From: Flavobacteriales bacterium
Lineage (GTDB): Bacteria > Bacteroidota > Bacteroidia > Flavobacteriales_C > GCA-002722245
DNA: 36,471 nt
Assembly (NCBI GenBank): GCA_029251005.1
Contig: JAQXEE010000068.1
Location: forward strand, 1-36,471
Reading direction: 5' to 3'
Positions within the stretch are counted from its first letter, which is position 1. The number at the start of each line of letters is the position of its first letter. Of this stretch, positions 1 through 36,471 are shown in pieces. A program made the translations under genes and the position numbers. The notes under the pieces are model-generated. The model was not told the origin of the DNA. It saw nothing but the letters and a program-made list of their open reading frames with translations, and did not search any database.

Positions 1-98
1 AGTTAATTCTTTAAGCATATAAAACTTAAGTAAGCAATAAATCTTAATTAAATCGCTTCTAAAAAATGTAAAAAATATTGAACTATTAAAAAAATACT

Positions 99-136
99 TA
101 TAATTTAAAAAGTAAAGGAATACTTTTTAAATTATA
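99..136. repeat. Perfect 16-bp inverted repeat upstream of the PhoD-like gene
   Basis: Positions 99-114 and 121-136 are exact reverse complements separated by the 6-nt loop AAGGAA. The arms are almost pure A/T, centred on AATTTAAAAAGTA. The repeat ends 20 nt before the ATG at 157, so it sits where a promoter or 5' leader would lie. There is no following T-tract, so it does not look like a typical terminator. It may be an operator, a leader hairpin, or the end of a gene outside the window. Confidence 0.55.
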
Positions 137-156
137 TTTATAGTTACGCCCCCTTT

Positions 157-1782
157 ATGAACAAGTTAAGTATTCTCAGCCTTTTATACATCTTGTACAG
201 TTGTAGCAACTCCGCAGAAGTACTCATTCTTGAAGAAAACAGGACACCTCCTATTAGCTCTCCTTTTCCACAATTAGATCTTATTGCGACTAATGATTGG
301 TGGAATAGAGAGGGAAATCAAATTATAGATGTAAAAGTTCCAAGGAGTGACGTAATAGCATTCGGAATTTATACAGTATCTGTTAATACGTTAAAATTAA
401 CCGCTCAGTTTTTCCCACTCTACCCCTCAGAGACTAGAAAAGTCCGCCTTGAGGTTTTAAGTAAGGGTAAATGGAAGGAGATTCAAAATAAAAAAATCAA
501 CGACATTGGTTGGTCTGCCACTTTTGAAATCAAAAACTGGATAGATTCTATAAACACTCCCTATAGAATATGTCATGGCGACAGCGCTTTTTTTCAAGGA
601 TTAATCAGAAAAAACCCAACCGCTAAAAACGAAATTTTAGTTGCAGCGCTTTCTTGCAATAGTAATACTGACAGAGGAAACAGGGCTAATTATGTTAGAA
701 ATATCAACCACCAAAATCCTGACTTAATTTTCTTTGCTGGTGACCAATCATACGATCATACCGAACATACGGCTGCTTGGTTAAAATTTGGAATGCAATT
801 CAGAGAAATATTCAGAAACAGACCTTGTATCACTATTCCAGATGATCACGATATTGGGCAAGGTAATTTATGGGGAGAAAGTGGAAGAAAAGCGAAGAAC
901 AACTCGGGTATTGACGCTGGGTATTTCCATCCTGCAGAATATATTAAAATGGTAGAAAGATGCCAAACAGCACATCTACCCGCACCATACGATTCAACAC
1001 ATATTAAACAAGACATTAGTGTTTACTATACGAACTTCATACTGGGGGAGATTGACTTTGCTATTTTAGAGGATCGAAAATTTAAATCATGTCCAAAAGG
1101 AAATATCCCTCAATCAGGTCCGAGACCAGATCATATTACGAATGAAAAATACGATCCAAAATCAATTGATTTAAAAGGATTAAAACTATTGGGCGATCGT
1201 CAATTATTATTCTTAAATGAATGGGCGCGCGAAAGAGAAAATAATAAAATGAAAGTTGTTTTGTCACAAACTGGATTTTGCGGGGGAGCTCACCTTCATG
1301 GAAACAAAAAGAATCGACTAATTGCAGACATGGATTCTAACGGATGGCCACAAACCGGAAGAAACCAAGCACTTAAAGCAATAAAAAAAGCCAATGCCAT
1401 TCACATAGCAGGTGATCAGCACATTGCAACCGTGGTTCAACATGGGCTAAATGAATTTGAAGAAGGACCTTGGGCTTTTGTTGTTCCTTCAATTGTTAAC
1501 AATTATTACAGCAGATGGTGGTGGCCAAAGAATGAACTTCCTGGAGAAAACCCACTCGATGTGCTTCCTTGGACGGGGAGGTATAAAGATGGATTTAGTA
1601 ATAAAATCACCATGCATGCTTATGCCAATCCAAATTCCGCTTCCAATGGAGCTGGCTATGGTTTAATTCGATTGAACAAAGCACTAAATAAAGTTACTTT
1701 TGAATGCTGGCCTAGGCACGTTGATGTTTCTGATAGTACTGAAAAACAATTTAAAGGCTGGCCAATAACGATATCACTTTAG
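157..1782 (+). CDS. PhoD-like metallophosphatase lipoprotein (alkaline phosphatase D family)
   Basis: The protein has 541 aa. It begins with a lipoprotein signal peptide ending LYSC (lipid cysteine at residue 16), so it is predicted to be membrane anchored outside the cytoplasm. Metallophosphoesterase motifs of the PhoD type are visible in order: LSCNSNTDRGN, then FFAGDQSYDH, then IPDDHDIGQGNLWG, and near the C-terminus HIAGDQHIATV. These Asp and His residues are the expected metal ligands of a calcineurin-like fold that hydrolyses phosphate mono- or diesters. The gene stands alone, with a 333-nt gap downstream. A role in phosphate scavenging is inferred from the family; I see no recognisable Pho-box-like element. 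The exact substrate cannot be read from the sequence. Confidence 0.8.
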   Translation: MNKLSILSLLYILYSCSNSAEVLILEENRTPPISSPFPQLDLIATNDWWNREGNQIIDVKVPRSDVIAFGIYTVSVNTLKLTAQFFPLYPSETRKVRLEVLSKGKWKEIQNKKINDIGWSATFEIKNWIDSINTPYRICHGDSAFFQGLIRKNPTAKNEILVAALSCNSNTDRGNRANYVRNINHQNPDLIFFAGDQSYDHTEHTAAWLKFGMQFREIFRNRPCITIPDDHDIGQGNLWGESGRKAKNNSGIDAGYFHPAEYIKMVERCQTAHLPAPYDSTHIKQDISVYYTNFILGEIDFAILEDRKFKSCPKGNIPQSGPRPDHITNEKYDPKSIDLKGLKLLGDRQLLFLNEWARERENNKMKVVLSQTGFCGGAHLHGNKKNRLIADMDSNGWPQTGRNQALKAIKKANAIHIAGDQHIATVVQHGLNEFEEGPWAFVVPSIVNNYYSRWWWPKNELPGENPLDVLPWTGRYKDGFSNKITMHAYANPNSASNGAGYGLIRLNKALNKVTFECWPRHVDVSDSTEKQFKGWPITISL

Positions 1783-2115
1783 TGATAAAACTGTTTTTAA
1801 TATGATTATATATCAATTAGCCTTCAACATTGCCTTAAATTAAAACGAGACTATTAACAATAATTGCCCTATTATTTTTTAAAAGTTAACTTTTATCTCT
1901 CATTAAAGTAAGTAACTCCATTAACCCATTTAGACATTATAAAGACCATTAGCGATAAATAAGTTGACGGCCTTAATTGATTGATTTCCAAATTTAAAAT
2001 AGTAAGAGGAGGTTTAATTTTACTCTTTATTAACAACTGTTCATTTCTTCATTAAGAAAACCTTTCGAAATCACTCAATTTTCCCCATTTTTACGATAAG
2101 GTAAAACCCAAGTAA
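1783..2115. other. 333-nt AT-rich intergenic region, no gene recognised
   Basis: This stretch separates the PhoD-like gene from thyA. Stops are frequent in all frames and I find no RNA gene, strong hairpin or exact TAnnTTTG box. It presumably carries the thyA promoter, perhaps near CATTTTTACGATAAG at about 2085-2100, but the match is weak. Confidence 0.4.
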
Positions 2116-2910
2116 ATGAAGCAGTATTTAGATTTAATGCAACACGTTTTAGATAATGGTGTTGAGAAGAGTGACAGAACGGGAACGGGAACTAAAAGTA
2201 TTTTTGGTCATCAAATGAGATTCGACCTAAGCGAAGGGTTTCCATTGGTTACCACTAAGAAATGTCACCTAAGATCTATACTCCACGAATTACTATGGTT
2301 TTTAAAAGGTGACACAAACATTAGCTACCTTAAAGAAAATGGCGTGAAAATATGGGATGAATGGGCCGACGAGGAAGGAAACCTTGGTCCTGTTTACGGT
2401 TACCAATGGAGAAGTTGGCCTTCTGCATCAGGTAAACATATTGATCAAATTACTCAATTGATTGATCAAATTAAAAACACTCCTGATTCACGTAGATTGA
2501 TTGTTAGTGCATGGAATGTTGGAGAAATCGAAAACATGGCTTTACCTCCATGTCATGCTTTTTTCCAGTTTTATGTTGCAGAGGGGAAACTAAGTTGTCA
2601 GTTATACCAAAGAAGTGCAGATATCTTTTTAGGTGTTCCATTTAATATAGCTTCTTATGCTTTATTAACGATGATGGTTGCTCAGGTTTGTAATTTAGAA
2701 CTAGGAGATTTTGTCCACACTTTTGGAGATGCTCACATTTACAGTAATCATTATGAGCAAGCAAATCTTCAATTATCTAGAGAGCTTAAGTCCTTACCTA
2801 CAATGAAAATAAATCCTAATGTGAAAAACATATTTGATTTCAAATATGAAGATTTTGAATTAACAGATTATGAGCCGCACCCACATATTAAAGCTCCTGT
2901 AGCAATTTAA
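2116..2910 (+). CDS. thyA: Thymidylate synthase
   Basis: This 264-aa protein has the standard length of ThyA. It converts dUMP to dTMP using methylene-tetrahydrofolate, releasing dihydrofolate, in the cytoplasm. The active-site motif [11 protein letters not shown] places the catalytic Cys at residue 146, as in E. coli. Other hallmarks are the N-terminal [11 protein letters not shown] phosphate loop, [12 protein letters not shown] (the dUMP/folate site), and the C-terminal end [10 protein letters not shown]. It is followed 12 nt later by folA, whose product recycles the dihydrofolate made here, so the two are very likely co-transcribed. Nothing unusual is seen. Confidence 0.98.
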
Positions 2911-2922
2911 GTTAAAACAAGA

Positions 2923-3429
2923 ATGGAAGTTATTTTAATAGTTGCTATTGCAAAACCAAACAATGGAATTGGTAAAGCCAATGACTTATTATGGCATTTA
3001 CCTGCTGATATGAAATTCTTTCGTTCTCAAACGACTGGTTTCCCTGTTATTACAGGACGTAAAAACTATGAAAGTATTCCTGAGAAATTTAGACCTTTAC
3101 CCAATCGGGAAAACATTGTAATAACCCGTCAAGATATTACATACGAAAATACGGATGTATGTTCTTCTATCGAGGATGCATTAAGAATAGCTAAATCATA
3201 TAAAAAAAATAAAGCTTACATTATAGGCGGAGGTCAAATTTACAAACAATGTTTAGAATCTAATTTAATAGATAAATTAGTGATCACTTGGGTTGACGCT
3301 GAACTTGATGCTGATGTTTTTTTTCTACAAATTGATGACTCTACTTGGACTATTACATCGGAAGAGAAACATAACTCTGATGAGAAAAACACTTACTCTT
3401 ACGCGTTTACGGAGTATTCAAAACGCTAA
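2923..3429 (+). CDS. folA: Dihydrofolate reductase
   Basis: This is a 168-aa DHFR reducing dihydrofolate to tetrahydrofolate with NADPH. Visible landmarks are the N-terminal strand ILIVAIAKPNNGIGKAND, the substrate site with Trp24 and the acidic Asp29 (LWHLPADMKFF), the NADPH-binding GRKNYESIP segment near residues 45-53, and IIGGGQIY. It lies 12 nt after thyA, forming the classical thyA-folA pair. The start ATG gives the usual short N-terminus. Family assignment is firm. Confidence 0.97.
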   Translation: MEVILIVAIAKPNNGIGKANDLLWHLPADMKFFRSQTTGFPVITGRKNYESIPEKFRPLPNRENIVITRQDITYENTDVCSSIEDALRIAKSYKKNKAYIIGGGQIYKQCLESNLIDKLVITWVDAELDADVFFLQIDDSTWTITSEEKHNSDEKNTYSYAFTEYSKR

Positions 3430-3474
3430 GACAACAGATTTTTAATCTCTTCGTCTTTATAAAAAACGGAATAT

Positions 3475-4257
3475 ATGAAAAAGTCAATTTTCATCTTAGC
3501 CTTTATCTCTATCTTCATCAGCTGTAAAGATGATGAAAAAGAGATTTATACACAATCAGCAAGAGATGCTGCCCTTGCTGAACAGCTTACTCTTGATGCC
3601 TTGAAAGAGGTTTTATTAATTACACCTGACTTTGTTATTAACGAGACTTACACTAAGGATAGTAACATTATAGTTTCTGCAACACCTGATATTTCAAACA
3701 GCACTTACCCCAAAACAATAACAATCGATTATGGTGAAGGCGTAACTGGAATTTTAGGAAAAGAACGCCAAGGAAAATTACACGTAACCATTAATTCAGG
3801 CACTGTAATTACCGAAAACCTGAAGATCGAATTTGATGAATATTTCTCTGCTGGAACTCAACTTATTGGGAGTGTAAACCATGTTTATGATAATGGATAC
3901 GAATCTGAAATTTTAGATGACGGTCTATCTCTTATTAACGCAAACGGAACAATGAAATGGAATGGAACTTTCTCTCTCACTCCAAATTCGAATAATGGAA
4001 CTGTTAATATTAGTGACGATTCCTACAATTTCACTTGCAACACTGTAGGTGTTGACTTTTCACAAACAACCTTTACATTTAATTCTTCTACGGAACATTT
4101 AATTAATTTTGCATGTACTCATATGATTACAAAGGGAACATCTAAACTAGCTCCAAATGGTGAAAAGACTCAAACAGTGAATTTTGGAACGGGTGGTTGT
4201 GATGGGACAGCTGCAATATCTCAATCTAATGGGGACTCTAAAAGTTTTACTTTTTAA
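3475..4257 (+). CDS. Surface-type lipoprotein of unknown function
   Basis: This 260-aa protein carries a lipoprotein signal peptide ending IFISC (Cys17), followed directly by KDDEKE. A Lys and acidic run after the lipid cysteine resembles the lipoprotein export signal that sends Bacteroidota lipoproteins to the outer face of the outer membrane, so surface exposure is inferred. The remainder is Thr/Ser/Asn-rich and probably beta-structured, with cysteines near the C-terminus (SYNFTCNTVG, NFACTHM, GGCDGTAA). I do not recognise a named domain. It lies 45 nt after folA in the same direction and may be read through from thyA-folA, although a functional link is not evident. It meets priA tail to tail, 5 nt apart, with no clear terminator between them. 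Confidence 0.7.
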   Translation: MKKSIFILAFISIFISCKDDEKEIYTQSARDAALAEQLTLDALKEVLLITPDFVINETYTKDSNIIVSATPDISNSTYPKTITIDYGEGVTGILGKERQGKLHVTINSGTVITENLKIEFDEYFSAGTQLIGSVNHVYDNGYESEILDDGLSLINANGTMKWNGTFSLTPNSNNGTVNISDDSYNFTCNTVGVDFSQTTFTFNSSTEHLINFACTHMITKGTSKLAPNGEKTQTVNFGTGGCDGTAAISQSNGDSKSFTF

Positions 4258-4262
4258 CTTAA

Positions 4263-6725
4263 TTACTGGGGATCAACATCTACAATTACTCTAACATATT
4301 TAAAGGACGCATCCTTTTTGTATATATTTATCCAGTTTTGAATAATCTTTTTAATATTCTTAATTGAGATTTCTTTTTCTACTTTTATAAGAATTTTCTT
4401 ATTGTAAAGATTGTTAATCCGCGCTACTCCAGGATACTCCGGACCTAAAATTCGCTCTTCACCAATTTCTCGTCTTAGGTTTATTGCAAAACCATCACAA
4501 CATGCATCTAGTACTGTTCGATCTCTAAAACGAAAGGTTAATGAAATTAATCTAAAAAATGGGGGATAGCCAAAGTTTCTCCTATTTAAAATTTCGGTAT
4601 TGAACATATTCAGATAATCGTTATCCATTACATCTCGAATTGTTGTATGATGTGGATTATGGGATTGAATAATCACTTTACCTCTTTTAACTTTTCTACC
4701 TGCTCTTCCTGAAACTTGCGCCATTAATTGGTAAGCTCTTTCAAAAGCTCTAAAATCGGGGTAATATAGCATTTGATCCGCGTTAAGAACACCCACTAAA
4801 CTTACATTATCAAAATCCAGTCCCTTGGTAACCATTTGAGTACCAACTAATATATCAACCTCTTTATCTTCAAACTGAGTAATTAAATTCTGATAAGCGT
4901 GTTTACCCCTTGTAGTATCTAAATCCATTCTAGATACTTTTGCTGAAGGAAATACTTTTTTTACTTCTTCTTCAATTTTTTCAGTACCAAAACCTCTCAT
5001 ATCTGTTTCTACACTCCCACATGCAGTACAGGTCACTTCTACCTTCTCTATATATCCACAATAATGACATCTTAATAAATTAGAGTATTTATGATAAGTT
5101 AAACTTACATCACAACGCTTACACTGCTGAATATGTCCGCATGTGAAACACTCTAACATAGGCGCAAATCCACGTCTGTTTTGAAACAAAATAATTTGTT
5201 CACCACGTTCCAATGCTTCGTCTATATTATTTTTTAGAATCTCCGTAAAAAGAGAAACCATTTTTTTCTTTTTCTTTTCTTCTTTTAAATCCCCACACTG
5301 AATCTCGGGTAACTGAATCCCTCCGTACCGAGTATTTAATTCCACCAATCCATATTTACCCGATTTTGCATTAAAGTAAGACTCTACCGATGGCGTTGCA
5401 CTTCCCAATAAAACTTTTGCTTTGTGCATTTTAGCTAGGAGAATAGCCATATCTCTACCATGGTATCTTGGTGCAGGGTCAAATTGTTTAAACGTGTTTT
5501 CATGCTCCTCATCAACAATCACTAATCCCAAATTAGAGAAAGGTAGAAACATACAAGACCGAGCTCCTAAAACTACTTTAAATTTAGAATTTGGCTTTAA
5601 AAGCTCATTCCAAATCTCCACTCTTTCATTCAGGTTAAACTTTGAATGGTATACTCCTACAGCGTCACCAAACACTTTTTGTAATCGGGTAATAATTTGC
5701 GTTGTGAGTGCTATTTCGGGCAATAAATAACAAACTTGTCGTCCTTCATCAATTGCTTCTTGAATTAATTGAATATACACTTCAGTTTTACCACTACCTG
5801 TAATACCGTGAAAAAGTACAACATCCTGCTTTTCATATGCACTCTTTATTTCCTTGTAAGCTAGATCTTGCTCATTACTTAGTTTAGGTAAAGCTTTTAT
5901 TTCGCCTTGATAGTTACTCAAACGTCCCTCCCCATCATCAAAAATTTCAAACACACCTTTCTTACCCATTGAATTAACTACAGCTGCGGTTGTATTGTAC
6001 TTTTTTGTTAACTGTGATCTTTTAATTTTAAAATTTTTAAAATCAACTCCTTTATCGCCTATTAACTGTAATAGTAAATCTTGCTGTTTAGGGGCTGATT
6101 TCAGCACATCAAAAGCATTATTTAAAGATTCTTTATTTGGATAATTCTCCTTATCAAAAGCTACAAAAGTTCTTACTTTCGGTTTATATTTCTCCTTTAT
6201 TTCTTCTTCTAAAACGATAACTGATTTCTCGTAAAGACTCTTTATGATTTTGTGAATATTTTTAATCCCTAAAATATTTGAAATATCATCTAAAGATAAA
6301 ATAGGTTGTATTTGAAGTGCTTCTGCAATTAAATATTCCTTGTCATCCAATATAGATAGATCAATATTTTCGTCGGAATTTAGCAAAACCTTAGTTTCGT
6401 TCACCAGCTTAAACCCAGAAGGCAAAGCTGCATTCATCACATCTCCAGGAGCACACATATAATAGTCTGCCATCCAATCCCATAGTTTAAGTTGAATTTC
6501 GTTTACAATAGGATAATCATCCAGTACGAAATCGATGCCTTTTGCTTGGTATTCTTTGGGGGGTGTTGAATGAATTTTATGAATAATAGCTGTGTAATGC
6601 TTCGACCGTCCAAACTTTACCACCACCCGCTTACCAACAGCTAAATCGAGAACATGTTCTTCTTCAACAAAATATGTAAAGAGGTTAGGTAATGGAACAG
6701 GAACAATTACATCTACAAATACCAT
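4263..6725 (-). CDS. priA: Primosomal protein N' (replication restart helicase PriA)
   Basis: The protein has 820 aa, a typical length for Bacteroidota PriA. It binds stalled forks and reloads the replicative helicase. The order is an N-terminal DNA-binding domain (about 1-110), a winged-helix-like part, and a superfamily 2 helicase core with Walker A GITGSGKT (307-314) and Walker B DEEH (405-408). The PriA-specific zinc module follows, with eight cysteines (526, 529, 535, 538, 553, 556, 566, 569), then the second helicase lobe (TQMVTKGLDF; QVSGRAGR) and a C-terminal domain. It starts 20 nt after pfkA on the same strand and may be co-transcribed with it, though the two are functionally unrelated. 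All key residues are present. Confidence 0.97.
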   Translation of the reverse strand: MVFVDVIVPVPLPNLFTYFVEEEHVLDLAVGKRVVVKFGRSKHYTAIIHKIHSTPPKEYQAKGIDFVLDDYPIVNEIQLKLWDWMADYYMCAPGDVMNAALPSGFKLVNETKVLLNSDENIDLSILDDKEYLIAEALQIQPILSLDDISNILGIKNIHKIIKSLYEKSVIVLEEEIKEKYKPKVRTFVAFDKENYPNKESLNNAFDVLKSAPKQQDLLLQLIGDKGVDFKNFKIKRSQLTKKYNTTAAVVNSMGKKGVFEIFDDGEGRLSNYQGEIKALPKLSNEQDLAYKEIKSAYEKQDVVLFHGITGSGKTEVYIQLIQEAIDEGRQVCYLLPEIALTTQIITRLQKVFGDAVGVYHSKFNLNERVEIWNELLKPNSKFKVVLGARSCMFLPFSNLGLVIVDEEHENTFKQFDPAPRYHGRDMAILLAKMHKAKVLLGSATPSVESYFNAKSGKYGLVELNTRYGGIQLPEIQCGDLKEEKKKKKMVSLFTEILKNNIDEALERGEQIILFQNRRGFAPMLECFTCGHIQQCKRCDVSLTYHKYSNLLRCHYCGYIEKVEVTCTACGSVETDMRGFGTEKIEEEVKKVFPSAKVSRMDLDTTRGKHAYQNLITQFEDKEVDILVGTQMVTKGLDFDNVSLVGVLNADQMLYYPDFRAFERAYQLMAQVSGRAGRKVKRGKVIIQSHNPHHTTIRDVMDNDYLNMFNTEILNRRNFGYPPFFRLISLTFRFRDRTVLDACCDGFAINLRREIGEERILGPEYPGVARINNLYNKKILIKVEKEISIKNIKKIIQNWINIYKKDASFKYVRVIVDVDPQ

Positions 6726-6745
6726 TAAACTAACTTAATGAAAAT

Positions 6746-7720
6746 TTAAATAGAAAGTATATCGATCATTTGCAAAAGCTGACTATCTATTTTTTCTTGA
6801 TTTTTTATTGCTTTTGAAAACGGAGTATGCGCAACGTGATCATTTACTATTCCAATCATAACACCACGCTGACCGTCAATTAAAGCTTGCACAGCCTCTA
6901 AGCCCATTTGACTAGCCCTTACACGCTCCATGCAAGTAGGGCTGCCTCCTCTTTGAATGTGTCCTAAAACAACAACACGAATATCATATCCAGCGCATTT
7001 TTGCTTAAGTTCTGATGCAACTTCAGCCGCATTGCCTTCTTTCGCTCCTTCAGCTACAATAATTATGTTACTCAATTTCTTTCGTTTTCCACCATTATTC
7101 ATCCTCTCAACAATAGCTCCCAACAAATCTTCTTCACTTTCTGGATAAAGAATTGCTTCCGCTCCACAACCAATCCCGGCTCTTAGAGCAATAAACCCAG
7201 CGTCTTTACCCATGACTTCAACTACAAATAATCGATTGTGAGAATCAGCAGTGTCTCTTATTTTATCAACGGCTTCTACTACAGTATTTATAGCCGTGTC
7301 ATATCCAATTGTAAAATCTGTGCCAACTAAATCATTATCAATCGTTCCTGGAAGACCTACAATTGGAAAGTCAAATTCTTCAATAAAAATACTTGCTCCA
7401 GTAAAACTTCCATCGCCACCAATAACTACTAAGGCTTGGATTCCTTCGGCTTTCAAGTTCTTAAAAGCCATTTTTCGTCCTTCAGTTGTTCTAAATCCAT
7501 CGCTTCTCATACTTTTAAGTATGGTGCCACCCCTTTGTAAAATATTCGCTACGGAATGTGCGTCTAAATCAACAAAATCAGCTTCAATAAGTCCATCATA
7601 TCCCCTCTTTACACCCACAACTTCTAGCCCGTGAAAACTAGCTGTACGAACAACAGCTCTCACAGCTGCATTCATTCCTGGTGAATCTCCTCCTGATGTT
7701 AAAACTCCGATTTTTTTCAT
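6746..7720 (-). CDS. pfkA: ATP-dependent 6-phosphofructokinase
   Basis: This is a 324-aa bacterial-type PFK converting fructose 6-phosphate and ATP to fructose 1,6-bisphosphate in glycolysis. Motifs seen are TSGGDSPGMNAAVR (residues 8-21), GGDGSF (101-106) and PGTIDND (124-130), where Asp128 is the catalytic base. Gly at 104 and at 125 is the pattern of ATP-dependent enzymes; pyrophosphate-dependent ones usually have Asp and Lys there. A late GHIQRGGSP segment is also present. It is the first gene of a - strand pair with priA. An exact TAnnTTTG box lies about 44 nt upstream of the ATG. Confidence 0.98.
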   Translation of the reverse strand: MKKIGVLTSGGDSPGMNAAVRAVVRTASFHGLEVVGVKRGYDGLIEADFVDLDAHSVANILQRGGTILKSMRSDGFRTTEGRKMAFKNLKAEGIQALVVIGGDGSFTGASIFIEEFDFPIVGLPGTIDNDLVGTDFTIGYDTAINTVVEAVDKIRDTADSHNRLFVVEVMGKDAGFIALRAGIGCGAEAILYPESEEDLLGAIVERMNNGGKRKKLSNIIIVAEGAKEGNAAEVASELKQKCAGYDIRVVVLGHIQRGGSPTCMERVRASQMGLEAVQALIDGQRGVMIGIVNDHVAHTPFSKAIKNQEKIDSQLLQMIDILSI

Positions 7721-7764
7721 AAGTAAAGCATTGAAAATGTTAGTCCAAAATAGAGGACAGCATG

Positions 7765-7772
7765 CAAAAGTA
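7765..7772 (-). promoter_or_regulatory. Candidate -7 box of the pfkA promoter
   Basis: Reading on the - strand, TACTTTTG matches the Bacteroidota TAnnTTTG box exactly and lies about 44 nt upstream of the pfkA ATG. No TTG is found at the expected -33 spacing, so the support is partial. Confidence 0.4.
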
Positions 7773-7921
7773 ATTAATCTTAATTAGATTTTAAAAGCCG
7801 GATTGAAATAACTTATCAGAAACCCTCATTAAAGCCATTATATTTACCCTGAAATGATGAAGGATTAAATAAAATTATTCTATATTTACGTCATTTAATG
7901 GACTAACTATTCCATAACTTT

Positions 7922-8842
7922 ATGAAAAGTAGTAAAAGTATTTTAAAAGGAATCAGCGTAATAGTAATGGGAAGTTTAGTGCTCGTTGGGTGTACACCTG
8001 ACACACCAACTAAAGACACTGACAACGTTGAAACGACAAAGGTTAATGAACCAAAAAAAGTTGTAATCTCACCAGCCACGAAAGTAGACGGTGCTATGTT
8101 TAGTATTCCATCTCCAATTCAGTTAGGTGGAATTATAAAAAAGTCAGGAGTTCCTTACAACAAAGACCTTCTTAATAACCCTAAAAACTCTGATCAATAC
8201 GTTGATTTAGTTAGTCAATCGCTAAACCTAGGTGTTTATGGTGCCGACTTGGGCTATTGTGCGTTATATGATAAACAACAAGAATCAATTGGTTTCATGA
8301 AATCAGCTCAAGGCCTTAGTGAAATATTAGGTATTTCTGATGCTTTCGACATGGTAACAATTCAAGCTATCGAAAGAAACTTAGACAACAAAGATTCTTT
8401 GTTATATGTTATTTCTAACTCGTATAGAAAAGCTGATGACTTTTTACAAACAAGCGACAGAAAGCACATTGGAGCATTAATTATTGTTGGTGGATGGATT
8501 GAAAGTTTAAACTTTGCTGGTGCCTTAGGAATAGAAAAGAAGACGGAAAACGTAGTTGATATGATAGGAATGCAAAAGCATACCATCAATACAATTTTAG
8601 ACAAAATGCTTGAACGCTATATTGCTGAGCCTGGAGTTGAAGAAGTTTACAATGATTTAGACGATATTCGTATGTCATTTGAAAAAGTAAACATCAAGTA
8701 TGAATATATCAAGCCAAACGTAAACAAAGAAAAGAAAGTCACTACAATCAAGTCTAAAACTAGTATTGAAATGACGGATGAGGTTTTTAAAGAAATCGTA
8801 GAAAAAATTGCCACTCTAAGAGCAAAAATAATTAATGCTTAA
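7922..8842 (+). CDS. Conserved Bacteroidota lipoprotein, function unknown
   Basis: This 306-aa protein has a lipoprotein signal peptide ending LVGC (Cys24) and a Thr/Asp-rich linker. The mature part is largely helical and contains SPIQLGGIIKKSGVPY and LNLGVYGADLGYCALYDKQ. I recall similar proteins as conserved hypotheticals across Bacteroidota; no enzymatic motif is visible. It is followed 24 nt later by another exported protein, and the pair is closed by a strong terminator, so they probably form one transcription unit. Its role, perhaps in the cell envelope, is inference only. Confidence 0.7.
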   Translation: MKSSKSILKGISVIVMGSLVLVGCTPDTPTKDTDNVETTKVNEPKKVVISPATKVDGAMFSIPSPIQLGGIIKKSGVPYNKDLLNNPKNSDQYVDLVSQSLNLGVYGADLGYCALYDKQQESIGFMKSAQGLSEILGISDAFDMVTIQAIERNLDNKDSLLYVISNSYRKADDFLQTSDRKHIGALIIVGGWIESLNFAGALGIEKKTENVVDMIGMQKHTINTILDKMLERYIAEPGVEEVYNDLDDIRMSFEKVNIKYEYIKPNVNKEKKVTTIKSKTSIEMTDEVFKEIVEKIATLRAKIINA

Positions 8843-8866
8843 GAGATTTAGGAAAACATTGAAATC

Positions 8867-9286
8867 ATGAAAAAATTAATTGCTTTATTCTCGTTATTAA
8901 TCGCTGTAGGGACTTATCAAACTAAAGCTCAGTGTGACACAATTGCTAATTATTGCCATAAAAATAACTTTACTGTAGATTACGTTTCTGACGGTCAAAA
9001 TTACAGAGCTTTATTATTTGGTGACCAAGAAGCTGAATTTGAAACTACTTTTTTTGGGGGAGTTACGTATAGAGTTGGTGCTTGTACAGGGTTTTCGCAA
9101 GGAAACTTAATTTTCACTGTCAAGGATTTAAATAACAATACTTTATTCGACAGTATGGAGCAACAAAACGCATCTTATTGGGATTTTAGTGTTGAAAACA
9201 CTGTTACACTTAAGATTAGCGCAAAGTTAGATGCTTTAGAAGCACCATCAGGGTGTGCTACAATCCTAATCGGATTTAAGCAATAA
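8867..9286 (+). CDS. Small exported protein, function unknown
   Basis: This 139-aa protein has a clear Sec signal peptide (KKLIALFSLLIAVG, cleavage likely after TKAQ), leaving a secreted domain of about 117 residues. The mature part holds four cysteines (CDTIANYC near its start, GACTG and GCAT later) and alternating hydrophobic and polar strands, which suggests a small disulphide-stabilised beta-sandwich. The FFGGVTYRVGACTG and ILIGFKQ segments look like a conserved Bacteroidota family, but I cannot name it. It follows the 7922 lipoprotein in the same direction and is followed by a rho-independent terminator 24 nt after its stop. Confidence 0.7.
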   Translation: MKKLIALFSLLIAVGTYQTKAQCDTIANYCHKNNFTVDYVSDGQNYRALLFGDQEAEFETTFFGGVTYRVGACTGFSQGNLIFTVKDLNNNTLFDSMEQQNASYWDFSVENTVTLKISAKLDALEAPSGCATILIGFKQ

Positions 9287-9309
9287 TTAATATTACAATT
9301 TTTTGAAAC

Positions 9310-9341
9310 AAAGGGATTGTTACCAGCGTAACAATCCCTTT
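9310..9341 (+). terminator. Strong rho-independent terminator
   Basis: A perfect 14-bp stem (9310-9323 with 9328-9341, core GGGATTGTTAC) closes on the 4-nt loop CAGC and runs into a T-tract. It ends the two-gene unit of exported proteins and insulates the ABC transporter gene that follows. The A-tract on the left side could allow some activity on the other strand. Confidence 0.9.
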
Positions 9342-9355
9342 TTAGTTATGTATTA

Positions 9356-9371
9356 ACCAACTCTAGTTGGT
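9356..9371. repeat. Inverted repeat just before the ABC transporter start codon
   Basis: ACCAACT and AGTTGGT form a 7-bp inverted repeat around a 2-nt centre, flanked by outer ATTAA/TTAAT arms. It lies 8 nt before the ATG at 9380. It could be a protein-binding site or a structure in the 5' leader; which is unknown. Confidence 0.4.
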
Positions 9372-9379
9372 CGTTAATT

Positions 9380-12300
9380 ATGAGTGAAAGAATACTAAAA
9401 GCCTTAATGCAATTATTTGCTCTAGTAGCAAAAGTTGATAGTGTTAACCACGATGGTAAATCTGTAGTTGAAGTTTTCTTAAAGCAGCAGTTAAACGCTG
9501 AACTTGTAACTCAATACTTATCTCTTTTTGAAGAATTCCTTGAAAAGCATCAAAAAATATCCAAAAGAAAAGAAGGAAAAGAAAGAAAGAGAACTTCTGT
9601 TAACTCAGTAAAGGTACTTAGAATATGTACCCAAATAAATGAAGAACTTCAGCAAAAACAAAAAATTGTAGTTCTTATAAGACTACTTGAATTTATCTTC
9701 GCAGGGGATTATTCAGAACAGGAAATTGAATTCATAACTACAGTATCAGAAACCTTTAATATCCCAGCTGAAGAGTTTAAAGAAAGTATGGCATTTGTAA
9801 TTTCTTCAGATGAACATATTCCAGACAATGAAAATTTCTTAATTATTCACAAAGCAATCGATTTTAAATACGAAAAGGCTAAAGTAATAGAGCAAACGCA
9901 ATTAGACGGGGCTGTTAAAATTTTAAGACTAGAAGAATCAGGAAACTATATCGCCAAATATTGTGGGGATGAAGCTATTTACATTAATGGACAAGTAATT
10001 GACAACAACAGAGTTTATTTCTTAGCACACGGTTCAAGTATTCGAAGTAAGAAATTAAGTCCTGTATATTTTAGTGACATAACTTCTCTTTACAGAACAG
10101 AAGAGGAAACCCAACGTATTGATTTTGTAGTTGACAAATTAGGATACAATTTCCCAGCAGGGAACATTGGTTTACATGAATTAAACATAGTTGATAATAG
10201 TGGTAATTTAATTGGAATAATGGGCGCTTCTGGTGCTGGTAAATCTACTTTACTTTCACTTTTAAACGGAACTCTCACCCCGACCTCTGGATCTGTAAAA
10301 ATAAACGGAATTGACATTCACCATCAAAAAGATAAACTTGAAGGTGTTATTGGCCATATCTCACAAGATGATCTTTTAATAGAAGACCTAACAGTTTTCG
10401 AAAATCTATTTTACAACACAAAACTGTGTTATGACGGATTTCCTGCAACAACTATTGTGAAAAAAGTAATAGACATGCTTAAAAGTCTTGGTCTTTATGA
10501 GATCAAAGATTTAAAAGTAGGGTCACCTATCAATAAAAAAATAAGTGGTGGACAACGAAAACGTTTAAACATAGCCTTAGAACTTATTAGAGAACCACAA
10601 GTATTATTTGTTGATGAACCAACGTCAGGACTATCATCCAGGGATTCTGAAAACATTATGGATCTTTTAAAAGAATTAGCTTTAACTGGAAAACTTGTTT
10701 TTGTTGTTATTCACCAACCTTCTTCAGATATTTTTAAAATATTTGATAATTTATTGATTTTAGACACTGGAGGCTTCCCCATTTATTATGGTAATCCTGT
10801 AGAATCCGTAATCTACTTTAAGCAAGCGATTAATCACGTCACAGCAAATGAGAGCGAATGTTTTCATTGTGGTAATGTAAATCCAGAACAGATCTTCAAC
10901 ATTATTGAAACTAAAGTTGTTGATGAATATGGAAATATAACTGAACAAAGAAGAATTCCACCAAGAACTTGGAATGAGTATTATCAAAATGTAATAAACA
11001 AACCAAACACTGAGATTTCTAGTACAGAAATCCCTGTTGGAACTTACAAAATACCAAAAATAATAAGTCAGTTTAAAGTTTTCATAGTAAGAGATATACT
11101 ATCTAAACTTGCAAACTCTCAATACATGCTAATTAACTTTATAGAAGGACCATTTCTAGCTTTTATTTTAGCGTATTTAGTAAAATTCTATAGTACAGAG
11201 AGTGGACCCGATGCAGAATATGTTTTTAGATACAACGAAAATATCTCAGCATACCTATTCATGAGTGTTGTTGTCGCACTTTTCATGGGGCTAACTGTTA
11301 GTGCTGAGGAGATTATTCGTGATCGAAAGATTTTAAAAAGGGAAACCTTCCTAAACCTTTCTAGATTTAGTTATCTGTCAAGTAAGACGGCAATTATGTT
11401 TATAATTTCAGCAATACAAACCATCTCTTACATCATCGTCGGAAATCTTATACTTCATATAGATGGAATGTTTTTAGACTATTGGTTGGTTTTATTTTCC
11501 TGTAGTTTCTTTGCTAATATGCTAGGTTTAAATATATCCTCAGCTTTCAACTCTGTTGTAACTATATATATATTAATTCCTATTTTATTAATCCCTCAAT
11601 TACTGTTAAGTGGAGTTATTGTCAAATTTGACAAACTAAACCCTTCGCTCTCCTCCCAAACATTTGTACCGTTTAGTGGTGAAATGATGGCGAGTCGATG
11701 GGCTTTTGAAGCCTTAGCTGTTAATCAGTTTAAAGAAAATGAATTTGAACAGAATTACTATAAGTTTGATAAAGCAATGAGTATTGCGAACTACAAAAAG
11801 AATTTCTGGCTATCTGCTATTAAAACTCGTCTTACAATGAGTTTAAACTATGCAGGTAAAGCTGATAAAGTAGACGAGTTTAAAACAAACATCAACCTCC
11901 TAAAAACTGAGATTAAGGCTGAATGCTCATATTTAGTAAAACTTTTTGAAGAACTGAAAAATCAAGATCAATCAACTTTAGAGTTTAATGCATTAAATTC
12001 TTCTATTTCAGAAAGTAAAAGGAATGAGATGCTAAACACTATTTCAAACAAAGCGAAACAGATAGAAGCAATGTCTAACTTTGATAAAGCAGCTGCTAAA
12101 AACATAAATAAGCTGCTAAACGAAATAAAAAGTTTTTATAATAAATTCTATAATGTCTTCGCTAAAGTCAAAAACAATAAAATTGCTGAATTCAGAACAG
12201 AAAATAATGGAAAACTAAAATTCATTGAAAACAGAAACAATTTTCAAAATGAAAGTTTAAGTGACTTAGTTAAAAACAGTAGTGAACTAAACAAAATCAT

Positions 12301-12550
12301 TGATTTTGATGGGAGGTTAGTTCAAAAATCAGACCCAATTTATAGAGACGCACAAGAATTTAGAGCGCACTTCTTTGCTCCTACTAAGAAATTACTTGGT
12401 TTTAGTTTTGATACTTATTGGGTTAATATTTTGGTAATCTTTGGAATGGCATTCTCATTATTTATCACCTTGTACTTCGACCTATTGAAGAAAACAATTG
12501 AGTCATTAGGAGAATTAAGTACAAAAATCGGCCTTTCTAAAGAGAAATAG
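9380..12550 (+). CDS. Large ABCG-like ABC transporter with N-terminal TerB-like domain
   Basis: The 1056-aa protein combines several parts. Residues about 1-140 are helical and TerB-like. About 195-235 (YINGQVIDNN, then LAHGSSIRS) resembles a short FHA-like beta segment. An ABC ATPase follows with Walker A GASGAGKST (282-290), signature SGGQRKR and Walker B VLFVDEPTSGL, ending HQPSSDIFKIFD as in the ABCG/White subfamily. A CFHCGN dicysteine lies shortly after. About five membrane helices of an ABC-2 permease lie between 580 and 750, then a soluble, Lys/Asn-rich helical stretch of about 250 residues, and a last helix near 1013-1035. ATPase and permease are on one chain, so it probably works as a homodimer. 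The substrate is unknown. The gene stands alone, after a terminator. Confidence 0.8.
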   Translation: MSERILKALMQLFALVAKVDSVNHDGKSVVEVFLKQQLNAELVTQYLSLFEEFLEKHQKISKRKEGKERKRTSVNSVKVLRICTQINEELQQKQKIVVLIRLLEFIFAGDYSEQEIEFITTVSETFNIPAEEFKESMAFVISSDEHIPDNENFLIIHKAIDFKYEKAKVIEQTQLDGAVKILRLEESGNYIAKYCGDEAIYINGQVIDNNRVYFLAHGSSIRSKKLSPVYFSDITSLYRTEEETQRIDFVVDKLGYNFPAGNIGLHELNIVDNSGNLIGIMGASGAGKSTLLSLLNGTLTPTSGSVKINGIDIHHQKDKLEGVIGHISQDDLLIEDLTVFENLFYNTKLCYDGFPATTIVKKVIDMLKSLGLYEIKDLKVGSPINKKISGGQRKRLNIALELIREPQVLFVDEPTSGLSSRDSENIMDLLKELALTGKLVFVVIHQPSSDIFKIFDNLLILDTGGFPIYYGNPVESVIYFKQAINHVTANESECFHCGNVNPEQIFNIIETKVVDEYGNITEQRRIPPRTWNEYYQNVINKPNTEISSTEIPVGTYKIPKIISQFKVFIVRDILSKLANSQYMLINFIEGPFLAFILAYLVKFYSTESGPDAEYVFRYNENISAYLFMSVVVALFMGLTVSAEEIIRDRKILKRETFLNLSRFSYLSSKTAIMFIISAIQTISYIIVGNLILHIDGMFLDYWLVLFSCSFFANMLGLNISSAFNSVVTIYILIPILLIPQLLLSGVIVKFDKLNPSLSSQTFVPFSGEMMASRWAFEALAVNQFKENEFEQNYYKFDKAMSIANYKKNFWLSAIKTRLTMSLNYAGKADKVDEFKTNINLLKTEIKAECSYLVKLFEELKNQDQSTLEFNALNSSISESKRNEMLNTISNKAKQIEAMSNFDKAAAKNINKLLNEIKSFYNKFYNVFAKVKNNKIAEFRTENNGKLKFIENRNNFQNESLSDLVKNSSELNKIIDFDGRLVQKSDPIYRDAQEFRAHFFAPTKKLLGFSFDTYWVNILVIFGMAFSLFITLYFDLLKKTIESLGELSTKIGLSKEK

Positions 12551-12577
12551 AACTTAATCTTGTTTTCTAATTAAGTT
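12551..12577. terminator. Weak hairpin between convergent genes
   Basis: AACTTAAT (12551-12558) pairs with ATTAAGTT (12570-12577) across an 11-nt loop between the ends of the ABC transporter gene and ttcA. The stem is A/T-rich, so its terminator activity is uncertain. Confidence 0.3.
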
Positions 12578-12589
12578 AAAACGGACAGA

Positions 12590-13411
12590 TTAAGGAACCA
12601 TATCTTCTACTTTGCTAGGCGCTTTATTTGTCTTAATCTCATTATTTTCGAAATCAAACAAGTTTACATCTAGCATATGAGAAGGTGATATATTCTTAAG
12701 AGACCTAAATATAATCTCCTTACGACCTGGGGACTTATTATCCCAACCATTTAAAAGATCCTTAACAGCTTGTCTTTGTAAACCATCTTGAGAACCACAA
12801 AGGTTACAGGGTATGATAGGGAATTTATTAAATTCCGCATATTCAACAATATCAGCCTCTTTACAATATGCTAAAGGTCTAATCACTGTATGCTTACCAT
12901 CATCAGTTATATATTTAGCAGGCATTGTTTCAATTCTTCCTCCATAAAACATGTTAAGGAACAATGTTTCCATAATATCCTCTCTATGGTGCCCTAAAGC
13001 AACTTTATTACAGCCTAACTCCTCTGCAACTCTATAAAGTATTCCTCTTCTTAACCTTGAGCAAAGACTGCACATCGTCTTTCCTTCTTTCACTTTATCT
13101 GTAACTATCGAATAAGTGTCTTGTTCAACAATCTTGAATTCAACTCCAATACCCTCCAAGTATTTTGGAAGAATATGTTCTGGAAAACCTGGTTGTTTTT
13201 GATCTAAGTTTACTACAACAATATCAAAATCTAAAAGAGGAGATGATTTCATGTGAATTAAAATGTCCAGCATAGTATAACTATCCTTACCTCCAGATAA
13301 ACAAACCATGATTTTATCGCCTTCCTCAACCATACCAAAGTCATCATTGGCACTCCAAACAGCCTTTCTTAACCGCCTGGTTACCTTAACACTTTCATCT
13401 TCTTTCCCCAT
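12590..13411 (-). CDS. ttcA: tRNA 2-thiocytidine synthetase TtcA-type
   Basis: This 273-aa cytoplasmic protein thiolates C32 of certain tRNAs. The PP-loop ATP site SGGKDS is at residues 39-44. The two CxxC pairs that hold the iron-sulphur cluster and mark TtcA are present: CSLC (114-117) and CNLC within PCNLCGSQ (202-205). [13 protein letters not shown] is the third family hallmark. Related TilS and other PP-loop thiolases lack this CxxC arrangement, so the TtcA subgroup is favoured. It lies downstream of rpmH on the same strand but is separated from it by a terminator, and meets the ABC transporter gene tail to tail. Confidence 0.92.
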
Positions 13412-13462
13412 AGCAGTTTGATCAGTTATTAATTTACAAAATCACTTTAACATTAAATAAAA

Positions 13463-13494
13463 CAAAAAAACCCCGACTTATTTAAAGTCGAGGT
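13463..13494 (-). terminator. Rho-independent terminator of rpmH
   Basis: On the - strand a 10-bp stem (AACCTCGACTT type, one G-T pair) closes on a 5-nt loop and is followed by a run of seven Ts. It lies 32 nt beyond the rpmH stop and separates rpmH from ttcA. Confidence 0.85.
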
Positions 13495-13525
13495 TAATAA
13501 GCTTCGGTAAAGAAACTTAAATATT

Positions 13526-13684
13526 CTAACGCTTATGAGTTCTTTCAGAGGATACAGACGCTTTTTTTCTTCCTTTTCGTCTTCTATTAGCTAATATTTT
13601 CCTTCCATTAGCAGTTGCCATTCTTGAACGGAATCCGTGCTTGTTTTTTCTCTTTCTAACTGATGGTTGAAATGTTCTTTTCAT
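13526..13684 (-). CDS. rpmH: 50S ribosomal protein L34
   Basis: This is a 52-aa, very basic protein whose N-terminus [20 protein letters not shown] and following [20 protein letters not shown] are the diagnostic L34 sequence. L34 is a small component of the large ribosomal subunit. The C-terminus continues with a short Ser/Lys tail ([11 protein letters not shown]), as in other Bacteroidota. The gene has its own consensus promoter and its own terminator and so forms a single-gene unit. It is not next to rnpA or dnaA as in many other phyla. It is divergent from the MsbA-like exporter gene. Confidence 0.97.
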
Positions 13685-13719
13685 CGCAATATTTTTTTAT
13701 GCCCTTAATAAAGGGGTCG

Positions 13720-13749
13720 CAAAGATAACACAAATTATTATTTATACAA
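13720..13749 (-). promoter_or_regulatory. Consensus Bacteroidota promoter of rpmH
   Basis: On the - strand TTG (13749-13747) is separated by exactly 19 nt from TATCTTTG (13727-13720). This matches the TTG-N17-23-TAnnTTTG promoter of Bacteroidota in both elements and in spacing. Transcription would start a few bases downstream and leave a leader of roughly 30 nt before the rpmH ATG. It is the best promoter in the window. Confidence 0.85.
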
Positions 13750-13810
13750 CCTCTTTTTCAAAGGAAATTAAAAAAACAAAACTATGACACATTTATCTTG
13801 CGACAAATAG

Positions 13811-13818
13811 TAAATTTG
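13811..13818 (+). promoter_or_regulatory. Candidate -7 box of the MsbA-like exporter gene
   Basis: TAAATTTG matches the TAnnTTTG box exactly and ends 22 nt before the ATG at 13841. A TTG lies at 13798-13800 but is too close to be a normal -33 element. The box is divergent from the rpmH promoter about 60 bp away. Confidence 0.5.
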
Positions 13819-13840
13819 CGCGCATATTTCAACGTAAACT

Positions 13841-15658
13841 ATGGCTTTCGGAAGGAACAAAGAAAAAAAAGGAAAAAAGGAAAAAGTTAAGCTTTCCAAA
13901 AACGCATACAAACAAGCAAAGAACTTCCTATCTTTTGTTAAGCCTTACTCAGGCGTTTATTTTATTGGATTTGTGTTTCTATTGCTATCTAGTGGTGTTT
14001 CTATTTCGTTACCAATACTTTTAGGTCAAATTCTTGGAGCAGATGCTTCTCAAATGACTGGAGAATGGGAGATTGGAAATATTGATAATATTTATGGTGT
14101 ACTTACCATTTTAGCAATTATTCTACCGGCTCAAGCAGTATTTAGCTTTTTTAGAGTTATTACGTTTCATTACGTAACGCACAATTCGATTAAAGATATG
14201 CGCCAAAAAGCTTTTGAAGTATTGATAAAATCACCACTATCTTTTTTTGATTCTAGTAAAACAGGAGAAACCATCTCAAGAATTTCAAACGATACAGAAC
14301 AAATTCAAGAAACTTTAACCACGACCGTTGCTGAATTCTTCAGACAATTACTGATTGTATTAGTTGGTGTTATATTTATTTTTAAAGTCAGCCCCAAACT
14401 AGTTCTAATCATGCTGGGTGTTCTTCCCATAGCTGCTATTACAGCTATTATTTTCGGAAGGTTTATTAAAAAGATATCTGGGTTAGCACAAGACGAGACG
14501 GCTAAGTCTAATCATATTCTTGAAGAAGCACTAGTTGGCATTAAGAGTTTAAAAGCATATACAAACGAGTTTATAGAATTAAAAAAATATTCACTTGCTG
14601 TTTCTAATGTCAAACAATTTAATATGAAAGCGGCCATATGGCGTGCCGTTTTTATTGCTTTTATCCTAACAATCATGTTAGGCGCAATTGTTTTTATTAT
14701 TTGGCAGGGAATTGAACTAATTAAAACAGGAGAGATTCCAAGACAAGGTTTTTTTCAATTCATTTTATTTACTGTTATGATTGGTACATCAATGGGATCA
14801 TTACCAGACTTATTTGCTAAAATTCAAAAATCAATTGGAGCAACCGAAAGCTTAATGACTATCATTCAACAAGAAACAGAAAATATTGATACATCAAAGC
14901 CTGTTGCTAATCATAAAACACTTCGTGGAGATATTGAATTAAATAATCTAGACTTTGCTTACCCAGGCAGAAAAGAAGTTCAAATATTAAACAATCTAAG
15001 CCTAAAAATTACGGCAGGAGAACAAATTGCTCTTGTTGGTGCAAGTGGAAGTGGGAAATCGACGATAGCAAGCCTTCTGCTCCAGTTTTACACGTTAGAC
15101 GGAGGGAATATTAAGTTTGATGGAAAACAAGCTTCAGATTATGCGATAAACGATTTAAGATCGCAAATGGCCTTTGTACCTCAAGAAGTGATTTTGTTAG
15201 GAGGTTCAATTGAAGAAAATATTAGGTACGGTAAGCCAAACGCTTCAGATATCGAGGTACAAGATGCTGCTAAAAAAGCCAATGCTTTCGATTTTATTAA
15301 CTCATTTCCGAATGCGTTTAAAACAGTTGTTGGAGATAGAGGAATTCAATTATCAGGGGGGCAACGTCAACGAATTGCAATTGCAAGAGCAATCCTTAGA
15401 GATCCTGCTATATTAATTTTAGACGAAGCAACTAGTGCGCTTGATAGTGAATCAGAAGTAGCTGTCCAAGATGCATTAAATAAACTTATGACAGGACGAA
15501 CTTCAGTTGTAATTGCTCACAGACTTTCTACAATTAAAAATGCAAATTCAATAGTGGTCATGGATAATGGCGCTATTGCTGAGCAGGGCACACACGATGA
15601 ATTGGCTGTGAAACAGAACGGAATTTATAAAAAACTTAGTGAAATTCAATTCTCTTAA
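13841..15658 (+). CDS. MsbA-like ABC exporter (membrane and ATPase domains fused)
   Basis: The 605-aa half-transporter has a Lys-rich cytoplasmic N-terminus, a six-helix type I exporter membrane domain (about 35-330; SPLSFFDSSKTGETISRISND is the typical intracellular loop), and an ABC ATPase. Walker A is GASGSGKS (400-407), the signature is LSGGQ (504-508), and Walker B is ILILDEATSALD. A following IAHRLSTI gives the switch His. It is expected to act as a homodimer flipping lipid A, another lipid, or a drug; the sequence does not settle which. rsmG starts immediately after the stop codon, so the two are co-transcribed. Confidence 0.9.
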   Translation: MAFGRNKEKKGKKEKVKLSKNAYKQAKNFLSFVKPYSGVYFIGFVFLLLSSGVSISLPILLGQILGADASQMTGEWEIGNIDNIYGVLTILAIILPAQAVFSFFRVITFHYVTHNSIKDMRQKAFEVLIKSPLSFFDSSKTGETISRISNDTEQIQETLTTTVAEFFRQLLIVLVGVIFIFKVSPKLVLIMLGVLPIAAITAIIFGRFIKKISGLAQDETAKSNHILEEALVGIKSLKAYTNEFIELKKYSLAVSNVKQFNMKAAIWRAVFIAFILTIMLGAIVFIIWQGIELIKTGEIPRQGFFQFILFTVMIGTSMGSLPDLFAKIQKSIGATESLMTIIQQETENIDTSKPVANHKTLRGDIELNNLDFAYPGRKEVQILNNLSLKITAGEQIALVGASGSGKSTIASLLLQFYTLDGGNIKFDGKQASDYAINDLRSQMAFVPQEVILLGGSIEENIRYGKPNASDIEVQDAAKKANAFDFINSFPNAFKTVVGDRGIQLSGGQRQRIAIARAILRDPAILILDEATSALDSESEVAVQDALNKLMTGRTSVVIAHRLSTIKNANSIVVMDNGAIAEQGTHDELAVKQNGIYKKLSEIQFS

Positions 15659-15659
15659 A

Positions 15660-16289
15660 ATGGCATTAGATATTATCTTAAAATATTTTCCAAATCTAAC
15701 TGATCATCAAAAAAATCAGTTTTCAAAACTTGGTCATTTATATACTGAGTGGAATAGCAAAATCAATGTTATTTCGAGAAAAGATATTGATGAGTTATAT
15801 ACAAGACACGTTCTTCATTCTTTAGGAATTGCAAAAATAATTAAGTTCAAACCAGGAACATCAATTATGGACGTTGGAACTGGTGGAGGATTTCCCGGAA
15901 TTCCATTGGCTATTCTTTTTCCAAAATCGAACTTTTATTTAATTGACACTATTGGAAAAAAAATAAAAGTGGTAACCGAGATAGCAAAAGCTCTTGAATT
16001 AACAAACGTTGAAGGCGTTCAAAAAAGAGCCGAAAACGTGAAATTCGATTTTGATTTCATCGTCAGTAGAGCTGTTACTTCTCTTCCTAAATTTAATGAT
16101 TGGGTAAAAGGGAAGTTTAGCAAAAAGTCATTTAACGACATTCCAAACGGATTGCTGTACTTAAAAGGTGGTGATCTAACCCAAGAATTGAATGAAGCAG
16201 GTAAGACATTTAAATCATATAATTTAAAAGACAGCTTCTCTGAAGAGTTCTTCGAAACTAAAAAAGTGATTTATTTGAAGGGTTTCTAA
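15660..16289 (+). CDS. rsmG: 16S rRNA (guanine527-N7)-methyltransferase RsmG (GidB)
   Basis: I place the start at ATG 15660, directly after the exporter's stop. An upstream GTG at 15639 in the same frame would overlap the exporter and add seven residues without family support. The resulting 209 aa is normal for RsmG, which methylates N7 of G527 in 16S rRNA using S-adenosylmethionine. Visible are WNSKINVISRKDIDELYTRHVLHSL-type N-terminal residues and the SAM site MDVGTGGGFPG (70-80). It is translationally coupled at both ends: 1 nt after the exporter stop, and a 1-nt overlap with the next gene. Confidence 0.93.
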   Translation: MALDIILKYFPNLTDHQKNQFSKLGHLYTEWNSKINVISRKDIDELYTRHVLHSLGIAKIIKFKPGTSIMDVGTGGGFPGIPLAILFPKSNFYLIDTIGKKIKVVTEIAKALELTNVEGVQKRAENVKFDFDFIVSRAVTSLPKFNDWVKGKFSKKSFNDIPNGLLYLKGGDLTQELNEAGKTFKSYNLKDSFSEEFFETKKVIYLKGF

Positions 16290-16504
16290 TGAACAATAGG
16301 GAATATACTTTAACTTTTTGTACTGAATGTTTAAATAGAAAGTTTAACATCAACAAAGGTATTATTTGCTCACTAATGAACAACATTCCTAATTTCAAAG
16401 GGAGTTGCCCTGATTATAAAGAAGATCACGAAGTTGTAGCCCGTAATTTATCTGTAATTGATGATTTAAATGGTCTTCACCAAAAAATAAACTTAGAAGA
16501 ATAA
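16289..16504 (+). CDS. Small Cys-rich protein, probably a truncated N-terminal domain
   Basis: This 71-aa protein has four ordered cysteines: CTEC at 11-14, Cys27 in GIICSL, and Cys40 in SCPDY. The pattern CxxC-x12-C-x12-C followed by an acidic stretch suggests a small zinc-binding domain. I recall this domain in Bacteroidota proteins where a C-terminal membrane part follows. Here the frame stops at 16502, but recognisable membrane-domain sequence continues in the same frame beyond it (see the adjacent pseudogene entry). The ATG overlaps the rsmG stop by 1 nt, so it is the third gene of the exporter-rsmG unit. Function unknown; whether the 71-aa stub is still made is open. Confidence 0.65.
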   Translation: MNNREYTLTFCTECLNRKFNINKGIICSLMNNIPNFKGSCPDYKEDHEVVARNLSVIDDLNGLHQKINLEE

Positions 16505-16717
16505 ACTTGGGGCCTCAATAAATTCGAGATTAAAAACGGTATTGTTGCTTGAGTTATTCTTATTTCGGGATCGCTAATTTGGTTTTGTGGTGCATGGACC
16601 TTAGGAATCATTTACTTATAACCTCCTATTCTCTTTGTTCTTGGACTTTAAATTCTTTTTAAGAGTGTTAAACTTAAAACCAACACTAAGCAAGCTTACG
16701 AAATTCGATCGATTTAA
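16505..16717 (+). pseudogene. Decayed C-terminal membrane domain of the 16289 gene
   Basis: The frame of the 71-aa gene, read past its TAA at 16502, continues as NKFEIKNGIVA, then VILISGSLIWFCGAWTL, then PPILFVLGL and ILFKSVKLKT. It is interrupted by TGA at 16550 and TAA at 16619, 16649 and finally 16715. All interruptions are in one frame, with no frameshift needed. The two hydrophobic stretches look like a two-helix membrane domain ending in a short basic tail. I interpret this as the inactivated C-terminal half of a Cys-rich/membrane protein. A bidirectional terminator just after it marks the old end of the unit. Confidence 0.6.
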
Positions 16718-16740
16718 TTAATCGAAAACAGTAAACAAAA

Positions 16741-16764
16741 AAACCTCAACGAAAGTTGAGGTTT
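16741..16764. terminator. Bidirectional rho-independent terminator
   Basis: A perfect 10-bp stem AAACCTCAAC/GTTGAGGTTT closes on a GAAA tetraloop, with A-tract on the left and T-tract on the right. It lies between the convergent exporter-rsmG unit and the ECF sigma gene (stop at 16789) and can serve both. Confidence 0.88.
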
Positions 16765-16788
16765 TAGTTTTAATTAAACGTAAAATCA

Positions 16789-17400
16789 CTAAATCTTCTC
16801 TTGCGTGTTTTTCATAATATTATACAAAAACTCTCTTGCTCTAAACAACTGAGCCTTTACCGTCCCCAAAGGAATATCTAGATGATCAGCAATTTCCTCG
16901 TAAGAAAACTCCTTAAAATATCTCAACTCAACCAAAGTACGGTAGCGCGGTTTTAGCCTCTTTACAACATCATGCATTATTTCAATCTTTTGCTTACGCA
17001 TGTACGTTTGCTCAGGATCGAGTGCGTCAGATTTTAAATCAATCTCTAATTCGCTTCCTTCATCATTTTCTAGAGTTTTATTGATTGAAAAAGTATTTTT
17101 CTTTTTCTTTCTAATAAAATCTATACAGTTATTTGATGCGATTTTAAAAAGCCAAGTGCTAAATGCATAGTTTGGCGTATACTGGTGTAATTTTTTAAAG
17201 GCTTTACCAAATGCTTCGATTGTTAAATCTTCAGCATCATCCTTATTATTCACCATTTTTAAAAGCATAAAATAGATTGAGTCTCGATAACGATCCATCA
17301 ATTCTGCGTAAGCTTTTTGTGATTTATTTTCTATAGCCTCCCTAACTAAGTTATAGTCATAGAGTGCTTTTTCCGATAAATTTGGTCCTGGTACTACCAT
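16789..17400 (-). CDS. ECF-type RNA polymerase sigma factor
   Basis: This 203-aa protein has sigma region 2 at about residues 30-100 (DAEDLTIEAFGKAFKKL; FSTWLFKIASNNCIDFIRKKKK) and region 4 at about 140-195 (LVELRYFKEFSYEEIADHL; LGTVKAQLFRAREFL, a helix-turn-helix). Regions 1 and 3 are absent, which is the ECF architecture. It would direct RNA polymerase to a dedicated regulon. Its ATG overlaps the glycosyltransferase stop by 7 nt (ATGGTAG), so translation is coupled. No anti-sigma gene lies next to it: the downstream side is a terminator. Confidence 0.92.
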   Translation of the reverse strand: MVVPGPNLSEKALYDYNLVREAIENKSQKAYAELMDRYRDSIYFMLLKMVNNKDDAEDLTIEAFGKAFKKLHQYTPNYAFSTWLFKIASNNCIDFIRKKKKNTFSINKTLENDEGSELEIDLKSDALDPEQTYMRKQKIEIMHDVVKRLKPRYRTLVELRYFKEFSYEEIADHLDIPLGTVKAQLFRAREFLYNIMKNTQEKI

Positions 17401-18503
17401 TTGCCCACTTTACTTTTAAATATTGTTCGAATTACTGCGTAATTATGAATTCCGATAGACAATATATCCGAGAATATAGTTTTAATCAAAATCGAACGCA
17501 CCCCAATTTTAAGGAATATTCTTTGAATAAAAGAATACATTGCAACTTTTTTTACTATGATAAATGTTGATATCAACAACAATTCGTCCGAATAATAAAT
17601 TAAGAAAGGGATTAAAAGATACCAAAGCGTCGTAAAAGAATAATACAAACTAAGTATTAATAAATTTCTTTTATTGTATTTAATTCCTGCTGACACATGC
17701 CTTATTTTTTGAGAAAAATAAGACTGAAAACTCAATTTTGGAACAGATTCTGTTTGCGCACCTTTGTTGTATATTAAATTAACTTTAGTCTTTTTGGGCA
17801 TTTGATTAATCAACAAATCATCATCTCCACTTGGAATATGGTAGTGAGACTTAAACCCTCCTACTTTTTCAAATAAACTTCTTTTGTAAGCAACATTTCG
17901 TCCAACCGACATATATGGGAAACCACTAACAGCCATTGATAAATAATTAGCAGCTATAAAACCTGTATCATTTTGAATAATTGAGTTAACAGTCCCTTTC
18001 AATTTTGAGTACAAGCTAACACCTAAAACCAATTCGCTTCCATCTGCAAATCCGTTAACTATACCAACTAACCAAAAAGCAGATAACGGCTTACAATCGG
18101 CATCTGTCATGATGAGGTAATCACTTTTAGCGTGCTTAATTCCAAATTCAAGCACTTGCTTTTTACCAAAAGAAGATTTTTCCTCTTGAAGCGTTACTAC
18201 TTTTAATTGACTATATTTTTTTTGAAACTCTTTTAAAACAGGTAAAGAATCATCGGTTGAATTATCATCAACAACCAAAACTTCAAAATCAGGATATTTC
18301 TGAGACAAGACAAACTCTAAAAACTGAGAGAGGTTATTCTTTTCATTTTTTGCGCAAATAATTACAGAAACAAAGGGCAATTTGGAGAATTTATCATTAG
18401 AGGGCACATGCTTTGCCATTTTTCTCCATGTAAATAAATAGAACAACAACAACCCTACTGTTACAAGAACAAACACAATATGTAAAATATCAGTAATCGC
18501 CAT
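17394..18503 (-). CDS. Membrane-bound family 2 glycosyltransferase
   Basis: This 369-aa protein has an N-terminal membrane helix (about 5-27), a GT-A family 2 catalytic domain starting at VSVIICAKNEKNNL, then VLVVDDNSTDDS and the metal/nucleotide motif MTDADCKP. GDDDLLINQMPK corresponds to the acceptor/catalytic acidic segment. About three hydrophobic helices follow near the C-terminus (residues 280-350). It probably transfers a sugar to a lipid or polysaccharide acceptor on the inner face of the cytoplasmic membrane; donor and acceptor cannot be read. It precedes and overlaps the ECF sigma gene, with which it forms a two-gene unit. Confidence 0.85.
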   Translation of the reverse strand: MAITDILHIVFVLVTVGLLLFYLFTWRKMAKHVPSNDKFSKLPFVSVIICAKNEKNNLSQFLEFVLSQKYPDFEVLVVDDNSTDDSLPVLKEFQKKYSQLKVVTLQEEKSSFGKKQVLEFGIKHAKSDYLIMTDADCKPLSAFWLVGIVNGFADGSELVLGVSLYSKLKGTVNSIIQNDTGFIAANYLSMAVSGFPYMSVGRNVAYKRSLFEKVGGFKSHYHIPSGDDDLLINQMPKKTKVNLIYNKGAQTESVPKLSFQSYFSQKIRHVSAGIKYNKRNLLILSLYYSFTTLWYLLIPFLIYYSDELLLISTFIIVKKVAMYSFIQRIFLKIGVRSILIKTIFSDILSIGIHNYAVIRTIFKSKVGKW

Positions 18504-18580
18504 TTACCACAAAGAAACATAATTAGTTTGATTGTTTACTTCTAAGTGATAGGAAAACCCAATCAGCCAATGATTTATAT

Positions 18581-18588
18581 TATCTTTG
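18581..18588 (+). promoter_or_regulatory. -7 box of the tgt promoter; predicts a leaderless mRNA
   Basis: TATCTTTG is an exact TAnnTTTG box lying 6 nt before ATG 18595. It overlaps a possible TTG start at 18586, which argues against that upstream start. No TTG is found at the -33 spacing. Confidence 0.6.
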
Positions 18589-18594
18589 AAGCGC

Positions 18595-19725
18595 ATGGAT
18601 TTTGATTTATTAAAAAGCGACCCAGGGTCGAACGCAAGAGCAGGAGTTTTAAAAACCGATCACGGTGAAATAGAAACGCCAATATTTATGCCTGTTGGAA
18701 CTGCAGGTACAGTAAAAGCTGTTCATCAACACGAGATTGATGAGGATATTAATGCTCAAATTATATTAGGAAATACGTATCATTTATACTTAAGACCTAA
18801 AACTGAAATTTTAAAAGCCGCTGGAGGGTTACATAAATTCATGAATTGGAACAAACCTATTTTAACAGATAGTGGGGGATTTCAAGTTTACTCATTAAGT
18901 GGAAGACGAAAAATAAAAGAAGAAGGTGTGAAATTTCAATCACACATTGATGGCTCATATCATCTTTTCACCCCTGAATTCGCTATGGATATTCAACGTG
19001 AAATAGGGGCTGATATTATTATGGCATTTGATGAATGCACTCCCTATCCTTGTGATTACAAGTATGCAAAAAGGTCAATGTACATGACACATAGATGGCT
19101 TAAACGGTGTTGCGAAAGATTTGACACAACTGATCCACTATACGGTTATAATCAAACACTTTTCCCTATAGTTCAAGGTAGTACCTATAAGGATTTAAGA
19201 CTGCAATCTGCAGAGGCTATTGCATCCTTTAATCGAGAAGGAAATGCAATTGGTGGACTTTCCGTTGGAGAGCCTGCTGAGGAAATGTATGCAATGACTG
19301 AAGTAGTTTGCAGCGTATTACCTACTGATAAACCAAGATATTTAATGGGGGTTGGAACACCTGCCAATATTTTGGAAAACATAGCTTTAGGTATCGATAT
19401 GTTTGACTGTGTTATGCCAACAAGAAATGCACGTAACGGAATGCTTTTCACAAGTGAAGGAATTATTAACATTAAGAATAAGAAATGGGAAAAAGACTTT
19501 TCTCCGTTAGATGCTAATAGCGATTGTTATGTTGATCAATCGTATTCTAAAGCTTATGTTCGTCATCTGTTCCAAAGCAAAGAAATACTAGGAAAGCAAA
19601 TCGCGTCAATTCACAATTTGGCATTTTATTTATGGCTCGTTACTGAAGCTAGAAAACATATTATTGCTGGTGATTTTGCTGATTGGAAAAAAATAATGGT
19701 CAAAAAAGTACAAGTTAGGTTGTAA
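18595..19725 (+). CDS. tgt: Queuine tRNA-ribosyltransferase (tRNA-guanine transglycosylase)
   Basis: I chose ATG 18595 (376 aa) because an upstream TTG at 18586 falls inside the promoter box. Tgt exchanges G34 of certain tRNAs for a 7-deazaguanine base in queuosine synthesis. Asp92 in TDSGGFQVYS is the general base/substrate ligand and Asp271 in DMFDCVMPTRNARNG is the catalytic nucleophile. GGLSVGE and IASIHNLAFY are also present. The zinc site is unusual: the canonical CxCxxC reads SDCYVD (309-314), keeping one of three cysteines, while His340 remains. This may be a lineage trait. lptG overlaps the stop by 1 nt. Confidence 0.96.
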   Translation: MDFDLLKSDPGSNARAGVLKTDHGEIETPIFMPVGTAGTVKAVHQHEIDEDINAQIILGNTYHLYLRPKTEILKAAGGLHKFMNWNKPILTDSGGFQVYSLSGRRKIKEEGVKFQSHIDGSYHLFTPEFAMDIQREIGADIIMAFDECTPYPCDYKYAKRSMYMTHRWLKRCCERFDTTDPLYGYNQTLFPIVQGSTYKDLRLQSAEAIASFNREGNAIGGLSVGEPAEEMYAMTEVVCSVLPTDKPRYLMGVGTPANILENIALGIDMFDCVMPTRNARNGMLFTSEGIINIKNKKWEKDFSPLDANSDCYVDQSYSKAYVRHLFQSKEILGKQIASIHNLAFYLWLVTEARKHIIAGDFADWKKIMVKKVQVRL

Positions 19726-20798
19726 TGATAAAAAAGCTTGACAAATATATTTTAAAGAAATTTTTAGGAACTTTTTTTCTAACAATATTCTTATTTATTT
19801 TGATTGCTGTTGTTTTTGATATTTCTGAAAAAATTGATGATTTTGAACAATTCACTTTAAGTGAAATTATATTTGATTATTATTTCAGTTTTATCCCCTG
19901 GTTATATAATCTTCTAACCCCCTTACTAGCTTTTATTGCCGTTGTCTTTTTTACAAGCAAAATGGCTGGTAAAACTGAAATTATACCCATTTTAGCCTCC
20001 GGCATCTCATACAATCGTTTTTTACGTCCTTATTTTTTAGGAGCGACCTTACTGTTGTTTTTATCCCTAATTTTAAGTCACTTTTTAATACCAAAAACAA
20101 ATAAAAAGAAGATAGAAATAGAAGCGAAGATATATCCTCACACAAGAAGAATAAACAATTCTAAAATTCACAGAGAAATAGCCAAAAACACTTTTATTTA
20201 TGTAAACAACTATAGTGTTAAAAGTGATAATGGCTACAAATTCAGGCTTGAAAAAATAATAGATGGTCAGTTACTATACCAATTTACAGCAAGTAATTTA
20301 AAGTGGAGCAGTAAAAAAAATAAGTGGATAGCAAGAAATTGGTCTGAGAGAACAATTGATGGTGACCATGAAATTCTTACTCAAGGAACGACTAAAGACA
20401 CAATATTGCCTTTTAACAATACAGAATTTCATCGAAGTCCGTTTGAAATAGAAACAATGGATTTTTTCGATATAAACAATTATATTGAACAAGAAAAACA
20501 AAGAGGATCTAGCTACCTTGGAAGGTATCAATTAGAATTAGTGAAGCGTACTTCTAATCCATTTTCAATATTAATTCTTGTAATCATAGCAGTTTGTATT
20601 AGTTCTCGAAAAATTAAAGGAGGAACAGGTATGCACATAGCAAAAGGGCTAGCACTGGCATTAATCTTTGTGTTTTTCGGCCGAATTGCAGATGTTATTG
20701 CTGTGAATACGCCTATACCCGCAATAGTTGCATTATGGATTCCTAATCTTGTTTTCACCATTGTTGCTTTTTATATTTACAGAACAGCACCAAAGTGA
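19725..20798 (+). CDS. LptF/LptG (YjgP/YjgQ) family permease
   Basis: The 357-aa membrane protein matches the YjgP/YjgQ layout: one N-terminal amphipathic segment and helix (LKKFLGTFFLTIFLFILIAV), two more helices by about residue 130, a periplasmic beta domain of roughly 140-265, and three C-terminal helices from about 275 (FSILILVIIAVCISSRKIKGG). LptF and LptG with LptB extract lipopolysaccharide from the inner membrane and pass it to the periplasmic bridge. Which of F or G this is cannot be decided here; the tgt-lptG order is common in Bacteroidota. The ATG overlaps the tgt stop by 1 nt. Confidence 0.88.
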   Translation: MIKKLDKYILKKFLGTFFLTIFLFILIAVVFDISEKIDDFEQFTLSEIIFDYYFSFIPWLYNLLTPLLAFIAVVFFTSKMAGKTEIIPILASGISYNRFLRPYFLGATLLLFLSLILSHFLIPKTNKKKIEIEAKIYPHTRRINNSKIHREIAKNTFIYVNNYSVKSDNGYKFRLEKIIDGQLLYQFTASNLKWSSKKNKWIARNWSERTIDGDHEILTQGTTKDTILPFNNTEFHRSPFEIETMDFFDINNYIEQEKQRGSSYLGRYQLELVKRTSNPFSILILVIIAVCISSRKIKGGTGMHIAKGLALALIFVFFGRIADVIAVNTPIPAIVALWIPNLVFTIVAFYIYRTAPK

Positions 20799-20861
20799 TT
20801 AAAAAAAATGAATTGAAAACACTGTTAAGCACAGTCGCAACTAATTGATTTAAAAGTGGAA

Positions 20862-21242
20862 TTATTTCAACGTTTCAATAGTTTTATCATATCGAATAAA
20901 AATGTGCAACCAAACGCTACGAGAATACCTAAAGAGTAAAGGCATCGTTGCTATCAACAGTAAAAATATTACACCCGTAATTTGATAAATCTCAAGGTCA
21001 GTTATATAAGTGAGTATTAGCATAGTAGGAATTGCTAATGCAACTCCAAAAGCGTAGCTTACATACATAGCTCCGTACCAAAATCCCTGCTCCATCTCGT
21101 AAACTAAATCACAATTTGAACATTTTTTTTCAATCTCCCCAAATTTTCGATGATAAGGGTTTTTGTGCTTAAATACAATCCCTTTCCTACAGCGTGGACA
21201 ATTACAGTTTATTATACTTTTAATGGCTGATACTTCTTTCAT
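20862..21242 (-). CDS. DUF983 family membrane protein
   Basis: I start at ATG 21242 (126 aa) rather than an upstream TTG at 21260, since MKEVSAIKSIINCNCPRCRKG is the usual family N-terminus. Two CxxC pairs (CPRC near residue 15 and CSNC near 40) form a likely zinc ribbon with the intervening GIVFKHKNPYHRKFGEIEKKC-type segment. Two hydrophobic helices follow (YVSYAFGVALAIPTMLIL; ITGVIFLLLIATMPLLF), then a short tail ending HIFIRYDKTIE. The family is uncharacterised. It is convergent with lptG and lies downstream of accA on the same strand, beyond the accA terminator. Confidence 0.85.
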   Translation of the reverse strand: MKEVSAIKSIINCNCPRCRKGIVFKHKNPYHRKFGEIEKKCSNCDLVYEMEQGFWYGAMYVSYAFGVALAIPTMLILTYITDLEIYQITGVIFLLLIATMPLLFRYSRSVWLHIFIRYDKTIETLK

Positions 21243-21279
21243 AATCCAAAATTGGAGCAAAGCTTAAAACACTATAAAA

Positions 21280-21312
21280 ATAAAAAAGGTAGCCTTAAAG
21301 AAGACTACCTTT
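21280..21312 (-). terminator. Rho-independent terminator of accA
   Basis: On the - strand AAGGTAGTCTT and AAGGCTACCTT form a stem with one internal mismatch around a short CTTT loop, followed by a T-rich tract. It lies 25 nt after the accA stop. Confidence 0.8.
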
Positions 21313-21336
21313 CATCACTTTTTTATTACTTTATTA

Positions 21337-22296
21337 TTACGCTTCTTCGCAATGTCCCATGGTTGAGAACTTCTTGATACGTGAAGCTACTCTTTTTTGA
21401 GGTTCAATATCTCTTAATTCATTTAGTGAATTAATGATTGCATTTTTAACGTTTTCGAAAGCTTTTTCAGGATCTGCGTGTGCTCCACCAATAGGCTCTT
21501 TGATAACCCCATCGATTAACCCCAACTCCAACATATCTTGAGAAGTCAACTTCATCTTCTCAGCCGCTTCTTCTTTATGATCCCAACTTCTCCACAAGAT
21601 TGTAGAACAATTTTCGGGAGAAATAACTGAGTACCAGGTATTCTCCATCATAAATACCTTATCACCCATTCCTATCCCTAAAGCTCCACCGGAGGCTCCT
21701 TCACCAATTACAATACAAACCAACGGCACTTTTAACTGTGCCATTTCGATAAGATTTCTAGCAATAGCTTCTCCTTGTCCTCTTTCTTCGGCTTCTAATC
21801 CAGGAAATGCACCAGGAGTATCAATTAAACATACAACAGGAATGTTAAACTTTTCAGCCATTTTCATTAAACGCAATGCTTTTCTGTAGCCTTCAGGGTT
21901 TGGCATACCGAAATTACGATACTGACGCATTTTTGTGTTAATTCCTTTTTGCTGTCCAATAAACATCACAGATTCACCATTGATTGACCCCATTCCTCCA
22001 ATCATAGCTTTATCATCGCCGACATTTCGATCACCATGCAACTCAATAAATGAATTATCATCAGTAATATAATCAATATAGCCTAATGTGTAAGGACGCT
22101 GCGGATGCCTAGAAACCTGTACTTGTTGCCAAGCAGATAGGTTTTCATATATCTCTTTAATTTTGACAGCAATTTGCTTCTCGATGTCTTTAATTGTTGT
22201 AGAAACATCAACATCTCCTTTGGTTTGAACCTCTTTAATCTTTTCCAATTGTTCGTTTAACTCAGCAATTGGTTGTTCAAAATCTAAATATACCAT
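21337..22296 (-). CDS. accA: Acetyl-CoA carboxylase carboxyltransferase subunit alpha
   Basis: This 319-aa protein has the normal AccA length. With AccD it transfers the carboxyl group from biotin to acetyl-CoA, giving malonyl-CoA for fatty-acid synthesis. Visible are an N-terminal coiled-coil-like helix (about 1-60), [47 protein letters not shown] and the oxyanion segment [13 protein letters not shown], all hallmarks of the alpha subunit. The gene has its own terminator and an exact -7 box, so it is likely transcribed alone. Confidence 0.97.
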
Positions 22297-22314
22297 AACA
22301 ATAGTTTAGCAGTA

Positions 22315-22322
22315 CAAACTTA
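22315..22322 (-). promoter_or_regulatory. Candidate -7 box of the accA promoter
   Basis: On the - strand TAAGTTTG matches the TAnnTTTG box exactly and ends 18 nt before the accA ATG. A TTG at the expected -33 spacing is not seen. Confidence 0.5.
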
Positions 22323-22419
22323 ATATAATTAATCTATTGATATAAAAGATTATTTCAACAAAAGAAAATACCTAATTTCGTCTTTTAAAATTAGGTTATT
22401 TAACAGTTTATCTTTTCCC

Positions 22420-23226
22420 ATGGTCTTTTTTCCAAATGCAAAAATAAATTTAGGTCTTAATATTATCGAAAAAAGACCTGACGGGTACCATAATATCGAA
22501 TCCGTTTTTATGCCAATTCCAATTCATGACGCATTGGAGATTATCGAAAACTCAACCGAAACGAAATTTTCAAGTTCAGGCATTTCAATCCCCGATAATG
22601 GTGAACCTAATTTGGTTGAACGAGCTTGGCTTTTATTAAAAGAAGAATTCAATATACCTACTGTAGATTTAGACTTACTTAAGAAAATACCAATTGGTGC
22701 AGGATTAGGTGGAGGATCTGCTGATGCTGCTTCGTGTATTTTAGGATTAAATAACATTTTCAACCTCAACATAACAGAAGAGAAACTTTTAAAAATTGCC
22801 AGTAAATTAGGAGCTGATTGTGCTTTCTTTATCAAAAACAAACCCGTTTTTGCACAAGGGATAGGTGATCAATTCACTCCTATAGGTTTGAATCTCAAAG
22901 GAAAGCACTTCGTAATCATCTATCCAAACATTCATGTCTCTACTCCAGAAGCTTACAAATATGTAAAGCCTAGAAACTTAGGTAAATCTATTAAAGAAAT
23001 CCTTAAGCAACCTATTGAATCATGGAAAGGAGTTTTAAAAAATGACTTTGAGCATTCGGTGTTTCAACAATACCCTTTTATCAAAGAGGTTAAAAACGAA
23101 CTTTATTCTAATGGAGCTATCTATGCCTCACTAAGTGGAAGTGGATCTACAGTGTTTGGAATTTTTGATAAAAAACCCGAAATCAAGTTTTCAAAAGAGG
23201 TTCAGCGCTGGGACTTTAATTTATAA
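22420..23226 (+). CDS. ispE: 4-diphosphocytidyl-2-C-methyl-D-erythritol kinase
   Basis: This is a 268-aa GHMP-family kinase that phosphorylates CDP-methylerythritol in the MEP isoprenoid pathway. Lys8 in NAKINLGL is the expected substrate lysine, PIGAGLGGGSADAA (91-104) is the ATP loop, Asp133 in LGADCAFFI is the catalytic Asp, and SLSGSGSTVFGIF is the C-terminal GHMP motif. Its presence indicates isoprenoid synthesis by the MEP route. A near-consensus box TATCTTTT lies 3 nt before the ATG, which would again give a leaderless message, but it has one mismatch. Confidence 0.96.
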   Translation: MVFFPNAKINLGLNIIEKRPDGYHNIESVFMPIPIHDALEIIENSTETKFSSSGISIPDNGEPNLVERAWLLLKEEFNIPTVDLDLLKKIPIGAGLGGGSADAASCILGLNNIFNLNITEEKLLKIASKLGADCAFFIKNKPVFAQGIGDQFTPIGLNLKGKHFVIIYPNIHVSTPEAYKYVKPRNLGKSIKEILKQPIESWKGVLKNDFEHSVFQQYPFIKEVKNELYSNGAIYASLSGSGSTVFGIFDKKPEIKFSKEVQRWDFNL

Positions 23227-23318
23227 CCTTCTTCAAAAATCCGATTTCTTCTTTTCATTATTAACATTTTGTTTATAACACCTAATCCTTAACGCTACTA
23301 CCCTATGGTGTAATTCGT

Positions 23319-23326
23319 TATTTTTG
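23319..23326 (+). promoter_or_regulatory. -7 box of the dnaB promoter; predicts a leaderless mRNA
   Basis: TATTTTTG is an exact TAnnTTTG box lying 4 nt before the dnaB ATG at 23331, so transcription would begin at or near the start codon. No TTG is present at the -33 spacing. Confidence 0.55.
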
Positions 23327-23330
23327 CAAT

Positions 23331-24857
23331 ATGGAAGATTTTTCTGCGCAATCCAAAACATCAAAAAGAAATCGTAAAATCACAAATGAACAGCTAACGG
23401 CTGAACATGGAAAGGTACCACCACAAGCCATAGACTATGAAGAAGCGGTACTAGGTGCGGTAATGATTGAAAAAGATGCTTTAACTGAAGTTATAGATAT
23501 TTTAAAACCTGAAAGTTTTTACAAAAATGCGCATCAGAAAATTTATGCAGCCATTCAAGGTTTATTTCAACGCAGTGAACCAATTGATCTTTTAACAGTT
23601 AAAACAGCTCTTGAAAAAGAAGGTCAATTGGAAATTATTGGAGGTCCTGCATACATTGCTCAATTAACTTCTAAAATTGCAAGTGCCGCCAATATTGAAG
23701 AACACTCCAGAATTATTGCTCAAAAATATATACAACGTGAATTGATAAGAATATCCTCAGAAATCATTCGAGATTCTTTTGATGAGACTTCAGATGTTTT
23801 TGACATTCTAGATTCTGCTGAACAAAAGCTTTTCCAAGTTGCTCAAGGGAATATTAGAAAAAGCCATGATACGATGGCTTCTTTAATAATTGCAGCTAAA
23901 GAACAAATTAAAAAAGCTGCGGAATCCGGTGATGGTATTAATGGTATCCCAACTGGATTTACAAGATTAGATAAATTAACATCTGGATTTAAAGGGTCTG
24001 AACTACTAATCTTAGCTGCACGACCTGCAATGGGAAAAACGGCATTGGTATTAAGCATGGCTCGAAATATTGTATTGGATTACAAAATGCCTGTTGCAAT
24101 CTTTTCGTTAGAGATGTCAGCTTTACAAATGGTTTTAAGAATGGTTTCTAACGAATCAGGATTAGAACAGGAAAAATTAAAGAAAGGTAACCTCGCCCAG
24201 CATGAATGGGAACAACTAAACTCAAAAGTTTCTGCCTTATCCGAAGCTCCATTATACATTGATGACACTCCAGGTTTATCCGTTTTTGAATTAAGAGCAA
24301 AAGCAAGAAGATTAAAAGCTCAACATGATATCCAGATGATTGTAATTTATTATTTACAATTAATGAGTGCAGGTGGAAAAGATGGAGGAAACAGGCAAGA
24401 GGAAATATCGATCATTTCTAGATCGTTAAAAATTATTGCAAAAGAATTGAATGTTCCAGTAATTGCTCTTTCACAGTTATCTCGTGCAGTTGAGACTAGA
24501 GGCGGGGATAAAAGACCACAACTTTCAGATCTTAGAGAATCTGGAGCTATCGAGCAGGATGCCGATATGGTAATGTTTATTTACCGCCCAGAATACTATG
24601 AAATTACAGAAGATGCTGAAGGTAATTCAACTGTTGGATTAACGGAAATAATCGTTGCGAAACACAGGAATGGGGCGTTAGAGAATGTTCCATTAAGATT
24701 CGAAGGAAAGTATGGACGATTTGTAGATTGGGAACAAGATAGTTTTGCCAACTATGGTTCAACCAATAATTCGAATTCTGAAGACGCAAATCCTCATACT
24801 ACCGTTATTAAGGGGTCAAGAATGAATGACATGTCTAATGAAGATTTACCTTTTTAA
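23331..24857 (+). CDS. dnaB: Replicative DNA helicase DnaB
   Basis: The 508-aa protein has an N-terminal domain that binds primase (about 25-130; PPQAIDYEEAVLGAVMIE), a linker, and a RecA-type ATPase. Walker A reads ARPAMGKTA with Lys236. SLEMSALQMVLRM, IDDTPGLSVFELRAKARRLK, ALSQLSRAVETR and LSDLRESGAIEQDADMV follow as in other DnaB. The Walker B segment reads IVIYYLQLM where the family has IVIDYLQLM: residue 340 is Tyr (TAT) in place of the Asp that matches E. coli Asp343. This could be a real change or a sequence error (GAT to TAT). No intein is present. An exported protein gene follows closely. Confidence 0.95.
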   Translation: MEDFSAQSKTSKRNRKITNEQLTAEHGKVPPQAIDYEEAVLGAVMIEKDALTEVIDILKPESFYKNAHQKIYAAIQGLFQRSEPIDLLTVKTALEKEGQLEIIGGPAYIAQLTSKIASAANIEEHSRIIAQKYIQRELIRISSEIIRDSFDETSDVFDILDSAEQKLFQVAQGNIRKSHDTMASLIIAAKEQIKKAAESGDGINGIPTGFTRLDKLTSGFKGSELLILAARPAMGKTALVLSMARNIVLDYKMPVAIFSLEMSALQMVLRMVSNESGLEQEKLKKGNLAQHEWEQLNSKVSALSEAPLYIDDTPGLSVFELRAKARRLKAQHDIQMIVIYYLQLMSAGGKDGGNRQEEISIISRSLKIIAKELNVPVIALSQLSRAVETRGGDKRPQLSDLRESGAIEQDADMVMFIYRPEYYEITEDAEGNSTVGLTEIIVAKHRNGALENVPLRFEGKYGRFVDWEQDSFANYGSTNNSNSEDANPHTTVIKGSRMNDMSNEDLPF

Positions 24858-24929
24858 TTAATGACTAAAAAATCAATACGTAGCAAGTCGACTACAAATA
24901 GATTTAAATCAAGCAATACTTCCAGTAAA

Positions 24930-26198
24930 ATGAAGAGGTTTTTATTCCTGCTTTTTATTCTTTCAAATTTTATATCTCAAGCTACTTACCTTTTCATACC
25001 GATGGATGACTCTCAAAAGAATCATCTCAAAGCATATGGCATTTCCTTTTATGCACTTGAAAAGACCCTAGAAGTTGATTGGCTATTAAATTACCGAGGT
25101 GGCAGCTTTGCTTTAAAGCTGAGCGACAATGTGTTAAAAGAATGCAAAATACGTGGTGTTTCCTTTGAAATTGTTGCGGATGTTCAATACAACAAAATTG
25201 TTTTAGACATTACACAACCTGCTATAAATCAAGACGTAATGAAATTGGAAAAAGCGCCAACTATAGCCGTTTATTCTCCAAAAAACAAACAACCTTGGGA
25301 TGATGCTGTAACATTGGTTATGGCTTATGCTGAAATTCCATACGAAGTTGTTTATGATGAAGAAATAATAAATGGAGACCTTTCAAAATATGACTGGCTA
25401 CATTTACATCATGAAGATTTCACAGGACAATACGGTAAGTTTTGGAGTAGCTACCGAAATGCACCTTGGTTTAAGGAATATATACGGTTTAACGAAGGGT
25501 TAGCAGGCAAACTAGGGTTTGATAAGGTATCGGATTTAAAACTCGCTGTATCTTTAAAAATCAAACAATTTGTATTCGATGGTGGGTTTATGTTTGCAAT
25601 GTGCGCAGCGACCGACTCTTATGACATTGCTTTAGCTGCTCAAAATACAGACATCTGTAAATCTATGTTTGACGGGGACCCTAATGATCCTCAAATGCAA
25701 TCGAAACTTTCTTACCTCAACGGTTTTGCTTTTAAAGACTATACTTTGGTTACAGATCCAACGAAATATGAATTCAGTTCAATTGATGCAACGGACGATC
25801 ATTTTAAACTGTTTAAAACAAAAGGTATTCAATCGGATGTTTTTACATTGTTTGATTTTAGTGCTAAATGGGACCCTGTCCCTACAATGCTTTGCCAAAA
25901 CCACACTTCAATTGTAAAAGGTTTTATGGGACAAACAACTGCTTTTAGAAAAGAAAATATTAGATCGGATGTTTTGATTCTCGGGCAAACTAAATCAATC
26001 AACTCTGCTAGATACATTCACGGTGAATTTGGAAAAGGAACTTGGACCTTTTACGGAGGTCATGATCCAGAAGATCATACGCACAGGGTGTCAGACCCTC
26101 CTACAGACTTAAACCTTTACCCTAATTCTCCAGGGTACCGTTTAATTTTAAATAACGTACTTTTTCCAGCCGCGAAAAAGAAGAAACGTAAAACTTAA
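24930..26198 (+). CDS. Exported conserved protein of the family named 'asparagine synthetase B'
   Basis: I prefer ATG 24930 (422 aa), which opens with a signal peptide (MKRFLFLLFILSNFISQA). An ATG at 24861, 3 nt after dnaB, would add 23 basic Ser/Thr residues before it. Bacteroidota relatives beside dnaB carry the name asparagine synthetase B, yet there is no N-terminal Cys2 amidase and no ATP-pyrophosphatase SGGxDS loop. Instead IAVYSPKNKQPWDDAV and WLHLHHEDF resemble a Rossmann-like fold, Cys225 (FAMCAATDS) could be a nucleophile, and His364-Gly-Glu366 (YIHGEFGKG) mimics the HxE pair of class I glutamine amidotransferases. GGHDPEDH and LNLYPNSPGYRLILNNVLFPA end the protein. Real substrate unknown. 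Confidence 0.8.
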   Translation: MKRFLFLLFILSNFISQATYLFIPMDDSQKNHLKAYGISFYALEKTLEVDWLLNYRGGSFALKLSDNVLKECKIRGVSFEIVADVQYNKIVLDITQPAINQDVMKLEKAPTIAVYSPKNKQPWDDAVTLVMAYAEIPYEVVYDEEIINGDLSKYDWLHLHHEDFTGQYGKFWSSYRNAPWFKEYIRFNEGLAGKLGFDKVSDLKLAVSLKIKQFVFDGGFMFAMCAATDSYDIALAAQNTDICKSMFDGDPNDPQMQSKLSYLNGFAFKDYTLVTDPTKYEFSSIDATDDHFKLFKTKGIQSDVFTLFDFSAKWDPVPTMLCQNHTSIVKGFMGQTTAFRKENIRSDVLILGQTKSINSARYIHGEFGKGTWTFYGGHDPEDHTHRVSDPPTDLNLYPNSPGYRLILNNVLFPAAKKKKRKT

Positions 26199-26378
26199 AA
26201 TTTCAAGTTTAGGGCTTAGAATGTTATCACCCTACTTTACAAATATTGGTGTTAAATATAGTAATCCTTCAAAAGAAAAGTTTGATAATTAAGTCAAATT
26301 GGGTCTGCTGGTAAATTGACAAGAATAATTCTTATACGATAAAATCAAAAAATTAATAATGCTATATTCTTATGAAAA

Positions 26379-26407
26379 CAAAAAAAAAGCCACCCTAAAT
26401 GGGCGGC
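26379..26407 (-). terminator. Rho-independent terminator after the 154-aa gene
   Basis: On the - strand GCCGCCC and GGGTGGC form a 7-bp GC-rich stem (one G-T pair) around ATTTA, followed by at least eight Ts. It lies 28 nt after the stop of the gene at 26436-26900. Confidence 0.85.
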
Positions 26408-26435
26408 ATTAACAATTAAAAACCATTTTTTAAAC

Positions 26436-26900
26436 TTACTTTCGTGCGTTATAAACGACCATGTCGTCTGACTTAAAACGTGCTTTGGTAACTTTTGACT
26501 CTAACCAAAGTTCCGTAAGTAATCTCTCCATGTTCACTCCTTCTTTTTCGAATGTTACAGTTTCTGTAATCCACTCTAAAGTTTTATTTTCAAAAGCTTT
26601 ATTGTCCTGCAATAATGCGAAAATTTCAGCTTTTGCACTTTCCTTGGTAGAAATCAAACCTTCAGGAAATTGTCTAACAATTTTTGTCAAATTGTCTGTA
26701 AACTCTTTACCTGTCATTAAATCCTTTACTCTAACTCTTGCTGAACCTTCTTCATCATTCTCATCTTTTTGAGTAGCTGAGAAACCTTTCCAAATAATTT
26801 TACAAAATTTAGTTTTCTTTTTACTATCCTCCATTACAAGGATACGACCATCTAAATAATCTGTTTCTTTGATAATTTCTTTTGCTGTCGTTTGGTCCAT
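26436..26900 (-). CDS. Hypothetical cytoplasmic protein, function unknown
   Basis: This 154-aa charged protein has no signal peptide or membrane helix. I do not recognise it. Visible features are a beta-like first half (DGRILVMEDSKKKTKFCKIIWKG; SARVRVKDLMTGKEF) and a helical second half rich in Glu and Lys, ending MVVYNARK. The composition, continuous frame and a strong terminator right after it support a real gene. It is a single-gene unit between the convergent exported dnaB neighbour and the co-directional NhaC antiporter gene. Confidence 0.7.
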   Translation of the reverse strand: MDQTTAKEIIKETDYLDGRILVMEDSKKKTKFCKIIWKGFSATQKDENDEEGSARVRVKDLMTGKEFTDNLTKIVRQFPEGLISTKESAKAEIFALLQDNKAFENKTLEWITETVTFEKEGVNMERLLTELWLESKVTKARFKSDDMVVYNARK

Positions 26901-26989
26901 CTGATAGATTTGTTTTGTTTACAAAGACAAATAAAAGATGTTTTACCTTACCAAACAAAAAAATTAGCCTAAACCTCACTTTAAAACCA

Positions 26990-28621
26990 CTAATGAGCTT
27001 TTTTTTTCGTTAAAGAAACTAATTTAACAGAAACTGTGTCAACAATTTCTCCCAACATATTGATTGTCAAATAAATTAAAAGCAATCCAATTATCATCAG
27101 TATCCAAAACGGGATACCAAACACACCTTGTAACAAGATAATTACAATTGATAAAACCCCAACAATTAAACAGTAGATTAACTGTGAATTAACATGATTA
27201 ATGTGGTTACATCCTGTTGCCATAGAACTCAATATAGTCGTGTCTGAAATTGGAGAACAATGATCACCTAAAACAGCACCTGATAAAACGGATGCAATGG
27301 AGCAATAAAAAATTGCAGAAACTTCCCCCTCATTTGATAAAAAAGAACTGGCTATACTTATTACTATCGGAAATAATATTCCCATTGTGCTAAAACTCGA
27401 ACCAGTTGAAAATGCAATAAAACCAGAAAAAATGAACACAATTACAGGGAGTAAATAAAAGTCCATTTCAGTCGAAACGATAAAATTAGATAGAAATTCA
27501 CCGAGTTTTAAATCGGACAACACTCCATTCAAAGACCAAGCTAAAACAAGAATAACAATTGCTGGAACTAGCGACTTCATTCCGTCTAAAATCCAGTTAA
27601 TGGAATCTTCAAAAGCATTTTTATTTAACCTACTAATTATTAAGGCTACAAATAGCGCTACTGAACTCCCCCAAATAAGCCCTTTGTAACAATCTCCATT
27701 TTGAATGGCCTGAGCAACTCCTTCTCCTTTATTCCCTGTGCTATAAATACCAAATAGAGTAACAAACAATAATATACCTATTGGTAAAACAGCCCAAATT
27801 GGAGCAATAGATTTTTCGTTTTGAATTGATTTTTCTGATGCCTTTATTTGTGCTTCGAGCTCAAACTTTTTCATTGGTCCAAAATCTTTCCCTGTTAGAA
27901 TAAGAATCAAAATGAACATTAGAATAAATATAGGATAGAAAGAGTAACTAATTGAATTCAAGAATACTGAATACCCACCTCCTACTCTAGCTGCAATATT
28001 CGCATTTGCAATACCCTCATCTATTAATTGCACCTCATAACCAATCCATGTTGACACTAATGCAATACTTGCTATTGGCGCTGCAGTTGCATCTACTATA
28101 AATGCTAATTTCTCTCTTGATATTTTGAACTTATCAGTAATCTTTTGCATCGTATTCCCTACTACTAACGTATTCGCGTAATCATCAAAAAACACAATAA
28201 ACCCAAGGAAATAGGTGGTTAATAAGGCTGACCTTTTAGTAGTAGCAAACTTAGACAACCAATTAACCAAACCATTAAATGCCCCCATTCTATTTATTAC
28301 ATTAATCATACCTGCTATTAGTAAAGAAAACAAAATTACTGAGGCATGACCTGAGTCTACTAGTGAATCTAGAATGTAATGATCTATCGCTTTATCAATT
28401 CCAAATAAATAACTATCTGACGGATTAAATAAATAAAAAATAACTGATCCTGAAACAACTGCTAAAACAAGGGATAAAATAACTTGCCTTGTTAGGATAG
28501 AAATTACAATAGCTATCAAAGCAGGAATTAAACCATACCATGAATAGGCATCTTCGTTTAAACCTGACGCACTTACTGATACAGAACTTAAAATTAAACC
28601 TAGAATTATTATCTTTCTCAT
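26990..28621 (-). CDS. NhaC family Na+/H+ antiporter
   Basis: The 543-aa membrane protein has a possible signal-like first helix, then many hydrophobic helices typical of the NhaC family. Family-like segments include YSWYGLIPALIAIVISILTRQV, GFIVFFDDYANTLVVG, FIVDATAAPIASIALVSTWIGYEVQ and GAVLGDHCSPISDTTILSS, the last two being strongly diagnostic. It is expected to exchange Na+ for protons (or carry an organic anion coupled to them) across the inner membrane, fitting a marine life style. A mismatched -7 box (TATATTCG on the - strand) lies 9 nt before the ATG, and the divergent lipoprotein gene starts only 24 nt away. Confidence 0.9.
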   Translation of the reverse strand: MRKIIILGLILSSVSVSASGLNEDAYSWYGLIPALIAIVISILTRQVILSLVLAVVSGSVIFYLFNPSDSYLFGIDKAIDHYILDSLVDSGHASVILFSLLIAGMINVINRMGAFNGLVNWLSKFATTKRSALLTTYFLGFIVFFDDYANTLVVGNTMQKITDKFKISREKLAFIVDATAAPIASIALVSTWIGYEVQLIDEGIANANIAARVGGGYSVFLNSISYSFYPIFILMFILILILTGKDFGPMKKFELEAQIKASEKSIQNEKSIAPIWAVLPIGILLFVTLFGIYSTGNKGEGVAQAIQNGDCYKGLIWGSSVALFVALIISRLNKNAFEDSINWILDGMKSLVPAIVILVLAWSLNGVLSDLKLGEFLSNFIVSTEMDFYLLPVIVFIFSGFIAFSTGSSFSTMGILFPIVISIASSFLSNEGEVSAIFYCSIASVLSGAVLGDHCSPISDTTILSSMATGCNHINHVNSQLIYCLIVGVLSIVIILLQGVFGIPFWILMIIGLLLIYLTINMLGEIVDTVSVKLVSLTKKKAH

Positions 28622-28645
28622 ATTTGATTACGAATATAAGATTTT

Positions 28646-29086
28646 ATGTATCGAACCATATTACTAACGCTTAGTTCATGGCTTATTTTTTCATGTAGTA
28701 ATCAAACATCTAAACAATTTGCAATAGAAACCAATTACACTTTTTTTGATCGTTTAAAAGGCGACAGTATAAAATGTATTCAAATCGGTAATCAATATAT
28801 AAATGAAAGAAATACGATCTCGTATAGGGCTGTAAAACATGAATGTGTAGATAAAACAAAAGCAATTGTGAAGATCGAAGGTACTCTTATTAATATTTCG
28901 ACTAATTCATTTCTTATGAAGACTGAAAATGATACGCTTGCAGGAGTCTTTAATTTTAATATTAAGTCACCTCGGCAGTTTAAAAAACTAGAAATTATAA
29001 CTCAAGGAGTAATTCAAATACAGCCTCAAACAAATTACAAGGTTGATGCTATTTTATTAAAAGGTATATCAAAAAAAACACCCTGA
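28646..29086 (+). CDS. Small lipoprotein, function unknown
   Basis: This 146-aa protein has a lipoprotein signal peptide ending LIFSC (Cys17). The mature part of about 130 residues has alternating strands (TISYRAVKHECVDKTKAIVKIEGTLI-type pattern), which suggests a small beta-domain. No named family is recognised. It is divergent from the NhaC gene with a 24-bp intergenic region, so its promoter must overlap that of NhaC or lie within it. Confidence 0.65.
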   Translation: MYRTILLTLSSWLIFSCSNQTSKQFAIETNYTFFDRLKGDSIKCIQIGNQYINERNTISYRAVKHECVDKTKAIVKIEGTLINISTNSFLMKTENDTLAGVFNFNIKSPRQFKKLEIITQGVIQIQPQTNYKVDAILLKGISKKTP

Positions 29087-29343
29087 TCCACTAAAAAATA
29101 AAAGTCTGCTTTGATTTTAAAAAGTACCCCTTAATTCTTTCCTTGGATATTGGTAATTCATCAAAACAATATCACAATAGCTCCGGCCCCAGTAAAATAA
29201 GTCGTACCAAGATGTTTCTGAGCGAATTATAAACTCCTATTGTTAGTTTTACTAAACCCTAAAATCTCTATTATTTAATAGACTAAAACCATGCAGCTGA
29301 TCCCAATGAAAATTTGGAGATGAACTCCTGTAAGAGATTATAT

Positions 29344-31647
29344 TTAATTTGCTTTAGAAGATTGATTTTCTTCATGCACAGGTTTTAATCCGTACAACAT
29401 AATTAATGGCAGGATAAGAAGATCTAATACCACAGCAATAATTAAAGTAACACTCACCAATAATCCCATATAAAAGGTACTTGTAAAAGAACTAAACATT
29501 AGCGTTAAAAAACCACCAACTAATATTAAGGTTGTTACAATTATTGCTTTCCCTGAAGATAAATAGCTACGCTTCAAGGCATATAAATGAAACCTTCCTT
29601 TTTTACGCTCTAGTTTATACTTCGCTAATAAATGAATTGTATCATCAACAGCAATTCCAAAAGCTAAAGTAAAAATCAAGCTTGTACTTATTTTTAAATC
29701 TATTCCGGCAAACCACATTACTGTTGTCACCAATAGTAATGGTAATATGTTAGGTATTAAAGAGAGTAATGCGATTTTTAAAGAATTAAACATCCATCCT
29801 ACTATGATTGCAATCACTCCAAACGCCAATATGAGTCCAAACATTAAATTAATAGCTAAGGTCTCATTATTCCTATCAATTAACATTGCTGTTCCCGTCA
29901 ATTTTAACTTCAGGATTTCAGGGTTAATTTCGTTTTCTAAAAAAACCTTCAGTTTTTCATTAGCATCCTTAATGGCTAGGCCTCCAACATCTTTTATTTT
30001 CCCTGAAACTCGGCAACTTGTGGAATCTTTAGCTATGCAAGTCCATTGCTTTACCATTTCATTATCCACAAAATTTGAATTACCCTTCTTTATATATTTC
30101 AACAAAGTTTCATATCTCCGTTTTGTTTCAGGAATGCTTCTAAACTCAGCTTTTGAATTTCTTTTCACAAAATTGGCCTCTCTTATTATCGTTAGAGGGG
30201 AAAGTAAAAACCCCACTCCTTCTTGTGTATAAGATGATTTCAGGTAAGTTTCTAACTTTTCTAATTCTTGAACAAATTTATAATTAAATACACCGCTAGA
30301 GTCGGTAGTTATTTCCGCTTCAAATGGTCTTAACCCAGAATAATTTTCCTCAAAAAACAAAACATCTTTTTTTATAGGATCTTCTTTAGATAAATCTTCT
30401 AGTAAAAAGTTGTTAATTTTGAGGTCATATGCTGTAAATACTCCAATACTCCCCAGTCCTATAACCAAGAGCACAATTGCCCTCTGATTGTTAAGCACCT
30501 TTATAAACAATACCCTTAAGATTCCATCCCAAATATTTTGCCTTTTCATATTAATTAAACCTAATGGCGGCTTTACTAAAAGTAAAACTGAGGGTAGCAA
30601 GGTAAATGCCAAAAAGTAAGCAACAAATACACTTACTCCAGCATAAATACCAAACTCTCGTATTGGAGAGATGTTCGCAAATATCAAGGCGAAAAAACCA
30701 ATCGCTGTGGTTAATGATGTGAAAAAGGTAGCCCATCGAACTTCAATAAAAGCTGTTTTTAAAGCAACATTCTTAGGCGCGCCTTTTCGGAGTTCATCAA
30801 GGTATTTGGTTAAAAGATGAACCAGATCGGACATTCCCACAACAAAGATAATTGTAGGAAGCATAACCATTAATAAATCAAATGATTTGCCTGTAAAAAG
30901 CATAATCGCAAGTGTCCAAATAATGGAAATAATTATGATTATTAATGGAATAACAACACCCCACCAGCTCCTAAAGGATATATATAAAAACCCTATTAAC
31001 AAAATAATTGAAGTAGTCATAAAAACACCTAACTCGGAGACCATAACATCTACAAAATAAACTTGAGCTAAAACTCGACCGCTAAAATGAAAATCTTTAA
31101 ATCCATACTCCGCCTTCTTTGCGTAAACAAAATCAATTATATTTTTTGATTCCTTTTTATTAAGTTGACTTTCTATTTTTATAAATAAACATAATGTTTG
31201 AGCGTTTTCGGGTAAGAAACTTCCTACAAATTGTTCATTTGCAAATATAAAAGCACTGTCTGATTTTGTAATCTCAGGTTTTGACAGGTCCAAATAATCA
31301 ATCAATTTTATTCCGGCAAATCCTGACTTTTTGAGGTATTTGCAATTATGAACTGGGGAAACTACAAATTCAACAATCTTTTGAGATTTAAACTCATCTC
31401 CAAAGGCCTTTACTTTTTTTAAAAAATTTAAATCAAAAAGTTTTTCTCCATTCCCCACTGCAATAAGTAAAAAATCACTGTCGTCCCCATACTCGTCTCG
31501 ATACTTCTCAAAAACTTTCATGGAATTATCTTCCTTTGGGAAATATTTTTCATAATCGTAATCAAACTCTAAATTTTGAAGCTCAAAAACAAAGTATCCT
31601 GTTAGGATGGTTATAAAGACAATGATAAGTCTCGCCCATTTTTTCAT
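29344..31647 (-). CDS. MMPL/RND-family transporter (Patched-like permease)
   Basis: The 767-aa protein has the RND duplication: one helix, a large extracytoplasmic loop (about 30-195), five to six helices, a second helix and loop (about 405-595), and six more helices. The repeat-specific motifs are VVGMSDLVHLLTKYLDEL in the first half and AFGIAVDDTIHLLAKY in the second, where acidic residues within the helices carry protons. At this length it belongs to the MMPL/SSD group rather than the longer AcrB type. Likely cargo is a lipid or hydrophobic compound. No outer membrane or adaptor genes are adjacent. The ATG lies 4 nt from an exact -7 box. Confidence 0.88.
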   Translation of the reverse strand: MKKWARLIIVFITILTGYFVFELQNLEFDYDYEKYFPKEDNSMKVFEKYRDEYGDDSDFLLIAVGNGEKLFDLNFLKKVKAFGDEFKSQKIVEFVVSPVHNCKYLKKSGFAGIKLIDYLDLSKPEITKSDSAFIFANEQFVGSFLPENAQTLCLFIKIESQLNKKESKNIIDFVYAKKAEYGFKDFHFSGRVLAQVYFVDVMVSELGVFMTTSIILLIGFLYISFRSWWGVVIPLIIIIISIIWTLAIMLFTGKSFDLLMVMLPTIIFVVGMSDLVHLLTKYLDELRKGAPKNVALKTAFIEVRWATFFTSLTTAIGFFALIFANISPIREFGIYAGVSVFVAYFLAFTLLPSVLLLVKPPLGLINMKRQNIWDGILRVLFIKVLNNQRAIVLLVIGLGSIGVFTAYDLKINNFLLEDLSKEDPIKKDVLFFEENYSGLRPFEAEITTDSSGVFNYKFVQELEKLETYLKSSYTQEGVGFLLSPLTIIREANFVKRNSKAEFRSIPETKRRYETLLKYIKKGNSNFVDNEMVKQWTCIAKDSTSCRVSGKIKDVGGLAIKDANEKLKVFLENEINPEILKLKLTGTAMLIDRNNETLAINLMFGLILAFGVIAIIVGWMFNSLKIALLSLIPNILPLLLVTTVMWFAGIDLKISTSLIFTLAFGIAVDDTIHLLAKYKLERKKGRFHLYALKRSYLSSGKAIIVTTLILVGGFLTLMFSSFTSTFYMGLLVSVTLIIAVVLDLLILPLIMLYGLKPVHEENQSSKAN

Positions 31648-31651
31648 GCGA

Positions 31652-31684
31652 CAAAATTACAATTTAATTAAGGAATTAAATCAA
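31652..31684 (-). promoter_or_regulatory. Promoter of the MMPL gene; predicts a leaderless mRNA
   Basis: On the - strand TTG (31684-31682) is followed after 22 nt by TAATTTTG (31659-31652), an exact two-element Bacteroidota promoter. The -7 box ends 4 nt before the ATG at 31647. Confidence 0.65.
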
Positions 31685-31725
31685 AATGAATTGTTCTTTA
31701 ACTTTTATTAATTTACTAGGTGTTG

Positions 31726-31733
31726 TAAATTTG
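31726..31733 (+). promoter_or_regulatory. -7 box of the menE-like gene; predicts a leaderless mRNA
   Basis: TAAATTTG is an exact TAnnTTTG box lying 5 nt before ATG 31739. The nearest upstream TTG, at 31691-31693, is 32 nt away, longer than the usual spacing. Confidence 0.55.
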
Positions 31734-31738
31734 ACTTA

Positions 31739-32770
31739 ATGAAGATTCAACTAGACTTTTCCTCCATTACCATTGAAAATGCTATTCTAAAAATAGAGGC
31801 CTCAACAATTGAAGAGGACTGGTTAGAAGAATGCTTGATTTTTTTGAAGTCCTACAAAAATCAAACTGAGTTTACTCTAAAAACAAGTGGAACTACAGGT
31901 GAAAAGAAAAAAATTAAAGTCCTTAAAGAACAGATGGTCTTTAGCGCATCAGCTACTCTTCAATATTTCAATCTAAAACCAAGTCATAAAGTGTTTTTAT
32001 CCTTAAGTACAAATTACGTTGCGGGGAAAATGATGATTGTAAGAGCTATTATTGGCAAACTTAACTTAACACTAGCTCCACCATCAACTTCTCCATCAAA
32101 ATATATTTCTGAGAAATATGATTTTGCTCCATTTGTACCTATGCAGATGTTAGATTTACTGGAATCTGGAAAGATTAAAAACTTTGATAAAATACTTATT
32201 GGAGGTGGAAATGTAGATAATAGATTATTAAATTCACTTGCTAATTTTGAAACTGCAATCTTTGAATCATTTGGAACAACTGAAACGTTAACTCATTTTG
32301 CCATTAAAAGATTACTCCCTAAGAAAGAAAACTACTTTAAAACACTTCCGGGATTTACTGTTAAAACAAATAGCAACAACGAATTAATATTAAATAAAAA
32401 CCAGCTTATCAAAGAGTCTTTCTGCACCAAAGATTTGATTACTCTTAAATCTGAGTCGGAATTTCAATGGATTGGAAGAAGTGATCACTTAATTAATTCA
32501 GGCGGTGTTAAAATCATTCCGGAAGAAGTTGAAAAAAAGATTCAGCAACATATAAAAATACCATTTGTAATAGTTGGTTTGATAGATGAGAAGTTTGGTG
32601 AGATAGTTGTTCTAGTTTCCGAAGGAAAACCAATTAAAAGACTAAAGAATACGACATTAAATATTTCTAAATATGAACTTCCTAAAAAGTATTTCGTACT
32701 GAATGAATTCCCAAGAACTGAAAGCGGAAAAATAAAGAGAAAACAAATCTCTCAGCTTATAAAAACATGA
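31739..32770 (+). CDS. menE: AMP-binding ligase, MenE-like (o-succinylbenzoate-CoA ligase)
   Basis: This 343-aa acyl-adenylating enzyme shows the AMP-binding P-loop TSGTTGEKKKIKV, the A5 motif FESFGTTETLTHFA, the A8 hinge GRSDHLINSGGVKIIPEEVE and a late A10-type lysine in TESGKIKRKQ. It is shorter than the about 450-500 aa of most MenE because the N-terminal subdomain is reduced, as I recall for Bacteroidota MenE. It would activate o-succinylbenzoate to its CoA ester in menaquinone synthesis, but no other men gene is in view, so another small acid is possible. It overlaps the next gene by 4 nt (ATGA). Confidence 0.78.
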   Translation: MKIQLDFSSITIENAILKIEASTIEEDWLEECLIFLKSYKNQTEFTLKTSGTTGEKKKIKVLKEQMVFSASATLQYFNLKPSHKVFLSLSTNYVAGKMMIVRAIIGKLNLTLAPPSTSPSKYISEKYDFAPFVPMQMLDLLESGKIKNFDKILIGGGNVDNRLLNSLANFETAIFESFGTTETLTHFAIKRLLPKKENYFKTLPGFTVKTNSNNELILNKNQLIKESFCTKDLITLKSESEFQWIGRSDHLINSGGVKIIPEEVEKKIQQHIKIPFVIVGLIDEKFGEIVVLVSEGKPIKRLKNTTLNISKYELPKKYFVLNEFPRTESGKIKRKQISQLIKT

Positions 32771-33675
32771 AAAAAACATTAATCTTTATATTATTTATTA
32801 GCGGTTTATCCTTCCTTAATGATCGACTTCCCTATAAGAAAATGCAATATGGAGATTCATTAATTTTAACTTACGATGACAACAAAGGCGGATTAGACTG
32901 GGATAATTCGGGCAGACGAATTGCATTTGAATCTTCATTTGAAGAATCCAAAAACATTTACTTTATTGACTTTTATGATTTACCAGTTACTTTTTCTAAC
33001 AACGGATTTCACTATGCAAAATATATAAATGAATTAACAGATAGAAATAGTATTTACAACCCACTAGCAGTTGCTAGAGATACTGCTTTCACTTCCCCTA
33101 AATGGAATTTAACAGGTAAACTTCTTTTATCGATTGGACAATATGGCTTGAAAAACGAAGTTTTTATATCGAAAAGAATCACTCGGAAAACATTAGGAAC
33201 TAAAATTACAGATGTTGCAGCTGCTAACTGGAAAAATGATTCAATTCTTTTAGTTGTTAAAAAAAATCAACCTAAACAACTCTTAGAAATCTCTCGAAAA
33301 ACATTAAAAAGTAAAGTGATTTTGAATACAAAACATAATATAATTGGAATTTCAAAACAAAAAAATGCAATTTACCTTTCGAGTATTGGCGGTGTTTGTG
33401 AACTTACCTATTCTAATCACAAAAGTATTTGGTTTGAATTACCCATTAAAGGGCAATCTACAGCTAAATTAGGAAAGTTGAATTTTATTGGATTAGATAA
33501 AAATAATAGTGCAGAGGTTCTTGATTTAAATAATGGAACAAAACACCCTTTTTCTGTTGGAGAAAATGATGGCTCACCAGTGATATCCAAGGACGAAAAA
33601 TTTGTCGCTTTTTTTTCTGGCTATATTAATGGTATAGTAATCAAAAGAGTAAATAAAAAATTCTATTTAGAATAA
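32767..33675 (+). CDS. Exported beta-propeller-like protein, function unknown
   Basis: The 302-aa protein begins with a signal-peptide-like hydrophobic segment (KKTLIFILFISGLSFL). The rest holds repeated strand-turn units of the TolB/WD40 type: LDWDNSGRRIAFESSFEESKNIYFIDF, FTSPKWNLTGKLLLSIG, AAANWKNDSILLVV, GSPVISKDEKFVAFFSG. These spaced W-and-D repeats suggest a beta-propeller, incomplete at the edges. No catalytic motif is seen. It is translationally coupled to menE through a 4-nt overlap and followed 41 nt later by the patatin gene, so the three may be one unit. Confidence 0.65.
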   Translation: MKKTLIFILFISGLSFLNDRLPYKKMQYGDSLILTYDDNKGGLDWDNSGRRIAFESSFEESKNIYFIDFYDLPVTFSNNGFHYAKYINELTDRNSIYNPLAVARDTAFTSPKWNLTGKLLLSIGQYGLKNEVFISKRITRKTLGTKITDVAAANWKNDSILLVVKKNQPKQLLEISRKTLKSKVILNTKHNIIGISKQKNAIYLSSIGGVCELTYSNHKSIWFELPIKGQSTAKLGKLNFIGLDKNNSAEVLDLNNGTKHPFSVGENDGSPVISKDEKFVAFFSGYINGIVIKRVNKKFYLE

Positions 33676-33716
33676 ACCTTTTCTGATTTTTCTAAGTACA
33701 AGATTCAACTATTTAA

Positions 33717-35981
33717 ATGGGAATAATCACAAAAATAAAAAGCTCAATCTTGTTTAGGAAAGTATTTTACTTCTTTCCCATACAACTGATGCTTGTCCAT
33801 TTAAAAAACAATCCTGTTTTAATATCGTTTTGGTTTCTTATTGTAGCCATATCTTCACGAATGATTTCGGAAAAATACGGAATACCATTTTTGTATCTTA
33901 GCCCAGAGTATTTAGGGCATGTAAGTTTTCTATCTTTTTTTATAGTTGGTTTTTCGTTTGGAGGTTTTATTATGGCTTTTAATGTTTCGAGTTACATCAC
34001 AAATGGCCATAAATTCCCTTTCATAGCTACCTTATCAAAGCCCTTTTTAAAATACACACTGAATAATGTTTTTTGGTCAGGATCATTAATATTGATTTAC
34101 TTAATAAGCTCCTTTAAATTCCTTGTTTATGAAGAAGGTTATTCTATTATTGACACCTTTATTTTTCAACTTGGCTTTTTAATTGGTATTGGATTAATGA
34201 TCACTATTAATTTTGTTTACTTCACGAAAACAAACAAAGACCTTGAGAAAGTATCAAAAGGAAAATACACAACTAAACCAAAAAGCAATCCAATAAACGC
34301 AGGTTTTCACAAAAAAGTTAAATGGGAAAACTTTTTTAATTCCGAAAAAGAATGGAGAGTTGAAACCTATTTATCTCGCCCACTTACCGTTGGTATCGCA
34401 AGGTCTACAGAACATTATGACCGATCGATGCTTAGACAAGTTTTTGAACAAAACCACCTAAATGCAGCTTTATTTGAAATAATTGCTCTAATAACAATCA
34501 TATCCTTAAGTTTTGGAAGTAACATTGATTACTTTATGATTCCTGCAGGAGCTAGTTTAACCTTAATGTTCACTATGTTCATAATGATTGCTAGCGCGGT
34601 ACACTCTTGGTTTAGAGGATGGGCTCCTGCTATTTTAATTATACTCTTAGTTTTGTTTAACCATGTCAGTAAATATGAGTTATTCTCTCCTCACAATAAA
34701 GCTTACGGTTTAAATTATGAAACAAAACCAGCACAATTCAACACTGACGTGCTAAATCATAACATAAACCCCGTAAATTATAGAAATGATTATTTACACA
34801 CAATCCGAATCTTAGAAAATTGGAAAGCAAAAAATACTACCTCAAAAAATAAAAAGCCTAAAATGGTTTTTATTAATACTACAGGGGGAGGAATGAGAAG
34901 CGCATTATGGTCGTTTTACTCTATGCAATATTGCGACAGTCTTTTAAATGGTAAGCTTCTAAACCAAACTCAATTAATTTCGGGATCCTCAGGAGGATTA
35001 GTTGGAATATCTTATTTAAGAGAATTGATGTTACGTGAAAAAAATAACAATATCACCAACTTTCATGATCGGAAATATAATGAAGATTTATCTAAAGATA
35101 TTTTAAACCGTATCGCATTTTCATTGACAATAAATGATTTTATTTTCAAGTTTCAAAAATTCGAAAATAATGGATTTGAATACACTAAAGATAGAGGTTA
35201 CGCTTTTGAAGAACAACTAAATGACAACACAAGAGGCTTTATGAATAAAAAGCTTTATGAATATTATAAACCTGAGTTTGAATCTAAAATTCCAATGCTA
35301 ATTGTAAATCCAACAATAATAAACAATGGACAACGATTAATCATTTCTCCACAACCTACATCTTACCTCTCCTATATTGCACCTCAAGAAAATATTTCAA
35401 ATGATTATTTATTAGAAAGTATTGAATTTAAACGATTTTTTAAAGAACAAGGAGCTAATGATTTAAAATTTCTTTCCGCATTAAGAATGAGTAGTACCTT
35501 CCCTTATGTAATGCCAATTGTATATCTACCAAGTAAACCTGCACTTAAAGTCATGGATGCAGGTTTAAGAGATAATTTTGGCGTGAAAAATTCAGTTAAA
35601 TTCTTGTATACGTTTAGGAAATGGATTGCAGATAATACAAGCGGAGTCGTATTCATTCAAATAAGAGACTCTAGAAAGCAGCCAGAGGTAGAAGCGGAAA
35701 AGGAAAAAAGCTTCTTAGCAAGTCTTTCTGCACCAGTGGAAACAATTTACAAAAATTTATTCTTAACTCAAGATTATGATCACGATCAACTTATTCAATA
35801 CACAAGTGAGTGGTTTGGCGGGAATGTAGATGTACTAAATATGGTCCTTGACAATACCAAAGAAAAACAGTTAAGTTTAAGTTGGCATCTTACAGAATCG
35901 GAGAAAAAAACTACATATAATTCAATTTTATCATCACAAAACCAAAAAGCTATACAAAGACTAAAACAACTCATTAATTAG
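33717..35981 (+). CDS. Membrane-anchored patatin-like phospholipase
   Basis: The 754-aa protein has an N-terminal half with about seven hydrophobic helices (residues 30-330) and a C-terminal patatin domain from about 375. The oxyanion segment TTGGGMRSALWS, the nucleophile elbow GSSGG with Ser425, and the catalytic Asp614 in MDAGLRDNFG are all present, so lipid acyl hydrolase activity is expected. The helices would hold the hydrolase at the inner membrane, with the domain probably on the cytoplasmic side (inferred). A Phe/Asp-rich region lies between the elbow and the Asp. Its natural lipid is unknown. It follows the beta-propeller gene by 41 nt. Confidence 0.82.
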   Translation: MGIITKIKSSILFRKVFYFFPIQLMLVHLKNNPVLISFWFLIVAISSRMISEKYGIPFLYLSPEYLGHVSFLSFFIVGFSFGGFIMAFNVSSYITNGHKFPFIATLSKPFLKYTLNNVFWSGSLILIYLISSFKFLVYEEGYSIIDTFIFQLGFLIGIGLMITINFVYFTKTNKDLEKVSKGKYTTKPKSNPINAGFHKKVKWENFFNSEKEWRVETYLSRPLTVGIARSTEHYDRSMLRQVFEQNHLNAALFEIIALITIISLSFGSNIDYFMIPAGASLTLMFTMFIMIASAVHSWFRGWAPAILIILLVLFNHVSKYELFSPHNKAYGLNYETKPAQFNTDVLNHNINPVNYRNDYLHTIRILENWKAKNTTSKNKKPKMVFINTTGGGMRSALWSFYSMQYCDSLLNGKLLNQTQLISGSSGGLVGISYLRELMLREKNNNITNFHDRKYNEDLSKDILNRIAFSLTINDFIFKFQKFENNGFEYTKDRGYAFEEQLNDNTRGFMNKKLYEYYKPEFESKIPMLIVNPTIINNGQRLIISPQPTSYLSYIAPQENISNDYLLESIEFKRFFKEQGANDLKFLSALRMSSTFPYVMPIVYLPSKPALKVMDAGLRDNFGVKNSVKFLYTFRKWIADNTSGVVFIQIRDSRKQPEVEAEKEKSFLASLSAPVETIYKNLFLTQDYDHDQLIQYTSEWFGGNVDVLNMVLDNTKEKQLSLSWHLTESEKKTTYNSILSSQNQKAIQRLKQLIN

Positions 35982-36021
35982 CAACCTTTTCCCGCTTGAA
36001 CAGTATAATTTAAGACTGCTT

Positions 36022-36411
36022 ATGCTTCAAGTAAAAAGAATTATATTTAAAATACTTCTAATAATTTCCGTTAATAATTTAAACGGGCAGACAAAGGAAG
36101 AAGACTTACAAGTTTTTTGTCCTATAAGATTTATTGATAATTTCTGTTGGGGGTTTAGTAAAAGCCCTTTAACAAAATGCGCATTAAATATTAGCAGTGA
36201 TTTCCTGTTTAAACTTAAAAAGCACTCTTTAAACAAAATATCATTTAAAGGATACGACACCTCTAGCTTACTAAAAAAAATTAAGCATCCCAAACCTAAG
36301 TTAACTGATCAACTTTCAATATTTAAAATTCAGAAAGGAAAGAAATTCGAACAAAAAAAATATTTGATCCATTCTTCACAACAAAATAGACTGGAAAAAG
36401 TATTGGCTTAA
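36022..36411 (+). CDS. Short exported protein of unknown function, possibly disrupted
   Basis: The 129-aa frame starts with a signal-peptide-like segment (VKRIIFKILLIISVNNL, cleavage likely near NGQ) followed by a Lys-rich, Cys-containing stretch. I do not recognise it. It ends at 36411, but from about 36388 another frame (TGKSIGLSLSGYYTN) reads on to the window edge with an outer-membrane-strand-like pattern, so the gene could be frameshifted or could simply abut the next gene. It lies 40 nt after the patatin gene. Confidence 0.4.
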   Translation: MLQVKRIIFKILLIISVNNLNGQTKEEDLQVFCPIRFIDNFCWGFSKSPLTKCALNISSDFLFKLKKHSLNKISFKGYDTSSLLKKIKHPKPKLTDQLSIFKIQKGKKFEQKKYLIHSSQQNRLEKVLA

Positions 36412-36471
36412 GTTTATCCGGATATTATACTAATGTGAAAAAACACAATAGAAATATTACAGAAGATAGTA

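Follow-up and report, generated by a model that had tools for sequence, protein, structure and literature searches.

The gene directly downstream of rsmG in a 36,471-nucleotide stretch of Flavobacteriales DNA (contig JAQXEE010000068.1, here called the window) is very probably a truncated copy, in the course of decay, from an uncharacterised family of Bacteroidia proteins that carry four cysteines and a membrane anchor. Sequence comparison gives good support for the loss of its C-terminal membrane domain through nonsense mutation, since four premature stop codons hit residues that are conserved in both intact relatives and no insertion or deletion is needed. The decay itself is of an ordinary kind. 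It represents a clean domain loss caught midway, with sister species showing the intact state as well as another kind of loss, and it draws attention to a small family of Bacteroidia membrane proteins whose cysteine head lacks a model. Greater importance would follow only if the head were functional as a soluble protein.

The interrupted gene and its intact homologues

The rsmG gene, encoding the 16S rRNA m7G527 methyltransferase, occupies 15639..16289 of the plus strand (TIGR00138, E 8.7e-37; PF02527, E 6.9e-39). The Cys gene begins at 16289, with an ATG that overlaps the TAA stop codon of rsmG (16287-16289) in the sequence TAATG (16287-16291). From this start codon, a frame that is still open (16289..16504, plus strand) encodes a 71-aa stub consisting of the Cys4 domain and a linker, with cysteines at residues 11, 14, 27 and 40. 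Frame, coordinates and cysteines are as described in an initial annotation of this DNA. The annotation also counted four in-frame stops; their positions were correct, but together with the TAA at 16502 the frame contains five, of which four are premature. These are a TAA at 16502..16504, a TGA at 16550..16552, and two further TAA codons at 16619..16621 and 16649..16651 (all on the plus strand), replacing Lys72, Gly88, Tyr111 and Tyr121, respectively, each of which is identical in both intact relatives. The fifth stop, a TAA at 16715..16717 on the plus strand, is codon 143 and probably the ancestral terminator of the Cys gene; the intact relatives end at 139 and 146. No ATG, GTG or TTG that could serve as a re-initiation start was found in the stub frame past the first stop. 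With four stops before or within the C-terminal transmembrane domain, the window copy has no translated form of this domain. The Cys gene is single-copy in the window genome.

To look for homologues, the stub was used as a query in related genomes, including four congeners (G001-G004). It matched two of the four, and the matches lie in open frames of 139 codons (G004) and 149 codons (G002). Both intact loci were located in GTDB contigs as the congeneric Flavobacteriales MAGs SP250 (PBLA01000018.1) and SP330 (PBEC01000025.1), which carry intact syntenic homologues of 139 aa (L036:3001-3420) and 146 aa (L037:3001-3441), respectively. The homologues share with the window the Cys4 head, the site after rsmG and the C-terminal two-helix domain. 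In SP250 and SP330, however, no stop interrupts the membrane domain, and a second small 2-TM gene comes next, which the window lacks. The order ABC transporter, rsmG, Cys gene, convergent ECF sigma factor, GT2 and tgt is the same in the window, L036 and L037. This synteny is anchored by the ECF sigma factor (16789..17400, minus strand; TIGR02937, E 8.5e-35), a convergent neighbour with 95-96% identity to the L036 and L037 copies.

In tblastn, the 139-aa protein of G004 aligned to the window over residues 1-135 with 46% identity (E 6.9e-40), and the alignment spans the four stops, one TGA and three TAA. It passes into the decayed two-helix C-terminal membrane domain (16505..16717, plus strand), which lies in the same frame as the stub. 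The part past the first stop aligned to the two relatives without gaps over 59 codons, with 26/56 and 23/56 identical residues; a two-sequence search with the C-part alone yielded E values of 3e-18 and 3e-15. The relatives have sense codons at all four stop positions, and none of the stops is present in them. The initial annotation had read a two-helix membrane domain past 16502 without a frameshift and had proposed a search for homologues as a check of domain loss. This search bore out the proposal: the domain matches the C-terminal domain of two congeneric homologues, which run through the stop positions in identical synteny. A tree of rsmG did not resolve which congener is closest to the window.

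As is common in bacterial pseudogenes truncated by nonsense mutation, we observed premature stops with homology continuing beyond them, an uninterrupted sister-species orthologue at the same locus (G004, G002) and loss of a flanking gene. The window copy differs from such pseudogenes in that there is no frameshift and the N-terminal domain is fully intact.

Probable loss of the second membrane gene

Both intact loci carry the second small two-helix ORF downstream of the Cys gene and before the convergent sigma gene (L036:3421-3657, L037:3452-3748). In a third congener, G003, it was found directly after rsmG (L059:1201-1485, minus strand), and the Cys gene is absent. The G003 ORF shares 48% identity with its G002 counterpart, and the one of G004 is more distant. 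The second gene is thus found in all three congeners whose locus was found (G002, G003 and G004) and is missing in the window, where 71 bp separate the Cys gene from the sigma gene, compared to 275-389 bp in L036 and L037. The site at which congeners carry the gene (16718..16739) is without it, and the 71 bp also hold a bidirectional intrinsic terminator (16740..16765), shared with the convergent sigma gene, with an 11-bp stem detected on both strands (fold z -5.6). A search of the window's genome yielded no copy of the second gene, though such an empty result from a single genome is weak evidence. In the fourth congener, G001, which is 74% complete, rsmG had no match, and the locus of this genome was outside the comparison. 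In five genomes of the sister genus, neither the Cys gene nor the second 2-TM gene was recognised. As the second gene is gone from the window and the Cys gene from G003, the module of both genes is dispensable in the genus. The missing partner gene, the dispensable module and the broken family members in other genomes described below go beyond the initial annotation.

These observations suggest the following course of events. In the sister species, the intact protein consists of a ~50-residue CxxC...C...C head, a linker that is charged and helical, and two transmembrane helices at the C-terminus; its gene comes immediately after rsmG and is followed by the second 2-TM gene. In the window lineage, the anchor was lost through a nonsense mutation, as the alignment shows, and more stops accumulated once the anchor was no longer selected. 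The second 2-TM gene would also have been lost in this lineage, judging from the three congeners. Since the start codon of the stub still overlaps the rsmG stop, co-transcription with rsmG and translation into a soluble Cys4 peptide of 71 aa probably continue. The likeliest fate is complete loss of the gene, given that the module is dispensable.

The wider family of Cys4-head proteins

A head profile was built from 21 family members, with the window among the 21 rows, and had matches in 22 of the 395 genomes sampled from the class. It matched the window with an E value of 3.5e-23, and independent queries match the window as well. The head motif of the family is C-x2-C-x2-R...G-x2-C-x-L...F-x3-C...D. 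In the alignment of the 21 members, the window keeps the invariant C11, C14, C27, L29, F36 and C40 and the near-invariant R17, G24 and D46; every column conserved in at least 90% of the members is kept in the stub. The heads of this Bacteroidia family are fused to 2-TM, longer multi-TM or RDD (PF06271) domains, whereas the window has no translatable membrane part. Nearly all family members that we read have a membrane segment after the head, and no natural stand-alone Cys4 head was found among them. In other Bacteroidia, two members carry the head fused to an RDD-type domain with a significant match to PF06271 (L041, L044), and in two more an RDD-like domain was judged by eye (L084, L095). In its intact form, the protein probably carries a cysteine site, likely for zinc, and is tethered to the membrane, where the zinc step comes from the cysteine pattern only. 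With the head as query, Pfam and NCBIfam yielded no model and the PDB sequences no solved relative; neither plasmid nor Rfam searches were informative, and a literature search on the family found nothing. The head, being without a Pfam model, might merit one. An AlphaFold prediction with 3 sequences had a pLDDT of 57 and a pTM of 0.26, with only the two C-terminal helices at ~70, a quality too low to bear on zinc binding.

Besides the window, three members in the survey are broken, in G274, G263 and G046. The G274 copy (L048, minus strand, 128-codon ORF) has one in-frame stop within the membrane domain, and an intact copy of the same genus (L045 in G251) reads through this position. In G263 (L050, minus strand, 93-codon ORF), the Cys head is intact and a frameshift follows, with the membrane domain continuing in another frame. 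The G046 copy (L086, minus strand) is heavily decayed, with a large disruption and two of the four head cysteines replaced. It could be argued that the membrane anchor is repeatedly shed with the head left intact, by four stops in the window, one stop in G274 and a frameshift in G263, giving the head a recurrent soluble second life. We consider this improbable. The survey queries were head-based and under-detect copies with a broken head, and the apparent excess of anchor loss should not be over-read.

Modelling of the decay and alternative explanations

A dN/dS analysis with branch times from flanking genes was discarded, as synonymous sites were saturated (fitted times 36-47) and the omegas meaningless. 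It was replaced by a codon model in which a constrained branch is followed by a neutral tail with a length of u substitutions per site. For the C-part, the best u was ~0.15 substitutions per site, with a range of ~0.05-0.3 within 2 lnL units. The membrane part is also clearly alignable, and the loss may be called recent, as the initial annotation had done, in a relative sense. A codon model without the neutral tail cannot produce stops at all. With it, ~1.25 stops are expected at u = 0.15 and 2.1 at u = 0.3, compared to four seen without an indel. Under this model, the number appears mildly unusual for neutral decay but not enough to call for another mechanism.

For the N-part (1-49), the best u was 0-0.05 substitutions per site with an upper bound of ~0.15, which suggests continued constraint on the stub. 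A finer reading, which does not exclude decay of the anchor, is that the Cys4 head is now a free soluble protein under selection and only the anchor is junk. The absence of excess changes in the N-part and the retention of all four cysteines and all family-conserved residues would also fit such selection, as would the start codon overlapping the rsmG stop; the decayed G046 member, in contrast, has lost two of its four cysteines. However, the profiles of the N- and C-part overlap, the difference between them is not significant (twice the lnL difference ~1.9 for one parameter), and a shared u near 0.1 costs only ~1 lnL unit. The linker has strongly diverged, with 3/22 residues identical between the window and L036 compared to 8/22 between the two relatives, and the near-universal membrane segment in the family also speaks against a free head. 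We therefore regard a selected soluble head as a tentative possibility within the broader picture of nonsense decay.

The draft genome consists of 161 contigs and was the single assembly of its species in the analysis, and one could suspect that the gene is really intact and the stops stem from faulty sequencing or assembly. This is very unlikely, since it would require four independent nonsense substitutions within 150 bases together with the absence of the next gene, while the neighbouring genes are intact and have normal ends. Programmed readthrough or recoding to a full-length protein, which the initial annotation had rated as less likely than domain loss, would fit the well-conserved downstream frame. 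Yet the window has four stops of two kinds at three residue types where the relatives have none, instead of a single leaky stop conserved among them; the genes next to the Cys gene end normally, and an Rfam search of 15600-17500 gave no structure. Readthrough is thus very unlikely. AT-rich intergenic DNA often reads as hydrophobic, but a chance origin, with random hydrophobic sequence behind a short Cys-rich ORF, is refuted by the ungapped alignment to two syntenic homologues, in which the BLOSUM62 scores of the downstream 59 codons lie 10-11 SD above those of shuffled sequences and are reached by 0 of 20,000 shuffles.
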